Assembly: GCF_000312385.1 (NCBI RefSeq)
Contig: NZ_HE997626.1
Span: 359,206-423,205, forward strand
Length of the DNA stretch: 64,000 nucleotides
Source: Tsukamurella sp. 1534
GTDB lineage: Bacteria; Actinomycetota; Actinomycetes; Mycobacteriales; Mycobacteriaceae
Direction: 5' to 3'
In this document: positions 1-64,000 of the stretch, piece by piece
Layout of the letters: the number at the start of each line of letters is the position of its first letter
Position numbering within the stretch: the stretch's first letter is position 1
Notes under the pieces: generated by a model
The model's database searches: none
Told to the model about the DNA's origin: nothing
What the model saw: only the letters and a program-made list of their open reading frames with translations
Program-made: the position numbers and the translations under genes

Positions 1-1
1 C

Positions 2-880
2 TCGCGGCAACTGAACCTGGCCCGCCGGCGCGGCATCGTGCGCATCGACATCAGGTCCGGGGACGGCACCGGCGGCCTCAGTGCCGAACTGGCGAAACGG
101 TTCGGGATCGAAGCGCACGTCGTGCCCGTCCGCGAGACCGCGACGGACAGCCACCGCCTCACCCAGGTCGCCCGGTCCGCGGGTCGACTGCTGAGCGACT
201 GGTTCGACGACGACACGGTCATGGGGGTGGCGTGGGGCACCACCGTGTCCAGCGTGATGGAACACCTCGTGCCCAAGCGGACGCGCGGCGGAACCGTGGT
301 GCAGCTCAACGGCGCGGTGCACGCCGCGAGCGCCGAGGTCCGGTACGTCAGCGACCTCCTCGGGCGGGCGTGCGACGCGTTCGACGCGCGCCCGGTGTTC
401 TTCCCCGTTCCGGCGTTCTTCGACGATCCGGCCACCAAAGCCGCGCTCTGGCGGGAGCGATCCATCGCGAGCGTCGTCGACCTGCAGCAACGGTGCGATT
501 TCGTCGTGTTCGGCGTCGGCTCGTGGTGGGGCCAGCTGACCTCACAGGTCTACGCGGGCGGCTACCTCGACGCGGAGGACATCACCGCGCTCAAGCACGC
601 GGGTGTCGTCGGCGACGTCTGCACGACGTTCGTCCGCGGTGACGGGAGCTGGGCGGATCTGCGGATCAACGAGCGCACCAGCGGCCCCGACCTGGGGCGG
701 CTCGCGCTGGTGCCGCGCCGGCTGTGCGTGGTGGCCAGCTCCAGCCGCATCCCGGGCACGCTCGGCGCGCTCGGCGCCGGCGCGATCAGCCACCTGGTCA
801 TCGACGAACAAACGGCCACCGAACTCCTGCGGGCGGGCGCGCCGCGCGCGCGGCCCCGGCAACGCCGTGTGCGGCGCTGA
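2..880 (+). CDS. SorC/DeoR-type sugar-binding transcriptional regulator, 5' partial
   Basis: The reading frame is open to the left edge (first full codon at 2), so the N-terminal helix-turn-helix lies outside the window. The first visible residues, SRQLNLARRRGIVRIDIR, match the linker between the HTH and the effector domain of SorC-family regulators. The rest is the sugar-phosphate-binding domain with the family's GxxWGTT-type phosphate loop (GVAWGTTVSSV) and a later VFGVGSWWG segment. Such proteins bind a phosphosugar and control nearby sugar-utilisation genes; the target would be to the left. The C-terminus is Arg-rich (ARPRQRRVRR). It is convergent with the copper ATPase gene, with a strong hairpin between them. 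Family call is firm; ligand unknown. Confidence 0.82.
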   Translation, partial: SRQLNLARRRGIVRIDIRSGDGTGGLSAELAKRFGIEAHVVPVRETATDSHRLTQVARSAGRLLSDWFDDDTVMGVAWGTTVSSVMEHLVPKRTRGGTVVQLNGAVHAASAEVRYVSDLLGRACDAFDARPVFFPVPAFFDDPATKAALWRERSIASVVDLQQRCDFVVFGVGSWWGQLTSQVYAGGYLDAEDITALKHAGVVGDVCTTFVRGDGSWADLRINERTSGPDLGRLALVPRRLCVVASSSRIPGTLGALGAGAISHLVIDEQTATELLRAGAPRARPRQRRVRR

Positions 881-906
881 GCCCCGTCGGCACGGCGTCA
901 TACGCG

Positions 907-946
907 GACGGCGGTGGCCCGGCCGTCCGGTCGGGCCACCGCCGTC
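907..946. terminator. bidirectional terminator hairpin between convergent genes
   Basis: A 15-bp perfect inverted repeat (907-921 with 932-946, arm GACGGCGGTGGCCCG) with a 10-nt loop sits between the stop codons of the SorC-type regulator and the copper ATPase. There is no clear T-tract on either side, as is common in GC-rich actinobacteria. Confidence 0.7.
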
Positions 947-957
947 GTCAGCGCGTC

Positions 958-1215
958 TCAGGCAGCGTTCGCCGCGTACCTCGCCGGGTCCGCGTCGAAC
1001 TTCGGCGCGCATCCGGGGCAGCAGAAGTAGAACCGCTCGCCCTCGAAGTCGCGGAACAGTCCGGCGGCCTCGGCGGTGGACTTGACCACGGGGTTGCCCA
1101 CCATCACCGGGCAGGTGGTCGCATCCGCGTCCTTCCCGGCGACGGCCTCGCCGGTCGGGTCCTCGGCAGTCGATGCCTCGACGGGGGCGGTATCGTGGTT
1201 TCCACAGCAGCTCAT
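958..1215 (-). other. possible internal start: stand-alone 85-aa YHS protein nested in the ATPase frame
   Basis: An in-frame ATG at 1215 is preceded by AGAGGA seven bases upstream, a good ribosome-binding site. It would give an 85-residue protein beginning [10 protein letters not shown] and ending in a YHS domain ([17 protein letters not shown]). It starts exactly where the ATPase homology ends and the extra domain begins. The sequence permits a fusion, a separate small protein, or both. Confidence 0.45.
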
Positions 1216-3525
1216 GGTGTTTCCTCTCGGTGATTCGGTTGCGGGGTTCTTCGAGCCGCCCGCGCTACTGCGGAATCCCCGCAGCCGCAGGCTGTTGCCG
1301 ACGACGAAGACGCTGGAGAACGCCATCGCCGCGCCGGCGAGCATGGGGTTGAGCATCCCGAGCGCCGCGACGGGCACGGCCGCCACGTTGTAGGCGAAGG
1401 CCCAGAACAGGTTCGTCCGGATGGTTCCGAAGGTCCTGCGGGACAGCCTGATCGCGTCCACCACGGCGCGCAGGTCACCGCGCACCAGCGTGATGTCGGA
1501 GGCCTCGATCGCCACATCGGTGCCGGTGCCCATGGCCAGGCCCAGGTCGGCGTGCGCCAGTGCGGGCGCGTCGTTCACTCCGTCGCCGACCATGGCCACC
1601 ACGCGGCCCTCGCCCTGCAGCCGGGCGACCACATCCACCTTGTCCTGCGGCATGACCTCGGAGATCACCTCGTCGATGTCCACCTCGGCGGCGATCCGCC
1701 GGGCCGCCGCGTCGTTGTCGCCGGTGAGCAGCACGGGCGTCAGGCCGAGTCCCCGCAGGCCGCGGATCGCCTCCGCGCTGGTGGGTTTCACGGTGTCGGC
1801 GACCACCAGGATGCCCCTGGCCTCGCCGTCCCAGCCGACGCCGACCACGGTCTTGCCCTGCTCCTCGGCGTCCCGCTTGGCGCGGGCGACGGCCGGGCTC
1901 AGGCGCAGGGACCAGTCCTGCAGCAGCGCGTCGCGGCCCACGATCACGCCGTGCCCGTCGACCACGCCCTGCACGCCCCGACCCTCGACGTTCGCGAACC
2001 CCTCTGGGGTGGAGAGCGTTCCGTACTCCTGTGCGGCGGCCGCGGCGATCGCCCGGGCGATCGGATGCTCGGATGCGGCCTCCAGCGCGCCGGCCAGGCG
2101 CAGCACCTCGTCGCGGTCCGCGCCCGGTTCGGTGATCACGTCCACGAGGGTCATCCGGCCGGTTGTGACCGTGCCGGTCTTGTCCAGCACGACGGTGTCC
2201 ACGCGCCGGGTGGATTCGAGCACCTCGGGGCCCTTGATGAGGATGCCGAGCTGCGCGCCGCGGCCGGTGCCGACGAGCAGCGCGGTCGGGGTGGCGAGGC
2301 CGAGGGCGCACGGGCAGGCGATCACGAGGACCGCGACGGCCGCAGTGAACGCCGCGGACACGGGGAAGCCCGCACCCAGCCAGGCGCCGAGCGTGACGAC
2401 GGCGATGAGGATGACGATCGGCACGAACACGCCGGAGATGCGGTCGGCCAGGCGCTGCACGCGGGCCTTCCCGGTCTGCGCGTCCTCCACGAGTTCCGCC
2501 ATTCGCGCGAGCTGGGTGTCCGCTCCCACGCGGGTCGCCCGGACCACCAGGCGGCCCCCGGCGTTGACGGTGGCGCCGGTGACGGCGTCGCCCTCCCCCA
2601 CCTCGACGGGGACGGATTCGCCGGTGAGCATCGAGGCGTCCACGGCGGAGGAGCCGGACGTCACGACGCCGTCGGTGGCGATCTTCTCGCCCGGGCGCAC
2701 GACGAACTCGTCGCCCACCGCGAGCTGCTCGACCGGCACCTCGACCTCGGCACCGTCGCGCAGCACGGCGACCTCCTTCGCGCCCAGTTCGAGCAGCGCG
2801 CGCAGCGCGGTTCCCGCGCGCCGCTTGGACTTCTTCTCGAAGTAGCGGCCGGCGAGGACGAACGTCGTGACGCCCGCGGCGGCCTCGAGGTAGATGTTCG
2901 CGGCCCCGTCGGACGGGGCGAGCGTCAGCGCGAACAGGTGCACCATGCCGGGAGTGCCCGCGGTGCCCAGGAACAGCGCGTAGAGCGACCACAGGAACGC
3001 GGCCAGGGTGCCCATCGAGATGAGCGTGTCCATCGTCGCGGTGCCGTGTCGCAGGTTGGCCCACGCGGCGCGGTGGAACGGCCATGCGGCCCAGACGATC
3101 ACGGGCGCCGTCAGCGTGAGCGAGGCCCACTGCCAGTAGGTGAACTGGAACGCGGGCACCATCGCCATCGCGATCACCGGCGCGGTGAGCGCCGCGGCGC
3201 CGATCAGCCGGGTGCGCAACGAGTCCACCTCGCGGTCCTCGGCGGTCTCCCCGGACCCTCCGGCCGGAGCGGCGGGCGCGGTGCCGCGCGCCGGGACGGG
3301 CGTGGCCGTGTAACCGGTCTTCTCGACCTCGGAGACGAGGGCCGCGGCGTCGTAGCCCGCGGGCGCGGTCACCTTCGCCCTCTCCGTCGCGTAGTTGACC
3401 GTCGCGACCACCCCGTCGAGCTTGTTGAGCCGCCGCTCGATCCGGTTGGCGCAGGAGGCGCAGGTCATGCCCCCGATGTCGAGCTCGATCGCCGCCTCGG
3501 GAGCGGCCTTGACCTCGTCACTCAT
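958..3525 (-). CDS. copper-translocating P1B-type ATPase fused to a C-terminal YHS domain
   Basis: An 855-residue copper exporter of the inner membrane. Visible in order: N-terminal heavy-metal-associated domain with GMTCASC at residues 19-25; transmembrane helices; actuator TGES near 301; the CPC metal-transport motif (IACPCALG, about 403-410); phosphorylation motif DKTGT near 450; and [10 protein letters not shown]. CopA-like proteins normally end soon after the last helix (SLRLRGF here). This one continues in frame through a Cys-rich segment (MSCCGNH) into a YHS-type metal-binding domain ([19 protein letters not shown]). It lies 2 bp downstream of the His-rich copper protein and shares its CsoR-type operators, so the two form one copper-induced operon. 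Other monovalent metals are possible, but CPC plus CASC favours Cu(I). Confidence 0.93.
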
Positions 3526-3527
3526 CG

Positions 3528-4583
3528 TCAGTGTCCCGTCTCGTCGTGGGTGTCCCCGCCATGGCCGCCGTCCTGCGGCTGGGCGGGGATCGTGGTCTGC
3601 TGGGGCGAGGGCTGCGCGCCGTCGTTCCGCGCACCGTCCCGCGCCGCGCCGGGCTGCGCGTCCACGACGAAGCTCGCGGTGCGCACCGTGCCGCCGACCT
3701 GGAAGTCCAGGTACAGCAGGTAGCGGCCGGCGGTGGGGGCCGCGGCCTGGAACGAGATGGCCGGCCCGCCGAGGTCGCCCGCCTTGGGCTCGGTGCCCTC
3801 CGGATGCACGTGCAGGAAGGCCAGGTCGCCCTGACGGAGAGCCACCAGGTGGCCGAACGCGCCGAGGTAGGGCTGGAGGTCGCGCACGGGTGCGCCGTCG
3901 CGGGCCACCGAGAGGGTCAGCGGCCGGGTCGCGCCGGCGGCGAGGTCACCGTCGAGCGTGACGGTGTAACCGTCGACGGTGGAGACCCGCGAGGGCGCCG
4001 GATCCACCGGCGTGAACCCGCCCGCGACCTCCACGGTGCGGGTCAGCGTCGCCGCGGCCCCGTCCTGCGCGGCGAAGTCCGCGTAGACCCGGTAGGTGCC
4101 CGGCTCGGCCCAGCTCCACGGGAGCGACCAGGTGCCCGTCGCGGCGTCGAGTGTCGGGTGCACATGCCGGAACGCGGCACCGTCGGACCGCACGACCATG
4201 AGGTGCATGTCCTTCTCGTGGGTGCGCGCGAATCGCGTGACCGGGGCGCCGGCGGTGGTCTCGATCCGGAAGCTCAGCGTGCCCTGCTCGCCGACCGCCG
4301 CGGGTGCGGCGACGGACGTCAGCACCATGCCCTCGGCGCTGAGCGAGAGGCCCTTGAGGCCCGCCGACGTCGCCGTCGCCTCCGGGCCGCCGTGTGCTCC
4401 ATGACTTTCCATCTCACCACTCCGTTCCGTCCAGCCCGCGACGACCGAATCGGGGACCACCGCTCCCGCGAGGCCGAAAGCCGCGCCGAACGCGACCACG
4501 ACGCCGGCGCCGTACAGCGCGAGCCGTCCTCCTGCATTCAACGGACGAGTCCGGCCGATGCGCCGGCTCCCTTCGCGTCCCAT
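3528..4583 (-). CDS. His-rich membrane-anchored copper-handling protein (YtkA/FixH-like)
   Basis: A 351-residue extracytoplasmic protein with one N-terminal helix (about 22-44) and no lipobox. The outside part holds two beta-rich modules with repeated His motifs: [43 protein letters not shown], and a His-rich tail ([13 protein letters not shown]). The GTYRVYADF and GRYLLYLDF strands resemble YtkA/FixH-type beta sandwiches found beside copper ATPases. It probably binds copper at the outer face and buffers or hands it on; the role is inferred from context. The ATG at 4583 follows GGAGGA at good spacing. It is the first gene of the operon, 2 bp from the ATPase, and two CsoR-like operators lie just upstream. 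Confidence 0.75.
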
Positions 4584-4603
4584 GGGATTCCTCCTCGGTC
4601 GAG

Positions 4604-4620
4604 ATACCCCCTATGGGTAT
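4604..4620. promoter_or_regulatory. CsoR-type copper operator, proximal copy
   Basis: ATACCCCCTATGGGTAT is a palindrome of the form ATACCC-N5-GGGTAT. It matches the actinobacterial CsoR/RicR box and lies 21 bp before the start codon of the His-rich copper protein. The repressor gene is not in the window. Confidence 0.75.
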
Positions 4621-4639
4621 CTGGTTCGCGATCGACTTT

Positions 4640-4656
4640 ATACCCCTAGGGGGTAT
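4640..4656. promoter_or_regulatory. CsoR-type copper operator, distal copy
   Basis: ATACCCCTAGGGGGTAT is a second palindromic CsoR-like box. Its centre is 36 bp from that of the first. The pair flanks the expected promoter of the copper operon on the minus strand. Confidence 0.75.
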
Positions 4657-4728
4657 CCGACAAGGAGGGGCGGACACGAACTTTTCGTCAGTGCCGCGCG
4701 GCGGGCGGACCGCGCCCCGCGCCTCCCC

Positions 4729-4857
4729 TTCCCGCGATCACGCGCTGTTCCCGCGACTGCCGTGGCGATCGCGGGAACAGCGGAGAATCGCGGGAGCCGG
4801 CCGCGATGTCGCGGGAAACGGCGCGGGATCGCGGGAACGGAGAAGCGTCGCGGGAAC
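4729..4857. repeat. array of seven TCGCGGGAA motifs with about 20-bp spacing
   Basis: The motif TCGCGGGAA occurs inverted at 4729 and 4747, then directly at 4769, 4788 (with a final G, TCGCGGGAG), 4809, 4829 and 4848. Successive copies are 18-22 bp apart, about two helical turns. The inverted copy at 4747-4756 can pair with the direct copy at 4769-4778 to form a 10-bp stem, so the stretch may also terminate ispE, whose stop codon is at 4871. No protein-coding signal is visible here. Confidence 0.7.
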
Positions 4858-4870
4858 GCGGGCGGCCCTG

Positions 4871-5785
4871 TCAGGGCACGACGGTGGCGCCCGGCACCGG
4901 GCCGGAGGCCACGCGGACCGTCCGGCACACGCCCGCGCCGGCGAGCTCCGATCCCACGTCGACCGCGGATTGCGCGTCCGCGCAGAGGAAGGCGCAGGTG
5001 GGACCGCTGCCGGAGACGATGCCGGCGAGCGCGCCCGCCTCCATGCCCGCCCGCAGGGTGCGGCGCAGCCCGGGCTGGAGCGAGAGCGCGGCGGCCTGCA
5101 GGTCGTTGATCAGGAGCGGCGCGAGCCTGTTCGGATCCCCGGAGGCGACGGCGGCGAGGAGCCCGTCGGGGGTGCCAGCGCGCGGCGGATCGCCGGCCTG
5201 CCGCAGCAGATCGAGCTCGTGGTACACGGCGGGCGTGCTGAGCCCGTCGCGCGCGAGCGCGAGCGCCCAGTGGAATTCACCGCGGGACAGCGCGGGGATC
5301 AGGCGCTCCCCCCTGCCGGTGCCGAGAGCGGTGCCGCCGTGCAGCGAGAACGGGACGTCGGAGCCGAGCGTCGCGGCGATCTCGTCGAGCTCCGCGCGCG
5401 ACACCTCGAGGCCCCAGAGCGCCGCGGCGCCCAGCAGCGCGGCGGCCGCGTCGGCGGAGCCGCCCGCCATGCCCCCGGCGACGGGGATGCCCTTCGCGAT
5501 CTCGATGTGCACCGACGGGTCCTTGTCGTACCGCTCCGCCAGCGCCACCACCGCGCGGGCGGCGAGGTTCGTGGGGTCGACGGGGACGTCCCGCGCACCG
5601 TCGCCCGTGACGTGCAGGGTGAGGGCGTCCGACGGGGCGATGGTCACGTCGTCGTGCAGGGACAGCGCCTGGAAGACGGTGGTGAGCTCGTGGAAGCCGT
5701 CCGGCCGCACATCGCCGACACCGAGGTGCAGGTTGACCTTGGCGGGCGCCCGCACGGTGACGGACTCGGGGACCACTGACAGCAC
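4871..5785 (-). CDS. ispE: 4-diphosphocytidyl-2-C-methyl-D-erythritol kinase
   Basis: ATP-dependent GHMP-family kinase of the non-mevalonate isoprenoid pathway. It phosphorylates the 2-hydroxyl of CDP-methylerythritol. The 304-residue length is normal. Seen: the N-terminal substrate motif ([13 protein letters not shown]) at 12-24; the GHMP ATP-binding loop [15 protein letters not shown] near 101-115; and the C-terminal SGSGPTCAF motif. The start codon is GTG at 5785 with a weak ribosome-binding site. It lies 9 bp after ksgA, in the same ksgA-ispE order as in M. tuberculosis (Rv1010-Rv1011), so the two are probably cotranscribed with rpfB. Confidence 0.95.
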
Positions 5786-5794
5786 GTCGCCAGC

Positions 5795-6709
5795 CTACGG
5801 GGCCGAACCCGTTGCGGGCGTGCGCGGCGCGGCCGATCTGGCGCGCGCGATCGCCGCGAACTGCTCCACCCCCAGCTTCTCGCCCCGCTCGCGCGGGTCC
5901 ACGCCGGCCGCGACGAGGATCTCCTCCGCGGCCGCCGGCGAGCCCGCCCAGCCGCTGAGCGCTGCGCGCAGGGTCTTGCGGCGCTGCGCGAAGGCCGCGT
6001 CGATCGCCGGCCACAGCTGGGCGCGGTCGATATCGGCCCGCGCGGCGGGCTCGTGCAGGTCGATCCGCACCAGTCCGGATTCGACGTTGGGCTCGGGCCA
6101 GAACACCGCCCGCCCGACGGTGCCGGCCTTGCGCACGGCGCCGTAGTAGGCCGCCTTGACCGACGGGACGCCGTACACCCGCGAGCCGGGGGCGGCGGCG
6201 AGCCTGTCGGCGACCTCCAGCTGCACCATCACCAGTACCGTGCGCAGCGTGGGCACCTCGGCCAGCAGGTGCAGCAGCACCGGTACCGCGACGTTGTAGG
6301 GGAGGTTCGCGACGAGGACCGTCGGGGCGCCCCCCGCGGCCACCTGCTCCCCCGTGACCTTGAGCGCGTCCTCGCCGATCACGGTGAGGTTCCCGGCGAG
6401 CTCGGGCGCGCGGTCTGCGACGGTGAGCGGAAGCTGTTGCGCGAGAACGGGGTCGATCTCGACGGCGGTCACGGCGGCCGCGGCGTCGAGGAGCGCGAGG
6501 GTGAGCGAGCCGAGCCCGGGGCCGACCTCGAGCGCCACATCGTCCGGGTGGACGCCGGCCGCGGACACGATCTTGCGGACCGTGTTCGGGTCGTGGACGA
6601 AGTTCTGCCCCAGCGTCTTCGTGGGCCGAACGGACAACTGCCCGGCCAGTCCGCGGATCTCCGCGGGGCCGAGCAGTCGTGCCTGATTCTTGAATTCGGC
6701 GCCGGTCAC
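5795..6709 (-). CDS. rsmA: 16S rRNA (adenine1518-N6/adenine1519-N6)-dimethyltransferase
   Basis: KsgA/RsmA dimethylates two adenines in the 3'-terminal hairpin of 16S rRNA late in 30S assembly, using S-adenosylmethionine. The 304 residues include the family start [12 protein letters not shown] (about 31-42), the SAM-binding [10 protein letters not shown] loop, an acidic TAVEIDP strand and the catalytic [10 protein letters not shown] motif. The C-terminal helical domain is complete. It lies 17 bp downstream of rpfB and 9 bp upstream of ispE, the order known from mycobacteria. Confidence 0.96.
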
Positions 6710-6726
6710 AGCGCGAGTCTAGTCGG

Positions 6727-8223
<1,497 letters not shown>

Positions 8224-8274
8224 TCATCACAGTACGGTAACGGAGAGTGCGGCGATGTGCCAGTTTCCCGGGCA

Positions 8275-9168
8275 TTAAGATTTCGCGAAGGCCTCGCCGA
8301 ACACCCTGTCCGCCGTGGCGGTGGTCATCTCAGCGAGCCTTTCCGGCGCGATTCCGCGCAGGTCAGCGAGGTAGTTCGCAGTATACGGCACGCAGTAGGA
8401 CTCGTTCGGGGCACCCCGGTGGGGATGCGGTGTGAGATACGGCGCGTCGGTCTCGACCAGCAGTTGATCGTCGGGAACGAGTCGCGCCGCCTCCTGCAAC
8501 TGCACAGCGTTGGAGAAGGTCACGGTGCCGGAGAAACTGAGCACGTACCCCCTGTCGACGCACTCCCGCGCCATCGCCGCGTCGCCGGAGAAGCAGTGGA
8601 AGATCACGGTCTCCGGCGCCCCGAACCGGTCCAGGTCGGCGATGATGTCGGCATCCGCCTCCCGGTTGTGGATCATCAGCGGCTTCCCCAGCCGTTTGGC
8701 GAGGTCGATGTGCCAGCCGAACGACGCGTGCTGCTGTTCCGGCGTGGCGACCCCGTCGCGCTTGCCCAGCCAGTACCAGTCCAGCCCCGTCTCCCCGATC
8801 GCCACGCACCGCGGGTCGGAGGCCAGGCGCTCGAGCTCCTCCCGCGCACCGTCGACCTCGAGTTGGTGCGCGTCGGTGGGGTGCAGCGCCACGGCGGCGA
8901 ACACCCGGTCGTCCCAGCGGGACGCCTCGACGACGTACCGGGCCTGGTCCAGATCGCAGGCGACGGTGACCACGCGCTGCACGCCCACGGACGCGGCGCG
9001 GTCCACCAGCTCCCGCACGGCCTCCGGCGTGGTGGCCCGGCACCCGTCGAGGTGCGTGTGCGCGTCGACGAGGCCCGGCAGCGGCGCGGGCAGCGGAGGC
9101 GGCGGCTTCTTCTTACCCATGTCCGCCATTCTTCCCGGCCCTTCGGGCGTGCCGGTCGAGGGGACCAT
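8275..9168 (-). CDS. tatD: TatD-family metal-dependent hydrolase
   Basis: A TIM-barrel deoxyribonuclease/hydrolase of the TatD family (YcfH/TatD subgroup). Metal ligands are visible: HTHLD (first two His), GETGLDWYW (Glu), MIHNREAD (His), FHCFSGD (His) and ETDAPYL (Asp). The 297-residue frame starts at ATG 9168. The first 16-17 residues (MVPSTGTPEGPGRMAD) look unconserved, so ATG 9129 or 9120 (MGKKKPPPP) is an equally good start. It precedes rpfB on the same strand, as tatD (Rv1008) precedes rpfB (Rv1009) in M. tuberculosis, but a 120-bp spacer with a hairpin separates them. Confidence 0.93.
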   Translation of the reverse strand: MVPSTGTPEGPGRMADMGKKKPPPPLPAPLPGLVDAHTHLDGCRATTPEAVRELVDRAASVGVQRVVTVACDLDQARYVVEASRWDDRVFAAVALHPTDAHQLEVDGAREELERLASDPRCVAIGETGLDWYWLGKRDGVATPEQQHASFGWHIDLAKRLGKPLMIHNREADADIIADLDRFGAPETVIFHCFSGDAAMARECVDRGYVLSFSGTVTFSNAVQLQEAARLVPDDQLLVETDAPYLTPHPHRGAPNESYCVPYTANYLADLRGIAPERLAEMTTATADRVFGEAFAKS

Positions 9169-9240
9169 GTTTAATCCCGTGTTAAGAGCGCGGGAAGCGC
9201 CGGCTGGTGGACTCGAAGCCAGTCGAAACGAGGAGACAAC

Positions 9241-10392
9241 ATGAAGAAGTCGATCCTGCCCGCCCTGCTCATGAGCGGGGCTGTGCTCGCCGGCTGCGGC
9301 ACGAACGTCAGCGGCGAGGCCACGGTCGCGGGGTCGTCGTCACCGTCGGCGGGCCCGACGGTGACCGTGCCCGCCGGGCTGGACACGGGCACCTACCCGA
9401 CCGAGCCCCGCACCATCCCGGCCGCGACGAGCGACGTCTCCTGGGTGGCCGAGGGCAACCGGATGGCCGACGCGCTCATCCAGGTGAACGAGGTGGACCC
9501 CCGGATGACGATCGGCGGGGCCGCCCTGCGCTCCTTCCCCGTGCTGACCGGCATCCAGTTGAACCAGCGCGTGCCCGACGCCACCTACAAGGCGTTCTCC
9601 GACAACCAGATGCGGGTCGGCATGACCACCACGCGCGGCGACAAGCTGGAGAACCCGTCGGTGGCCGTCCGGATCGGCCTGTACCGGTTCGACAACCCGC
9701 AGAACGCCCTCAAGGCGGTCGAGGCGATCCGGCAGGCCACGAAGGCCGCCCCGTCCGTCACCGTGACCGGCGCGCAGAAGGTGGTGGCCGGCGAGTTCAA
9801 GAAGGGCACCGTCGACAGCTACCTCGCCGAGGGCGAGTTCGTCGTCAACATCAGCGGCACCGGCCCCACCACCGAGCAGGCCACGACGTTCGTCAACAAG
9901 GCCTACGAGCTGGAACTGCCGAAGCTGCGTTCCTTCTCCCCCACCCCGGCCGCCCAGGTCCCGACCCTGACCTCCGACAAGTACGGGCTGCTCGCCCGCA
10001 CGCTGCCCCTCGGCAGCGACGAGCAGAACCCCCAGCTCGTCTCCGGCTACTTCGGGCTGGACGGGCTGCTGCACCGGATCGCCGACATCACCAAGGGCGG
10101 CCGCTACCGCGACGCCGGCATCGACCTGGTGGCGACCGCCAACAGCGTCGTCTACCGCACGAAGGACGACCAGGCGGCCACGGCGCTCGCGAAGTCCCTC
10201 GCCGCCGAGGACCCGGCTGTGGCCCCGATCGCCGCCCTGCCCTCGGTGACCTGCGGCAACGACACCGACGCCCGGCTGTACCGGTGCTACGTGCCGGTGG
10301 GCCGCTACCTGGGCACCGTCTCCGATAAGAGCGAGGGCGTCGCCAAGCAGAAGGGCGCGGCGCAGTTCGCGATCCTCGCGAACGCGCGGTGA
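9241..10392 (+). CDS. secreted lipoprotein of unknown function
   Basis: A 383-residue exported lipoprotein. The signal peptide (MKKSILPALLMSGAVLAGCG) ends in the lipobox LAGC with the acylated Cys at residue 19, so the mature protein should be tethered to the outer face of the membrane. The mature part starts with a Ser/Pro-rich linker, then an alpha/beta domain beginning LDTGTYPTEPRTIP, a phrase I associate with uncharacterised lipoproteins of Mycobacteriales (possibly DUF7373). No catalytic motif is evident; two Cys late in the protein (SVTCGN, LYRCYV) may form a disulfide. It stands alone and is convergent with metG across a double hairpin. The ATG at 9241 has GAGGAG upstream. Confidence 0.85.
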   Translation: MKKSILPALLMSGAVLAGCGTNVSGEATVAGSSSPSAGPTVTVPAGLDTGTYPTEPRTIPAATSDVSWVAEGNRMADALIQVNEVDPRMTIGGAALRSFPVLTGIQLNQRVPDATYKAFSDNQMRVGMTTTRGDKLENPSVAVRIGLYRFDNPQNALKAVEAIRQATKAAPSVTVTGAQKVVAGEFKKGTVDSYLAEGEFVVNISGTGPTTEQATTFVNKAYELELPKLRSFSPTPAAQVPTLTSDKYGLLARTLPLGSDEQNPQLVSGYFGLDGLLHRIADITKGGRYRDAGIDLVATANSVVYRTKDDQAATALAKSLAAEDPAVAPIAALPSVTCGNDTDARLYRCYVPVGRYLGTVSDKSEGVAKQKGAAQFAILANAR

Positions 10393-10401
10393 CCGCCGGG
10401 T

Positions 10402-10443
10402 CCGGCCGGCCCGAGCGGGCCGGCCGGCCCGAGCGGGCCGGCC
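10402..10443. terminator. double overlapping hairpin between convergent genes
   Basis: Two nested GC-only hairpins: 10402-10413 pairs with 10416-10427, and 10422-10431 pairs with 10434-10443 (GGCCGGCCCG / CGGGCCGGCC), each with an AG loop. They sit between the lipoprotein and metG stop codons and could end transcription from both sides. Confidence 0.7.
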
Positions 10444-10450
10444 GGGCTCG

Positions 10451-12004
10451 TCACTGGTCGGCGTCGGCCTCGACGTACCGCGGGAACACGCCCTGCGGCT
10501 TCGGCAGCGCCGTCCCCGGCTTGAGGCGGCCCGCCACGGCCTCGAAGGTCCGCTTGTCGCGGGGCTGCTCCAGCAGGGTCAGCAGTTCCTCCGCCGATTC
10601 CGGCATCACCGGCTGCAGCAGCAGCGCGACCTGCCGGACCACCTCGGCCGTCACGTACAGCACCGTTCCCATGCGTTCCGGGTCGCTCGTCTTGAGCTTC
10701 CACGGCTCCTGCGCGGAGAAGTAGCGGTTCGTCTCGCCCAGCACGTCCCAGATCGCCTCCAGGTACAGGTGCAGGGCCTGGTTCTCGACGTGGCCGCGGA
10801 CGGTCGACAGCAGGCCGTCGGCCCGGGCGAGCAGGGCATCGTCGTCCTGGGTGAACGCGCCGGGCGCCGGCACCGTGCCGTGGCAGTTCTTGTTGATCAT
10901 CGAGAGCGAGCGCTGGGCCAGGTTGCCGAGCTCGTTCGCGAGATCGGCGTTGATCCGGCCCACGATGGCCTCATGGCTGTAGCTGCCGTCCTGGCCGAAG
11001 CTGACCTCGCGGAGCAGGAAGAAGCGCAGCGCGTCGAGGCCGTACTCCTCGATCAGGGCGTACGGATCGACGACGTTGCCGACCGACTTGCTCATCTTCT
11101 CGCCCCTGTTGAACAGGAAGCCGTGCGCGAACACCCGCTCGGGCAGCTCGATGCCGGCGCTCATGAGGAACGCGGGCCAGTAGACCGCGTGGAACCGGAT
11201 GATGTCCTTGCCGATCATCTGCAGCCGCGGCGGCCAGTTCGCGCGGAACCGCTCGGAGTCCGTGTCCGGGTACCCGGCGCCGGTGAGGTAGTTGGTGAGG
11301 GCGTCCACCCACACGTACATCACGTGCTCCGGGTCGCCCGGCACGGGAACGCCCCAGTCGAACGTGGTGCGGCTGATCGAGAGGTCCTTGAGGCCGCCCT
11401 TGATGAAGCTGACGATCTCATTGCGGCGGGTCGCGGGCTCCAGGTAGCCCGGGTGCCGCTCGAACAACTCCAGCAGCTTGTCCTGGTAGGCCGAGAGGCG
11501 GAAGAAGTAGGACGCCTCCTCCGTCCACTCGACGGGGGTGCCGGTGGCGATCGACGCGCGGGTGCCGTCCTCGAGCAGCGAGGTCTCGTCCTCGGCGTAG
11601 TACGCCTCGTCGCGCACCGAGTACCAGCCCGCGAACGTGTCCAGGTAGATGTCGCCGTTCGCGGCCATCTTCTCCCAGATCGCCTGCGACGCCGTGTAGT
11701 GATCGGGGTCCGTGGTGCGGATGAACCGGTCGAAGGTGGACCCGACGGCCCGCTGCAGCGACTCGAACGCCAGCGCGTTGCGGTCGGCCAGGGCCTTGGT
11801 CTCGATGCCCTCCTTCGCCGCGGTTTGCTGCATCTTCAGCCCGTGCTCGTCCGTGCCCGTCAGGAAGAACACGTCGAAACCGTCGAGGCGCTTGAACCGC
11901 GCGATCACGTCGGTGGCGATGTACTCGTAGGCGTGCCCGATGTGCGGCACGCCGTTCGGGTAGGCGATCGCCGTGGTGAGGTAGAAGACTTTGTCTGCAG
12001 CCAT
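10451..12004 (-). CDS. metG: methionyl-tRNA synthetase
   Basis: A class I aminoacyl-tRNA synthetase that charges initiator and elongator tRNA-Met. The 517 residues contain the HIGH motif as HIGHAYEY (about 16-23), the KMSKS motif in [10 protein letters not shown] near 295, and an anticodon-binding helical domain. The C-terminal tRNA-binding domain of longer MetG forms is absent, as in other mycobacterial MetS. Translation starts at ATG 12004. It corresponds to metS (Rv1007c) of the conserved block. The 250-bp spacer upstream holds a copy of a dispersed palindromic repeat. Confidence 0.97.
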
Positions 12005-12082
12005 GGTGCGCTCAGCCTATCGGTGCCCGGCCCCCGGAATCATCCGGGAATCGTCGACGCCCGGGCTGCGGCGCATCCGGCT

Positions 12083-12193
12083 CGCCGCTCCCGGCGGGGA
12101 GAAGGCAGCCCCCACACGATTCGGCCTCCCCCATGAAGCTGCGACCGCGACGCCCAAAAACAACCGGGACGCCTTCTCCCGGCTGGGAGACGG
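12083..12193. repeat. dispersed palindromic repeat, copy A
   Basis: About 110 bp with inverted ends (12083-12105 and 12171-12193; the right end reads GCCTTCTCCCGGCTGGGAGA). The core at about 12112-12170 includes CACACGATTCGGCCTCCCCC and CCCAAAAACAACCGGGAC. It is nearly identical to 62670-62779: I count 4 differences in the 58-bp core. It is non-coding and lies upstream of metG. Confidence 0.8.
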
Positions 12194-12255
12194 AACCCCC
12201 CGGGAACCGACGCCCGACGGCCGCGGGGGCGATGGGGAGGGCGACGGGGCGGGGG

Positions 12256-12582
12256 TCAGCCGGGGAGGAGCCACTCGCCGTGGAACTCCAGGAGATGGTC
12301 GACGGTGGCGGGCACGGGATCGATCGCGATCACGGTGCCGTCGGCGATCAGCTGGAACCGGACGATGGAGTCCCCGTAGGACACGTACACCACGTCGTAG
12401 TCGACGCCGAGGACGCAGGTGTCGTGCGTGGGCTCGGCCGTGGCCATGCGGGCGAACTCCCCGTCGATGGAGAACGCGACGTTGCTGAGCTCGGTCGTAC
12501 CGACGTGGGCCCACGCCAGGCGGCCGCCGAGGGCGGTGCCGCTGTCGAGGGTGACCACGTGTTCGTTCATCTCCTCCACCAT
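12256..12582 (-). CDS. conserved-looking hypothetical protein, 108 aa
   Basis: A small soluble protein of unknown function. The frame is open further upstream, but that part is low-complexity Arg/Ser sequence overlapping pabB. The plausible product starts at MVEEMNEHVV (ATG 12582) or four codons later at 12570, where GGAGG lies just upstream. The sequence looks beta-rich (VLGVDYDVVYVSYGD, IVRFQLIADGTVIAIDP) and ends HGEWLLPG. No family recognised. It is divergent from pabB with about 90 bp between starts. Confidence 0.55.
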   Translation of the reverse strand: MVEEMNEHVVTLDSGTALGGRLAWAHVGTTELSNVAFSIDGEFARMATAEPTHDTCVLGVDYDVVYVSYGDSIVRFQLIADGTVIAIDPVPATVDHLLEFHGEWLLPG

Positions 12583-12670
12583 CCCTCCGCCACCCCCGCG
12601 GAGTCCATAGGTGGATACCCCCAAACCCACCCGGAACCGTTGTGGGCGACCGCCATGACAGGATTGCGCG

Positions 12671-13795
12671 GTGCATCCGGTCGACATGCTGCGTGCGCTG
12701 CGCGCGCGTGGACTGCGCCCCGCGGCGCTCCTCGGCGACTGGGGCCCGTATCGGGCGGTGATCGCGCCCACCCCCGCGCTCGAACCGGGCCGCCCGCCCG
12801 ACGGTGCGCCGTGGCTGGGGCTGATCGGCTATCCCGACGCCACGGGTGACGACCGCCTGGTCCCCGAGGTCGTCGGCGGGCCGCCGGGTCCGCTGCTGCT
12901 GCTCGGCGCCGACGGCCGGTGGACGAGCACCGATCCGTCGTTCGCGATCCCCGCGGCGCCGAGCGCCGGCCGGCCCTGGCGCGCCGCGTGGACGCCGCCG
13001 CACCGCGGCGACCACCGCGCGGCCGTGCTCGCCTGCCAGGAGGCGATCCGCGCGGGCGACGTGTACCAGGTGAACGTGTGCACCCGGTTCGACGGGACGC
13101 TCGACGGGGACCCGCTGGACCTGTTCGCCGACATCGCCCGCCGCACCGCGCCCACGAAGGCCGCGTACCTGGAGGGCGACTGGGGCGCGGTGGCCTCCTT
13201 CTCCCCCGAGACCTTCCTCACCGAGCGCGGCGGGCTGCTCACCGAGCGGCCGATCAAGGGGACGCTGCCCCTCGCCGAGCCGCCGGAACGGTTGCGCGCC
13301 AGTACCAAGGACGTCGCGGAGAACGTGATGATCGTGGACCTCGTGCGCAACGACCTGAGCCGCGTGGCCGCGACCGGCACCGTGCGCACCCCGCGGCTGC
13401 TCAGCGTGGACCCCGCGCCCGGCGTGTGGCACCTCGTCTCCACGGTGACCGCGGAGCAGCGGCCCGGAATCACCCGAGCGGAGCTGCTGGACGCCACCTT
13501 CCCGCCGGCGTCCGTCACGGGCACACCGAAACTCGCGGCCCGGGAACGGATCATCCAGTGGGAGAAGCACACCCGGGGGACGTACTGCGGCGCCATCGGG
13601 ATCGACCACCCCGCAACGGGACTCGATCTCAATGTGGCGATCCGCACCGTCGAGGCCCGGGACGGGCGGCTGCGGCTCGGCGTGGGCGGCGGCATCACCA
13701 TCGATTCGGAGCCCGGCGCCGAATGGCGCGAGTGCCTGCACAAGGCGTCCTCCATCGTCGGCGAGCCGATCGCGGAGAACCACCCGGACGGGTGA
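12671..13795 (+). CDS. pabB: aminodeoxychorismate synthase component I
   Basis: Chorismate-binding enzyme that, with a PabA glutaminase, turns chorismate into 4-amino-4-deoxychorismate for folate synthesis. The 374-residue protein carries the chorismate-binding core: GDVYQVNVCTRF, the PIKGTLPL motif (Lys as in PabB rather than the Ala typical of anthranilate synthase), ENVMIVDLVRNDLSR, PPASVTGTPK and YCGAIGI. The N-terminal lobe is short. The GTG start at 12671 has no clear ribosome-binding site; AGGAT 6 nt upstream may be a -10 of a leaderless message. It corresponds to Rv1005c and is convergent with rsmI. Confidence 0.93.
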   Translation: MHPVDMLRALRARGLRPAALLGDWGPYRAVIAPTPALEPGRPPDGAPWLGLIGYPDATGDDRLVPEVVGGPPGPLLLLGADGRWTSTDPSFAIPAAPSAGRPWRAAWTPPHRGDHRAAVLACQEAIRAGDVYQVNVCTRFDGTLDGDPLDLFADIARRTAPTKAAYLEGDWGAVASFSPETFLTERGGLLTERPIKGTLPLAEPPERLRASTKDVAENVMIVDLVRNDLSRVAATGTVRTPRLLSVDPAPGVWHLVSTVTAEQRPGITRAELLDATFPPASVTGTPKLAARERIIQWEKHTRGTYCGAIGIDHPATGLDLNVAIRTVEARDGRLRLGVGGGITIDSEPGAEWRECLHKASSIVGEPIAENHPDG

Positions 13796-13823
13796 CGCCA
13801 CCGGCCCGGCGGGCGGCGAGCGC

Positions 13824-14672
13824 TCAGCGGGCGGCGAGCGCCGCCTCGTAGAGCTCCCGCTTGGACGCGCCCGTCGCCTTCGCGACGGCGGCGCACGCGT
13901 CCTTGAGCCGCTCCCCCGCCTCGACCCGGCGCAGCACCTCGCCCACGTGGTCCTCGGGGTCGGCGGAGGTGGGCGCGGCGCCGGCGATGACGACGGTGAT
14001 CTCGCCCCGCACCCCGTCGGCCGCCCACGCCGCGAGCTCGCCGAGCGGCCCGCGCCGCACCTCCTCGTAGGTCTTGGTCAGCTCCCGGCACACCGCGGCC
14101 CGACGGTCCGCGCCCAGCACGTCCGCCGCGTCGGCGAGGGTGTCGGCCAAGCGGTGCGGCGATTCGAAGAACACACAGGCCCGCCGCTCGGCGACGAGCT
14201 CCTCCAGCCAGGACCGTCGCGCCCCCGATTTGCGGGGCGCGAAGCCGTCGAAGCAGAACCGCTCGACGGGCAGCCCGGACAGCGCCAGCGCCGTGGTCAC
14301 GGCCGACGGCCCGGGCAAGCAAGTGACGCGATGGCCGGCCTCGACGCAGGCGGCGACCAGCCGGTAGCCGGGGTCGGAGACGGACGGCATCCCGGCGTCG
14401 GTGATCAGCAGCACCGTCTCCCCGGACGCGAGCGCGTCGAGGAGCTGCGGGATGCGGCCCTGCTCGTTGTGGTCGTAGAAGCTGAGCACCCGGCCGGCGA
14501 TCTCGACGTCGAGCGACGCGGCGAGGGACCGCGCGCGGCGGGTGTCCTCGGCGGCCACGACATCGGCGGAGCCCAGCGCGGCGATCAGGCGCGCGGTCGC
14601 ATCACCCGGGTTGCCCATGGGCACCCCCGCGACGATCAGCCGCCCGGCTCCCGCCACCGCGCCGTCGTGCAC
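13824..14672 (-). CDS. rsmI: 16S rRNA (cytidine1402-2'-O)-methyltransferase
   Basis: RsmI methylates C1402 in the decoding centre of 16S rRNA with SAM. Seen in about 282 residues: the tetrapyrrole-methylase-fold start (GRLIVAGVPMGNPGDAT), AEDTRRARSL, SFYDHNEQGRIPQLL, TDAGMPSVSDPGYRLV, the LPGPSAVTTALALSGLP loop, and the C-terminal ASKRELYEAAL helix. The frame is open far beyond the gene, but homology begins at GTG 14672 or GTG 14657. It is divergent from pmt by only 30 bp, the Rv1003/Rv1002c arrangement. Confidence 0.93.
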   Translation of the reverse strand: MHDGAVAGAGRLIVAGVPMGNPGDATARLIAALGSADVVAAEDTRRARSLAASLDVEIAGRVLSFYDHNEQGRIPQLLDALASGETVLLITDAGMPSVSDPGYRLVAACVEAGHRVTCLPGPSAVTTALALSGLPVERFCFDGFAPRKSGARRSWLEELVAERRACVFFESPHRLADTLADAADVLGADRRAAVCRELTKTYEEVRRGPLGELAAWAADGVRGEITVVIAGAAPTSADPEDHVGEVLRRVEAGERLKDACAAVAKATGASKRELYEAALAAR

Positions 14673-14698
14673 TCCCGGGGATCCCACACGTGACACCC

Positions 14699-14704
14699 TA
14701 CGAT
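14699..14704 (+). promoter_or_regulatory. candidate -10 element of a leaderless pmt transcript
   Basis: TACGAT ends 7 nt before GTG 14712, which would then be close to the transcription start. No Shine-Dalgarno is present. This favours GTG 14712 over ATG 14703 as the real start. Confidence 0.45.
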
Positions 14705-16307
14705 GGGGCGCGTGACCGCACTGGCAACGCCCGCTCCCGAGCGCCCCCCAGTACGCGCCACCGTGAGTCCCGGCCCCACGCTGCCGCCCGCGGTGTTCGG
14801 CGCGACCGACCGGGCGTTCGGCTGGGTGGTCACCCTGGTGGTCACCGGCATCGCCGCCGCGACCAGGTTCTTCACACTGGGCTATCCGAGCAACGACGGG
14901 TTCATCGGCAGCCGGCCCGTGCAGACCCCGGTGTTCGACGAGAAGCACTACGCGCCGCAGGCGTGGCAGGTGCTGGACAGCGGCCGGTGGATCGAGGACA
15001 ACCCCGGCTTCGGGCTGATCGTGCATCCGCCCGTGGCGAAGCAGATGATCGCGGTCGGCGAGTGGCTGTTCGGCTACGGCCCGATGGGCTGGCGGTTCAT
15101 GTCCGCGGTGTGCGGCACACTCCTGGTGTTCCTGGTGGTCCGGGCGGCGCGGCGGCTGGCGCGGTCCACGCTGATCGGCGGGCTCGCCGGCCTCTTCCTC
15201 GTGTGCGACGGCCTCACCATGGTGTCCTCGCGGGTCGCGCTGCTCGACATCTTCCTGGTGTTCTTCGGGTTCGCGGCGTTCTCGCTGATCCTGGTGGATC
15301 GCGATCAGATGCGGGAGCGGTTCCACCGGGCGGCCGAACAGGGCCGGATCGAGGACTCCCCGTACGGCCCGCGACTGGGTTTCCGCTGGTGGCGGTTCTC
15401 GGCCGCGCTCATGGTGGGCCTGGCGTGCGGCGTGAAGTGGTCCGGCGCGTACTTCCTCATCGGCATCCTGGTGCTGTCGCTGGCGTTCGACGTGGCCAAT
15501 CGCCGGCAGTACGGGGTGCTGCGGCCGTGGAAGGGCGTGCTGGTGCGCGACCTGGTCCCGTCGGGCATGTCCCTGGCGGTGCTGCCCGTGCTGGTGTACC
15601 TGGGAACCTTCTGGTCGTGGTTCGCCTCGGAGACGGCCGTGTTCCGGTACGCCGTGGGCAATCAGGTGCCCGAGGGCGGGATGTTCGGCTGGGTGCCGGC
15701 CGCCCTGCGCTCGCTGATCTACTACGAGCAGACGATCCTCGGCTTCCACGACAGCCTGACCAATTCGGCGGGCAATCACCACCCGTGGGAGTCCAAGCCG
15801 TGGACGTGGCCGATGGGCCTGCGGCCCATGCTGTACCACTACACGAACGACCAGGCTCAGGGCATGTGCGGCGACGGGCCGTGCGTGCGGGCGGTGATGG
15901 CGGTGGGCACCCCGGCGCTCACCTGGATCGCGATCCCGGTGGTGCTGTGGGCGCTGTGGAAGGCGGTCGTCAAGCGGGACTGGGCGTACGCCGCGCCGGT
16001 CCTCATGTACCTGGTGACGTTCCTGCCGTGGTTCCTCAACCTGGACCGGCAGATGTACTACTTCTACGCGCTCACCCTGATGCCGTTCCTCTGCATCATG
16101 ATCGCGCTGATCTGCCGGGAGGTACTGGGGCTCGACGGGCGCGCCCGGTACTTCGGGTTCGAGCGGCTGCAGTTGGGCCGCTGGCTGGTGGTCATCTACG
16201 CGACCATCGTGGTGCTCAACTTCGCCTGGCTGTGGCCGATCCTCACCGCGACGCCGATCCCCGTGTGGTGGTGGCGGCTCGAACTGTGGTTGCCCAGTTG
16301 GCAGTAG
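14703..16307 (+). CDS. pmt: protein O-mannosyltransferase (GT39)
   Basis: A polytopic membrane enzyme that transfers mannose from polyprenyl-phosphomannose to Ser/Thr of secreted proteins during Sec export. Its 534 residues show many hydrophobic helices, the catalytic acidic pair of GT39 in the first outside loop (VFDEKHYAPQAW), a second conserved stretch with IVHPPVAKQ, and the C-terminal WFLNLDRQMYYFYALTLMPF. The start is ATG 14703 or more likely GTG 14712 (see the -10 element). It is the homologue of Rv1002c and is convergent with an MFS gene. Its products would include the lipoproteins and Ser/Thr/Pro-rich exported proteins in this window (inference). Confidence 0.93.
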   Translation: MGRVTALATPAPERPPVRATVSPGPTLPPAVFGATDRAFGWVVTLVVTGIAAATRFFTLGYPSNDGFIGSRPVQTPVFDEKHYAPQAWQVLDSGRWIEDNPGFGLIVHPPVAKQMIAVGEWLFGYGPMGWRFMSAVCGTLLVFLVVRAARRLARSTLIGGLAGLFLVCDGLTMVSSRVALLDIFLVFFGFAAFSLILVDRDQMRERFHRAAEQGRIEDSPYGPRLGFRWWRFSAALMVGLACGVKWSGAYFLIGILVLSLAFDVANRRQYGVLRPWKGVLVRDLVPSGMSLAVLPVLVYLGTFWSWFASETAVFRYAVGNQVPEGGMFGWVPAALRSLIYYEQTILGFHDSLTNSAGNHHPWESKPWTWPMGLRPMLYHYTNDQAQGMCGDGPCVRAVMAVGTPALTWIAIPVVLWALWKAVVKRDWAYAAPVLMYLVTFLPWFLNLDRQMYYFYALTLMPFLCIMIALICREVLGLDGRARYFGFERLQLGRWLVVIYATIVVLNFAWLWPILTATPIPVWWWRLELWLPSWQ

Positions 16308-16334
16308 GCACCTCGGCGCCCCGTCGGGATCGCG

Positions 16335-17582
16335 TCAGCGCACGGCGGCGGATCCGTGCGGAGCGCGCGTCTCCCGCGCCATGAGCCAGGCGGCGGCGGC
16401 GAGGACGCACAGGACGCCGGTGACGGCGAAGGCCCAGAAGAAGCCGAAGTACTGCGCGATCGCGCCGGCGATGAGCGGGCCGGTGATGGTGCCGGTGTCC
16501 TGCGCCATCTGATAGGCCGACAGGGCGCCGCCGCTGCGGCCGCGGCCCTGCAGCACGTCGGCGAGGGAGGCCTGGATGGTCGGGGCGACGAGGCCGGTCC
16601 CGATCCCGGCGACGACGGTGACCGCGAACGCGATCAGCACGGAGTCCGAGAGCCCGAGAGCGACGGTGCTCGCCGCCACCACGATCAGACCCGTCACGAG
16701 GAACGGCCTGCGGCCGTACCGGTCGGACGCGCGGCCCGCGGGGAACATGGCCAGCACGTCGCCCGCGGCGTAGGCGGCGAGCGCGTATCCGGCGATGGCG
16801 GCCTCCTGGTGCAGCACCTCCGCGAAGAACAGCGGCAGCAACGACACCCGCATCGAGTACACCCAACCGAAGACGACGGCCGTGAACAGCGCCGCCCGGT
16901 AGGCGGTGTCCCGGAGCGCTTCGCGCACCGTCGTTCCCGGTTCGCCGGACTCCTCCGACCGGCCGGCCAGGGAGCTGCCCCGCAGCGCGATCCCCACGAC
17001 GAGGGTGGCGATCACCAGGGCCACGGAGTACACGATGAACGGCACCTTGAGCCCGAAGCCCACCAGGGCGCCGCCGAGCAGCGGCCCGCAGATGCCGCCG
17101 AGCACGAAACTCGAGGAGTAGACGCCGCTCACGCGGCCGCGGATGTCCGGCGGCGCGATGCGGATCATCAGGCCCATGGCCGAGACCGTGAACATCACCG
17201 AGCCGACGCCGCCGAGGCCGCGCAGCACGATGAGCTGCCAGTAGGTCTGCGCGAACGCCACGGCGAGGGTGGACGCGGCCACGATGAGCAGGCCCGCCAT
17301 GTAGATCCAGCGCTCCCCCGCCCATTTCACCAGCGGGCCGGTGGCCGGCGCGAACGCGAGCCGCATGATCGCGAACGCGCTGACCACCGCGGAGGCGGCC
17401 GTCACGCCCACGTTGAAGGTGAGCGCGAACGCGGGCAACGCGGGCGCCACCACGCCGTAGCCCAGCGCGATCACGAAGCTCGCCGCGACCAGGACCCAGA
17501 CCTCGGCGGGTACCTTCTGGCGCTGCGCCGGCGGCGCTTCGTGTGACTGATCCGAGGGATCGGAGGAAGCTGCTGAGGTCAC
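16335..17582 (-). CDS. major facilitator superfamily transporter
   Basis: A 415-residue membrane transporter with about 12 hydrophobic helices. Visible signatures are the loop 2-3 region LVKWAGERWIYMAGL, the central long loop (SSLAGRSEESGEPG) and PAGRASDRYGRRPFLVTGL in the second half, all typical of the drug:H+ antiporter and multidrug efflux type. Substrate unknown. The only sensible start is GTG 17582; no Shine-Dalgarno is present, but GATACT ends 6 nt before it, so the message is probably leaderless. A perfect 21-bp palindrome covers the start codon, so a repressor is expected. Confidence 0.88.
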   Translation of the reverse strand: MTSAASSDPSDQSHEAPPAQRQKVPAEVWVLVAASFVIALGYGVVAPALPAFALTFNVGVTAASAVVSAFAIMRLAFAPATGPLVKWAGERWIYMAGLLIVAASTLAVAFAQTYWQLIVLRGLGGVGSVMFTVSAMGLMIRIAPPDIRGRVSGVYSSSFVLGGICGPLLGGALVGFGLKVPFIVYSVALVIATLVVGIALRGSSLAGRSEESGEPGTTVREALRDTAYRAALFTAVVFGWVYSMRVSLLPLFFAEVLHQEAAIAGYALAAYAAGDVLAMFPAGRASDRYGRRPFLVTGLIVVAASTVALGLSDSVLIAFAVTVVAGIGTGLVAPTIQASLADVLQGRGRSGGALSAYQMAQDTGTITGPLIAGAIAQYFGFFWAFAVTGVLCVLAAAAWLMARETRAPHGSAAVR

Positions 17583-17590
17583 CTCAGCAG
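17570..17590. promoter_or_regulatory. perfect palindrome over the MFS start codon (candidate repressor operator)
   Basis: Arms CTGCTGAGGT (17570-17579) and ACCTCAGCAG (17581-17590) flank one central base. The palindrome covers the GTG start and part of the presumed -10, an ideal position for a repressor of the leaderless MFS transcript. Confidence 0.65.
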
Positions 17591-17674
17591 TATCCGCTAA
17601 GAACGCGTCAAGACCCGCATGGGGGCCGTTAACGGAACGCGATTCCGGGCCGCGGCGGTGGTCCAGTGGAGCCC

Positions 17675-17764
17675 ATGGACATCTCCAACGCGCTGGCCCT
17701 GGCCGCGACGATCCTCACCCTCGGGTACCTGCTGTACGCCCTGCTGCGCCCGGAGCAGTTCTGA
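17675..17764 (+). CDS. kdpF: K+-transporting ATPase small subunit KdpF
   Basis: A 29-residue single-helix peptide, [20 protein letters not shown] followed by YALLRPEQF. Length, the Gly-Tyr-Leu centre and the Arg-Pro-Glu-x-Phe end are those of KdpF, which stabilises the KdpABC complex. GTGGAG precedes the ATG. Its stop codon overlaps the kdpA start by one base (TGATG). Confidence 0.93.
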
Positions 17765-19422
17765 TGGGCGAGACCCCGGCGGGGCTGCTCACGATCGTCA
17801 CCCTGGTGGCGGCGCTGGCCATCGCGTACCGGCCGCTGGGCGACTACCTCGCGCACGTGGTCACGACGCCGAAGCACTGGCGGGTGGAGAGGGCCGTGTA
17901 CCGGCTGGTGGGCGCCGACCCCGACGCAGAACAGGGGCACCGCACCTACGCGATCGCCGCGCTCGCGTTCAGCGCGGTGAGCATCGTGGCGCTCACCGCG
18001 ATCCTGCTGGCGCAGGGCCTGCTGCCGGGCGTGCACCCGAAGCAGTGGCGGATCGACGAGGCGCTCAACACCGCGATCTCCTTCGTCACCAACACCAACT
18101 GGCAGTGGTACTCCGGGGAATCCGCGATGAACCTGGTGGCGCAGGCGGTCGGCCTCGCGGTGCAGAACTTCGTCTCGGCCGCCGTGGGCATCGCGGTCGC
18201 CGTGGCCCTGATCCGCGGTTTCGTCCGCTCCCGCACCGACCGGTTGGGCAACTTCTGGGTGGACCTGACCCGGATCACCTTGCGGGTGCTGCTGCCGATC
18301 GCCGCCGTGGGTGCCGTGATCCTCATGGCCCAGGGCGTGGTGCAGACACTGTGGCAGCAGCGCGAGGTGGACACGATCGCGGGCGGCAAGCAGGTGCTGA
18401 CCGGTGGACTGGTCGCCTCGCAGGAGGTGATCAAGCTGCTCGGCACGAACGGCGGCGGCTACTTCAACGCCAACTCCGCGCACGCCTTCGAGAACCCGAC
18501 GGCCGCGACCAACCTGTTCCAGATCTTCCTCATCCTGCTCATCCCGGTGGCCATGCCGCGGATGCTGGGCACGCTGGTGGGCAGCAACCGGCACGGCTAC
18601 GCGATCCTCGGCGCGATGGGCGTGATCTTCTCGATCTCCCTCGCGATCTCGGTGGCCTCCCAGCTCGGCGGGCAGGGAACCGCGACCCGCGCCGCGGGCG
18701 GCGCCCTCGAAGGACAGGAGCTGCGCATCGGGCAGTGGGGCACCGCGCTGTTCGCGACCGCCACCACCAGCACGTCGACGGGCGCCGTGGACGCGGCGCA
18801 CGACAGCCTCACCCCGGGCGCCGGCGGCGCCGCGCTGGTGAACATGCTGCTCGGCGAGATCAGCCCGGGCGGTGTGGGTTCCGGCCTGTACGGGATGCTC
18901 GTGATCGCCGTGCTCACGGTGTTCCTGTGCGGGCTCATGGTGGGCCGCACCCCGGAGTACCTGGGCAAGAAGATCGGCCGCCGGGAGATCACCCTGGCCG
19001 CGCTGTACATCCTGGTGATGCCGGCGCTGGTGCTGGTCGGCACGGCGGCCACCGTCGTCCAGGAGCAGGGCGTGGCCGCCATGACCAACGACGGCGCGCA
19101 CGGCCTGTCCGAGGTGCTCTACGCCTACGCCTCCGCATCGAACAACAACGGCAGCGCGTTCGCGGGACTGGCCGTGGACACGCCGTGGTTCAACTACACG
19201 CTCGGCGCTGCGATGCTGCTCGGCCGGTTCGTGCCCATGGTCGCCGTTCTCGCGCTGGCCGGCGCTCTCGCGCAACAGCATCCGGTGCCCGCCACGTCGG
19301 GCACCATCCCCACCCACCGCCCGCTGTTCGTGGGCCTCACCGTGGGCGTCGTGGTCCTGGTGGCCGGACTGACCTTCGTCCCCGCCCTCGCGCTCGCACC
19401 GATCTCGGAGGTCACTCGATGA
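17764..19422 (+). CDS. kdpA: K+-transporting ATPase potassium-binding subunit KdpA
   Basis: The ion-conducting subunit of the high-affinity Kdp pump, related to SKT-type channels. The 552 residues give about ten helices and the repeated selectivity-filter loops, including [44 protein letters not shown] and [13 protein letters not shown]. Length is normal. The ATG overlaps the kdpF stop and the TGA overlaps the kdpB ATG (ATGA), so the operon is translationally coupled. Confidence 0.97.
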
Positions 19423-21548
19423 GCGACACCCTCGTTCCCGCGCCGCGGACCCGGGCGCAGCAGCCGGCCCCGGAGCCGAAGCGCGGCTCCGCGTTCTCGC
19501 TCACCGAGCTGAAGTCGGCGCTGCCGCGCGCCGCGGCGAAGCTGGACCCGCGCACGCAGATCCGCCAGCCCGTGGTGTTCGTCGTATGGATCTCCTCGGT
19601 GTACACCACCGCACTCGCCGTCGTGCACCCGTCCGTGTTCGCGTGGTCCGTCGCCGTGTTCCTTTGGGCCACGGTGCTGTTCGCGAACCTCGCGGAGGCC
19701 GTCGCCGAGGGCCGCGGCCGCGCGCAGGCCGAATCCCTGCGCAAGGCCAAGACGGAGACGGTGGCCCGCGTGCGCACCGCCACGGGCGAGAAGCAGGTCC
19801 CGGGCTCGGAACTGAAGGTCGGCGACCTCGTGATCGTCGACGCCGGCGAGGTGATCCCCGGCGACGGCGACGTGGTCGAGGGCATGGCCACCGTCGACGA
19901 ATCGGCGATCACCGGCGAATCCGCCCCCGTGGTACGGGAATCCGGCGGCGACCGGTGCGCCGTGACGGGCGGCACCCGCGTGCTGTCCGACCACGTCGTG
20001 GTGGAGATCAAGACCGAGCCGGGCAGGAGCTTCATCGACCGGATGATCGGCCTCGTGGAGGGCGCGAACCGGCAGAAGACGCCGAACGAGATCGCGCTGA
20101 ACATCCTGCTGACGGTGCTCACCATCATCTTCCTGCTCGCGGTGGCCACGCTGCAGCCGATGGCGATCTACTCGGGCGGCGCCGTCGACGTGGTGATCCT
20201 GGTGGCGCTCCTGGTGTGCCTGATCCCCACCACGATCGGCGCGCTGCTCTCCGCGATCGGCATCGCCGGCATGGACAGGCTGGTGCAGCGCAACGTGATC
20301 GCGAAGTCCGGCCGTGCGGTCGAGGCCGCGGGCGACGTCTCGACGCTGCTGCTCGACAAGACCGGAACCATCACCCACGGCAACCGCCGGGCCACGTCCT
20401 TCCACCCCGTGCCGGGCCTCGGAGACAAGGCCGAGGCCGAGCACACCCTGGCCGGACACGCGCTGCTCGCCTCGCTGGCCGACGAGACGCCCGAGGGGCG
20501 GTCCATCGTGGACCTGGCCGCGGCGCTCGGTCACGAGGTCCCGACGGTGCGCCTCGGCACCGTCGTGCCCTTCACCGCCCAGACACGCATGTCCGGGGTG
20601 GACCTGCCCGACGGCACGCGGGTCCGCAAGGGGGCCGCGGCGGCGGTCCTCGCGTGGGTGGCCGCCGAGCACGGCGACACCGAGACGACCGGCGCCGGTG
20701 ACGATGCGGCGCTCCGCGCCGTGGACGTGCGCCTGGCGGTGGACGAGATCTCCGCCTCCGGCGGTACTCCCCTGGTGGTGGCGCACGCGGAACCCGGTGC
20801 GGCGCCGCGCCTGCAGGGTGTCGTGCACCTCAAGGACGTGGTCAAGGACGGCATGCGGGAACGGTTCGCCCAGCTGCGCGAGATGGGCATCCGCACCGTG
20901 ATGATCACCGGCGACAACCCGCTCACCGCGAAGGCCATCGCCGACGAGGCGGGCGTCGACGACTACCTCGCCGAGGCCACCCCCGAGGACAAGCTGGCGC
21001 TGATCAAGCAGCAGCAGGAAGGCGGCCGGCTGGTCGCGATGACCGGCGACGGCACCAACGACGCGCCCGCGCTCGCGCAGGCCGACGTCGGCGTGGCGAT
21101 GAACACGGGCACCTCCGCCGCGAAGGAGGCCGGGAACATGATCGACCTGGACTCCGACCCGACGAAGCTCATCGACATCGTGGAGATCGGCAAGCAGCTG
21201 CTGATCACCCGCGGCGCGCTCACCACGTTCTCCATCGCCAACGACATCGCCAAGTACTTCGCGATCATCCCCGCGATGTTCGTGCCGCTGGCGCCGCAAC
21301 TCGACGTGCTCAACGTGATGCGGCTGCACAGCACGCAGTCGGCGATCCTCTCGGCGGTGATCTTCAACGCGTTCATCATCGTCGCGCTGATCCCGCTGGC
21401 GATGCGCGGCGTGAAGTACACCGCGAAGTCCGCGGACAAGCTGCTCGCCCGGAACCTCACGATCTACGGGCTCGGCGGGATCGTCGCGCCGTTCCTCGGG
21501 ATCAAACTCATCGACCTCGTGGTCTCGCTGCTGCCGGGGCTGTCATGA
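19419..21548 (+). CDS. kdpB: K+-transporting ATPase ATP-binding subunit KdpB
   Basis: The P-type ATPase subunit that drives K+ uptake. The frame is open far upstream, but the real start is ATG 19419, in ATGA overlap with kdpA, giving 709 residues. Visible: TGESAPV (actuator), the [15 protein letters not shown] helix, [10 protein letters not shown] (phosphorylated Asp), [14 protein letters not shown], and [17 protein letters not shown]. The first 30 residues are Pro/Ala-rich and less conserved. Its TGA overlaps the kdpC ATG. Confidence 0.97.
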
Positions 21549-22153
21549 AAGGAACCGCGATGCTCTCCGGTGCTCCCCGCCAACTCCTCGCCGGGCTGCG
21601 CATGCTGCTCATCCTCACCGTGATCCTCGGCGCGGCGTACCCGCTCGCCGTGTGGGGCGTGGGGCGGATCGCGTTCTCCGGCAGCGCGAACGGCTCGCAG
21701 ATCACGGACGCGGGCGGGCGCGTGGTCGGGTCCTCGCTGCTGGCCCAGGAGTTCGACGGTGCGCAGTGGTTCCACCCGCGGCCCAGCACGGGCGACTACG
21801 ACACGCTCGCGACGGGCGGCACCAACCTGGGCCCCAACAGCGAGAAGCTGGAGGCGCAGATCGCCCAGCGGCGGTACGCCGTCGCGTCCGAGGACTCCGT
21901 GCCGGGCGCGCGGGTGGCACCGTCGGACGTGCCGGCCGACGCCGTGACGGCGAGCTTCTCCGGCCTCGATCCCCACATCTCCCCCACGTACGCGCGGCAA
22001 CAGACCGCGCGGGTGGCGCGGGCCCGCGGCCTGGCGCCCGAGCGGGTGTCGGCGCTGGTCGCCGAGCACACCGAGGGCCGGCAGAACGGATACCTGGGCG
22101 AGGAGCGGGTTAACGTGGTCACCCTGAACCTCGCTCTGCAGACCGCGAAGTAA
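21545..22153 (+). CDS. kdpC: K+-transporting ATPase subunit KdpC
   Basis: A 202-residue subunit with one N-terminal helix ([20 protein letters not shown]) and an extracytoplasmic domain. Conserved KdpC features are [46 protein letters not shown] and the C-terminal [10 protein letters not shown]. It starts at ATG 21545, overlapping the kdpB stop by four bases; ATG 21560 is an alternative. It assembles with KdpFAB in the membrane. Confidence 0.96.
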
Positions 22154-22163
22154 CGGAGACGAT

Positions 22164-24719
22164 ATGCCGAAGGGGCAGCTGCGCGTCTACCTCGGCGCCG
22201 CGCCCGGCGTGGGCAAGACCTACGCCATGCTCACCGAGGGGGCCCGGCGCGCGGCCCGAGGCACGTCGGTGGTGGTCGGATACGTGGAGACCCACGGCCG
22301 CCCGCAGACGGACGCGCAGGTGCACGGCCTGCAGGTGATCCCGCGCCGGAAGGTGGAGTACCGGGGCGCCGTGCTCGAGGAGATGGACGTGGACGCGGTG
22401 ATCGCCGCGCACCCCACCGTCGCCCTGGTGGACGAGCTGGCGCACACCAACGCCCCCGGTTCGCGGAACGAGAAGCGGTGGGAGGACATCCGGGAGTTGC
22501 TGGACGCGGGCATCACCGTGGTGACCACCGTGAACATCCAGCACCTGGAATCCCTGGGCGACGTGGTCGAGTCGATCACCGGCGTGCGGCAGCGCGAGAC
22601 CATCCCGGACACGGTGGTGCGGCACGCGGAGCAGGTGCAGCTCGTGGACATGACGCCGGAGGCGCTGCGCCGCCGGATGGCGCACGGGAACATCTACCAC
22701 CCGTCCAAGGTGGATGCGGCGCTCTCGCACTTCTTCCGGGTGGGCAACCTGACCGCCCTGCGCGAACTGGCCCTGCTGTGGCTGGCGGACCGGGTGGACG
22801 AGCGGCTGGAGCAGTACCGCTCGGAACAGGGGATCTCGGCGGCGTGGCCGACCCGCGACCGCACCGTCGTGGCGCTGACCGGCGGGCCGGAGGGCGCGAC
22901 CCTGCTCCGGCGCGGCGCCCGGCTCGCCGCGAAGGGCGCAGGCGGAGAACTGCGCGCGCTGTACGTGGCGCGCAGCGACGGCCTCTCCGGCGCCTCCCCC
23001 GCGGCCTTGACGCAGTTGCGCCGGCTCACCGAATCCCTCGGGGGCACTTTCCAGATCGTCACGGGCGAGGATGTGGCCGCCGCGATCCTGCAGTACGCCG
23101 TGTCGGTCAACGCGGCGCGGATCGTGCTGGGGCAGTCGCGGCACCGCCCGCTCGCCTCGCTCGTCCGACGGTCCGTCTCGGACGCCGTGATCGACGGTTC
23201 CGGCGACATCGACGTGCACGTGGTCACCCACGAGCGCGCGGCCGGATCGCATCGCCGACGGGGCCTGCCCCGCGTGGACGGCACCGACTCGGCGCTGCTG
23301 GGGCAGCGGCGCACGATCGCGGGCTGGGGCCTCGCCGTGGCGGGTCCGGTCCTGCTGACGGCGGCGCTGGCGCACACCCGCCAGTGGCACTCGATGCCCA
23401 CGGAGCTGATGCTGTACCTGGTTCTCACCGTGGTGGTGGCGCTGGTGGGCGGGCTGCGCCCGGCGGTCCCCGCCGCACTGCTGGGCTCGGTGCTGCTGAA
23501 CTACTACTTCACCCCGCCGATGTTCACGTTCACCATCGCCTCGGGCGAGAACGCCTTCGCGGTGGCGATGTTCGTGCTGACGGCGATCGCGGTGAGCGCG
23601 GTGGTCTCGATCGCGGCGCGGCAGACGGCGCGGGCGGCGCGCGCCCGCGCGGAGGCCGACGTGCTGTCCTCGCTCGCGGACACGCTGCTCACCGCGGAGG
23701 ACGAACTGCCGGCGCTGCTGGAGCAGGCCGTCGCGACCTTCGGCCTGCGCGGCGCGTCGCTGCTGCGCCGGGACACCCCCGAGGACCCGTGGGTCGTGGT
23801 GGCGGGCCGGGGCGAGTCGCCACTGAGGCCCGAGGACGGCACGGACACCGCGCGGGTGGGCGACGCCGTGGCGCTGGTGGTGGCCGGACCGCCGCTCTCG
23901 GCGTCGGAGCACGGCCTGCTGGTGGCGTTCGCGGCGCACGCCGCGGCGCGCCTGGACCGCGAGGCGCTCAGCGCCGAGGCGCGGCAGGCGCGCACCCTCG
24001 CCGAGGGGAACCGTGCCCGGACGGCGCTGCTCAGCGCCGTCTCGCACGACCTGCGGACCCCGTTGTCCGGGATCAAGGCGGCGGTCTCGTCGCTGCGCAG
24101 CGACGACGTGGAGTGGTCCGACGAGGACGAGCAGGAACTGCTGGCGACGATCGAGGAGGGCGCCGACAGGCTGGACTCCCTGGTGGGCAACCTACTGGAC
24201 ATGTCACGGCTGCAATCGGATTCGCTCACGCTGCTGACCCGGGAGGTGGGCGTCGAGGAGGTGCTGCCGGCGATCTGGACCACGCTGCCCGACGCCGACC
24301 TGTCCTTCGAGTTCGCGGGCGACGACAGCGGCGGGACCCCGACCGCCCTCGCCGACCCGGGCCTCCTGGAGCGGGTGCTCGCGAACCTGGTCGAGAACGC
24401 GGTGAGGCACTCGGGTGGGGCGCCGGTCACCGTCGGGGTGTCCGGCGTGCACACACCCGACGGTGACCGTGTCCAGGTGCACGTGCGCGACCGCGGTCCG
24501 GGCGTGCCGCAGGAGCAGCGCGAGGCCATGTTCGCGCCGTTCCAGCGGATGGGCGACGCGCCCGCCGGGAACGGCGTGGGGCTCGGGCTCGCGGTGGCCC
24601 GTGGTCTCACGGAGGCGATGGGTGGCACGATCACCGCGGAGGACACCCCGGGCGGCGGGCTGACGATGATCGTGGAGCTGCCGTCGGCCCGGCCCGTGAC
24701 AGCGGAGGAGATCTCGTGA
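22164..24719 (+). CDS. kdpD: osmosensitive K+ channel sensor histidine kinase KdpD
   Basis: An 851-residue sensor kinase. Order: N-terminal KdpD domain with a Walker A loop (GAAPGVGKTYAML, about 9-21) and VALVDELAHTNAPG; a universal-stress-like domain (about 225-355); four closely spaced membrane helices (about 385-485); a GAF-like region; HisKA with SAVSHDLRTPLSGIKAA (phosphorylated His); and a HATPase domain (NLVENAVRHS, GPGVPQEQ, GVGLGLAVA). It follows kdpC by 10 bp and overlaps kdpE. In M. tuberculosis kdpDE is divergent from kdpFABC; here all six genes are in one operon. Confidence 0.97.
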   Translation: MPKGQLRVYLGAAPGVGKTYAMLTEGARRAARGTSVVVGYVETHGRPQTDAQVHGLQVIPRRKVEYRGAVLEEMDVDAVIAAHPTVALVDELAHTNAPGSRNEKRWEDIRELLDAGITVVTTVNIQHLESLGDVVESITGVRQRETIPDTVVRHAEQVQLVDMTPEALRRRMAHGNIYHPSKVDAALSHFFRVGNLTALRELALLWLADRVDERLEQYRSEQGISAAWPTRDRTVVALTGGPEGATLLRRGARLAAKGAGGELRALYVARSDGLSGASPAALTQLRRLTESLGGTFQIVTGEDVAAAILQYAVSVNAARIVLGQSRHRPLASLVRRSVSDAVIDGSGDIDVHVVTHERAAGSHRRRGLPRVDGTDSALLGQRRTIAGWGLAVAGPVLLTAALAHTRQWHSMPTELMLYLVLTVVVALVGGLRPAVPAALLGSVLLNYYFTPPMFTFTIASGENAFAVAMFVLTAIAVSAVVSIAARQTARAARARAEADVLSSLADTLLTAEDELPALLEQAVATFGLRGASLLRRDTPEDPWVVVAGRGESPLRPEDGTDTARVGDAVALVVAGPPLSASEHGLLVAFAAHAAARLDREALSAEARQARTLAEGNRARTALLSAVSHDLRTPLSGIKAAVSSLRSDDVEWSDEDEQELLATIEEGADRLDSLVGNLLDMSRLQSDSLTLLTREVGVEEVLPAIWTTLPDADLSFEFAGDDSGGTPTALADPGLLERVLANLVENAVRHSGGAPVTVGVSGVHTPDGDRVQVHVRDRGPGVPQEQREAMFAPFQRMGDAPAGNGVGLGLAVARGLTEAMGGTITAEDTPGGGLTMIVELPSARPVTAEEIS

Positions 24720-25390
24720 CGTTCGTGCTGGTGGTCGACGACGAGCCGGCGATCTGCCGGACGCTGCGGATCAACCTCAAGGCCCGCGGGTACGAGGTGG
24801 AGACCGCGTCCGACGGGCGCTCCGCGCTGCAGATCGCCCGGGAGCGCACGCCGGACGTGATGGTGCTCGACCTGGGGCTGCCCGATCTGGACGGCGTCGC
24901 GGTGCTGACGAAGCTGCGCGAGTTCTGCGCCTCGCCGGTGATCGTGCTGTCGGCGCGGCACGGCAGCGACGACAAGGTGGAGGCGCTCGACGTGGGCGCC
25001 GACGACTACGTGACCAAGCCGTTCGGCATGGACGAGTTCCTGGCCCGGGTGCGGGCGCACGTGCGGCGCACCGGGCTGGTCGACGCCCCCGCGCCGGTCA
25101 CCACCGACGCCTTCGAGGTCAACTTCGAGGCGCGCACCGTGATCCGCGACGGCGAGGCGGTGCGCCTGACGCCCACCGAGTGGAGGATCGTGGACGTGCT
25201 GGTGCGCAACGCGGACCGGCTGGTGTCGCAGCAGACCCTGCTGCACGAGGTGTGGGGCCCCTCGTACTCGCGCGAGACCAACTACCTGCGCGTGTACATG
25301 GCGCAGCTGCGCCGCAAGCTGGAGCCGGACCCGTCACACCCCCGCTACTTCGTCACCGAGCCGGGGATGGGTTACCGCTTCGTCCCGTAA
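24716..25390 (+). CDS. kdpE: KDP operon response regulator KdpE
   Basis: An OmpR/PhoB-class regulator of 224 residues. The receiver domain shows VVDDEPAI, the phosphoacceptor in MVLDLGLPDLDG, and YVTKPF. The winged-helix DNA-binding domain (about 130-224) shows LTPTEWRIVDVLVRN and ETNYLRVYMAQLRRKLE. The GTG start overlaps the kdpD stop (GTGA). It should activate kdpFABC at low K+ or high osmolarity. The gene ends 6 bp before the convergent TetR-like gene. Confidence 0.97.
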   Translation: MTFVLVVDDEPAICRTLRINLKARGYEVETASDGRSALQIARERTPDVMVLDLGLPDLDGVAVLTKLREFCASPVIVLSARHGSDDKVEALDVGADDYVTKPFGMDEFLARVRAHVRRTGLVDAPAPVTTDAFEVNFEARTVIRDGEAVRLTPTEWRIVDVLVRNADRLVSQQTLLHEVWGPSYSRETNYLRVYMAQLRRKLEPDPSHPRYFVTEPGMGYRFVP

Positions 25391-25396
25391 CGCCGT

Positions 25397-26344
25397 TCAT
25401 CCCGCAGCGCCGGCCGCCGGGGGTCGTGTCGGGAGGGCGCCGTAGCGGCCGCCGGGTTCGACGGTGCCCCGTCCGGCCCGCACTCGGATTCCGTCCGGTT
25501 CGGACAGGACCGTGCCGAGCTGGTCGAACGCCGCGGATCGGGCGGCGAGGAGCGCGTCCTCCGCTTCGGCGGCCGCCCGCGCCGCGCCGGGCCTGTTTCG
25601 GCGCGCGCCGCCGATCGCGCGCGCGAGGTCCGCGAGGGCGGGATCGAGCGCCCGGGTGGCGGCGCGGAAGGCGTGCGCGGCGACGGCGGCGGTGGTCGGC
25701 GCGAACCCGAAGAGCCTCGCCAGCGGATCGGTCAGACGGTCCGCCCACATCGCCTCCGAACGGGCCAGCCAGGCGTCGACCTCGGCGTGCTCGCGGCGCG
25801 ATTCCTCGACCAGGGCAAGGCACGCGGCGAATCCCGTGGCGACGAGGTGGCCGGTCAGAACGACGTGCAGGTCCTGCAGGAAGTCCCGCAGGGAGATCGG
25901 TTCCGGCGAGTGGGACGGGACGTCACCGAGCGGATCCGGGATGCCCGCGCGGGTGAAGAACTCCGCCGGCGGCCAATCGAAATCGCCTCTGTCGCCGTCC
26001 AGGTCGATGCCCGCGAGCGAGGCGGCCTCGGCCTCGGGCCCGCTCGGCCACACCGGCGCCTCGGTGCGATCCGGGCGGGGAGCCAGTACCGCACCGATGG
26101 CGTCGTACGGATCGGGCAGCCACCAGGGCGTGCCGAACAGCAACCGCGCCGGACTGCCGTAGCGGCGGCGCAGAGTGCGTTCGGAGACCGTCTTGTCGCC
26201 GGTCAGTTCGACCCGCTCCGCGATCCCCGTGAGCGTCAGCGCGTCGAAGCCGTCCCGCGCCAGCATCGCCAGCCCTACCCGCACCGACGCCGCGAGCAGC
26301 TCCCGGTCCCGCACGGGCATCCTGCGTTCCTGAAAATTGTGCAT
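25397..26344 (-). CDS. TetR-like transcriptional regulator (divergent)
   Basis: A 315-residue soluble protein with a TetR-like N-terminal helix-turn-helix: RVGLAMLARDGFDALTLTGIAERVELTGDKTVSERTLRRRYGSP, which carries extra residues between helices 2 and 3 compared with classical TetR. The remainder is Ala-rich and helical with no recognised ligand-binding signature. ATG 26344 (MHNFQERR) or ATG 26320 (MPVRDREL) are possible starts. It is convergent with kdpE by 6 bp. Upstream lies the 58-bp direct-repeat region. Family call moderately sure; target unknown. Confidence 0.62.
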   Translation of the reverse strand: MHNFQERRMPVRDRELLAASVRVGLAMLARDGFDALTLTGIAERVELTGDKTVSERTLRRRYGSPARLLFGTPWWLPDPYDAIGAVLAPRPDRTEAPVWPSGPEAEAASLAGIDLDGDRGDFDWPPAEFFTRAGIPDPLGDVPSHSPEPISLRDFLQDLHVVLTGHLVATGFAACLALVEESRREHAEVDAWLARSEAMWADRLTDPLARLFGFAPTTAAVAAHAFRAATRALDPALADLARAIGGARRNRPGAARAAAEAEDALLAARSAAFDQLGTVLSEPDGIRVRAGRGTVEPGGRYGALPTRPPAAGAAG

Positions 26345-26402
26345 GACTCCCCCCGAAGTCCGTACTCCCCCCGTTCGGGAGGCTACCGGCGTCGCTCGTT
26401 CG

Positions 26403-26460
26403 GCACTCGAATTCCGTCCACCCCGGCCACGATGTCCATCCCGGACACAATCCGAGAGTC
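26403..26460. repeat. 58-bp perfect direct repeat, copy 1
   Basis: Begins GCACTCGAATTCCGTCCACC and ends ACACAATCCGAGAGTC. It contains the hairpin TGTCC-ATCCC-GGACA. The identical second copy is 130 bp downstream at 26533-26590; the 72 bp between them are unrelated. The 322-bp spacer 26345-26666 holds no other recognisable gene. Confidence 0.9.
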
Positions 26461-26532
26461 CGTTGTGCGGCAGCGACCTCCAGCACGCGAAACCGGCTAC
26501 GCCGCGACCACCCGGACATCACCTCGCCGCTC

Positions 26533-26590
26533 GCACTCGAATTCCGTCCACCCCGGCCACGATGTCCATCCCGGACACAATCCGAGAGTC
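26533..26590. repeat. 58-bp perfect direct repeat, copy 2
   Basis: Identical to 26403-26460 over all 58 bases. It lies 76 bp beyond the 3' end of the SigG-like sigma factor gene and on the far side of the spacer from the TetR-like gene. Confidence 0.9.
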
Positions 26591-26666
26591 ATCTTCTCGG
26601 CACGGCGGTGCTCGACAGGTGCGGGATGCGGGGCGGGACGGCGGGTGCCCCGGTGGTCCGGCGGGG

Positions 26667-27629
26667 TCAGGCGGTGAGCGTGGGCGGGAGGCCGGCGAGG
26701 GCGAAGAGAGCGGCGGGGTCGAGGAAGGCCGAGACGTGGGTGAGGGCGCCGTCCGTGAAGGTCAGGACGTCCAATTGGAAAGGCAGCCAGATGTCCCCGT
26801 CGCGCAGGTACATCGCGGCGGCGGGCATGCCGTTGCACACCACCGGGATCATGCGCAGGTCGCCCGCGACCTGCGCGGGGCACTGGGTGCGCGAGAGCAT
26901 GCCGATCTGCTCGGCGCCCCGGTACCAGCCCGGGATCGGCGGCATCTCCCACGTGGCATCGGCGGCGAGGATCCGCACGACCCCGTCGATGTCGTGCCGC
27001 TCGAACGCGGCGCAGACCTCCTCCCAGACCTCCCGCTCGCGCTCGGAGAGCTCCACGACCCTGCGGCCGTCCTGCGGCGCACCGTCGCCGATGGAGGCCC
27101 GGGCCCGCTGCAGCGCGCTGTTGGCGGACGCCACCGTGGTGCCGAGCGCCTCGGCGGTCTCGGCCGCGGAGAACCCGAGCACGTCGCGCAGGATCAGCGC
27201 CGCCCGCTGCTTGGCCGGCAGCACCTGCAGCGCGGCCACCATCGCCAGGCCTATGCCCTCACGGGCGACCACGTGCTCGCCGGGGTCGCCGAGCGCCGCA
27301 TCGGGCAGCGGCTGCAGCCACGGCACCTCCGGCGACGGGACCACGGGTTCGAGGGGGTTCGACGGTTCGCCGCCCAGCCCGACGGGCAGCACCCGCCGGG
27401 CGGTGGCAGCGGTGACGCACACGTTGGTGGCGATCGTGTACATCCACGTCCGCACCGACGACCGTCCCTCGAAGCGGTGGAACGCCTTCCACGCCCGCAG
27501 GTACGTCTCCTGCAGGAGGTCCTCGGCGTCCGCGGCCGATCCCGACATGCGGTAGCAGTGCGCGAGCAGTTCGGCACGCAGCGGCGCGGTGAGCTCGTCG
27601 AAGCCGGGGTCGGTCACGGTCATGGTCAC
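26667..27629 (-). CDS. ECF RNA polymerase sigma factor, SigG-like, with SnoaL-type C-terminal domain
   Basis: A 320-residue extracytoplasmic-function sigma factor. Region 2 (about 10-75) shows LAHCYRMSGSAADAEDLLQETYLRAWKAF; region 4 (about 130-185) shows ALQVLPAKQRAALILRDVLGFSAAETAEALGTTVASANSALQRAR. A C-terminal NTF2/SnoaL-like domain (EVCAAFERHDIDGVVRILAADATWEMPPIPGWYRG) replaces an anti-sigma partner, as in the SigG group of mycobacteria. The ATG at 27629 or two codons later (27623) starts the frame. It is 6 bp from the upstream VOC gene, so they are cotranscribed, a pairing frequent for this sigma group. Trigger unknown. Confidence 0.88.
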   Translation of the reverse strand: MTMTVTDPGFDELTAPLRAELLAHCYRMSGSAADAEDLLQETYLRAWKAFHRFEGRSSVRTWMYTIATNVCVTAATARRVLPVGLGGEPSNPLEPVVPSPEVPWLQPLPDAALGDPGEHVVAREGIGLAMVAALQVLPAKQRAALILRDVLGFSAAETAEALGTTVASANSALQRARASIGDGAPQDGRRVVELSEREREVWEEVCAAFERHDIDGVVRILAADATWEMPPIPGWYRGAEQIGMLSRTQCPAQVAGDLRMIPVVCNGMPAAAMYLRDGDIWLPFQLDVLTFTDGALTHVSAFLDPAALFALAGLPPTLTA

Positions 27630-27635
27630 GTCCTG

Positions 27636-28049
27636 TCAGGCGTTGTCCGGGCCGCCCGCGGCGGCGGCCGGATCCATCCACATGATCTCCCAGCCGTGGC
27701 CGTCGGGATCGTCGAACGCGCGTCCGTACATGAAACCGTGGTCCTCGGCGCGCCCCTCGGTGCCGCCGGCCGCGACGGCGCGGTTCACCACCTCGTCGAC
27801 CTCCTCGCGGCTCTCCGCGCTGAGGGCGATGAGCACCTCCTTGACCCCGGGCGCGGCGGTGGTGGACTCGTGGAAGGTGCCGAAGAAGTCGGTCTTGAGC
27901 AGCATCGCGGCGCTGTTCTCGCCGAGCTCGACGGCGAGTGCGTTCTCGTCGCTGAAGTTCTCGTTGATCGAGTAGCCGATGGCGGTGAAGAAGGCGCGCG
28001 AGCGGTCGATGTCGGCGACCGGCAGGTTCACGAAGATCATCTTGTGCAT
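27636..28049 (-). CDS. VOC-superfamily (glyoxalase/dioxygenase-like) protein
   Basis: A 137-residue single-module VOC protein: MIFVNLPVADIDRSRAFFTAIGY at the start and AFDDPDGHGWEIMWMDP at the end. The metal-ligand pattern is incomplete by eye (early His is replaced by Asn/Val, while the late Glu in GWEIMW is present). A role as a small-molecule-binding or resistance-type protein is therefore as likely as catalysis. It lies directly upstream of the sigma factor gene (6-bp gap) and probably shares its promoter, with possible autoregulation by that factor. Confidence 0.82.
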   Translation of the reverse strand: MHKMIFVNLPVADIDRSRAFFTAIGYSINENFSDENALAVELGENSAAMLLKTDFFGTFHESTTAAPGVKEVLIALSAESREEVDEVVNRAVAAGGTEGRAEDHGFMYGRAFDDPDGHGWEIMWMDPAAAAGGPDNA

Positions 28050-28151
28050 GTCGGGGCTCCTGGTGTCCGTGGCATCCGCTCTCGGATGCCGTCACAGGGT
28101 TAGACCGGTCTCCGCACCGGAACTCATCGGTCCCGCGAGAATTTCTTTCCG

Positions 28152-30368
<2,217 letters not shown>

Positions 30369-30372
<4 letters not shown>

Positions 30373-30800
30373 TTGACCACCTTCATCGTCATGCGCGAAT
30401 CCACCCGGACGATCGCCGGATCGCCCATGAGGTGCGTGGTGACCCACCGCTCGTAGGCGTCGAGATCCGCGACGCGGACCCGGATCAGGTAGTCGGGCAG
30501 GCCGAACATGCGCCGCACCTCGATCACCTCGTCGAAGGAGGCGATGCGCGCCTCGAAGGCCTCCACCGAGGCGCGATCGTTCGCCGAGAGGTCCGCGTGG
30601 ATCAGCACCTCGAAGCCGCGGCCGAGCGCGGCCGGGTCGAGCACCGCGGTGTAGCCGGTGATCACGCCGTCCGCCTCCAGGCGCCGCACGCGGCGCAGGC
30701 ACGGCGCCGGGGTGAGACCCACGCGCTGCGCCAACTCCTGGTTGGTGAGGCGGCCGTCCCGGACCAACTCATCGATGATTGCCCTGTCCAACGCATCCAC
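30369..30800 (-). CDS. Lrp/AsnC-family transcriptional regulator
   Basis: A 143-residue regulator: an N-terminal winged HTH (LDRAIIDELVRDGRLTNQELAQRVGLTPAPCLRRVRRLEADGVI) and a C-terminal RAM ligand domain (FEVLIHADLS, VRRMFGLPDYLIRVRVADLDAYERWV). The start is probably GTG 30800, with GGGAG directly upstream, or TTG 30791; ATG 30839 would add 13 non-homologous residues. It starts the regulator-kinase-decarboxylase operon and is divergent from azlCD. An inverted repeat in the shared spacer is the likely operator; the effector is probably an amino acid. Confidence 0.9.
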
Positions 30801-30837
30801 CTCCCGAATATTGCCACACGAACGCCAGCACAGTCGC

Positions 30838-30860
30838 ATTACGCAAGCACATTGCGTGAT
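30838..30860. promoter_or_regulatory. inverted repeat in the lrp-azlC spacer (candidate Lrp operator)
   Basis: Arms ATTACGCAA (30838-30846) and TTGCGTGAT (30852-30860) are 8/9 complementary around a 5-bp spacer. They lie midway between two divergent starts and just upstream of a TAGAAT -10 for azlC. Confidence 0.6.
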
Positions 30861-30868
30861 ATCCGAAA

Positions 30869-30874
30869 TAGAAT
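30869..30874 (+). promoter_or_regulatory. candidate -10 element of a leaderless azlC transcript
   Basis: TAGAAT ends 7 nt before ATG 30882, and no Shine-Dalgarno lies between. The inverted repeat at 30838-30860 would cover the -35 region. Confidence 0.5.
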
Positions 30875-30881
30875 TGTTCGC

Positions 30882-31553
30882 ATGGGAGTTCCGTCGAAAA
30901 CAGCGGTCGTGTGGCTGGGCCTGTTCGTGCTCGGCATCGGCTTCGGTGTGGTGGTCACGAGCCACGGCCTGCCGTGGTGGCTGGCCCCGATCATCTCCGG
31001 GGTCGTGTTCGCGGGCTCCGTGGAATTCCTGCTGGCCGGGATGCTGGCCACCGCGACCCCGCTCGCCGCCATCGCCGTCACCACGTTCCTCGTCAACGCC
31101 CGCCACCTGTTCTACGGCCTCACCTTTCCGCTGCACCTGGTGCACGGCCGCGCCGCGAAGGCGTACAGCGTGTACGCCCTGTGCGACGAGGCCTTCGCAC
31201 TCATCACCACCGCACCGGCGGAGACGCTCACCAGCCGCCGGATCCTGCTGACGCAGGCCGGATTACACTCCTCGTGGGTCGCGGGCTCCCTCCTCGGCGG
31301 CGTGGCCGGCGGCGCGTTCCTGCGCGACGTGCCGGGCATCGACTTCGTGCTCACCGCGCTGTTCACGGTGCTGGCGATCGACGCGTTCCGCGAGGACCCC
31401 GACCGCACCACGATGGCGCTCGCGCTCGCCGCGGCGGGGATCGCGCTGATCCTGGCGCCCGGGGCCATGCTGCTGATCGCGATGTGCGCCTTCGCGGGAA
31501 TGCTCGTGGCGCGCCACCTCGTCGCCCGGCGAGCGGAGCCGGTCCGTGCCTAG
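30882..31553 (+). CDS. azlC: branched-chain amino acid exporter subunit AzlC
   Basis: A 223-residue membrane protein of the AzlC family, the large subunit of a branched-chain amino acid efflux system. Family signatures are GFGVVVTSHGLPWW, ISGVVFAGSVEFLLAGML, TTFLVNARHLFYGLTF and ALCDEAFAL. The frame is open further upstream, but homology begins at ATG 30882. It overlaps azlD by 8 bases. Control by the divergent Lrp-type regulator is the classical arrangement (as for BrnFE with Lrp in Corynebacterium). Confidence 0.93.
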   Translation: MGVPSKTAVVWLGLFVLGIGFGVVVTSHGLPWWLAPIISGVVFAGSVEFLLAGMLATATPLAAIAVTTFLVNARHLFYGLTFPLHLVHGRAAKAYSVYALCDEAFALITTAPAETLTSRRILLTQAGLHSSWVAGSLLGGVAGGAFLRDVPGIDFVLTALFTVLAIDAFREDPDRTTMALALAAAGIALILAPGAMLLIAMCAFAGMLVARHLVARRAEPVRA

Positions 31554-31872
31554 CGTCGGTTACCTCCTGGCCGGAGTCGCGGTGGCGGCGGCGATCACGT
31601 TCGCGCTGCGGCTCGTGCCGTTCGGCCCCGCGGCGGTGCTCCGCGGGTCGCCGCTGCTCGCCGACTTCGGCCGCTGGATGCCCGCCGGCGCGGTACTGGT
31701 GCTCGCGGTCTACTGCCTCGCGCAGGTGGACTACGCAGCCGCGGCGCACGGACTCCCGCAGCTCGCCGGCGTCGCGGCGACGGTGGCCGCGCACCTCGCC
31801 CGCCGGAACGCCGTGCTCAGCATCGTCGCGGGCACCGCGGTGTGCGTGGGGCTCAGCCTGCTCCTGGGCTGA
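31546..31872 (+). CDS. azlD: branched-chain amino acid exporter subunit AzlD
   Basis: A 108-residue membrane protein with four helices; FALRLVPFGPAAVLRGSPLLADFGRWMPAGAVLVLAVY fits the AzlD/BrnE small subunit. It starts at GTG 31546 within azlC and must work with AzlC at the inner membrane. Confidence 0.92.
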   Translation: MPSVGYLLAGVAVAAAITFALRLVPFGPAAVLRGSPLLADFGRWMPAGAVLVLAVYCLAQVDYAAAAHGLPQLAGVAATVAAHLARRNAVLSIVAGTAVCVGLSLLLG

Positions 31873-31894
31873 GGCCTCGCCGCCGGGTGGCACA

Positions 31895-32647
31895 GTGGAC
31901 CGGGTGCGACACGACTACGTGACCTCCGGCGACGTGCGGCTGCGCGTGCAGCACGTGCGGGCCCCGGCACCGTCGGGCCCGCCGGTCCTGCTGATCCACG
32001 GCATGGCCGCCGACCACCGGACCTGGCGGCGCACGGCCGCCGCCCTGCGCGCGGCCGGCCGGGACACGATCACCTACGACCAGCGCGGGCACGGCGGCAG
32101 CGACCACAGCGCGGAGTACCTGTTGGACGAGTTCGCGGCGGACGCGGAGCGGGTCGTCGACCACGTGGGCCTGGACCGGTTCGACGTGGTGGGGCACTCG
32201 CTCGGGGGACAGACGGCTCTGCGGCTCGCGTGGCGCAGGCCCGACGGTGTGCGGCGGCTGGTCCTCGAGGAGATGCCGCCGGTCGCGCAGCACGCGAACC
32301 AGGTGCAGGACGCGATGGACCAGCCCCTCACCCCGCGCCGGGTGTGGCTGGCCGTGAAGCAGGTGGTGCAGACGCCGGGCGCGCTGTCCCGCTTCGACAA
32401 GACGATGATGGATTCGGTGTCGCCCCAGTTCGATCCGGATCCGGCGTGGTGGAAGCGCCTCGCGCAGACGCCGCAGGAGACACTGGTGGTCTCGGGCGGG
32501 CCGGCCGACTTCCTCAGGCCCGAGTACCTGCAGCTGGTGGCCGACGCGCTGCCCCGCGGCAGCTACGAGGAACTCACCGGCGGCCACACCGTGCACAGGG
32601 AAGCACCCGCCGCGTTCACGCGACGGGTGCTCCGATTCCTGGCCTGA
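31895..32647 (+). CDS. alpha/beta-fold hydrolase
   Basis: A 250-residue hydrolase (247 if GTG 31904 is used). Seen: the oxyanion region PVLLIHGMAADHRTW, YDQRGHGGSDH, the nucleophile elbow GHSLGGQTALRLA (Ser), LVVSGGPADFLRPE (acidic member, Asp) and GGHTVHREAPAAF (His). The closest general types are MhpC-like esterases and peptidases; substrate unknown. The frame is open upstream through azlCD but homology starts here. GGGTGG lies 4 nt before GTG 31895. It follows azlD by 22 bp and may share its transcript. Confidence 0.87.
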   Translation: MDRVRHDYVTSGDVRLRVQHVRAPAPSGPPVLLIHGMAADHRTWRRTAAALRAAGRDTITYDQRGHGGSDHSAEYLLDEFAADAERVVDHVGLDRFDVVGHSLGGQTALRLAWRRPDGVRRLVLEEMPPVAQHANQVQDAMDQPLTPRRVWLAVKQVVQTPGALSRFDKTMMDSVSPQFDPDPAWWKRLAQTPQETLVVSGGPADFLRPEYLQLVADALPRGSYEELTGGHTVHREAPAAFTRRVLRFLA

Positions 32648-32654
32648 GCGCGGG

Positions 32655-33623
32655 TTACGGGGTGGGCGCGGCCACCTGTCCGCCCGAGATCAGCCGGTAG
32701 GCGTTGATCATGACGAGCGCGGCCACCGGCACGGCGACGAGGGCGCCCACCAGGCAGATCGCGGCGCCGACGATGAACAGCAGGCCGGCGATGATGTAGA
32801 CGAGGATCGAGTTCCCGGCGTCCTTCTGGAACACGGCGAAGCCCTGTTTGAAGCCCTCGCCGACGCTCACGTTGCGGTCCACGATCGTGGGGATCACGAA
32901 CATCGTGAGGAGGCCGACGACGATCGATGCGATGCCGCCCACGTACGGGATCAGGGCGAGCAGGCCCTGGATCAGGGCCAGCAGCAGGGCGCCGACCACG
33001 GCCTGGCCGGCGTTGCGCGGAGCGAAGAACGAGCCGATGCCCACCTGCTTGCCGTCGGCGATGTCCAGCAGGCCGGTGACGTACGACGCCAGGGCCAGAT
33101 ACCCGATGATGCTCACGAGCAGCGCGAGCAGCGCGGAGCTGATCGAGCCCCCCGTGGTCAGCGAGACCGTCCGGGTGCCGTCGGCGTCGATCGACGAGCC
33201 GTCGACGCCGAACGAGCCGACCAGGTAGACGCCGAGGAACATCACGGCCAGCGTGATGATGCCGTACACCAGGATCGGGACGATCAGGGCCGCGGCGTTC
33301 TTGGTGAACTTGTTCCAGGCCCAGGAGAACGCGTCGCCCAGGTTGAAGTGCGCCTGCGGCGGCAGGGAGTACCCCGGCTGGGCATAGCCCGGCTGCCCGT
33401 AGCCGGGCTGGCCGTAGCCCTGCGGCGGGTACGGCTGCTCCGGCGGCGGGAATCCGCCGGGCGGCGGGTAACCACCGGGCGGCGGGGGCGGGAAACCCTG
33501 GCCTGCCTGCGGAGGCGGCACCTGAGGCGGAACGCCGCCCTGCGGCGGCTGCGGCTGCCCGGGCTGCCCGGGCTGCGGGTTGTCCTGCGGGTTGTCCCCC
33601 GGATTGTTCGGTGGTCGTGTCAC
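32655..33623 (-). CDS. proline-rich-tailed integral membrane protein, paralogue 1
   Basis: A 322-residue protein with a Pro/Gly/Gln-rich cytoplasmic N-terminus (about 1-90, with YGQPG/YAQPG repeats) followed by five or six helices. It closely resembles the adjacent upstream gene: HFNLGDAFSWAWNKFTKNAAALIVPILVYGI, YVTGLLDIADGKQVGIGSFFAPRNAGQ, GEGFKQGFAVFQKDAGNS, VPVAALVMINAYRLISGGQVAAPTP. This layout recurs in actinobacterial membrane proteins of unknown role. It is convergent with the alpha/beta hydrolase by 7 bp. ATG 33623 follows GGGGAGG. Confidence 0.85.
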   Translation of the reverse strand: MTRPPNNPGDNPQDNPQPGQPGQPQPPQGGVPPQVPPPQAGQGFPPPPPGGYPPPGGFPPPEQPYPPQGYGQPGYGQPGYAQPGYSLPPQAHFNLGDAFSWAWNKFTKNAAALIVPILVYGIITLAVMFLGVYLVGSFGVDGSSIDADGTRTVSLTTGGSISSALLALLVSIIGYLALASYVTGLLDIADGKQVGIGSFFAPRNAGQAVVGALLLALIQGLLALIPYVGGIASIVVGLLTMFVIPTIVDRNVSVGEGFKQGFAVFQKDAGNSILVYIIAGLLFIVGAAICLVGALVAVPVAALVMINAYRLISGGQVAAPTP

Positions 33624-33677
33624 GGATACCTCCCCTTTTTCAACAACGGTTGTGTCTTATTTAACGTCACAACGCGA

Positions 33678-33707
33678 AGGCCCGCCCACCGATCGGTGAG
33701 CGGGCCT
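33678..33707. terminator. hairpin between the two paralogous membrane protein genes
   Basis: AGGCCCGC (33678-33685) pairs with GCGGGCCT (33700-33707), and an inner ACCGATCGGT self-pairs. It lies 18 bp past the stop of the upstream paralogue and 55 bp before the start of the downstream one. Confidence 0.65.
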
Positions 33708-33724
33708 CGTCGCGACAGTCGTCG

Positions 33725-34786
33725 TCAGGGGGTGGGCGGCGCCACCTGGCCACCCGAGAGCAGGCGGTAGGCATTGACGATCAGAAGGCCGGCCACGGGC
33801 GCGGCGACCAGCAGGCCGACGCCGCACAGGCACGCGCCGATCAGCGAGATCAGGAACGAGATCACGAAGACCAGCAGCGAGTTCCCGATATCGCGCTGGA
33901 TCACCGCGAAGCCCTGCTTGAAGCCCTCGATGGCGGGCAGCCCCCGGTCGATGATCACGGGGATCACGAACATCGTGAGGAACGCGATCACGATGGAGGC
34001 GATGGTGCCGACGAACGGGATCACGCTCAGGATCGCGCTGACGACGCCGATGATGACGGCGGCCAGGACGACCTGCCCGGTGTTGCGCGGCTTGAAGAAG
34101 GACCCGATGGAGACCTCGCGCCCGTCCGCGATGTCGAGCAGGCCCGTCACGTAGGCCGCCTGCACGATGTACCCGAGGATGCCGAGCACGAGGGTCAGCA
34201 CGGCCATGGCCACCGTCGCGCCGACGGTCCCCCCGCTCGACATCTCGAGGTATCCCTCAGCATCGGTGGTGGAGGTGCCGAGGATGATCGAGAAGAGCAG
34301 GAAGTAGCCCAGCACCGTGATCGCGATCAGGGCGAGTCCGTACACCAGGATGGGGACGATGAGGGCGACGGCGTTCTTGGTGAACTTGTTCCACGCCCAG
34401 TTGACGGCGTCGCCGACGTTGAAGCGCTGCGGGCCGCCGCCGTAGTACTGCGGCGCACCGTATCCGCCGGGAGGAGGCGGGGGCGGGAAGCCGCCCTGCG
34501 GCGGAGGCGGGAACCCCTGGCCACCCTGCGGCGGCGGGTAGCCCTGGCCACCGGGCGGGAAACCCTCACCACCCTGCGGAGGCGGGAAGCCGCCCTGCGG
34601 CGGAGGCGGGAACCCCTGCCCGCCCTGCGGCGGCGGGTAGCCCTGCCCACCCGGAGGGAAACCCTCTCCGCCCTGCGGAGGCGGCGGAAAGCCCTGGCCC
34701 TGCTGCGGGGGCGGGTAACCACCCGGGGGCGGCGGCGGGAATCCGCCGGGGTTCTCGTCGCCGGGATCGTTCGGCGGCTGCGTCAT
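33725..34786 (-). CDS. proline-rich-tailed integral membrane protein, paralogue 2
   Basis: A 353-residue paralogue of the preceding protein. The N-terminal 120 residues are a Pro/Gly/Gln-rich tail with repeated GEGFPPGGQGYPPPQGGQGF-type units (two near-identical copies). The membrane part matches its neighbour: FNVGDAVNWAWNKFTKNAVALIVPILVYGL, YVTGLLDIADGREVSIGSFFKPRNTGQ, AIEGFKQGFAVIQRDIGNSLLVFVIS and LLIVNAYRLLSGGQVAPPTP. ATG 34786 has GGGAGGA four bases upstream and is preferred to an in-frame start 15 codons earlier. The pair arose by tandem duplication. Confidence 0.85.
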   Translation of the reverse strand: MTQPPNDPGDENPGGFPPPPPGGYPPPQQGQGFPPPPQGGEGFPPGGQGYPPPQGGQGFPPPPQGGFPPPQGGEGFPPGGQGYPPPQGGQGFPPPPQGGFPPPPPPGGYGAPQYYGGGPQRFNVGDAVNWAWNKFTKNAVALIVPILVYGLALIAITVLGYFLLFSIILGTSTTDAEGYLEMSSGGTVGATVAMAVLTLVLGILGYIVQAAYVTGLLDIADGREVSIGSFFKPRNTGQVVLAAVIIGVVSAILSVIPFVGTIASIVIAFLTMFVIPVIIDRGLPAIEGFKQGFAVIQRDIGNSLLVFVISFLISLIGACLCGVGLLVAAPVAGLLIVNAYRLLSGGQVAPPTP

Positions 34787-34855
34787 TGGTTCCTCCCAGT
34801 TCGCGGTCGGTGATCCCGGCAAACCTACCAATAAGTTGTGCAGTCGACGAGGGTG

Positions 34856-35617
34856 TCAGGAACCGCGCTGCTCACGCGCGGCGCGGCGTCGCGCGAACTC
34901 CTCCCGCTCCAGTTCAAGCGCCTTTTCCGGCGGCGGGGCGCCGCCGCCCAACCGGGCCGGCACCCACAGCTCCCCCGCTGGGGCCGGGAACCCGTCCTGC
35001 GCCTCGTCGAGCACCTCCTGCATGGCGGTCCGGAGCCGCGCGGTGAGGGCGGCGGGGTCGTCACCGTCGGGCGGGACGGGCGGGCCGACCTGCACGACGA
35101 CCGGGAAGCGGTGCCGCCCGATCCGGCGCTCCGTGCCCTTGGACCAGATCCGCTGGGTGCCCCACACGACGACGGGCACGATCGGCGAACCGGACTCGAT
35201 GGCCATCCGCGCGGCGCCGGACTTGAACTCCTTGAGCTCGAAGCTGCGGCTGATGGTCGCCTCGGGGTAGACGATCACGGCCTCGCCGGCCTCCAGGGCG
35301 GTCACGGCCTCGTGATAGCTCTCCGCGCCGTGCTCGCGGTCCACGCCGATCGCCTTGCAGTGCTTCATGAGGAAGCCGATGAACGGGTTCTCGCGGAGCT
35401 CGGCCTTCATCATGTATCGAGGCCAGCGCCCGGCGCGGCGGGCGGTGAGACCCGCCTCCAGGAAGTCGACGTACGAGGTGTGATTCACGGCCAGCACCAC
35501 GCCGCCGTCAGCGGGGATGTTGTGCACCCCACGGTATTCGACCCGCAGCCCCTGCGCCGCCAGTATCGACTTCGCCAGGACCTGCACCGCCTGGTACACG
35601 GGTTCGCGCTGCGCCAT
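34856..35617 (-). CDS. 1-acylglycerol-3-phosphate O-acyltransferase (PlsC family)
   Basis: A 253-residue acyltransferase that makes phosphatidic acid or acylates a related lipid at the membrane. The HX4D motif is NHTSYVDF (about 44-51); the glycerophosphate-binding FPEG block reads YPEATISRSFELKEFKSGA; then IVPVVVWGTQRIW. There is no clear membrane anchor. The C-terminus is charged (EKALELEREEFARRRAAREQ). It stands alone on the minus strand between the proline-rich membrane protein gene and the DoxX/SDR operon. Confidence 0.88.
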   Translation of the reverse strand: MAQREPVYQAVQVLAKSILAAQGLRVEYRGVHNIPADGGVVLAVNHTSYVDFLEAGLTARRAGRWPRYMMKAELRENPFIGFLMKHCKAIGVDREHGAESYHEAVTALEAGEAVIVYPEATISRSFELKEFKSGAARMAIESGSPIVPVVVWGTQRIWSKGTERRIGRHRFPVVVQVGPPVPPDGDDPAALTARLRTAMQEVLDEAQDGFPAPAGELWVPARLGGGAPPPEKALELEREEFARRRAAREQRGS

Positions 35618-35685
35618 CGTCCTCCCTCGGCCGGCCTCCGGTAGCCGAGGAAAGGATACGACGACGCAGCGCGGACCGCGGGGAA

Positions 35686-36327
35686 TCAGTACGCGACCGA
35701 GAACCGCTCGCGGTGGTGGGCCGGGCGCTCGATCTCGTCGGCGAAGGCCAGCGCGTAATCCGCGCCCGAGATCTCGGAGTTCCCGTCGGCGTCGGTGAGC
35801 AGCAGGTCGCCGCTGGTGCGGTAGGTGCCGCGCCGCTCGCCGGGGTTGAACGAGCCGAAGCTCGCGGCCGGGCTCACGTAGAACCAGTCCACGTCGGCCA
35901 CGGTGCGCAGCTGGTCGAGCACGCGGTCGTGCTCCTGCGCGATCGGCTTGACCGCGTCGGGGAACGACGGGGTGTCCACCAGCTTGGGGCCGCCCTCGGC
36001 GGCGAGCAGGCTGCCGGCGCCGCCGACCACACCCAGGCGCGCCCCGCTCTCGCGGGCCGCGGCGACGAGCGCGGCGACGGAGGCGGACAGGTCGGCACCG
36101 TCGCCCGACGGTGCCGCGGTCGGCAGGGCCGAGACGATCACGTCGGCACCGTCGACGGTGCGCGCGACGAACGCCGCGTCCGTGACGTCACCCGCCACGG
36201 CGGTGGCGCCCGCGGGCACCTTCTCGACCGAACGGGCCACCCCGACGGTGTCGATGCCGCGGGAGACCAGCTCGTTCACGATGTGGCCGCCGGCGTAGCC
36301 GGAGGCTCCGAAGACGACGACGGTCAC
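35686..36327 (-). CDS. NAD(P)-dependent epimerase/reductase-like protein (atypical SDR)
   Basis: A 213-residue Rossmann protein starting VTVVVFGASGYAGGHIVNEL, the NmrA/YwnB-like NAD(P)-binding motif. Later VVGGAGSLL and DWFYVSPAASFGSFNPGERRGTYR fit the YwnB/SAM0515-like NADH-flavin reductase group. The start GTG 36327 overlaps the DoxX stop codon (GTGA); upstream extension of the frame is not coding. It is cotranscribed with the DoxX-like gene and probably controlled by the HxlR regulator; a role in redox or electrophile stress is inferred. Confidence 0.85.
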   Translation of the reverse strand: MTVVVFGASGYAGGHIVNELVSRGIDTVGVARSVEKVPAGATAVAGDVTDAAFVARTVDGADVIVSALPTAAPSGDGADLSASVAALVAAARESGARLGVVGGAGSLLAAEGGPKLVDTPSFPDAVKPIAQEHDRVLDQLRTVADVDWFYVSPAASFGSFNPGERRGTYRTSGDLLLTDADGNSEISGADYALAFADEIERPAHHRERFSVAY

Positions 36328-36749
36328 TTCTCTGCCCTCCGCTTCAGCAGCAGCGCGTCCACGGCGAGCGAGGCCTGGGGCACAGCGGCCACGGCGAGGA
36401 GGCCGGCGATGAGGACGAGCGGCAGTTCGATCCCGCCGCCGGTGGCGAAGAAGCCCTTGTCGATGTGCATGGTGAAGATGGCGCCCAGCATGTCGACGAT
36501 GAGCACCAGCGCAACGAGGGGCACGGCGAAGCCGACGATGAGCAGCGCGCCGCCGACCAGTTCGGCGAGGCCGGCGAACCACGCGGCGAGCGTGGGCAGC
36601 GGGACGTCGGCCTTCTCGAAGCCCGCGGCGACGTTGTCAATGCCGTTGGTGACGAACTTCTGCCAGCCGTGGGCGAAGAAGGTGATGCCCAGGATGATCC
36701 GGGCGAGCGTGAGGGTGACGAACTGCGTCTTGAGCAGACTCTTGATCAC
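36324..36749 (-). CDS. DoxX-family membrane protein
   Basis: A 141-residue protein with four helices: LARIILGITFFAHGWQKF, LAAWFAGLAELVGGALLIVGF, LVALVLIVDMLGAIFTMH and ELPLVLIAGLLAVA. The start is GTG 36749 with AAGGAG five bases upstream; the longer open frame is not supported. DoxX proteins take part in membrane thiol/quinone redox and sulfur stress. It is first in the operon with the reductase-like gene and divergent from the HxlR regulator. Confidence 0.9.
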   Translation of the reverse strand: MIKSLLKTQFVTLTLARIILGITFFAHGWQKFVTNGIDNVAAGFEKADVPLPTLAAWFAGLAELVGGALLIVGFAVPLVALVLIVDMLGAIFTMHIDKGFFATGGGIELPLVLIAGLLAVAAVPQASLAVDALLLKRRAEK

Positions 36750-36769
36750 GGGGACTCCTTGATTGATAG

Positions 36770-36781
36770 TTGAAGCTTCAA
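36770..36781. promoter_or_regulatory. palindrome in the DoxX-HxlR spacer (candidate HxlR operator)
   Basis: TTGAAGCTTCAA is a perfect 12-bp palindrome, followed at once by GCTTC (36782-36786) and later GAAGC, so GAAGC/GCTTC half-sites recur through 36772-36803. It lies between divergent DoxX and HxlR starts. Confidence 0.55.
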
Positions 36782-36856
36782 GCTTCGGTGCTACCATGGA
36801 AGCACAAACTAAACGTAAGCGCAATAGATCCGTACGCGTTAGGTAAGGTGGGAGCA

Positions 36857-37213
36857 ATGGCGGACTTCGACGTATTCGCGAAGAACTGTCCCTCTCGGCG
36901 CGTGTTCGAGCACGTCACCGGGCGATGGGGCGCACTGGTGCTCGGGCGGCTCACCCCCGAACCGCAGCGCTTCGGCGAGGTGCGGCGGCAGGTGGAGGGC
37001 ATCAGCGACCGGATGCTCACCCAGACGCTGCGCAGCCTGGTCGACGACGGGCTGGTCAGCCGCTACTCCGCGGGCACCAACCCCCCGCGCACCGAGTACC
37101 GCCTCACCGACGCGGGATCCGAGATCGCCTCCGCCGTACAGGGACTCGCGCTCGCCGTGGAGCGGACCATGCCGCAGGTCCCGGCGCGCGGAAATCAGGC
37201 CCCGGCGAGGTAG
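36857..37213 (+). CDS. HxlR-family winged-helix transcriptional regulator
   Basis: A 118-residue regulator starting MADFDVFAKNCPSRRVFEHVTGRWGALVLGRL, with the family's Cys near residue 10, then RRQVEGISDRMLTQTLRSLVDDGLVSR and RTEYRLTDAG. ATG 36857 follows GGGAG; the frame upstream is not homologous. The single Cys in HxlR proteins often senses oxidants or electrophiles. It is divergent from the DoxX/reductase operon, which it probably represses. Its 3' end overlaps a small convergent gene by 19 bp. Confidence 0.9.
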   Translation: MADFDVFAKNCPSRRVFEHVTGRWGALVLGRLTPEPQRFGEVRRQVEGISDRMLTQTLRSLVDDGLVSRYSAGTNPPRTEYRLTDAGSEIASAVQGLALAVERTMPQVPARGNQAPAR

Positions 37214-37368
37214 GCCCGCAGCTCCGGATCGTCGGAGTCCAGGCGGTCCGCGATCTCGCCCCCGTCGCACCGCATCAGCGCGACGCTGACCCGGTCACCG
37301 TCGGCCCGCAGCACCCGCCACGTGCCACCCGAGTCCTCCCACCGCCGAAGCTGTTCCAGGGGCGTCAT
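37195..37368 (-). CDS. small conserved protein, 57 aa
   Basis: MTPLEQLRRWEDSGGTWRVL followed by RADGDRVSVALMRCDGGEIA and a DSDDPELRAYLAG end. The WEDSGGTWRV and (R/C)CDGGE(x)3R patterns recur in short uncharacterised actinobacterial proteins. ATG 37368; the longer open frame before it is not supported. It overlaps the 3' end of the HxlR gene, convergently. Function unknown. Confidence 0.75.
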   Translation of the reverse strand: MTPLEQLRRWEDSGGTWRVLRADGDRVSVALMRCDGGEIADRLDSDDPELRAYLAGA

Positions 37369-37456
37369 GGACACATGGTAGGAGCATCCGGCCGATCTGG
37401 CGTACTGTCCTGACCGGAGGCGTTGCGGTCGCAACGTCGCGGATTCAGGGGGATCG

Positions 37457-38416
37457 ATGGCACAACCGCAGGGACCGGTGCCGCAGTACGGCGGCGCCCC
37501 CACCGGAGGCTTTCCGGCACAGGGATATCCGCAGCACTACCCGCCGGGACCGCTCCCCGGGCAGCCGGGGCCGGCGACGCCCGCGGGCCCGGGGAGGCCG
37601 TTCCCCACCGCGCGCGTGGGCGCCGGCGTCACGGTCGTGGCCGGGCTGGCTGTGCTGTTCTGCTCCCTGTTCGACCTGTACACCGTGACCGTCGACCCGG
37701 GACCGCTGCCGGACGACGAGGTGACGGGCACCGTCGAGGTGGGGATGGGCTTCTACGGCGCCCTGCTCCCCGCGCCGATGATCGCGATGGCCGCCCCGCT
37801 GCTCCTCCTGGTGGCTTCACTGACCGCCGTCCCGGGGATCCTGGGCAGGCACGGCCAGGGCTCGCTGGCGTCCGCGGTCAGCGCGATCGGCGGCACCCTG
37901 TTGGCGCTGGTGCTGATCGTCGCCGACCCGCTGCCCAGCGTGCGCCTGGACGGGCAGCTGTCCACCGACTTCCAGGCGGAGATGGGTGACGGCATCACGA
38001 CGGTCGACCAACTCATCGACCGGCTCGTCGACGTGAGCCCCGGCATCGGCCTCATCCTGGCGCTCACGTTCGGCGTGATCGCCTCCGCAGGAGCGGTGCT
38101 GAACTTCCTCCAGCTCGGCGAGAACCGCACCGTGCCCGACGGTGCGCGGGCCCTCCCGGTGCCCGCCACCCCGTTCCCGGGCGGATACGGGGCCGTTCCA
38201 GCCGTCGGCCCGGTGCCCGGCGTGCCCGTGCCGGCTGTCGTGCCCCCGGAGCACCACCAGGCGTGGCAGCGGCCCGTCGAGCAGTACCCGCCCGCACCCG
38301 GTGCCGCACAACAGCATCCGGCAGGGCCGCCGTCCGGTCAGTTCCCGGCGTCCCCACCGTCGTCCGGATACGTGATCGGCGCGCCCGGGGACGGCGAGCA
38401 GACGGGCCCGCGGTGA
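37457..38416 (+). CDS. integral membrane protein with proline-rich tails
   Basis: A 319-residue protein: a Pro/Gly/Gln-rich N-terminus (1-50), four helices (about 55-75, 100-125, 135-160 and 195-220) and a Pro/Ala-rich C-terminal tail of about 90 residues. No family recognised. The first outside loop is acidic (DPGPLPDDEVTG). ATG 37457 lacks a good ribosome-binding site (GGGGGATCG). Its stop overlaps the start of the next gene, so the two are translationally coupled. Confidence 0.78.
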   Translation: MAQPQGPVPQYGGAPTGGFPAQGYPQHYPPGPLPGQPGPATPAGPGRPFPTARVGAGVTVVAGLAVLFCSLFDLYTVTVDPGPLPDDEVTGTVEVGMGFYGALLPAPMIAMAAPLLLLVASLTAVPGILGRHGQGSLASAVSAIGGTLLALVLIVADPLPSVRLDGQLSTDFQAEMGDGITTVDQLIDRLVDVSPGIGLILALTFGVIASAGAVLNFLQLGENRTVPDGARALPVPATPFPGGYGAVPAVGPVPGVPVPAVVPPEHHQAWQRPVEQYPPAPGAAQQHPAGPPSGQFPASPPSSGYVIGAPGDGEQTGPR

Positions 38417-38988
38417 ACACGGGGCGGATCGTGGCCGCGGCGACGGGCGTACTCGGCCTGCTCGGCCTCGGCCTCACGTTCCTGCCGATCCTGACGCTGC
38501 GGTTCGACCAGCGCACGCTCTACTCCCTCAGCCCCCTGAGCTGGCTGTACGGCACCGGCGGAGGAAACATGGTGTGCGAGCTCCTGCCCGAGGAGTGCAC
38601 GGACAAGGGGCGGATCACCGTCGCGCTGGGGTTCCTCGACATCAGCGGACTCACCTCCGTACCCGCGGTCGGGCTCGTCCCGATCACGATGGTCCTGGCC
38701 GCGGCCACCGGCCTGCTGAAGGCGTGGCGCGGGGTGCACCGCAACGGCACCGCCGTGATCGCCCTGCTCAGCCTGGTGGCGCTCGCCGCTGCGGCGTTCA
38801 CCGCGTTCGGCCCGGCCCCGAGGATCACGCGCACAGGCGATTTCGCCGTGTTCGGCGGATCGGCGGGCTCCGCCCCCGGGCTCGACGTCTCCCCCGGCGC
38901 CGGTCTGGTGGGAGCGGCGATCGTGCTGGTGCTGATCCTCGGCCTCACCGCGTGGCAGGCGATCGCCGGGGTGATCAGCCGGCGCTGA
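38413..38988 (+). CDS. integral membrane protein of unknown function
   Basis: A 191-residue protein with four predicted helices and a first outside loop containing two Cys (MVCELLPEECTDKG), possibly a disulfide. GTG 38413 overlaps the previous stop (GTGA). Its helix pattern loosely mirrors that of the upstream protein, so the two may form one complex (inference). The 3' end overlaps the convergent DUF3159-type gene by 14 bp. Confidence 0.75.
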   Translation: MNTGRIVAAATGVLGLLGLGLTFLPILTLRFDQRTLYSLSPLSWLYGTGGGNMVCELLPEECTDKGRITVALGFLDISGLTSVPAVGLVPITMVLAAATGLLKAWRGVHRNGTAVIALLSLVALAAAAFTAFGPAPRITRTGDFAVFGGSAGSAPGLDVSPGAGLVGAAIVLVLILGLTAWQAIAGVISRR

Positions 38989-39649
38989 GAACCTCGTCCG
39001 TGGGGCGCAGCAGGCGGCCGCTGGTGCGGCGGAAGGCCCACACGGCGACGGCCAGCATCACCAGGGTGATCGGCGTGCTCAGTGCGATCTTGGCGATGCC
39101 GAGCCCCGCGACGTCGTCCGCCAGGTACAGCCATTGCTTCACCCCGAACTGCACCGCGTTGGGTATCGCGATCGCGAGCGTGGCGATGTCGTGCGCGCGC
39201 AGCGAAGGCCCGTCGGCGCGCCAGTCGTGGCCGCCGCCGTGCACCGCGTTCCACACGAGGCCCGTCACCGGACGCCGCGCGATGACCGTCGCCAGTGTGG
39301 CGAGCGCGATCAGCAGCGACGTCCAGATCCCGATGGCGAAGAAGTCACGGGCGGAACCCGTGAACGCCACGACCGCCGCTGCGACGGCGACTCCGGTGAC
39401 GCTTCCGCTCGCCGCCGCAGCCTTCTCACCGCGCACGATCCGAACCGCGGTGAGTACCAGCCCCGTCGCCACGGAGACGGCGACCGTGACCGGAAGTGTG
39501 GTCAGCGAGGCACAGGCGACGAACACCAGGACCGGGATCGTGGAGTACACGAATCCCCATGGCCCTCCGATCTGGTCGAGCAGGGTGGGCTTCGCGGCCT
39601 CGGGCTCGGTCTCGTTCGCGGTCATCCCGCTGTGCAGGTGGTCGATCAC
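38975..39649 (-). CDS. DUF3159-type membrane protein
   Basis: A 224-residue membrane protein with five or six helices. Segments such as LLDQIGGPWGFVYSTIPVLVFV, RPVTGLVWNAVHGGGHDWR and NAVQFGVKQWLYLADDVAGLGIAKIA match the DUF3159 family of mycolic-acid actinobacteria. Function unknown. ATG 39649 (or 39625, MTANETEPE) starts it. A perfect CRP/GlxR-type site lies 75 bp upstream, so cAMP-linked control is likely. Confidence 0.85.
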   Translation of the reverse strand: MIDHLHSGMTANETEPEAAKPTLLDQIGGPWGFVYSTIPVLVFVACASLTTLPVTVAVSVATGLVLTAVRIVRGEKAAAASGSVTGVAVAAAVVAFTGSARDFFAIGIWTSLLIALATLATVIARRPVTGLVWNAVHGGGHDWRADGPSLRAHDIATLAIAIPNAVQFGVKQWLYLADDVAGLGIAKIALSTPITLVMLAVAVWAFRRTSGRLLRPTDEVLSAG

Positions 39650-39723
39650 GACGTTTCCTCTCCTCGGTGTCGATTCCGTCGATACCGAGGAGACTCCGTG
39701 CCGCTACGGCACACTCAAGCGCG

Positions 39724-39739
39724 TGTGATCCACATCACA
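39724..39739. promoter_or_regulatory. perfect CRP/GlxR-type operator
   Basis: TGTGATCCACATCACA matches the consensus TGTGA-N6-TCACA at every fixed position. It lies 75 bp upstream of the DUF3159-type gene (minus strand) and beyond the stop of the Mce-associated-like gene. Confidence 0.75.
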
Positions 39740-39780
39740 TCAGCCTGCGCTGACCGCGATCGCCTCCCCTATCGCCTCCG

Positions 39781-40623
39781 CTACCGCGGCGCGGGCGCGG
39801 CGGGCTCGGGAGCGGCGGGGATCCCGGCCTCCGGCGCTGCGGGCGCCTGCCCCGCCGGGGGTGCCGCGGCGCCCTGTTCCGTGGGATCGGCCAGCCCCGG
39901 CGGACCACCGGCATCGGAGATGAGCCAGCCCTTGTCCTGGTCCATCGTGACCTCGTAGACGCTGACCACGGTGCGCCCCTCGGGGTTCTGCACGTTCGTG
40001 GCGTCGACCTGCACGTACACGGTCACTGTGCGGACGGGCCCGGAGACCGACTTCTCGACGGCGTCCAGCAGCGTCGCCTTCGAGACCCACTGCAGCGGCT
40101 GCAGGAGCTGGTTCATCGCACCCGTCGAGGCCTCCCACTTCTTCTTCAGCTCGGGCGTCGCATTCTTGACCGGCTCGGTGCGCCAGGGGGTGAGGTCCCG
40201 GTAATCGAACGTCGACGCGGCGACGGCGTAGTCGGCGGCCACCTTCTCCGCGTGCGCGCGGTCGGCCTGCTCCCGCTTGATGTCGTCCAGCTCGCCCGTC
40301 CGCTGGACCAGCAGCACCCCGCCCGCGATCAGGCCGGCGAGGACCGCGATGACCGCGACGGTGCTCACGACGGTCAGGACGGTGGTGCGCCGCGAGGTCG
40401 CTCCCGGTCGCTCGTCGGTCGCGCCGCCCCGGGCCGCGGCGCGGTTCTCGGCGGCGGGCTGCTCGTCCGCGGCCTCCTCCGGAGCCTCCTCGGGTGTCTC
40501 GCCGGAACTCTCGGCGGTCACCTCCGCTGAGGCCTCCTGCTCGGAGGCCCTCGCCTCGGAGGTCTCCTGCTCGGGTGCCTCGTCGGGCTCGCGGCTCTCG
40601 GCGCCGGACTTCTCGTCACTCAT
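39781..40623 (-). CDS. Mce-associated-like membrane protein
   Basis: A 280-residue protein: an acidic, Glu/Ala-rich cytoplasmic N-terminus (about 1-75), one membrane helix (TVLTVVSTVAVIAVLAGLIAGGVLLV), and an outside SnoaL/NTF2-like domain (DIKREQADRAHAEKVAADYAVAASTFDYRDLTPW ... VTVYVQVDATNVQ) as in Mce-associated proteins. It ends in a Pro/Ala-rich tail. No mce operon is in the window, so it is an orphan. Mce-associated proteins stabilise lipid importers; transfer of that role here is inference. Confidence 0.8.
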   Translation of the reverse strand: MSDEKSGAESREPDEAPEQETSEARASEQEASAEVTAESSGETPEEAPEEAADEQPAAENRAAARGGATDERPGATSRRTTVLTVVSTVAVIAVLAGLIAGGVLLVQRTGELDDIKREQADRAHAEKVAADYAVAASTFDYRDLTPWRTEPVKNATPELKKKWEASTGAMNQLLQPLQWVSKATLLDAVEKSVSGPVRTVTVYVQVDATNVQNPEGRTVVSVYEVTMDQDKGWLISDAGGPPGLADPTEQGAAAPPAGQAPAAPEAGIPAAPEPAAPAPR

Positions 40624-40768
40624 GTATCACTCACACAGTCGTCGTTGTCGTGACCTGACGATTGCGCACGCTACATATCCCCCACGCGGTCGCGCCGCGG
40701 AAACCGCGGTTCCCGGGGCTTTGTGACAGGGCTGAGACACGGGGACGCCCGCTGGGAGCCGGAAACGG

Positions 40769-40803
40769 CCGCAGGCCAGGAGGAAGATCCTCCTGGCCTG
40801 CGG
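40769..40803. terminator. strong terminator hairpin after tRNA-Ala
   Basis: A perfect 16-bp stem (40769-40784 with 40788-40803, arm CCGCAGGCCAGGAGGA) and a 3-nt loop, 7 bp past the 3' end of tRNA-Ala. Confidence 0.85.
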
Positions 40804-40809
40804 TGTTCC

Positions 40810-40885
40810 TGGTGGAGCTAAGGGGAATCGAACCCCTGACCTCCTCGATGCGAACGAGGCGCGCTACCAACTGCGCTATAGCCCC
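40810..40885 (-). tRNA. tRNA-Ala (anticodon CGC)
   Basis: The minus strand folds as a full cloverleaf: acceptor GGGGCTA/TAGCTCC, D-arm GCGC-AGTTGGTA-GCGC, anticodon stem CCTCG/CGAGG with loop TTCGCAT (anticodon CGC, reading GCG), T-arm AGGGG-TTCGAAT-CCCCT, discriminator A and an encoded CCA. Position 3-70 is G-U, the alanine identity pair. Confidence 0.97.
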
Positions 40886-40928
40886 CTGGCGGAACTCGAC
40901 TACTTTAGCAAGCCCCACCGGCAAACCG

Positions 40929-42203
40929 TTAACCGACCTTGCGCTCCATGGGTTCGTGCAGGTCGCGACGGTCGCGGCCGCCGTCCTGCAGGAAATCGAA
41001 CTCCTCGGCGCGGTAGCGCGGCAGGTGGTCGAAAGCGGGATCCTCGTCGTCGATCTCCATGACCACGCAACCGCCGCGGCGCAGGTGCGCCGGGATGCCG
41101 TCGCGGACCTCGGCCTCGCGCTCTCGCTCGCGACGAGCCCGCTCGAGCCGCGCCATCCGGCGCCGGCGGATCTCGGCCTCGATGCGCACCGTCCGGCGCA
41201 GGTAGCTGAGGAACAGCACCAGAGCGACCACGACGGCACCCAGGCCGTACCAGGCGTACGGCACGTTCATCAGGCCCGCGCCGAGCGCGACCACGGCGAG
41301 CACGCCGAGCACCATCGTGACGCGCTGCCGGGAGCGGTAGCGGGCCTCCGAGAGGCGGGCGTCGTTCTCCGGGTCGAATCCGCCGCGGCGGCGCAGGGGC
41401 GCGTCGTCGGCGTCGTCGTGCTCCACCTCGGAGCGCACCACGGGGGCGACCTCCTCGGTCAACGCCTCGTCGGCGGGAACGTCGCCGGGCTCGGAGTCGA
41501 GCGCGTCGGCGTCCGCCTCGGTCTCGGCGCCCGGTTCGGTCTCGTCCGCCGCCTCGTCCTCGGGTTCGACGGTGGCCGTGGGCCGCTCGACGACGTCCAC
41601 GGGCTCGGTCACGAGGTCGTCGTCGGCCGGGACGTCGCGAGCCTCCGCGGGCGCGGCGGTGGCGGGTCCGGCGGCGGGCGCCGTCGCGCGCACCATGATC
41701 GGGGCGGCCTCGTCGTCGACGGGTGCGGGCGCGGGGCGGGCGGGCTCGGGGGCCACCTCGGCGCGGCGCACGGCCACGATCTCGACGGTGTCGCCGTCCA
41801 GCGGTCCGGCCTCGGGCAGGTCGTCGACGTCGGTGTCGACGTAGGTGTGCGCCTCCTCGACCTCGTCGGCGGCGGCGTCGGCCTCCGCCGCGTCGGGCGC
41901 CTCGACGGTCCTGGTGCGCGAGGTGAACAGCACCTCGTCGTCCTCGTCCAGCTCGTCGATCGCGTCCTCGGCCTCGTCGTCCACCTCGTCGTCGAGGCGG
42001 CCCGCCTCGCCGGAGACGGTCGCCGTCGGGCGGACCTTGCGCCGCAACGCGAGCGAAGCGGATCCGCCGCGGTGCAGCAGCCTCGTCTTCAGCGTCGCAT
42101 CGGACACCTGGTTGACCTTGGGATGCCGCGCGGCGAGCATCGGGACGAGCACCACCAGCCACGCGACGATCAGCCCCACCCAGAGCAGTGTCTGCGGGAT
42201 CAT
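40929..42203 (-). CDS. glpR: divisome membrane protein GlpR/SepX
   Basis: A 424-residue protein. An N-terminal helix (MIPQTLLWVGLIVAWLVVLVPML) is followed by SDATLKTRLLHRGG, a very acidic disordered stretch (about 70-270, rich in Asp/Glu/Ala), two adjacent helices (VTMVLGVLAVVALGAGL and GLGAVVVALVLFLSYL), a basic segment (RRRRMARLERARRERERE) and a short conserved end (GGCVVMEIDDEDPAFDHLPRYRAEEFDFLQDGG). This architecture and its place in the galU-moeA-rimJ cluster match M. tuberculosis Rv0996, Corynebacterium GlpR and Streptomyces SepX. GlpR is the membrane receptor of the gephyrin-like protein Glp and helps link FtsZ to the envelope. Confidence 0.87.
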   Translation of the reverse strand: MIPQTLLWVGLIVAWLVVLVPMLAARHPKVNQVSDATLKTRLLHRGGSASLALRRKVRPTATVSGEAGRLDDEVDDEAEDAIDELDEDDEVLFTSRTRTVEAPDAAEADAAADEVEEAHTYVDTDVDDLPEAGPLDGDTVEIVAVRRAEVAPEPARPAPAPVDDEAAPIMVRATAPAAGPATAAPAEARDVPADDDLVTEPVDVVERPTATVEPEDEAADETEPGAETEADADALDSEPGDVPADEALTEEVAPVVRSEVEHDDADDAPLRRRGGFDPENDARLSEARYRSRQRVTMVLGVLAVVALGAGLMNVPYAWYGLGAVVVALVLFLSYLRRTVRIEAEIRRRRMARLERARREREREAEVRDGIPAHLRRGGCVVMEIDDEDPAFDHLPRYRAEEFDFLQDGGRDRRDLHEPMERKVG

Positions 42204-42228
42204 GTCGGCTCCCTCCGGCTAAATCGAG

Positions 42229-42245
42229 CACGGATAACATCCGTG
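42229..42245. promoter_or_regulatory. inverted repeat upstream of glpR
   Basis: CACGGAT (42229-42235) and ATCCGTG (42239-42245) form a perfect inverted repeat with a 3-bp centre, 26 bp before the glpR start. A further GCGGAT half-site follows at 42252. It could be an operator; the protein is unknown. Confidence 0.5.
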
Positions 42246-42341
42246 TAAGTCGCGGATAAGGCTATTTCACCTGGGCAGTCGATCCCACCCGACGCGCCGT
42301 AGTTAAACCCCAAAAATCTCAATACGTCACACGAGTAACAC

Positions 42342-42971
42342 TCAGAACCAGGCCCGGCCGGACCGGACGACCCGCGCGACCATCGAATCCACGACCTCCT
42401 CGGCGGTCAGCGCCACCAGCAGATGGTCGCGCCACAGGCCGTCGACGTGCAGGTATCGCTTGAGCCTGCCCTCCTCGCGGAACCCCGACTGCGCCAGCAC
42501 CGCCCGGGATGCCACGTTCTCGGGGCGGACCGTCGCCTCCACGCGGTGCAGGCCGAGCCCGATGAAACCGTGGTCCACCGCGAGCGCGACGGCCGTGGTC
42601 GCGACCCCGCGCCCGGTCACCGACCGGTCCACCCAGTAGCCCACCCACGCGCTCTGCAACTGGCCGCGCGCGATGTTGCCGATCGTGATCTGGCCCGCGT
42701 AGGCACCGTCGACCTCGATGACGAGTGGCACCAGCGTCCCGGAACGGGCTTGGGATTTGAGGGACGCGCACAGCGCGGGCCACGCCGAGACGGCGTGCCG
42801 GCGCTGCCAGTCCGTAGCGCCCGACGGTTCCCACGGCTCCAGTTCCGCGCGATTGAGGAGCCGCAGCCTCGACCACTGCCTCGCGTCACGAGAACGGATG
42901 GGGCGCAGCGTCACCCGACCCGCGGCCGTGTTCAGCGGGCCCAGCCGTACCTGCCAATCGGTGCCGAGCAC
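42342..42971 (-). CDS. rimJ: GNAT N-acetyltransferase, RimJ-like
   Basis: A 209-residue acetyltransferase. N-terminal GRVTLRPIRSRDARQWSRLR opens the GNAT fold; VGYWVDRSVTGRGVATTAVALAVDHGF holds the acetyl-CoA loop (GRGVAT); and GLHRVEATVRPENVASRAVLAQSGFREEGRLKRYLHVDGLWRDHLL is the RimJ/RimL signature. It probably acetylates a protein N-terminus. It begins 1 bp after the moeA/glp gene and is the counterpart of Rv0995. The 138-bp gap to glpR, with an inverted repeat, suggests a separate promoter for glpR. Confidence 0.9.
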   Translation of the reverse strand: MLGTDWQVRLGPLNTAAGRVTLRPIRSRDARQWSRLRLLNRAELEPWEPSGATDWQRRHAVSAWPALCASLKSQARSGTLVPLVIEVDGAYAGQITIGNIARGQLQSAWVGYWVDRSVTGRGVATTAVALAVDHGFIGLGLHRVEATVRPENVASRAVLAQSGFREEGRLKRYLHVDGLWRDHLLVALTAEEVVDSMVARVVRSGRAWF

Positions 42972-42972
42972 G

Positions 42973-44226
42973 TCAGCCGCGCTGGGCGAGGAACGCGACG
43001 ACCACGTCGTCGCCCGCGCGGACCTCGGTGACCTCCGGGTCCACGACGATGAGGCAGTTCGCCTCGGCGAGGCTGACCAGCAGGTGGGAGCCGGCGTCGG
43101 GAATCGGCGCCACCATGAACTCGCCGGAGTCCTCGTCGCGCATGAGCTGGCCGCGCACGTATTCGCGGCGCCCCGAGGGGGATTCGAAGGACGCCGCGCT
43201 CTTCGCCGTCACCAGGCGCCGCATCGGCTGCCGCTTGCCCAGCGCGATCCGGATCAGCGGGCGCACCATCACCTCGAACGCGACCAGCGCGCTCATCGGG
43301 TTCGACGGCAGCAGGAAGGTGGGCACCTCGTCGGGCCCCAGGGCGCCGAAGCCCTGGACCGACGCCGGGTGCATCGCGATCCGCTCCACCGCGAGATCAC
43401 CGAGATCGGCCAGCGCCGTGGAGATCTCGTCCGACGCGGTACCGCCGAGCGCCGACGTGATGACCACGGCCTCGGAGCGCTGCAGCTGCGCCTCCACGAG
43501 GTCGCGGAGCTTCACCTGGTCGTTGTTGACGATGCCCACGCGGTGCACCTCGGCGCCGCAGTCGCGGGCCGCGGCGGCCAGCGCGTAGGAGGCCACGTCA
43601 TACACCTGCCCGGCGGCGGTGTCGCGATCGATGTCGACCAGCTCGCGCCCCACGGAGATCACGGAGATGCGCGGGCGGGGATGCACCAGGACCTTGTCGC
43701 GGCCGACCGCCGCCAGCAGGCCCACCTGCGCGGGCCCGACGACGGTGCCGCGGCGCACGGCCACGTCGCCCGGCTGGACGTCGTCGCCCGTGCGGCGCAC
43801 GTACTGCCCGGACCGGACGGAGTGCCCGACGCGGACCTTGGACAGGCCGCCGTCCGTCCACTTGTCCGGTAGGACGGCGTCGGCGAGGGTCGGGAGGGGC
43901 GCGCCGGTCTCGACCTTGACGGCCTGTCCGGGCTGCAGGCGGGTGGGCTGGCGGTTGCCGGCGCGGACCTCGCCCACCACGGGCAGCGCGACCACGATCT
44001 GCTCGCCGGTCTCCTCATCCGGGGCGCCGGCACCCGCCACGTCGACCGAGCGCACGGCGTAGCCGTCGATGGCGGCCTGGTCGAACGCGGGGAGCGCGTT
44101 CTCGACCACGACCTCCTCCGCGCACATCAGCCCCTGCGCCTCGGAGATGCCCACGCGCACCGGCCGAGGGGCGACCGCGGCCGCCGTCACCTGTGCCAGA
44201 TGGTCCTCCACGGAGCGCATGCTCAT
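42973..44226 (-). CDS. glp: MoeA-family protein, probably gephyrin-like divisome factor Glp
   Basis: A 417-residue MoeA/gephyrin-fold protein: N-terminal SVEDHLAQVTAAAV, the domain I/II linker AIDGYAVRSVDV, LPTLADAVLP and a C-terminal domain IV. The molybdate-insertion loop normally reading SGGVSVGD(Y/K)D is here ITSALGGTASDEISTAL, and the usual LPGNPVSA is LPSNPMSALVAFE. So the enzyme motifs have drifted, which fits Glp, the FtsZ-binding scaffold of corynebacteria whose receptor GlpR is encoded nearby. Molybdopterin synthesis cannot be excluded (M. tuberculosis Rv0994 is annotated moeA1). It lies 21 bp after galU. Confidence 0.85.
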   Translation of the reverse strand: MSMRSVEDHLAQVTAAAVAPRPVRVGISEAQGLMCAEEVVVENALPAFDQAAIDGYAVRSVDVAGAGAPDEETGEQIVVALPVVGEVRAGNRQPTRLQPGQAVKVETGAPLPTLADAVLPDKWTDGGLSKVRVGHSVRSGQYVRRTGDDVQPGDVAVRRGTVVGPAQVGLLAAVGRDKVLVHPRPRISVISVGRELVDIDRDTAAGQVYDVASYALAAAARDCGAEVHRVGIVNNDQVKLRDLVEAQLQRSEAVVITSALGGTASDEISTALADLGDLAVERIAMHPASVQGFGALGPDEVPTFLLPSNPMSALVAFEVMVRPLIRIALGKRQPMRRLVTAKSAASFESPSGRREYVRGQLMRDEDSGEFMVAPIPDAGSHLLVSLAEANCLIVVDPEVTEVRAGDDVVVAFLAQRG

Positions 44227-44247
44227 GTGCCTCTCTCTTCGGGCGTT

Positions 44248-45147
44248 CTACCGGTCGAGTCGATCCTTCAGCCAACTGCGAAGGTCGGGACCGTAGTCGT
44301 CGCGGTCCAGTGCCAAGTCAACCGCAGCCTTGAGGTAGCCACCGGGATTTCCGAGGTCGTGTCGGGTACCGCGGTGCACCACCACGTGCACCGGATGCCC
44401 CTCGCTGATGAGCAACGCGATGGCGTCGGTCAGCTGGATCTCGCCGCCGGCGCCCTTGTCGGTGCGGCGGATGGCGTCGAAGATCGCCCGGTCCAGCAGG
44501 TAGCGGCCCGCCGCCGCGTAGTTCGACGGGGCGTCCTCCGCCTTGGGCTTCTCGACCATGCCCTTGACCCGGAGCACATCGGGATTCGTTGCGTCCGGGA
44601 CCGTTTCGACGTCGAAGGCGCCGTAGCTGCTGATCTGCTCGGGCGACACCTCGATGGCGCACAGCACCGAGCCGCCGCGCTTCTCGCGCACCTTCGCCAT
44701 CGTGGTGAGCACGCCGATCGGCAGCACCAGATCGTCGGGGAGGAGCACCGCGACGGCGTCCTCGTCGTCGTCGAGGACGGGCTCGACGCAGGCGACCGCG
44801 TGGCCGAGGCCCAACGGCTTCTCCTGGATCACGGCCTCGGCGTGGATGAGGTTGGGGGCGCGGCGCACCTTGTCGAGCATGGCCTTCTTGCCGCGCTTCT
44901 CCAGCGTCCCCTCGAGCACGAGGTCCTCGACGAAGTGCGCGACCACGCCGTCCTTGCCGGGGCTGGTGACGATGCACAACCGCTCGGCGCCGGCGGCCGC
45001 GGCCTCCTCGGCGACGAGCTCGATGCCCGGGGTGTCGACGACGGGAAGCAGTTCCTTGGGGACTGTCTTCGTCGCGGGGAGGAAGCGGGTGCCGAGACCG
45101 GCGGCGGGAACAACCGCGGTCTTCGGGAGGGACGGCACTGTGTTCAT
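44248..45147 (-). CDS. galU: UTP-glucose-1-phosphate uridylyltransferase
   Basis: GalU makes UDP-glucose for cell-wall polysaccharides, trehalose and galactan precursors. The 299 residues show the nucleotidyltransferase start AAGLGTRFLPATKTVPKELLPVVD (about 16-39), LPDDLVLP, MVEKPKAEDAPSNYA, GRYLLDRAIFD, GAGGEIQLTDAI and DLGNPGGYLKA. ATG 45147 is preceded by TATGGT six bases upstream (45154-45159), so the message may be leaderless. It is first in the galU-glp-rimJ cluster, divergent from the folate cyclo-ligase. Confidence 0.96.
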   Translation of the reverse strand: MNTVPSLPKTAVVPAAGLGTRFLPATKTVPKELLPVVDTPGIELVAEEAAAAGAERLCIVTSPGKDGVVAHFVEDLVLEGTLEKRGKKAMLDKVRRAPNLIHAEAVIQEKPLGLGHAVACVEPVLDDDEDAVAVLLPDDLVLPIGVLTTMAKVREKRGGSVLCAIEVSPEQISSYGAFDVETVPDATNPDVLRVKGMVEKPKAEDAPSNYAAAGRYLLDRAIFDAIRRTDKGAGGEIQLTDAIALLISEGHPVHVVVHRGTRHDLGNPGGYLKAAVDLALDRDDYGPDLRSWLKDRLDR

Positions 45148-45165
45148 CCCCCCACCATAAGGGAG

Positions 45166-45181
45166 GTCACACTTGTGTAAC
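45166..45181. promoter_or_regulatory. inverted repeat in the galU / folate cyclo-ligase spacer
   Basis: GTCACACTTGTGTAAC has the form GTNACAC-TT-GTGTNAC. It sits 18 bp before the folate cyclo-ligase start and just upstream of the galU promoter region, so one protein could control both. No regulator is identified. Confidence 0.4.
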
Positions 45182-45198
45182 GATGCGAGGATGGGCGG

Positions 45199-45774
45199 GT
45201 GACCGATCCCGAACCCGCTGACCTGCGGCCTTCCGCATCCAAGAAGGAATGGCGCGCACGATTCCGGGCGGGTCGCGCCGATCTCACACCTGTGTTTCGC
45301 GCCACAGCCGCGGAGGCGTTATCGCAGGTGGTACGGGGTATCGCGCTGGGATCGTGCGTCGCGGCGTACGTCCCCGTCGGGTCGGAGCCGGGGTCTCGAG
45401 CACTGCTCGACGCCCTCTCCGCGCGGGTGCTGCTGCCGGTGAGCCCCGTCGAGCACGGGCCGCTCGACTGGGCCGAGTACAGCGACGGTCTCGCGCCGGG
45501 GCCGTTCGGCCTGCTGGAGCCCGTCGGGCCGCGGCTCGGCACCGACGCGCTGGCCCAGGCGTCCACGGTCCTGCTGCCGGCGCTCGGGGTGTCCCGCGCG
45601 GGGGTGCGGCTGGGGCGCGGCGCCGGCTACTACGACCGGTCGCTCTCCGCCGCGCGCGGCGCCCGGTTGATCGCGGTGGTCTACGACCACGAGCTGGTGG
45701 ACGCGTTGCCGTCGGAGCCCACCGACGTACCGGTCCACGCGGCCCTCACCCCGTCGGGGTTGGTGGAGTTCTAG
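45199..45774 (+). CDS. 5-formyltetrahydrofolate cyclo-ligase
   Basis: A 191-residue enzyme that converts 5-formyl-THF to 5,10-methenyl-THF with ATP. Seen: the N-terminal basic SKKEWRARFRAGRADL, VAAYVPVGSEPGS, the substrate region FGLLEPVGP, and the ATP-binding signature RLGRGAGYYDRSL near 139-151. It starts at GTG 45199 without a strong ribosome-binding site. It is divergent from galU, as Rv0992c is from Rv0993. Confidence 0.93.
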   Translation: MTDPEPADLRPSASKKEWRARFRAGRADLTPVFRATAAEALSQVVRGIALGSCVAAYVPVGSEPGSRALLDALSARVLLPVSPVEHGPLDWAEYSDGLAPGPFGLLEPVGPRLGTDALAQASTVLLPALGVSRAGVRLGRGAGYYDRSLSAARGARLIAVVYDHELVDALPSEPTDVPVHAALTPSGLVEF

Positions 45775-45790
45775 GCCCGGGTCCACGGCC

Positions 45791-45868
45791 GTGGCGAAAA
45801 TGCACTGCAGCGGGCCGACGCGGCCATAGTGGTCGCGTTCACCCCGCTGAGCGAACTTTCGCGGAACG
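45791..45868. repeat. flanking repeat A of the DUF559-type gene
   Basis: About 78 bp covering the 3' end of the DUF559-type gene (stop at 45839) and the sequence after it. It aligns in the same orientation with 46794-46867: shared runs include GCGAAA, GGGCC, ACGC, GCCATA, CCCGCT and the palindromic GCGAA-NN-TTCGC end. Roughly two thirds of positions match by eye. Confidence 0.6.
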
Positions 45869-46729
45869 GTCGCGGTGATCCCGGCGCCGGATCACCGCGG
45901 CGATGAACGGATACACCTCGTCCCACTGGTAGAGGACGGCGCGGTAGGTCAGCCGCATCACGAGGTACCCCTCGGACACCCCCACGAGATCGCGCCACCG
46001 GTCCCTGCCGAACTGCGCCCCGAGGTGATGCTCCCTGCCGTCGCACTCGATGATCAGCCGCTCGCCGGCGAGCATGTCCACCAGTCCGACGCCGTCGACG
46101 CGGACCTGCGTCCGCACGCGGATCCCCGCCCGTCGCAGCCGGTACCGGGTCAGCGATTCCACGCCGGAATCGGCCCGGCCGTCGAGTTCGTCGAGGAGCC
46201 GGACGGTCCGCTGTGGGGCGCCGCGCAGGAGCGGCACGATGTCGGACCGCGTCCACCCCGGCCTGTGCCGCAGGATCGAATCGCAGAGCGCGACGAACTG
46301 CTCGGCCTCGGCGCACCGCGCGGCGCACGCCAGCGCCTCGGGGATCGGGTCCACGGCGCGCAGCGCCTTCGCCAGCGGGCGGTACCCGCGGCAACCGGTG
46401 TCGACCGCACCGCGCCTGTAGTGGATCGACCTGCGGATGTGCACCCCGGCGTCCGGGACCGCCCACACCCCCTGCCGTCTGCCGAGGGCGGTCACGCACG
46501 CGACCACGCCGCCGGCGCGGACCGCGGCCACCACCCGCGGATCCGAGCCTCCCGCGTCGTACCAGCCACGACGGATCACGCGGAGGTATCGCAGGCGGAC
46601 GGCGTCGTCGATCTCCTCCGCGGCGACGCCGCATCGGAGCAGCATCTGCCGGGAGACCACGCCGCCGTCCTCGGCCGCGATCTGCTGCACCACTGCGTCG
46701 ATGTCCGCCATACCGAGAGCCTCGCCCAC
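45839..46729 (-). CDS. AbiEi-like HTH / DUF559 nuclease-fold protein
   Basis: A 296-residue protein. The N-terminal winged-helix (IAAEDGGVVSRQMLLRCGVAAEEIDDAVRLRYLRVIRRGWY) resembles AbiEi-type antitoxin HTH domains. The C-terminal part (about 185-285) shows LVDMLAGERLIIECDGREHHLGAQFGRDRWRDLVGVSEGYLVMRLTY, the DUF559/Vsr-like endonuclease pattern with acidic residues and E-x-D-x-x-x-H. No toxin partner is adjacent; the gene is an orphan of a type common in actinobacteria. Start at GTG 46729 or ATG 46711. It is bracketed by related 75-bp repeats. DNA cleavage or regulation is inferred only. Confidence 0.72.
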   Translation of the reverse strand: MGEALGMADIDAVVQQIAAEDGGVVSRQMLLRCGVAAEEIDDAVRLRYLRVIRRGWYDAGGSDPRVVAAVRAGGVVACVTALGRRQGVWAVPDAGVHIRRSIHYRRGAVDTGCRGYRPLAKALRAVDPIPEALACAARCAEAEQFVALCDSILRHRPGWTRSDIVPLLRGAPQRTVRLLDELDGRADSGVESLTRYRLRRAGIRVRTQVRVDGVGLVDMLAGERLIIECDGREHHLGAQFGRDRWRDLVGVSEGYLVMRLTYRAVLYQWDEVYPFIAAVIRRRDHRDRSAKVRSAG

Positions 46730-46793
46730 GGCGACCCACGCGGGGCCGCGCGGAGAGGTCGCCTGTGGATGAACTTCTGCGCCCGGCCGTGCG

Positions 46794-46867
46794 TCGCGAA
46801 ACTTCTCTCCACAGGGCCTACGCAGCCATAATGTCCTCGACGGCCCGCTACAGCGAAGATTCGCGAC
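46794..46867. repeat. flanking repeat B of the DUF559-type gene
   Basis: Upstream counterpart of 45791-45868 in direct orientation: GTCGCGAAAC..., GGGCC, ACGCAGCCATAATG, CCCGCT, ending in the palindrome GCGAA-GA-TTCGC (46852-46863). With copy A it brackets the DUF559-type gene. Confidence 0.6.
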
Positions 46868-46876
46868 AGGGCGCGG

Positions 46877-47452
46877 CTAAATCAAGAGCCGCGAGACGTA
46901 CTTGGCGCCGTACTCGCGGAGCGAGTCGGTATCGGAGACGTCGAGCCCGGTGGGCGGGTTGGACAGCAGCGAGCCCGTGATCCGCAACATGAGATCCGTG
47001 ACGGAGCACAGCTCGGCGTAGTCCTGCTCGGCGCCGGAGTTGCGCAGCCGGATCACGATGCCCTGGATCAGCAGGTCCCACACACCCCGCGGGATGCGCA
47101 GGAAGTACTCGGGCTCCGCCGCGAGCACCTTGGACACCGCGAGGTTGGACGCCGCCTGATCGACGCTGAGCACGAACACCTCGACCAGCGTCTGTTGCGG
47201 CGTGAATCCCACGATCGCCTTGTCGAGCTTGCGCCGCAGCGTGCGGATCTCGATGGCCACCACCCGCGCGATCAGTTGATCGCGGTTGGGGAAGATCCGG
47301 TAGAGCGTGCTCCGCGAGACGTGGGCCTGCTTGGCCACCTGGTCCATGCTCACGCCGGGGATGCCGTTCGCGGCGATGACCTCACGGGCCGCGTCCACGA
47401 TCCGACGGGCGGGCGACGCGGTTCGCTGGCCTGCAGCCGAGGAAACCGTCAT
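46877..47452 (-). CDS. TetR-family transcriptional regulator
   Basis: A 191-residue repressor: RRIVDAAREVIAANGIPGVSMDQVAKQAHVSRSTLYRIFPNRDQLIARV is a complete TetR helix-turn-helix. The C-terminal domain is helical with no ligand identified. The frame extends to GTG 47473, but ATG 47452 is preferred because TACGAT (47459-47464) ends six bases upstream, a leaderless arrangement. It is divergent from ruc, sharing a 70-bp spacer that holds the CIRCE element. A mild effect of HrcA on this gene is possible. Confidence 0.88.
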   Translation of the reverse strand: MTVSSAAGQRTASPARRIVDAAREVIAANGIPGVSMDQVAKQAHVSRSTLYRIFPNRDQLIARVVAIEIRTLRRKLDKAIVGFTPQQTLVEVFVLSVDQAASNLAVSKVLAAEPEYFLRIPRGVWDLLIQGIVIRLRNSGAEQDYAELCSVTDLMLRITGSLLSNPPTGLDVSDTDSLREYGAKYVSRLLI

Positions 47453-47458
47453 ACGCCT

Positions 47459-47464
47459 ATCGTA
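47459..47464 (-). promoter_or_regulatory. candidate -10 element of a leaderless tetR transcript
   Basis: TACGAT on the minus strand, six bases before ATG 47452. No Shine-Dalgarno is visible. Confidence 0.45.
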
Positions 47465-47477
47465 TCCGCTCACAGCG

Positions 47478-47504
47478 TTGGCACTCGAATCGCCAGAGTG
47501 CTAA
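47478..47504. promoter_or_regulatory. CIRCE element (HrcA operator)
   Basis: TTGGCACTC-N9-GAGTGCTAA matches the CIRCE consensus TTAGCACTC-N9-GAGTGCTAA with one mismatch (G for A at position 3). It ends 20 bp before the ruc start, overlapping the promoter. Confidence 0.9.
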
Positions 47505-47512
47505 CGACGAGC

Positions 47513-47518
47513 TAGAAT
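47513..47518 (+). promoter_or_regulatory. -10 element of ruc, leaderless start predicted
   Basis: TAGAAT ends six bases before GTG 47525, so transcription should begin at or next to the start codon. No Shine-Dalgarno is present. Confidence 0.6.
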
Positions 47519-47524
47519 CACTAG

Positions 47525-47788
47525 GTGCCTACCTATTCCTACGCCTGCAAGGAGTGCGGCGAGAGCTTCGACGCCGTGCAGTCCTTCTCCGACGATCCGC
47601 TCACCGTCTGCCCCCACTGCGGCGGCCCGCTGCGCAAGCTGTTCAACTCCGTCGGCGTCGTCTTCAAGGGCAGCGGCTTCTACCGCACCGACTCCCGCTC
47701 CGGAAAGGCCGACACCACGGCCAAGTCCGAGACCAAGTCGGAGACGAAGACCGATACCGCCAAGAAGGTCGAGAAGGCGACTTCCTAG
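47525..47788 (+). CDS. ruc: FmdB-type zinc-ribbon protein, redox-regulated chaperone Ruc homologue
   Basis: An 87-residue protein: MPTYSYACKECGESFDAVQS, then CPHCGGPLRKLFNSVGVVFKGSGFY and a Lys/Ser/Thr-rich disordered tail (KSETKSETKTDTAKK). The two CxxC pairs form a zinc ribbon. Size, order of parts and position match M. tuberculosis Rv0991c, described as the redox-regulated chaperone Ruc, which holds unfolding proteins under oxidation. Heat-shock control by HrcA is supported by the CIRCE element. The start is GTG 47525 and probably leaderless. It precedes a thioesterase gene. Confidence 0.88.
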   Translation: MPTYSYACKECGESFDAVQSFSDDPLTVCPHCGGPLRKLFNSVGVVFKGSGFYRTDSRSGKADTTAKSETKSETKTDTAKKVEKATS

Positions 47789-47791
47789 AGT
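47786..47791 (+). promoter_or_regulatory. candidate -10 element of the thioesterase gene, overlapping the ruc stop
   Basis: TAGAGT starts with the ruc TAG stop and ends seven bases before ATG 47799. No Shine-Dalgarno is present, so a leaderless second transcript is plausible. Confidence 0.4.
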
Positions 47792-47798
47792 CGTCTCC

Positions 47799-48605
47799 AT
47801 GACTCACGTCTTCGACGAGGCCACGGCCGTCGAGCAGGTGGCGCCCGGCACGTTCCGCGCGCACACCCACCCGGCCTACAACAACATGGTGGGGCCGTTC
47901 GGCGGCATCACGGCAGCCACGGTCGTCGCCGCCCTGCAGCGGCACCCCGAGGCGCAGGGTCACCCGCTCAGCCTCACCATCAACTACGCCGCCCCCATCA
48001 GCGAGGGCGCGTGGGACATCGCGGTCACGGTCCTCAAGACCAACCGCACCAATCAGCACTTCACCTTCCTGATCGACCAGGGCGACGGTGCCGTCGCCTC
48101 CGGTACCGCGGTGTTCGGCACGCGCCGCGAGACCTGGGGCGATACGGAGATCGCGTTCCCGCAGGTGGGCACCCCCGAGGACTACGCGGAGCAGCCCTTC
48201 CCCGATTTCATCGAGTGGGCGAAGAACTACGAGACCCGGTTCGTGACGGGCAGCCTGAACATCGACGGCCCGTCGGACTCCTCCGAGAGCACGCTGTGGC
48301 TGCGCGACAAGCCGGCCCGGGCCCTCGACTACCCCGCCCTGGCGTCGCTCGCGGACGCGTTCTTCCCGCGCGCGTTCCTCCGTCGCGGCACGTACCTCCC
48401 GGCGGGCACGATCTCCCTCACGACGTACTTCCACGCGAGCCCCGCGGAACTCGATCAGCAGGCCGGCGAACACCTCCTCGGCACCGCCGTCGGCGCCCGC
48501 TTCGGGCACGGCCATTTCGACCAGTACGCGCAGCTCTGGGGCCGGAACGGCACCCTGCTCGCGACCACCCACCAGCTCGTCTACTTCAAGGATCCGAAGG
48601 CCTGA
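47799..48605 (+). CDS. thioesterase-family (double hotdog) protein
   Basis: A 268-residue acyl-CoA thioesterase-like protein. The N-terminal hotdog shows AHTHPAYNNMVGPFGGITAATVVAALQRHP and LSLTINYAAPISEGAWDIAVTVLKTNRTNQHFTFLIDQ; the second half shows DAFFPRAFLRRGTYLPAGTISLTTYFHAS and HFDQYAQLWGRNGTLLATTHQLVYFKDP. It fits the TesB-like double-hotdog group that acts on acyl-CoA. The physiological substrate is unknown. Starts at ATG 47799 directly after ruc; a TAGAGT -10 overlaps the ruc stop. Confidence 0.87.
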   Translation: MTHVFDEATAVEQVAPGTFRAHTHPAYNNMVGPFGGITAATVVAALQRHPEAQGHPLSLTINYAAPISEGAWDIAVTVLKTNRTNQHFTFLIDQGDGAVASGTAVFGTRRETWGDTEIAFPQVGTPEDYAEQPFPDFIEWAKNYETRFVTGSLNIDGPSDSSESTLWLRDKPARALDYPALASLADAFFPRAFLRRGTYLPAGTISLTTYFHASPAELDQQAGEHLLGTAVGARFGHGHFDQYAQLWGRNGTLLATTHQLVYFKDPKA

Positions 48606-48633
48606 GCGGGCCCGCTCCTCCACAGGTTCGGGG

Positions 48634-48642
48634 TTATCCACA
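48634..48642 (+). other. isolated perfect DnaA-box-like 9-mer
   Basis: TTATCCACA, identical to the DnaA box consensus, 63 bp before the SAF-protein start. The longer string ATCCACAGGCGACC also occurs inverted upstream of the DUF559-type gene (46763-46776). Confidence 0.4.
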
Positions 48643-48692
48643 GGCGACCGTTCCCGGGCCCGTGCGGACCGGTTCCCGAGGGCGGACCGTCG

Positions 48693-48698
48693 TAGATT
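48693..48698 (+). promoter_or_regulatory. candidate -10 element of the SAF-protein gene
   Basis: TAGATT ends six bases before ATG 48705 with no Shine-Dalgarno, again suggesting a leaderless message. Confidence 0.45.
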
Positions 48699-48704
48699 CC
48701 GGGC

Positions 48705-49358
48705 ATGGAATCGCTCCAGCCCACCGGCACCGAACGGCTGCGCGCGGCGCTGCGCCCGGGCTGGGCCCGCACGCTGACCGCCCGACGGTCCGCGGCCGCC
48801 CTGCTGGCCGTCCTGGCCCTCGTCATCGCGGTGACCAGCCGGCCCAGCGGCCCGCAGGCGGAGGTCCTCACCGCCGCCCGCGAACTGGGGCCGGGCGGGA
48901 AGCTCACGGAGGCCGACGTGCGGCTGCGCACGGTGCCGGCCGAGCTCGCGCCGCAGGACGCGCTCTCGGCGGCCGACGAGGCCGTCGGCCGCTCCGTCAC
49001 CGGCCCGGTGGGCGCGGGCGAGATCCTCACCGACCGGCGGGTTCTCACCGACCGCACCGCGGGACAGATCCGGCCCGGGGCCCGGCTCGTGCCCGTCGCC
49101 CTGGAGGATTCGGCGACGATGGACCTGCTCCGCCCCGGCGACGTGGTGGACGTGGTCGCCCAGCGCAAGCCCCGGGCGGGCGAACGGGACGACGGTGCGC
49201 CGCTCGTGCTCGCCCGGCAGGCGACGGTGGCCGTCGCGGCGGCGCCGCAGGGAACGCGGCAGCAGGCGCGGACCGCGATGCTCGCGATGTCGGAGTCCGA
49301 GGCGCACGCGGTGGCGGCCGCGGCCCTCAGTTCGCCGCTGTCGGTGGTGTTCCGGTGA
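48705..49358 (+). CDS. SAF-domain membrane-anchored protein (CpaB/FlgA-like)
   Basis: A 217-residue protein with one N-terminal helix (SAAALLAVLALVIAVTS, about 29-45) and an outside SAF domain (AARELGPGGKLTEADVRLRTVP, VGRSVTGPVGAGEILTDRRVL, RLVPVALEDSATMDLLRPGDVVDVVAQ). The pattern is that of the RcpC/CpaB group linked to Flp pilus assembly, though no pilus genes are present here. Its position after ruc corresponds to the neighbourhood of Rv0990c. Binding of a sugar or polymer is inferred from the fold. It is convergent with prsW by 6 bp. Confidence 0.8.
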   Translation: MESLQPTGTERLRAALRPGWARTLTARRSAAALLAVLALVIAVTSRPSGPQAEVLTAARELGPGGKLTEADVRLRTVPAELAPQDALSAADEAVGRSVTGPVGAGEILTDRRVLTDRTAGQIRPGARLVPVALEDSATMDLLRPGDVVDVVAQRKPRAGERDDGAPLVLARQATVAVAAAPQGTRQQARTAMLAMSESEAHAVAAAALSSPLSVVFR

Positions 49359-49364
49359 GCGGCG

Positions 49365-50381
49365 TCAGGCGGCGCGCAGGGTCAGCTCCCGGATCAGCCA
49401 CGTCTGGCGCTCGCGCGCGACCTCCGCCGTCGCTGGGCCGTAGTAGTAGGCGATGTAGCGCTCGGCGTTGCGGCGCAGGGCGCGGGTGGGCAGCGTGGCC
49501 AGCTCGGCGGCCGGGGCCAGCCGCATCCCCTCCGGGGTGTGGGCGGCCCAGGCCAGCCAGCGGCGCTGCTCGAACAGCATCCACGTCCACGCGCCGGCCA
49601 GGATGGCCAGCGTCAGGCCGCATTTGACCATGAGCAGGAGCACGGTGACGATCGGGTTCTCGCCGCTCGGCGCGTTCCAGAAGAAGTGCAGGACGAACGC
49701 CAGCGCGACCGCCGCGGCGCCGAGGGCGATCCGGTTCCGGGCCCGCACGTGCGCGCGGGAGAGGAGGATCAGGCCGAGCCCGAACAGGCCGGAGTACACC
49801 CAGTGGGACTGGAACCCGAAGAGCGCCCGCAGGATCGACACGGTGAGGGCGCCGGTCACATCGGACTGCGCGTCGCGCAGCGCGAACGTGACCGCGTACG
49901 AGACGTTCTCGACCACTTGGAATCCGAGACCCGCGAAGGCGCCGAGCGCGAAGCCCTGCAGCGGCCGGCGGATCCGGTCGCGGTAGACCACCAGGAGCAG
50001 GGCGATGCCGACGCCCTTGACGGCCTCCTCGTCCAGCGGGCCGATAAGCGCGGCACCCCAGTGGGTGGCGCCGGGGTCGTCGAGGACGTCGTTGACCGCG
50101 TCCGAGGCGATGCCGTTGATCTCCAGCGCGAGGCCGCACGCGCCCACGGCGCCCCAGGCGAAGGCCAGCGCCCACGCCGCCGGCACGTGCAGGCGCGAGC
50201 GATCGAGGGCCGCGATGATCACGGCGACCAGGGCCGCGGCGACGCCGATGATCGGCACCGCGACCGCCACGGCCCCGCCCGCATCGGCGAACCGGGGCAG
50301 CATGTCGCGGCCCACCACGATCCCGCCGAGCACGACGCCCACCACGAAGACCCACATGCTCACCGTCTTCAGGCGCGCCAT
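49365..50381 (-). CDS. PrsW-family intramembrane metalloprotease
   Basis: A 338-residue polytopic protein with eight or nine helices. PrsW motifs are visible: GPLDEEAVKGVGIALLL (the EE(x)3K motif), GFQVVENVSYAVTFA (E(x)3Y-type second motif) and a late H in LAFVLHFFWNAP. PrsW proteases cleave membrane-bound regulators such as anti-sigma factors. ATG 50381 has AAGGAGG seven bases upstream and is preferred to GTG 50387. It lies 2 bp after the gene for a membrane-anchored protein, possibly its substrate or partner (inference). Confidence 0.87.
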   Translation of the reverse strand: MARLKTVSMWVFVVGVVLGGIVVGRDMLPRFADAGGAVAVAVPIIGVAAALVAVIIAALDRSRLHVPAAWALAFAWGAVGACGLALEINGIASDAVNDVLDDPGATHWGAALIGPLDEEAVKGVGIALLLVVYRDRIRRPLQGFALGAFAGLGFQVVENVSYAVTFALRDAQSDVTGALTVSILRALFGFQSHWVYSGLFGLGLILLSRAHVRARNRIALGAAAVALAFVLHFFWNAPSGENPIVTVLLLMVKCGLTLAILAGAWTWMLFEQRRWLAWAAHTPEGMRLAPAAELATLPTRALRRNAERYIAYYYGPATAEVARERQTWLIRELTLRAA

Positions 50382-50383
50382 CG

Positions 50384-50911
50384 TCACGCCTCCTTCAGCG
50401 ACCGGACCACGGCCGCGACGTCGGCGGGCGGACCGTCGGCGCTGCGCAGCGCGAGGACCGTGACGATGAGGTCGGCGCGCGAGACCACGGCGCAGTCGCC
50501 GGAGCGCCCGCCGCCGGTGGCGGTGCAGGTGCGGCCGGCGAAGGCGTCCCCGCGGAGGTCCCCGGTGAACCGGGCGTCCACTCCCCCGATCTCCAGTTCG
50601 CGCAGGCGGCGCGGCGCGGCGGTGTCGAAGTCCGTGACCCCGGTGGTCAGGCGAAGGGTGAGGGTCCCGCCCGCGGGGTGCGTGAAGCGCACCACGTCGG
50701 CGCGGCCGGTGGGCACCTTCTCCCAGCCCGACGGTGCGCGGAACGTCACCTCGGGCCCGGGCAGGGCGCCGAGGACGAATGCCTGGTCGGAGACGGGGGT
50801 CTTCGGCGTCGGCACGGCGCGCTCCACACCGAACCATCCGGCAGCAAGGCCTCCCACCACGAGAATCGCCCCCGCCGAAACGCCCGCGTCCACTGCACGG
50901 CGTCGGTTCAT
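50384..50911 (-). CDS. membrane-anchored protein of unknown function
   Basis: A 175-residue protein with one N-terminal helix (AGVSAGAILVVGGLAAGWFGV) and an outside domain of about 140 residues. That domain has FRAPSGWEKVPTGRADVVRFTHPAGGTLTLRLTTG and two Cys (RTCTATGGGRSGDCAVV) that may form a disulfide, a layout like secretion-associated or LpqN-type beta domains. ATG 50911; the open frame further upstream is not supported. It overlaps nothing, but the prsW start follows after 2 bp, so they form one operon. Confidence 0.75.
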   Translation of the reverse strand: MNRRRAVDAGVSAGAILVVGGLAAGWFGVERAVPTPKTPVSDQAFVLGALPGPEVTFRAPSGWEKVPTGRADVVRFTHPAGGTLTLRLTTGVTDFDTAAPRRLRELEIGGVDARFTGDLRGDAFAGRTCTATGGGRSGDCAVVSRADLIVTVLALRSADGPPADVAAVVRSLKEA

Positions 50912-50983
50912 ACCCGCTAGCATATGGTGAAGAACAACCTCACAAGCAACTCCCGTTACACGGCCACAAAGGAGCCACGGCAC

Positions 50984-51430
50984 ATGCTCAAGGGATTCAA
51001 GGACTTTCTGCTCAAGGGGAACGTGCTCGACCTGGCGGTTGCCGTGGTCGTCGGAGCCGCGTTCACCGCGATCGTGACCGCGTTCACCGAGCACATCGTG
51101 CAGCCGCTGATCGCGTCGATCGGCGGTGGCAAGGACGTGCAGGGCCTGGCGTGGCAGATCATCGACGGCAACGAGAAGACCATCGTGGACTTCGGCGCCG
51201 TGATCACCGCCGCGATCAACTTCATCCTGGTCGCCGCGGTCGTGTACTTCATCCTGATCATGCCGTACGAGGCGCTCAAGGCCCGTGCGGGCAAGGGCGA
51301 GGCCGCGGAGGACGAGGTGGACGTGCTCGTGGAGATCCGCGACCTGCTCGCCGCGCAGTCCGCGCCGCAGCAGGCGGGCGCCCACGCCGCCCTGCCGCCC
51401 ACCGGCCAGTTCCCCACGCAGAAGCCCTGA
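50984..51430 (+). CDS. mscL: large-conductance mechanosensitive channel MscL
   Basis: A 148-residue channel that opens under membrane tension to release solutes after osmotic downshock. MLKGFKDFLLKGNVLDLAVAVVVGAAFTAIVTAF is the N-terminal amphipathic helix and TM1; GAVITAAINFILVAAVVYFILIMPYE is TM2; EDEVDVLVEIRDLLA is the cytoplasmic bundle. ATG 50984 with AAGGAG nine bases upstream is chosen over an in-frame ATG 20 codons earlier, which would precede the conserved start. It is the counterpart of Rv0985c and is convergent with a porin gene across a strong terminator. Confidence 0.96.
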   Translation: MLKGFKDFLLKGNVLDLAVAVVVGAAFTAIVTAFTEHIVQPLIASIGGGKDVQGLAWQIIDGNEKTIVDFGAVITAAINFILVAAVVYFILIMPYEALKARAGKGEAAEDEVDVLVEIRDLLAAQSAPQQAGAHAALPPTGQFPTQKP

Positions 51431-51444
51431 TCCACTGACGGACG

Positions 51445-51479
51445 AGAAGAGGCGGCCTCCCACGGAGGCCGCCTCTTCT
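51445..51479. terminator. bidirectional terminator between mscL and the porin gene
   Basis: A perfect 16-bp stem (51445-51460 with 51464-51479, arm AGAAGAGGCGGCCTCC) and a CAC loop. The TTCT end gives a short T-rich run toward the plus strand. Confidence 0.85.
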
Positions 51480-51490
51480 GCTGTCGGGAC

Positions 51491-52192
51491 TCAACCCAGG
51501 GAGAACCTGTCGGCCCACACGAAGACGCGGCCCTTCGAATTGCCGACCTTGGCGGTCACTTTCACGAACAGGCGTGCTTGGGCGTAGCCGGCGCAGCCGT
51601 CCACGCCGATCGTCTGATCGTTGAAGGTCAGGGAGCCCGAGGACCCCGTGAAGTCGAAACCGGTGCCCGGATCGGCCCAGTCGGGGGCGACCTCGTCGCC
51701 GGGCTTGGGGACCGTCGCGCGGTCGTAGGTGAGCATCTGGGTTCCGATCGACCCCGCGCTGAGCGAGATCGAGCCACCCGTCGACGTGGTCGTCGTCGGC
51801 CCTGCGGTTTCGCCGCCGGAGAAGCTGGGGCCGTTGATCTCTCCGCCGGCCGTGAGGGTCGCCGCGCCCACGTCGACCTGACATCCGACCGCGTAGCCGG
51901 CCTCGATCGCACCACCGTCGGCGTCCTTACCGTTCACCTTCGCGGTGATGACGCCCGAGACCCACGCGTTGCGCGTGGTGGGCAGTGCGACCATTCCCGG
52001 CGAGAGGCGCACGCTCTGCCGCTTGACGCTGACGGTGATCGATCCGCCCGACCCGATCTGCGCGGTCTGCACCGCGTCGCGGATCGGGATCACGGAGTCC
52101 GCTCCGGCGATGGCGGGCGAGGCGAGGGCGCCCGCCGCCATGACTGCGACTGTGGCGAGGGACAGGGTGGTACGGGTGTAGCTCGACGACAT
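51491..52192 (-). CDS. MspA-family porin, paralogue 1
   Basis: A 233-residue secreted porin of the mycomembrane. The signal peptide (MSSSYTRTTLSLATVAVMAA ... AIAGA) ends near residue 29-32. MspA family marks: VKRQSVRLSPGMVALPTTRNAWVSGVITAKVNG, AGYAVGCQVDVG, SAGSIGTQMLTYDRATVPKPGDEVAPDWADPG, TIGVDGCAGYAQARLFVKVTAK and the C-terminal hydrophobic end FVWADRFSLG. ATG 52192 follows GGAAGGAAAG; an earlier in-frame start is not supported. It forms octameric channels for small hydrophilic solutes by homology. It is closest to the paralogue at 55936-56637. Confidence 0.92.
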   Translation of the reverse strand: MSSSYTRTTLSLATVAVMAAGALASPAIAGADSVIPIRDAVQTAQIGSGGSITVSVKRQSVRLSPGMVALPTTRNAWVSGVITAKVNGKDADGGAIEAGYAVGCQVDVGAATLTAGGEINGPSFSGGETAGPTTTTSTGGSISLSAGSIGTQMLTYDRATVPKPGDEVAPDWADPGTGFDFTGSSGSLTFNDQTIGVDGCAGYAQARLFVKVTAKVGNSKGRVFVWADRFSLG

Positions 52193-52454
52193 GGATGCTT
52201 TCCTTCCAGCGCCGCGCGAGGGGTTTTCACGCGGGGTTGGATAGCAAATTAGCACCCGCCGAGCCCATTACGTCAGCGGAAACGAGGAGTTAACGCAGAA
52301 CTGACAAACGCAACCATTTACACCTCTCACCTGGCGTTTCCCGAACTCCGTAAATGCCCCGAAACGGCTCCCCCTTCATCCTGGATCCCATTCCCCGCGC
52401 CCCATGCGCAGCCTGATCGCGAGCGCCACCCGCCGGAGTCGGCGCCCGGGAACA

Positions 52455-52490
52455 CGGAATCGCCCGCCCCGATCAGGGCGGGCGATTCCG
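52455..52490. terminator. terminator hairpin downstream of the secreted modular protein gene
   Basis: A 15-bp perfect stem (CGGAATCGCCCGCCC at 52455-52469 with 52476-52490) and a 6-nt loop, 18 bp past the stop codon of the gene at 52509-53798. Confidence 0.85.
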
Positions 52491-52508
52491 CTCGCGTGCG
52501 GGCCCCGA

Positions 52509-53798
52509 CTACTCCGCCGACGCCTCCTGCGTGGCCCCGGCGTCATCGGCGCCGCTGTCCTCGTCCGCGGCCTGCTCGGCCCCCGTAGGCTCCGCGGACT
52601 CGGTGGGTCCGGCCGACTCGGGCTCGTTCTTACCGTCGAGAGCGTCCTTGACAACATCCAGGACGTCGCGTCCCTTATCGGAGTCGATGGTGCCGCCGTC
52701 ACCGCCCGTCACGGTCTCGCTCGACGACTCTCCTCGATCGCCCCCGCCGGTCACGGAGACATCCTCTCTTGCGGACGACGCCGGGGCCTTCTCACCGACG
52801 CTCACCCGGGCGCTTGTCGCATCGACAGCGGGCGCGGGTGGCTTCGACTGGCCTTCGTCGCCCTTCGGCAGGGCGGGGATGACGGGGAACGCCGCGTGAA
52901 GCTTCTCGAGGTCGTGCTCGACCACGTCCCGCGGAAGGCTCGACATGTTGTCGGCGAACTGCCCCAGGTAATCCTGCGCTTGCGCCGCCGCCTCGCTGAA
53001 CTTCCCCGTCAGCGCCAGGTTCACTGTGGCGTTGAGCGCGGAGTAGATGTTGGCCTTGATGGGTTTGCCCTCGTCATCGATCTTTCGTGTGTCCACGATG
53101 GTCGCGCCGAGCCCTTGGTTCAGGTTGTACAGCGGGATCGAAGCGACGTCGAGGAGTTCAGTGACAGTGGGGAGCGCGAACGGGTTCGCGGCGGCAGGTG
53201 AGGCGACGGCCAGCGTACCGACGGACTCCGGCGGAAAGAACGCGCGCACGTTGAGGTCGAACAACCCCCCGGGAAGATCCATCACCTGAGTGACGACCTG
53301 GGCCATGTAGCCCTGGATCATGGCTGACGCCGTCGCGAAGTCGCCCTTCAGCGCGACCTTGTTCACGGCATCGCTCACCGCCGTGAAGATATTGGCCTTG
53401 ATCGGAACTTTCGTTGCCGCCTCGTAAGCGGCGTAGTCTCCGCCGAATTTTTCAAACACGGCCTTATTTTCTGCGTCGTCGAATTGATCAAGAGTCAAGA
53501 GCGGCTCATCATTCTCGTCGACTAAAACCTTGCCCGCCTTATCCATCTTGTAACCGGTGACAACGAAGGCAGATGTCCGGATCAGCTCGAAGTTGCTGAA
53601 CGGGAGAGCGAGCACTGCGAGCGGGTCCGGATTGAACGAACCCGCGCCGGGCAGGGCGATGTCACCCGGCGCGCTCGCGGCACTGGCAGCGACAGCGGCG
53701 GGCGCGGTCGAGGTCGTCGCGGCGGAGGCCCCCGCCACCGGCGTTGCGAAGATCGCTGCCGCGGTGAAGGCGGCAGCAAGCGAGGTGGTTCGATTCAT
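52509..53798 (-). CDS. secreted two-module protein of unknown function, porin-associated family member 1
   Basis: A 429-residue exported protein: signal peptide (MNRTTSLAAAFTAAAIFATP ... AGASA) cleaved near residue 27, two related modules, and an acidic Ser/Glu/Ala-rich tail (about 310-429). Module 1 carries VPIKANIFTAVSDAVNKVALKGDFATASAMIQGYMAQV; module 2 carries KPIKANIYSALNATVNLALTGKFSEAAAQAQDYLGQF, so a duplication is clear. I recognise no family. The layout resembles the gene at 54440-55789. GC content is a little lower than its neighbours in module 1. Direct repeats with 11-bp period (TGTTCTCA at 53820 and 53831) lie in its leader. Confidence 0.8.
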   Translation of the reverse strand: MNRTTSLAAAFTAAAIFATPVAGASAATTSTAPAAVAASAASAPGDIALPGAGSFNPDPLAVLALPFSNFELIRTSAFVVTGYKMDKAGKVLVDENDEPLLTLDQFDDAENKAVFEKFGGDYAAYEAATKVPIKANIFTAVSDAVNKVALKGDFATASAMIQGYMAQVVTQVMDLPGGLFDLNVRAFFPPESVGTLAVASPAAANPFALPTVTELLDVASIPLYNLNQGLGATIVDTRKIDDEGKPIKANIYSALNATVNLALTGKFSEAAAQAQDYLGQFADNMSSLPRDVVEHDLEKLHAAFPVIPALPKGDEGQSKPPAPAVDATSARVSVGEKAPASSAREDVSVTGGGDRGESSSETVTGGDGGTIDSDKGRDVLDVVKDALDGKNEPESAGPTESAEPTGAEQAADEDSGADDAGATQEASAE

Positions 53799-54388
53799 TT
53801 TTCTTACTTTCCCTCAAAGTGTTCTCAAGCTGTTCTCAGCCTGGCGACAAATTACCACCGAGACCTCGAATTCCTGACACGTAAGGGATCTTTCGGCGAA
53901 CCCCCTCCGACAGCAGAGAAAGAGCCGCCGGGAATGGAAGAATGAATAACACTCGACATCGACATTTGCCGTTGCATTAGCAATTCAATAGGTGGGCCTG
54001 AAACCGACCGTGAAGCGACGAGAAGCGATGGTGGACGCACCCCGCACGAGTGACGCCCGCCCCGGGCGCCGATCGGCCGGCGCGGCCGCCACCGTCGAAC
54101 CTCCCCCGCTCCCGCCCAGGTCACGGCCACCGTCGCCACGCCCCGCCCCGTCGGCGACAGCTCAGGACCGCCGGTCGCACCGCGCCGCCGCGCCCTCCAG
54201 CACGACGTGATCCGGTTCACCGCAGAGAAGTCGAGCTTGTCCCGATACCGGAGCTTTGTACCGAATAGTGCAGGTGCGCAGACCGGCGCATCCCCCGCAG
54301 CGGCCCCCACACCAGGACGAGGAGGTCTCAAGCGGCGGTTGAGACCCACCCGAACCGCACCGCGGCCGCACCGGGTTCGCACACGCCA
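53799..54388. other. non-coding spacer upstream of the secreted modular protein gene
   Basis: About 590 bp without a supported gene. The part near 53860-53995 is relatively AT-rich and should hold the promoter and leader of the minus-strand gene that starts at 53798. Open frames in 53990-54388 have no recognisable start signal or homology. I see no RNA gene. Confidence 0.5.
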
Positions 54389-54423
54389 ACGGCGGTGCGC
54401 CCCACAGGGAGGCACACCGCCGT
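54389..54423. terminator. terminator hairpin downstream of the second secreted modular protein gene
   Basis: ACGGCGGTG (54389-54397) pairs with CACCGCCGT (54415-54423), with an inner CCC/GGG stem. It lies 16 bp past the stop codon at 54440. Confidence 0.75.
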
Positions 54424-54439
54424 CGAGGCAGGGAACGGT

Positions 54440-55789
54440 TCAGTTCGTCGACGAATCCGCCGAGTCCGAGGAGCCCTTCGCGCCGGAATCGGAGGAGGAC
54501 GAGGCCTTCTCCGAGGCCCCCTTCTCCGACGCCCCCTTCGACTCCGCGGAGGGAGTCTCCGCGGGCGCTTCCTTCGACGCGGTCGCGGTCTCGGCCGGGG
54601 CCTGCGTCTCCGTCTCCGGCGCCTTCGTGGCGGTCTCCTTCGGAGCCTCCGTCACGGTCGGTTCGGGAGCGGCCGTGGTAGCGGCGGCCTTGTCCTTCGA
54701 CGGGGCCGTGGTCGGCTCGGCCTTCGCGGTGGACGTGCCCGTGGCCGCGGTCGTCGGGGCCGCGGTGGACGTCGCGGCGGACGTCGGCGTGGAGGGAGCG
54801 GACTTCTTCGAGGTCGTCTCCTCGGTCGACGTCGACGTGGTCGGCGCGGAGACCACCTGTGCCGTCTTGTCCGCATCCGCCGACGTGGCCGCAACCGAAT
54901 CCGTCGAGGTCTCGGTGGGCTTCGGCGTGAGGCTCGTGATGAGCGCATCGATCTTGTCCGAAGCCGACTTCACCTGCGCGCCGGGGAATTCCGTGATCGT
55001 CGTGACCGACTTGGTGATGGCCTCGGTGACCAGAGTGACGGCGTCGCCGAACTTGCCCTGGAAGATCGCCTGGGGCACCGAGGTCAGCAGGCCGTAGAAG
55101 TTCTTGTAGATCGAGAGGCCGGCCTGGCCCGCGGCGTACGCCGTGGCGACGGGGATCCCCGCCACGTCGAGCGCGGCGGTGAAGGGGTTGGGTGCGGGCG
55201 CGGGCTCGGCGGCAGCGGCGGTCGTGGCCGCCTCCTCCTCGGTCGCCGGGCCCTTCCCCGTGAGGATCCAGTTCACCGAGTCCGTGACGGCGGTCTGGAA
55301 CAGGCCCGGCACGGAACCGAACTCACCCTTGAAGATCGCCTGCGGCACGGAGGTGAGCATCGTGTACCAGATGGTGTAGATGCCCTGGCCGGTCTGCAGT
55401 ACCCGGTACACACCCTGCACGGGGAGCCCGGCGAGGTTGAGCACATCGGTCACCGACTGCGGCACGGACGGCAGCTCGACGGCGGCCGTGTCGGCGCTCG
55501 CGGCGGCGGTCGCGGTCGACGCCACCGACTGCACGGCGCTCGTGGCGGCTCCGGCGCCGTCCTGGATCGCCTCGTCGGTGACCACGACGAGGGAGCCGAG
55601 GTCCGAGAGGGCCACCGGGGCGGTGTCCGCGGCGCCGGGCGCCGCGGCGAGGGTGGCGGGGTCGCCCACGGGCGCGGGTGCGGCGGCGGGCGCCGGGGCG
55701 GACGTCTGGGCGATGGCGCCCGCGACGGGGCCTATTGCGACCGCGGCAGCGACGACGAGCGCGGACAGGGACGTGGCCTTGCGATTCAT
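54440..55789 (-). CDS. secreted two-module protein with Ser/Thr/Ala-rich tail, porin-associated family member 2
   Basis: A 449-residue exported protein: signal peptide (MNRKATSLSALVVAAAVAIG ... AGAIA), Ala-rich linker, two homologous modules, then a 190-residue Thr/Ser/Ala/Glu/Lys-rich tail without structure. Module 1 has LAGLPVQGVYRVLQTGQGIY, WYTMLTSVPQAIFKGEFGSV; module 2 has VAGIPVATAYAAGQAGLSIY, FYGLLTSVPQAIFQGKFGDA. No family recognised. The tail is a good substrate for O-mannosylation by the Pmt of this window (inference). ATG 55789 follows GGAG; the longer open frame is not supported. It lies between two porin genes on the same strand. Confidence 0.8.
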   Translation of the reverse strand: MNRKATSLSALVVAAAVAIGPVAGAIAQTSAPAPAAAPAPVGDPATLAAAPGAADTAPVALSDLGSLVVVTDEAIQDGAGAATSAVQSVASTATAAASADTAAVELPSVPQSVTDVLNLAGLPVQGVYRVLQTGQGIYTIWYTMLTSVPQAIFKGEFGSVPGLFQTAVTDSVNWILTGKGPATEEEAATTAAAAEPAPAPNPFTAALDVAGIPVATAYAAGQAGLSIYKNFYGLLTSVPQAIFQGKFGDAVTLVTEAITKSVTTITEFPGAQVKSASDKIDALITSLTPKPTETSTDSVAATSADADKTAQVVSAPTTSTSTEETTSKKSAPSTPTSAATSTAAPTTAATGTSTAKAEPTTAPSKDKAAATTAAPEPTVTEAPKETATKAPETETQAPAETATASKEAPAETPSAESKGASEKGASEKASSSSDSGAKGSSDSADSSTN

Positions 55790-55891
55790 GTCTGCTTCTC
55801 CAGGGGTGCGAAAGGGTGCAGCGCCCATGACCGATCCGCGCAGTCGGTGGCGCCACGCCGACTGCGCTATTGCAAACGTCGAGAGAAAGAA

Positions 55892-55923
55892 CGAGGGCGG
55901 TGTCCGTGTGGACACCGCCCTCG
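55892..55923. terminator. terminator hairpin downstream of porin paralogue 2
   Basis: A 14-bp perfect stem (CGAGGGCGGTGTCC at 55892-55905 with 55910-55923) and a GTGT loop, 12 bp past the porin stop codon. Confidence 0.85.
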
Positions 55924-55935
55924 CGGTTGAAGCTC

Positions 55936-56637
55936 TTAGCCCAGGGTGAAGGGCTTGCTCCACAGGATCGTGGTGCCCTGCGAGTTGCCGACCTTGGTCT
56001 TCACCTTGGCGAAGAAGCGGGCCTGCGCGTAGCCGGCGCAGCCGTCGACACCGATGGTCTGGTCGTTGAAGGTCAGCGAGCCCGAGGAGCCCTTGAACTT
56101 GAACGAGCTGCTGGGATCGGCCCAGTCGGGCGAGACCTCTTCGCCGGCCTCCGGCCAGGTGGCGCGGTCGTAGGTCAGCATCTGCGTACCGATGCTGCCC
56201 GCGGACAGCTTGATCGACGCGCCGGTCGAGGCCTTCACGGACGGCTCGATGGTCGGACCGTTCATGCCGACCGAGGCGCCCGTATCGGCGTTGACGCCGG
56301 CGGTCACCTTCGCCGAGCCCACGTCCACCTGGCAGCCCACGGCGTAGCCGGCCGAGATGGAGCCGCCGTCGGCCTTGCCGCCGTTGACCTTGGCGGAGAC
56401 GACGCCCGAGACCCAGGCGTTGCGGGTGGTGGGCAGGGAGACCATGCCCGGCGAGAGCTTGGCGCTCTGGTTCTTGATCGACACGACGACGGTGCCGTCG
56501 CCCACCTTGTTGGTGGTGGAGTCGCTGGGGAGCGGGATGAACGTATCGGCGTTGGCCGCGCCCGTGGAGAGGGCGCCGCTGAACACCACGCCGGCGGCGG
56601 CCGCGACCGCGGCCGAGCGGAAGGCGAGCTTCTTCAT
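55936..56637 (-). CDS. MspA-family porin, paralogue 2
   Basis: A 233-residue porin with signal peptide MKKLAFRSAAVAAAAGVVFS ... AANADT. Family marks are VSIKNQSAKLSPGMVSLPTTRNAWVSGVVSAKVNG, AGYAVGCQVDVG, SAGSIGTQMLTYDRATWPEAGEEVSPDWADPS, LTFNDQTIGVDGCAGYAQARFFAKVKTKVGNSQG and FTLG at the end. ATG 56637 has AAGGAC upstream. Very close to paralogue 1 across the whole length, so a recent duplication separated by the two modular protein genes. It is 67 bp downstream of the third porin gene. Confidence 0.92.
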   Translation of the reverse strand: MKKLAFRSAAVAAAAGVVFSGALSTGAANADTFIPLPSDSTTNKVGDGTVVVSIKNQSAKLSPGMVSLPTTRNAWVSGVVSAKVNGGKADGGSISAGYAVGCQVDVGSAKVTAGVNADTGASVGMNGPTIEPSVKASTGASIKLSAGSIGTQMLTYDRATWPEAGEEVSPDWADPSSSFKFKGSSGSLTFNDQTIGVDGCAGYAQARFFAKVKTKVGNSQGTTILWSKPFTLG

Positions 56638-56704
56638 GAAAAGTCCTTCGGATGTCGCCGCCCGGTGGAGGGCGGGCAAGAGAGTCAGGTCAGTCGGATC
56701 AGGA

Positions 56705-57364
56705 TCAGCCGAGCGAGAACGGCGCGCCGTACAGGAAGCCCTGGATACGGTTGCTGCCCTTGATCTCGACCCAGGTCACGACACGAGCCTGCGCGTACCC
56801 CGAGCAGTGCTTGATGTCGATGTTCGAGTCCTTGACCGTCACGTTGTACGTGCCGGCCTTGGTGAACTTGATCGAGTCGATCGAGCCGAGCTGGTCCTTG
56901 CGCGCGTAGCCCGACGCACTGTCCGTCGCACCCGGGGTCAGCGGGACCTCGAGCTCGGGCTCCACACCGCCGAGGCTCGCGGACGGACCCTTCGAGTCCA
57001 AGCTTGCACCCGGGCCCGTCACGGAGATGCCGACGCCGATGGGGCCGGGGAACTGGCAGCCCACGACCAGGCCGACGCCCAGCTTGCCCTGGATGTCCTT
57101 GGCGTCCTTGGGCGCCTTGACCTCGACAGAGCCGTTGGAGGTGACCCACGCGGTGCGGGACTGGGCCGTGGCCATCGACGGCTGGATCGCCGAGGAGTTG
57201 CCGTTCGACTTCAGGACGACCGACCAGCCGTCCGGCGCCGGGACCGTCTTCTGACCGCTGGGCAGCGGACCCGCGTTGGCGGTGCCGGCCGTGATCGAGG
57301 CAGCAGCCGCCACCGCGACCGCCACGACGCCGGCGCGACCGGCGACCTTGCTCATCTTGCTCAT
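56705..57364 (-). CDS. MspA-family porin, divergent paralogue 3
   Basis: A 219-residue porin with signal peptide (MSKMSKVAGRAGVVAVAVAA ... TANAG). It keeps the family pattern in weaker form: NSSAIQPSMATAQSRTAWVTSNGSVEVKAP, LGVGLVVGCQFPGPIGVG, KDQLGSIDSIKFTKAGTYNVTVKDSNIDIKHCSGYAQARVVTWVEIKGSN, and the C-terminal LYGAPFSLG. The usual long hairpin with W-A-D is absent, so pore size may differ. ATG 57364 or 57355 can start it. First of the porin series on this strand; a CRP-type site lies about 385 bp upstream. Confidence 0.85.
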   Translation of the reverse strand: MSKMSKVAGRAGVVAVAVAAAASITAGTANAGPLPSGQKTVPAPDGWSVVLKSNGNSSAIQPSMATAQSRTAWVTSNGSVEVKAPKDAKDIQGKLGVGLVVGCQFPGPIGVGISVTGPGASLDSKGPSASLGGVEPELEVPLTPGATDSASGYARKDQLGSIDSIKFTKAGTYNVTVKDSNIDIKHCSGYAQARVVTWVEIKGSNRIQGFLYGAPFSLG

Positions 57365-57875
57365 TCGTTCCCCTCACCAGGAAATTATCTGTGTGTCGCC
57401 TCGGTCTGAGGCGTCGGCGAGCGACTCACCCAGTCGCAACCGCATCCCGAGCCATCTGTTCACAGCCCTGGACCACTTTCGGTTCCCCGCAGGCCTGAGG
57501 CGACCTTCGGTTCCGGGGCAGCATATCCTCAGGTTTCGTAGGCCCGCAACGGTTTCGGTCGATGCAATTCCGTTAGTGTAATTTTCGTTTTAAACATTCG
57601 AAATACATGACAAAGCCCGGGGCCAGCGGTTATTAGGGCACGCTTCCAGGCGTTTCGGCCACTGACCTGCACATAGGTTAGGGGAACCTTCCCCTGAGAA
57701 TTCACTCAGGCAACGCACGCGCGTAACCTTACTGTAAATCAAGAAAGACGTGACGCTCGTCACATGGCACCCTAAGGTGTCCGAGGTCACAGCACATCTT
57801 TGCAGACGCATGTTTTCAGGACGCGTACGGACAACGTAACCGGACCGCGGACCGTCGAACGCACAAACGCAACCT
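57365..57875. other. 511-bp spacer upstream of the porin series
   Basis: No supported gene. It is AT-richer than its surroundings around 57570-57620 and 57720-57750 and should hold the porin promoter. It contains a CRP/GlxR-type site at 57749-57764. Open frames crossing it have no homology that I recognise. Confidence 0.6.
57749..57764. promoter_or_regulatory. CRP/GlxR-type operator upstream of the porin series
   Basis: CGTGACGCTCGTCACA matches TGTGA-N6-TCACA except for the first base and contains the perfect inverted repeat GTGACG-CT-CGTCAC. Confidence 0.6.
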
Positions 57876-58088
57876 TCATCCCCCGTGGTGCGGAGGGCGG
57901 TTCTCCCGGTACCAACGCTCGGTGCGGTCACCGTCGGCGCCGGAAACGCCGGATGCCGCGCCCGGATCGGGCGCGGCATTCGGCAGATCGTCGCTCGTCT
58001 GCGTCGGAAGAACGTCGCCGAAGATCCGCGCGATCTCCCGCGCGGAGTACGTGCGGCGGCCCGGATCGGGCCTATCGGGCTTGGTCAT
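57876..58088 (-). CDS. small conserved protein ending in a PPHHGG motif, 70 aa
   Basis: MTKPDRPDPGRRTYSAREIA then RIFGDVLPTQTSDD, an acidic/Gly stretch, and DRTERWYRENRPPHHGG. The arginine-led IFGDVLP(x)TTSD and the W(x)3N/Q(x)PPHHG ending recur in short uncharacterised proteins of mycolic-acid actinobacteria. ATG 58088 overlaps the 3' end of the moaB2 gene by 17 bp on the same strand, so translation is coupled. The moaB2-pepD-mprBA set thus ends with this gene. Function unknown. Confidence 0.72.
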   Translation of the reverse strand: MTKPDRPDPGRRTYSAREIARIFGDVLPTQTSDDLPNAAPDPGAASGVSGADGDRTERWYRENRPPHHGG

Positions 58089-58704
58089 CCCCGCCCGCGA
58101 TGTGCCGGATCACGTGCGTCGCCAGCGGCGACAGCGTGGCCATCCCGTCGCGGATCGCCGCCCGCGAGCTCGCCAGGTTCACCACCACGGTGCTGCCCGA
58201 GACACCCGCCAGGCCGCGGGACAGACCCGCGTCCGGAGCGCCCGCGGCCAGGCCGGAAGCGCGCAACGCCTCGCAGATGCCCGGCAGCTTCTTGTCCAGG
58301 ATCTCCTCGGTGGCCTCCGGCGTCACGTCGCGGGCACCCACGCCCACGCCGCCGATGGTGACCGCCAGATCCACGCCGCCGATCACGGCCGTGTTCAGCG
58401 CGTTGCGCACCGCGACCTCCTCCGCGGGGACCACCACCACGGCGTCCACCTCGAAGTTCGCCTCCTCGAGCAGCTCGGTGACCAGCGTGCCCACCGACTT
58501 CCCCGCCTGCGACGAGACACCAGGCTGCACGTGATCGTCGACCACCACCACGAGCGCGCGCCCCGTCACCGAGGACCCGGCACCGTCGAGCGACGGCTCG
58601 TCCGCGATCGCCGGCGCGTCCAGCACCTCGTCAGTGAGCCAATCGGGCGCCGCAGCGCCCCTGCCCTGCGTCATCTCCACGGACATCTCCACCTCTTCCG
58701 TCAC
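58072..58704 (-). CDS. moaB2: MoaB/Mog-family molybdenum cofactor protein MoaB2
   Basis: A 210-residue molybdopterin-binding-fold protein: GRALVVVVDDHVQPG, SVGTLVTELLEEANFEVDAVVVVPAEEVAVRNAL, LAVTIGGVGVGARDVTPEATEEIL, and a C-terminal SSRAAIRDGMATLSPLATHVI. The TGG(T/V)G(x)(G/S)xRDxTPEAT motif places it with MoaB/MogA, which bind or adenylylate molybdopterin. An extra 40-residue N-terminal stretch is less conserved. Its start overlaps the pepD stop by four bases. Same order as Rv0984 after Rv0983, so it belongs to the mprA regulon operon by position. Confidence 0.92.
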   Translation of the reverse strand: MTEEVEMSVEMTQGRGAAAPDWLTDEVLDAPAIADEPSLDGAGSSVTGRALVVVVDDHVQPGVSSQAGKSVGTLVTELLEEANFEVDAVVVVPAEEVAVRNALNTAVIGGVDLAVTIGGVGVGARDVTPEATEEILDKKLPGICEALRASGLAAGAPDAGLSRGLAGVSGSTVVVNLASSRAAIRDGMATLSPLATHVIRHIAGGDDQAR

Positions 58705-60170
58705 CGGTCCAACCTATCGAGCGTCACCTGCGTGGTCTTCGGAGTCGTGCCGTTCGGCTCCGTGTACGTGACCGTCACCGTAGCCCCGGGCGGGTACGAC
58801 CGCACAGCCCCGATCAATCCGTACCCGTCCGTGACCTTCACGTCGTCGACCTTCGTGACCACCGAGCCGTTCGGGATCCCCGCCTTCGCGAACGCCCCCG
58901 TCGGGGACACCTCCGCCACCACCGCGCCCGGACGGTCCGCCGCCGGCCGCTGTGTACTCACCGAGACGCCGATCGCGGCGTGCGTCGCCTTGCCCGAATC
59001 CATCAGCTCCTTGCTGATCCGCTGCACCTGATTGGCCGGGATCGCGAAGCCCAGGCCGATGCTGCCGCCCTGCTGCCCCGTCGCGATGGACTGGCCGAGC
59101 GTCGCGATCGACGAGTTGATGCCGATCAGCTGACCGCTCATGTTCACCAGCGCGCCGCCCGAGTTGCCGGGGTTGATCGCGGCGTCGGTCTGGATCGAGT
59201 TGATCACCGTGGCCTGATCCGAATCCTTGCCGCTGGTCGCCACCGGACGGTTCAGCGACGAGACGATGCCCGTGGTCACCGTCCCCGCGAGCCCCAGCGG
59301 GGCGCCCACCGCGACCACGTCCTGGCCCACGGCCACCCGTGAGCTGTCCGCGAAGGCCAGCGGCTTGAGGCCGCGCTTCTCGGTCTGGATCACCGCGAGG
59401 TCCGTCACCGGATCGGCCCCGACGACCGCCGCGTTGCTCGTACTGCCGTCGGAGAAGGTCACCGTGAGCCGGCCGTTCCCGGCGACCACGTGGTTGTTCG
59501 TCACGATCCTGCCGTCCGCGGTGATCACCACGCCCGAGCCGGATGCCTCCGAGCGCCCCTGATCGTTGTCGATCGAGACCACCGAGGGCAGCACGTTCTG
59601 CGCCACCTCCTGCACCGACCCCTTCGGCGCGGGCTCCTGCGCACCGTCGCCGTTCGCGACGGAGATCGTCGACGTCTGCCCGTCGCCCCACACCAGGTAC
59701 GCGCCGGTCACCGAGAGCAGCGAGGCCACCAGCGCGATCGCCACGCCCAGGGCGGCCAGCGCGCCGATGCTCGGTCGACGGGGCGCCGACGGTGCCGGCA
59801 TCGTCTGGACCTGCCCCGGCCCACCCGGGTGACCGGGTGCTCCCGGCTGGCCCGGCTGCCCGTACGGCCCCGTCGCGCCCGGTAGGCCGACCTGGCCCGT
59901 CTGGCCCGCCTGCCCCGGCTGGCCCTGATACCCGGGCTGGCCGGGGTAGCCGGACGGGTACTGCATCGCCGCGTAGGGGTTCGAGTACTGCTGGGTGGGC
60001 CGGTACGTCTGCTGCGCGGGCGGGGCGCCCTGCGCCTGCGGGTGGGCGCCCTGCGGGGGCTGCTCCTGGCCCTGGCCCGACGGTGCCCCGCCGGGCTGCG
60101 GCTGGGGCTGCTGATCGGGCGTTCCCGGCTGGTCACCGGGTTGGTAGGGGTGCTGCGGACCCTCGGTCAT
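58701..60170 (-). CDS. pepD: HtrA-family serine protease PepD
   Basis: A 489-residue membrane-anchored protease. A Pro/Gln/Gly-rich cytoplasmic tail of about 130 residues (with GQPG/GYPGQ repeats) precedes one helix (IGALAALGVAIALVASLLSVTGAYLVW). The trypsin-like domain holds the triad: His in IVTNNHVVAGNG, Asp in VTDLAVIQT, Ser in AINPGNSGGALVN. A C-terminal PDZ domain (GVSVSTQRPAADRPGAVVAEVSPTGAFAKAGIPNGSVV) completes it. In M. tuberculosis PepD (Rv0983) processes exported proteins and limits the MprAB/SigE envelope-stress response. Located 70 bp after mprB. Confidence 0.95.
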   Translation of the reverse strand: MTEGPQHPYQPGDQPGTPDQQPQPQPGGAPSGQGQEQPPQGAHPQAQGAPPAQQTYRPTQQYSNPYAAMQYPSGYPGQPGYQGQPGQAGQTGQVGLPGATGPYGQPGQPGAPGHPGGPGQVQTMPAPSAPRRPSIGALAALGVAIALVASLLSVTGAYLVWGDGQTSTISVANGDGAQEPAPKGSVQEVAQNVLPSVVSIDNDQGRSEASGSGVVITADGRIVTNNHVVAGNGRLTVTFSDGSTSNAAVVGADPVTDLAVIQTEKRGLKPLAFADSSRVAVGQDVVAVGAPLGLAGTVTTGIVSSLNRPVATSGKDSDQATVINSIQTDAAINPGNSGGALVNMSGQLIGINSSIATLGQSIATGQQGGSIGLGFAIPANQVQRISKELMDSGKATHAAIGVSVSTQRPAADRPGAVVAEVSPTGAFAKAGIPNGSVVTKVDDVKVTDGYGLIGAVRSYPPGATVTVTYTEPNGTTPKTTQVTLDRLDR

Positions 60171-60240
60171 GAGACCGCCTCCTTACGTCGTCCAGACCAA
60201 CGATGCAGGCGCTGTCTGTGAGGTCGCTGTGAGCAGGATG

Positions 60241-61728
60241 TCACTTTCCCCGGCGCAGCAGCGTCCGGGATTCGCGCCGCACGACCTGCGGTGCCCGGCC
60301 GCCCGCGACGGGGCTGCCGGGCAGCTCGAACCGCACCAGCGCACCCCCCGTATCGGACTCCCCGACGGTGACGTTTCCGCCGTGCCGCTCCACGACCTGT
60401 TTGACGATCGCCAGCCCCAGGCCCGAGCCGGGCATCGAGCGGCTCGACATCGACCGGTAGAACCGCTCGAACACCAGGTCGCGGTCCTCCGACGGGATGC
60501 CGGGGCCGCTGTCCGCCACCGTCAGCGCCGCGCGGTCCACGCCGATCTCGGCGAGCGAGACCCGCACCACGGAACCGTCGGGCGAGAACTTCGCGGCGTT
60601 GTCCAGGACGTTGACCATGGCCCGGGCCAGCGCGCCCTGATCGCCGTACACGTGCCACGGCGAGCTGGTCACGTCGAACCGCACGTCGGGCCTGCGGCGC
60701 TCCACCCGCTCCACGGCCTTGAGCAGCGCCGGCTGCAGGTCGACCTCCTCGTTCACCGCCTCCGGGGCGTCCTCGCGGGCAAGGTCCACCAGGTCCCCCA
60801 CCAGCGTGCTCAGCTCCTCGACCTGCGCGATCACATCGTCGGAGAGCTCCTGCAGGTCCTCGTCGGGGATCGGCGGCGCGCCCGGCCGATGGGCCGCGAT
60901 GAGCAGCTCCACGTTGGTGCGCAGGCTGGTCAGCGGGGTGCGCAGCTCGTGGCCCGCGTCGGCGACCAATCGGGCCTGCCTGTCGCGGGATTCGGCGAGA
61001 GCCTTGAGCATGGTGTTGAAGCTGCGGGTGAGACGGGCCAGCTCGTCGCGGCCGGTGACGGGGATCGGCGCCAGATCGTCGGTCCGCGCCACCCGTTCCG
61101 CGGCCTGGGTGAGCCGCTGCACGGGTCTGAGCCCGCCGCGCGCGACGGCCGTGCCGGCGACGGCCGCGAGCACGATGCCGCACGCCCCCACCACGATGAG
61201 CACCGTCCCCAGCTCGCTGAGCAGCTTCTTCGTGGGCGTCAGATCCTCGGCCACCACGATCGTGACGCCGTTGTCCAGGCGCCGGGCCATCACCCGGTTG
61301 TCGCCGTTCGAGCGCAGCGACTCCGCGCTCTTCCCGGCGATCACCGCGCGCTCGTCGTCCCCCAGCGGGACGGCCCCCGAGTTGTACGGCGTCCCGTCGG
61401 GGTAGACGACCATCGTGCGGTTGACCGCCATGTCCGGCCGGAACATGAGCATCATCATCACCGTGGTGAACTGCGTGACCGGCGAGCTCATCGCCGGCGC
61501 CACCGAATCCACCTGCTGGTGCAGCCGATTGTCGACGTCCGCGTACATGGCCTTCTTGACCACGAAGAACGCCGACGCCGCCATGAGCGCCACCGCGATC
61601 CCCACCACCGCAGCGGCCAGCAGCGTCACCCGCCAACGGAAGCTGACGTTGCGGGTGATCGGGTTCGGGTCGCGCATCGGCCGCCGCTCCCGCGGCGGTT
61701 CCGCGCGCGCGTGACGGGGCACCGTCAT
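60241..61728 (-). CDS. mprB: envelope-stress sensor histidine kinase MprB
   Basis: A 495-residue sensor. Two helices (about 30-55 and 158-180) bracket an outside domain of about 100 residues; then HAMP (RPVQRLTQAAERVART), HisKA with VADAGHELRTPLTSLRTNVELL (phospho-His) and a HATPase domain (NVLDNAAKFS, DSGPGIPSEDRDLVFERFYR, GSGLGLAIVKQVVERHGG). The C-terminal tail is Arg-rich. It lies 16 bp after mprA, as Rv0982 after Rv0981. By homology it senses envelope damage such as detergent stress. Confidence 0.95.
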   Translation of the reverse strand: MTVPRHARAEPPRERRPMRDPNPITRNVSFRWRVTLLAAAVVGIAVALMAASAFFVVKKAMYADVDNRLHQQVDSVAPAMSSPVTQFTTVMMMLMFRPDMAVNRTMVVYPDGTPYNSGAVPLGDDERAVIAGKSAESLRSNGDNRVMARRLDNGVTIVVAEDLTPTKKLLSELGTVLIVVGACGIVLAAVAGTAVARGGLRPVQRLTQAAERVARTDDLAPIPVTGRDELARLTRSFNTMLKALAESRDRQARLVADAGHELRTPLTSLRTNVELLIAAHRPGAPPIPDEDLQELSDDVIAQVEELSTLVGDLVDLAREDAPEAVNEEVDLQPALLKAVERVERRRPDVRFDVTSSPWHVYGDQGALARAMVNVLDNAAKFSPDGSVVRVSLAEIGVDRAALTVADSGPGIPSEDRDLVFERFYRSMSSRSMPGSGLGLAIVKQVVERHGGNVTVGESDTGGALVRFELPGSPVAGGRAPQVVRRESRTLLRRGK

Positions 61729-61744
61729 ACCCGGGGCTCCACCG

Positions 61745-62431
<687 letters not shown>

Positions 62432-62463
62432 AAGTATCAGTCTTACCGAAGACGCGTAGGAAT

Positions 62464-62677
62464 TCCCTTAACGCCCCCTTTCCGCACGTCGCACCGTCGG
62501 GCACCGTCGGGGCGGCGGGGGCGGACCGTCGATGCTGCCGCGGGCGGCGGACCGTCGGGGGCGGCGGGCGGCGGACCGTCGGGCTCGAGGCGGCGGGCGA
62601 GGAGGGCCGGCGGGCGGGGCGGACCGTCGATGCTGCCGCGGGGGTGCCGTCTCCGCTGCCGCGGGGGTGCCGTCTCC
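62464..62677. repeat. GC-only low-complexity spacer with short tandem repeats
   Basis: Many copies of GGACCGTCG and GGCGG, and GCGGACCGTCGATGCTGCCG twice (62521 and 62619). It ends in a perfect 23-bp tandem duplication (62632-62654 and 62655-62677, starting GCTGCCGCGGGGGTGCC). No coding potential is supported. Confidence 0.7.
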
Positions 62678-62779
62678 CAGCCGGGAGAAGGCAACCCCCA
62701 CACGATTCGCCCTCCCCCATGAAACTGAGACCGCGACACCCAAAAACAACCGGGACACCTTCCCCCGGCTGGGAGACGG
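62670..62779. repeat. dispersed palindromic repeat, copy B
   Basis: About 110 bp with 23-bp terminal inverted repeats (62670-62692 and 62757-62779, 21 of 23 matching; the right end contains CCGGCTGGGAGACGG). The core is almost identical to copy A at 12083-12193. Its right end is also the first part of the 43-bp tandem repeat. Confidence 0.85.
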
Positions 62780-62972
62780 AAACCCCGCGAAGCGACTCCA
62801 CGACCCCCCGGCTGGGAGACGAAGCCCCGCGAAGCGACTCCACGATCACCTCGGCTGGGAGGCGGAACCCCGCGAAGCGACTCCACGATCACCTCGGCTG
62901 CGAGACGGAGCCCCGCGAAGCGATTCCGCGATCAATCCGAAGACAGCCCCGGCGAAGCCGCTCCCCGATCAT
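62766..62972. repeat. 43-bp tandem repeat, four full units and a decayed fifth
   Basis: Units start at 62766, 62809, 62852, 62895 and (degenerate) 62938. Each begins CGGCTGGGAGACGGA and continues CCCCGCGAAGCGACTCCACG, then a GATCACCT end. Period is exactly 43 bp, not a multiple of three, so it is not a protein repeat. It runs into the stop codon of the next gene. Confidence 0.9.
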
Positions 62973-63898
62973 CCCGGGAAGGGAGGGACGTGGGGGATGA
63001 CGCCCGCGCGGTCCATCGCGTTGGTCAGGATCTTGAAGAAGCGGAGGCGGTCGTTCAGGTCCTCCCAGCTCCAATGGCAGACCGTCATACCGATGGTTCC
63101 GAAATCGCTGTCGCGTCGCTTCTCGTACGCCCGACGGTCCGCGTCGGACCGGTACTTGTCGTCACCGTCGAACTCGCCCACGAGATTCCCCCAGAGGAAG
63201 TCCGCGTAGTAGGTGCGCCCATCGATGTGGAACGGGCGCTGGAGCAGCGGCATCGGCAGCTTCCACTGGATCATTCGCGCGCGGGACCACGACTCGCCCA
63301 CGGATTCGCTGTTGTCGACCGAATCCCGCAGCGCGCGGAGCACCACCCGGCGTCCGCGGCGGCGGCCGAGCGCCTCGACCACCGCCTCGAGTTCGGGGAG
63401 CGGCACCGGCGGTGGATCGGTCGGTTTCGGGAACCGTCGTCGCAGCCGGGCGCCGTCGATCACGGCCAGCGCCTGCTCGTACGTTCCCGCCATCGCCACG
63501 TCGATCGCGGTGCGCCCGCGCGCCGTCACCGTCATCCCGTCGACGACGCCCGTCTCGTTCGCGTGGAGCGGCCGCGGGTGCACGTGGCGGCGCCGGCTGA
63601 TGACACCTCCGCCGTGCGTGCCGTCGACCGTCGTGTGCACGCGCGCGTAGTCGGGGCGGAGCATCGGCAGCCCGTGCAGGGCCGCGGCGCTCTGATGACT
63701 GATCACCGCGCGATTGCCGTCGGCCAGCGCGGACGCACGCACCGTCGCGACGTACTCCGCCCACGGCGTCCCACGTGGTGCCCGCGTGTACACCCCCGGC
63801 CAGACGCGCCGGAACTCCCCCTTCCTGATCGCGTCGCGGATCCTGTCGTCGTCCCATTCCTGTGCGAGCAGCGTCGCCCGCGTGATCAATGTCGCCAC
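62969..63898 (-). CDS. AbiEi-like HTH / DUF559-type protein
   Basis: A 309-residue protein, a distant paralogue of the one at 45839-46729. The N-terminal part (LITRATLLAQEWDDDRIRDAIRKGEFRRVWPGVYTRAPRGTPWAEYVATVRASAL) is the AbiEi-type HTH. RAVISHQSAAALHGLPML and GRTAIDVAM follow. The C-terminal nuclease-like part shows YYADFLWGNLVGEFDGDDKYRSDADRRAYEKRRDSDFGTIGMTVCHWSWEDL, with E-x-D and K/R spacing as in DUF559. No partner toxin is adjacent. GTG 63898 starts it. The 43-bp tandem repeat overlaps its last codon. Function unknown; a defence or regulatory role is inferred. Confidence 0.72.
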   Translation of the reverse strand: MATLITRATLLAQEWDDDRIRDAIRKGEFRRVWPGVYTRAPRGTPWAEYVATVRASALADGNRAVISHQSAAALHGLPMLRPDYARVHTTVDGTHGGGVISRRRHVHPRPLHANETGVVDGMTVTARGRTAIDVAMAGTYEQALAVIDGARLRRRFPKPTDPPPVPLPELEAVVEALGRRRGRRVVLRALRDSVDNSESVGESWSRARMIQWKLPMPLLQRPFHIDGRTYYADFLWGNLVGEFDGDDKYRSDADRRAYEKRRDSDFGTIGMTVCHWSWEDLNDRLRFFKILTNAMDRAGVIPHVPPFPG

Positions 63899-64000
63899 AT
63901 CAGCCCCCCCGGCTATGACCGTGCATCACGACGGGGCGGCGGTCGAGAGCATGTCCGCCGGTCATCCACAGGTTTCTCGGCGGCCGCTCGGTCATCCACA
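63899..64000. other. right-edge spacer with repeated GTCATCCACA
   Basis: GTCATCCACA occurs at 63961-63970 and 63991-64000, exactly 30 bp apart, just upstream of the DUF559-type gene. It resembles the DnaA box and the string near the other DUF559-type gene. The second copy runs to the window edge. Confidence 0.5.

Follow-up and report, generated by a model that had tools for sequence, protein, structure and literature searches.

PE and PPE proteins of mycobacteria are exported helical proteins of the envelope, some with long low-complexity parts. MspA-type porin pairs are represented by MspA, NfpA/NfpB of Nocardia, PorA/PorB of Rhodococcus ruber, and TipA of Tsukamurella inchonensis. The portion of PMC9233653 drawn on here describes porin genes of R. 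ruber in tandem pairs and names TipA in its reference list. Corynebacterial PorA, PorH, and ProtX resemble, in their proposed way of working, the 2 proteins that are the subject of this analysis, and PorA and PorH are helical according to an excerpt of PMC12632848. O-mycoloylation, in the part of PMC11066868 used here and with evidence from Corynebacterium, falls on Ser and less often on Thr, in flexible Ser/Gly/Ala-type stretches and often at several sites close together. Little is known about how the mycomembrane retains proteins that are not beta-barrels.

The porin series of Tsukamurella sp. 1534

The window, a 64,000-nt stretch of contig NZ_HE997626.1 from Tsukamurella sp. 1534 (GCF_000312385.1), contains one minus-strand series at 51491–57364 with 3 genes for MspA-family porins and 2 for proteins that we call A and B. 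Porin 1 (56705–57364, minus strand; 219 aa) is the first gene of the series and matches Pfam PF09203 with E = 6.3e-30 and 104.8 bits. Porin 2 (55936–56637, minus strand; 233 aa from MKKLAF) reaches E = 5.2e-42 and 144.2 bits, and porin 3 (51491–52192, minus strand; 233 aa from MSSSYT) E = 4.8e-37 and 128 bits, placing all three above the curated cut-off of 22.9 bits and in the same family as the described porin pairs. The initial annotation had called these porins near-identical, a description that does not fit pairwise identities of 35%, 61%, and 32% (a range of 32% to 61%). Its reading of the cluster as 3 porins with 2 proteins of exported type lacking a recognized family was confirmed, the porins by PF09203 and the absence of a curated family by Pfam, NCBIfam, and PHROGs. 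Upstream, the series is bounded by a molybdopterin-binding, moaB-like gene (58072–58704, minus strand; Pfam PF00994, E = 6e-20), and at the other end by mscL (50924–51430, plus strand; Pfam PF01741, E = 1.3e-35). The proposed same-strand series between mscL and moaB2 stands as a minus-strand series, but mscL, being on the plus strand, bounds it without being a member. An Rfam scan of 50000–59000 returned no family at the gathering threshold.

A terminator-like hairpin of 15 pairs, followed by a T-rich stretch, lies between porin 2 and A at 55891–55924 (minus strand), and its stem is by far the longest among the 6 terminator-like sites found by the scan, compared with a mean of 4.3 sites in shuffles. 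Folding places a stable hairpin at the same position in the porin 2–A gap in 10 of 10 loci; the T-rich end was scanned in the window's hairpin only, and for the other 9 loci the first 70 bases behind porin 2 were folded without a shuffle control. Co-transcription of A with porin 2 was marked down because this hairpin separates the 2 genes, and A is probably its own transcription unit.

Architecture and probable kinship of proteins A and B

Protein A (54440–55789, minus strand; 449 aa) and protein B (52509–53798, minus strand; 429 aa) each combine a signal-peptide-like start, 2 modules, and a long tail of disordered type. The likely start of A is MNRKATS at 55789, not the open reading frame start at 55963. 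No second hydrophobic segment was found in either protein, the best 19-residue Kyte-Doolittle mean after the signal being 1.25 in A and 1.32 in B. Neither matches a family at cut-off in Pfam, NCBIfam, or PHROGs.

In A, module 1 (residues 106–177; 55259–55474, minus strand) and module 2 (residues 200–289; 54923–55192, minus strand), delimited by alignment and a repeat test, form a true internal repeat (hhalign E = 3e-24). Behind them lies a disordered-type tail of 160 aa (54443–54922, minus strand) that is 88% S/T/A/P/K/E with a Ser-rich end; across all 10 A proteins, tail length is 138–197 aa and the share of these 6 residues is 66–88%. A rough dN/dS estimate from 12 of the 45 A gene pairs gave 0.12–0.44 for modules and 0.33–1.14 for tails, the latter from unreliable alignments. 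The modules are under purifying selection, and the tail is roughly constant in composition and length, though not in sequence. The modules of B (residues 55–189 at 53232–53636 and residues 210–305 at 52884–53171, both minus strand) were located by alignment and as hits of the A profile, and each carries an inserted hydrophilic stretch. All 4 core sequences quoted at the outset (IFKGEFGSV, IFQGKFGDA, ALKGDFATA, and ALTGKFSEA) are present in the translations, as are the 2 modules and long tail per protein. The contrast drawn between an acidic tail and a tail of other make-up needs correction: both tails are acidic, B's with a net of −18 and A's, more weakly, with a net of −8.

Structure prediction was of limited use. 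The AlphaFold2 model of B is unusable (mean pLDDT 39.1, pTM 0.29), and that of A is weak (mean pLDDT 48.8, pTM 0.34), with the same three-helix order in both modules and a pLDDT of 58–75 in module 1. A PDB fold search with a weak model gave nothing below E = 0.94, and PDB sequence searches with profiles A3 and A4 gave best E values of 0.0027 (a lysozyme entry, over 20 profile positions) and 0.16, which we take as chance. Kinship of B with the protein L B1 domain (PF02246) was considered on account of an IKAN...GKF pattern in B module 2 and was rejected: the match covers one module copy only and scores 18.5 bits (E = 0.0021) against a curated cut-off of 25 bits, and a PDB sequence search with the B profile ranks a protein L chain fourth, at E = 0.76.

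A profile built from A-type modules only recovers B with 20.2 bits (E = 1.4e-5 among 578 locus proteins) and the B orthologue with 18.8 bits, whereas the next Tsukamurella locus protein not fetched as a hit scores 4.9 bits. B stands above the reversed proteins (up to 8.6 bits, n = 511), the shuffles (up to 14.6 bits, n = 5110), and the real-protein controls; weak matches of the A profile drawn from 401 genomes, including a cytosolic-looking oxidoreductase, reach 16.6 bits. In the other direction, when the B profile was run against 23 single A-type modules, 0 to 56 of 1000 shuffles reached the module's score, and an hhalign profile–profile comparison of A and B modules was not significant. Because the profile of A modules alone recovers B, the 2 proteins are probably one family absent from the curated libraries searched, in line with the suggestion that they form one new family; both look exported from their sequences. 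No description of such a family was found in the searches of open-licence PMC papers.

A and B differ from the described systems. They are not porins, with no PF09203 match up to E = 1, and A appears helical rather than beta in its weak model. PorA, PorH, and ProtX are without an identifiable Sec signal in the partial descriptions used here, which also give PorA and PorH as small, whereas A and B have signal-peptide-like starts, as judged by eye and with a crude script, and are 449 and 429 aa long; neither fits this type of protein. The likeness to PE/PPE proteins extends to predicted export, helical character, and, for some of the latter, long low-complexity parts, but Pfam found a PE or PPE domain in neither A nor B up to E = 1, and the start is of Sec type instead of a type VII signal.

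Distribution within and beyond the genus

Of the 16 Tsukamurella genomes, 10 have protein A, always directly behind porin 2 and between porins; at 3 loci (L024, L026, and L027), a second porin 1–porin 2 pair follows A. Protein B occurs in 2 of the 16, in the same series both times. The remaining 6 genomes carry MspA porins but lack an A orthologue: 5 of them have a porin pair with no A behind it (the assemblies of 2 being fragmented or incomplete), and the sixth, G003, showed no porin cluster. In a kinase tree, the sister genomes G012 and G009 (support 100/99) differ, the first having A and the second not. G011, which is without A, has a kinase identical to that of G001, and a recent deletion of A there was considered and dropped: the porin regions of the 2 genomes are only about 79% identical, so the region has probably recombined and no losses of A were counted.

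One check proposed with the initial annotation was co-occurrence of the modules with mspA. MspA was detected at E = 1e-20 in 78 of 101 genomes of the family and in 25 of 31 genera (Tsukamurella and 24 others), whereas the A module profile had matches at E ≤ 0.001 in Tsukamurella only, in scans of 401 family and 298 order genomes that scored first-look candidates, up to 13 or 17 per genome. The linkage of A to porins in 10 of 10 genomes is a local gene order passed down in a single genus and is therefore not independent evidence. Neither of 2 relatives outside the locus lies beside MspA genes. One is a two-module protein in G007, whose contig ends just behind the gene. The other is a secreted nuclease in G009 with one module (A-profile E = 2.9e-6; its B-profile score is reached by 56 of 1000 shuffles) between an Exo_endo_phos domain identified by Pfam and a Ser/Thr tail. 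A neighboring nuclease paralogue in G009 has the tail, but no module was seen in it, and a module was thus met just once among the 4 nuclease matches in the 16 genomes.

More distant similarity may exist in secreted mycobacterial histidine phosphatases, some of which have PE or PGRS parts. Profile A3 at E ≤ 0.05 matched 11 non-Tsukamurella genomes among 401, and in 4 of these the match is near the C-terminus of a histidine phosphatase-type protein, each from profile position 40, so that a stretch of helical type aligns to the A module over its second half; PF00300 was confirmed for two. These proteins differ from A in that the enzyme domain makes up much of their length, and the similarity is at the detection limit. 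It is possible, though we lean against it, that the module represents a broader class of C-terminal helical elements that exported enzymes of Mycobacteriales carry, in truncated form on the phosphatases. The phosphatase-type locus proteins score up to 18.9 bits, above the reversed and shuffled controls, they share the G-to-P spacing of the A module, and the one at L145 has a Ser/Thr/Lys tail behind the matching stretch. However, per-genome E values of 0.005–0.05 over 401 genomes are what chance would yield, unrelated-looking matches of the same scan score nearly as high (16.3 bits), and in the reverse search an A protein came first in one Tsukamurella genome out of 8, with E = 0.14. The pooled profile A8, with phosphatases in its training set, matched 10 of 201 genomes outside Tsukamurella; 5 matches at E ≤ 0.001 were again of phosphatase type, and the other 5 comprised one more of this type, 2 unrelated-looking open reading frames, and 2 without assignment.

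Possible roles in the envelope

We propose that A and B are exported envelope proteins whose modules serve retention and whose tail serves as a tether, with the porins independent of them, and we give this reading a probability of about 0.45. Both would be exported proteins of the Tsukamurella envelope. In each module, a short helix and a Leu-Pro break would be followed by a long helix, a Gly turn, and one more helix, and this unit would lie in or on the mycomembrane or wall, keeping the protein there. The tail would be a flexible tether or surface stalk, possibly with mannose or mycolate on Ser and Thr. The genes would accompany the porin cluster as a matter of local gene order, the porins not depending on A or B, and the module would be portable, one copy linking the nuclease domain of G009 to its Ser/Thr tail.

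The constant position of A between porins would also be explained if A and B served the neighboring porins as accessory subunits, gates, or helpers in assembly, in the Tsukamurella species that have them. The recurrence of A directly behind porin 2, even at the 3 loci with a second porin pair after it, and of B within the porin series in both genomes that have it, is compatible with such a partnership, which we nevertheless consider unlikely. MspA is found in 24 other genera, in which the A profile has no match at E = 0.001, 6 Tsukamurella genomes have porins without an A orthologue, and the hairpin separates porin 2 from A at every locus. Published work points the same way as far as the excerpts used here go: MspA, NfpA, and NfpB that were produced in E. 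coli and then renatured form channels (PMC9233653), and a rescuing effect is seen when ESX-5-deficient mycobacteria are given MspA (PMC4418733). With the relatives away from porins added, the suggested role in porin assembly or gating is not supported. Display or anchoring at the mycomembrane, without porin dependence, is our preferred reading of the sequences.

Surface proteins commonly combine a repeated module with a long tail of low complexity, and A and B could by this token be adhesins or stalk proteins, with modules binding something outside the cell and the tail inside the wall; the inserted stretches that set B apart from A and the varying A/B set between species would suit this, but it seems improbable given that Pfam and NCBIfam show no adhesin or binding domain and that the only match, of B to protein L B1, is the rejected one.

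In its broadest and quite speculative form, which we regard as a long shot, the retention reading would make the module a portable unit for mycomembrane retention in Mycobacteriales. Tandem copies would form dedicated wall-to-mycomembrane tethers beside porins, as in A and B, and single or half copies would hold secreted enzymes, namely the Tsukamurella nuclease and the Mycobacterium histidine phosphatases, at the outer surface; mycolate or sugar would be added to Ser/Thr of the tail. If A and B are only genus-specific surface proteins, their interest is modest. A short module conserved among several exported proteins, together with a natural pair of nuclease paralogues with and without it, would allow a direct test of a retention signal.

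Porin series and the position of protein A

The exported-type proteins A (449 aa) and B (429 aa) are encoded on the minus strand in a series with three MspA-family genes. In transcription order, the series consists of porin 1 (57364-56705), porin 2 (56637-55936), A (55789-54440), B (53798-52509), and porin 3 (52192-51491), with a moaB-like gene upstream and mscL, on the plus strand, downstream. These porins had been called near-identical in the initial annotation, which is incorrect: porins 2 and 3 share 61% identity, porins 1 and 2 share 35%, and porins 1 and 3 share 32%. Two more MspA genes occur elsewhere in this genome, outside the series. GC content dips to 0.59-0.63 at 53000-54249, which spans the beginning of B and its upstream sequence, with surroundings at about 0.70, and from this dip B may be a late arrival. 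At one related locus (G001), a 541-aa ORF on the plus strand lies between porin 3 and mscL (L027:2646-4271), with a C-terminal part that appears by eye to be HNH endonuclease-like.

Protein A is found directly behind porin 2 in all 10 genomes that bear it, and loci L024, L026, and L027 contain a second porin 1-porin 2 pair downstream of A. All 10 loci have a hairpin in the gap from porin 2 to A (the first 70 bases fold at −27.5 to −39.9 kcal/mol, computed without a shuffle control); in the window, its stem has 15 pairs and its end is T-rich. Because this hairpin separates the two genes, A is probably transcribed as its own unit, judging from sequence.

Modules and tails of A and B

Both proteins begin with a basic and then hydrophobic, signal-like stretch (identified by eye and with a crude script) that is similar between A and B, and no second membrane-spanning segment is evident in either. 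The earlier statement that they belong to no recognized family stands, with none above cut-off in Pfam or NCBIfam and no PHROGs match up to E 1; the sole Pfam match, linking B with the protein L B1 domain, scored under that domain’s cut-off. The two modules of A, approximately 70 to 90 residues each, are copies of one another (hhalign E 3e-24), and those of B, which contain an inserted hydrophilic stretch, align with each other.

Kinship between A and B, originally proposed from a short shared core, holds fairly well. When 578 locus proteins were ranked with a profile built from 11 A-type modules and no B, the two B proteins scored 20.2 and 18.8 bits (a ranking that leaves out the two-module protein of G007, where the other strand was chosen), with 4.9 bits for the next Tsukamurella locus protein not itself fetched as a match. 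All four B modules outscored all 1,000 shuffles of each, and controls reached at most 8.6 bits for reversed proteins (n = 511) and 14.6 bits for shuffled ones (n = 5,110). Weak matches selected across 401 genomes, some of them clearly unrelated, scored up to 16.6 bits with this profile. In the reverse direction, the scores of 23 single A-type modules against the B profile were matched by 0 to 56 of 1,000 shuffles, and profile-profile comparison of A and B fell short of significance (E 0.013 and 0.08). Taken on these scores, A and B probably constitute one family.

An AlphaFold2 model of A residues 28-289 from seven sequences (mean pLDDT 48.8, pTM 0.34; module 1 at pLDDT 58-75) predicts in both modules a short helix, a long helix of 30 residues, a turn at the conserved Gly, and a helix of at least 20. 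The B model, from two sequences, has a mean pLDDT of 39.1 and is not usable, and Foldseek against the PDB returned nothing below E 0.94.

Values of dN/dS were 0.12-0.44 in the A modules versus 0.33-1.14 in the A tails for 12 of 45 gene pairs, and 0.45 versus 0.88 in the single B pair, the tail alignments being unreliable in both cases. All 10 A tails are 138-197 aa long, and 66-88% of their residues are S, T, A, P, K, or E; K and E are nearly absent in two, and some tails contain short tandem repeats visible by eye. Such a pattern is typical of a disordered spacer, for which length and composition count more than sequence.

Distribution relative to MspA porins

When bacterial genomes at large were searched with the A profile, all six loci recovered were from Tsukamurella, in keeping with the window lying in a Tsukamurella genome. 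A single A sequence used as query matched 10 of the 41 genomes searched, all of them among the 16 that belong to this genus. At E 0.01, the full A profile matched 12 of 251 family genomes; every one was Tsukamurella, and in two the match was weak and lay outside the porin locus. The module profile (E 0.05) matched 23 of 401, comprising 12 Tsukamurella and 11 weak matches elsewhere; at E 0.001, it had no match outside the genus among the 401, and 2 of 298 order genomes matched, both Tsukamurella. In these scans of family and order genomes, scoring covered only the better first-look candidates (at most 13 or 17 per genome), and absence is not absolute. B was matched in 2 of 41 genomes, and its profile in 2 of 251.

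MspA was present at E 1e-20 in 78 of 101 family genomes, representing 25 of 31 genera including Tsukamurella; all 16 Tsukamurella genomes carry it. Because MspA is widespread while A, within the searched set, is genus-bound, porins do without A almost everywhere. A and B may be partners of the neighboring porins, with the proposed role in assembly or gating, but the distribution does not point that way. Published work also counts against an obligatory porin helper: MspA, NfpA, and NfpB expressed in E. coli and then renatured form channels (PMC9233653), and MspA has a rescuing effect when introduced into ESX-5-deficient mycobacteria (PMC4418733).

Within the genus, the A orthologue is missing from six genomes (G003, G007, G008, G009, G011, and G014). 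The porin pair could be read in all of these except G003, with no A behind it, although G007 is fragmented and G014 is 83% complete; G003 has four porin genes, one on each of four contigs. In a kinase-based tree covering 15 genomes of the genus (all but G003), G012 with A is sister to G009 without it.

Module relatives and a probable envelope role

In G007, a divergent protein with two modules and a Ser/Thr/Gly tail is encoded next to a gene pair that by eye resembles a 2-oxoacid:ferredoxin oxidoreductase; its 8 kb contig, which stops just behind the gene, has no MspA match. In G009, a secreted-type endonuclease/exonuclease/phosphatase-family protein (Pfam) carries one module (E 2.9e-6) between enzyme domain and Ser/Thr tail, more than 200 kb from the MspA genes, and the paralogue alongside has the tail with no module seen. 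Among nuclease matches over the 16 genomes, the module was covered in only 1 of 4. Mainly on this single case, the module appears to be a portable unit rather than a porin part. The two neighboring paralogues (L062:5480-8926) offer a natural test pair. The same locus encodes a 535-aa exported-type protein (L062:2238-3845) without a Pfam family, containing Gly/Val/Thr-rich near-repeats and ending in an A-like Ser-rich tail. A nuclease homologue (43%) occurs in the window’s genome (G000:C1:1211466-1212623), the match running across one TAG.

Kinship could extend to histidine phosphatases. In 4 of the 11 genomes with weak module matches outside Tsukamurella, the match lies toward the C-terminal end of proteins of the histidine phosphatase type (Pfam run on two), aligned around the module core with the spacing from core Gly to later Pro kept. 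Chance is an unlikely reason for four of the eleven to fall at the same place in the same kind of protein, although amphipathic helices alone could produce the same, E-values of this size are expected by chance over 401 genomes, and the reverse search ranked an A protein first in just 1 of 8 Tsukamurella genomes (E 0.14). A pooled profile, trained with the phosphatases included, matched 10 of 201 genomes outside Tsukamurella; five were at E ≤ 0.001, all histidine phosphatase type, and the weaker five comprised one phosphatase type, two unrelated-looking ORFs, one unclear, and one not read. We regard this sequence resemblance as a lead. One exported-type histidine phosphatase-like protein (G197, L145:688-1926) combines a stretch resembling half a module with a Ser/Thr/Lys/Ala tail, its parts arranged as in the G009 nuclease. 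Another exported-type protein, resuscitation-promoting factor-like by eye (G374, L076:1447-2292), weakly matches the module in its C-terminal stretch (E 0.003).

A and B combine a signal-like start, conserved repeated modules, a loosely constrained tail, restriction to one genus within the searched set, and, for A, a preceding hairpin. From these features and papers on related envelopes, we propose that the modules would hold A and B in the mycomembrane or wall, with the tail acting as a tether or stalk that is perhaps modified. The observation of A and B is real; they are undescribed in the libraries searched and narrow in range, and on this analysis are probably surface proteins of the Tsukamurella envelope.
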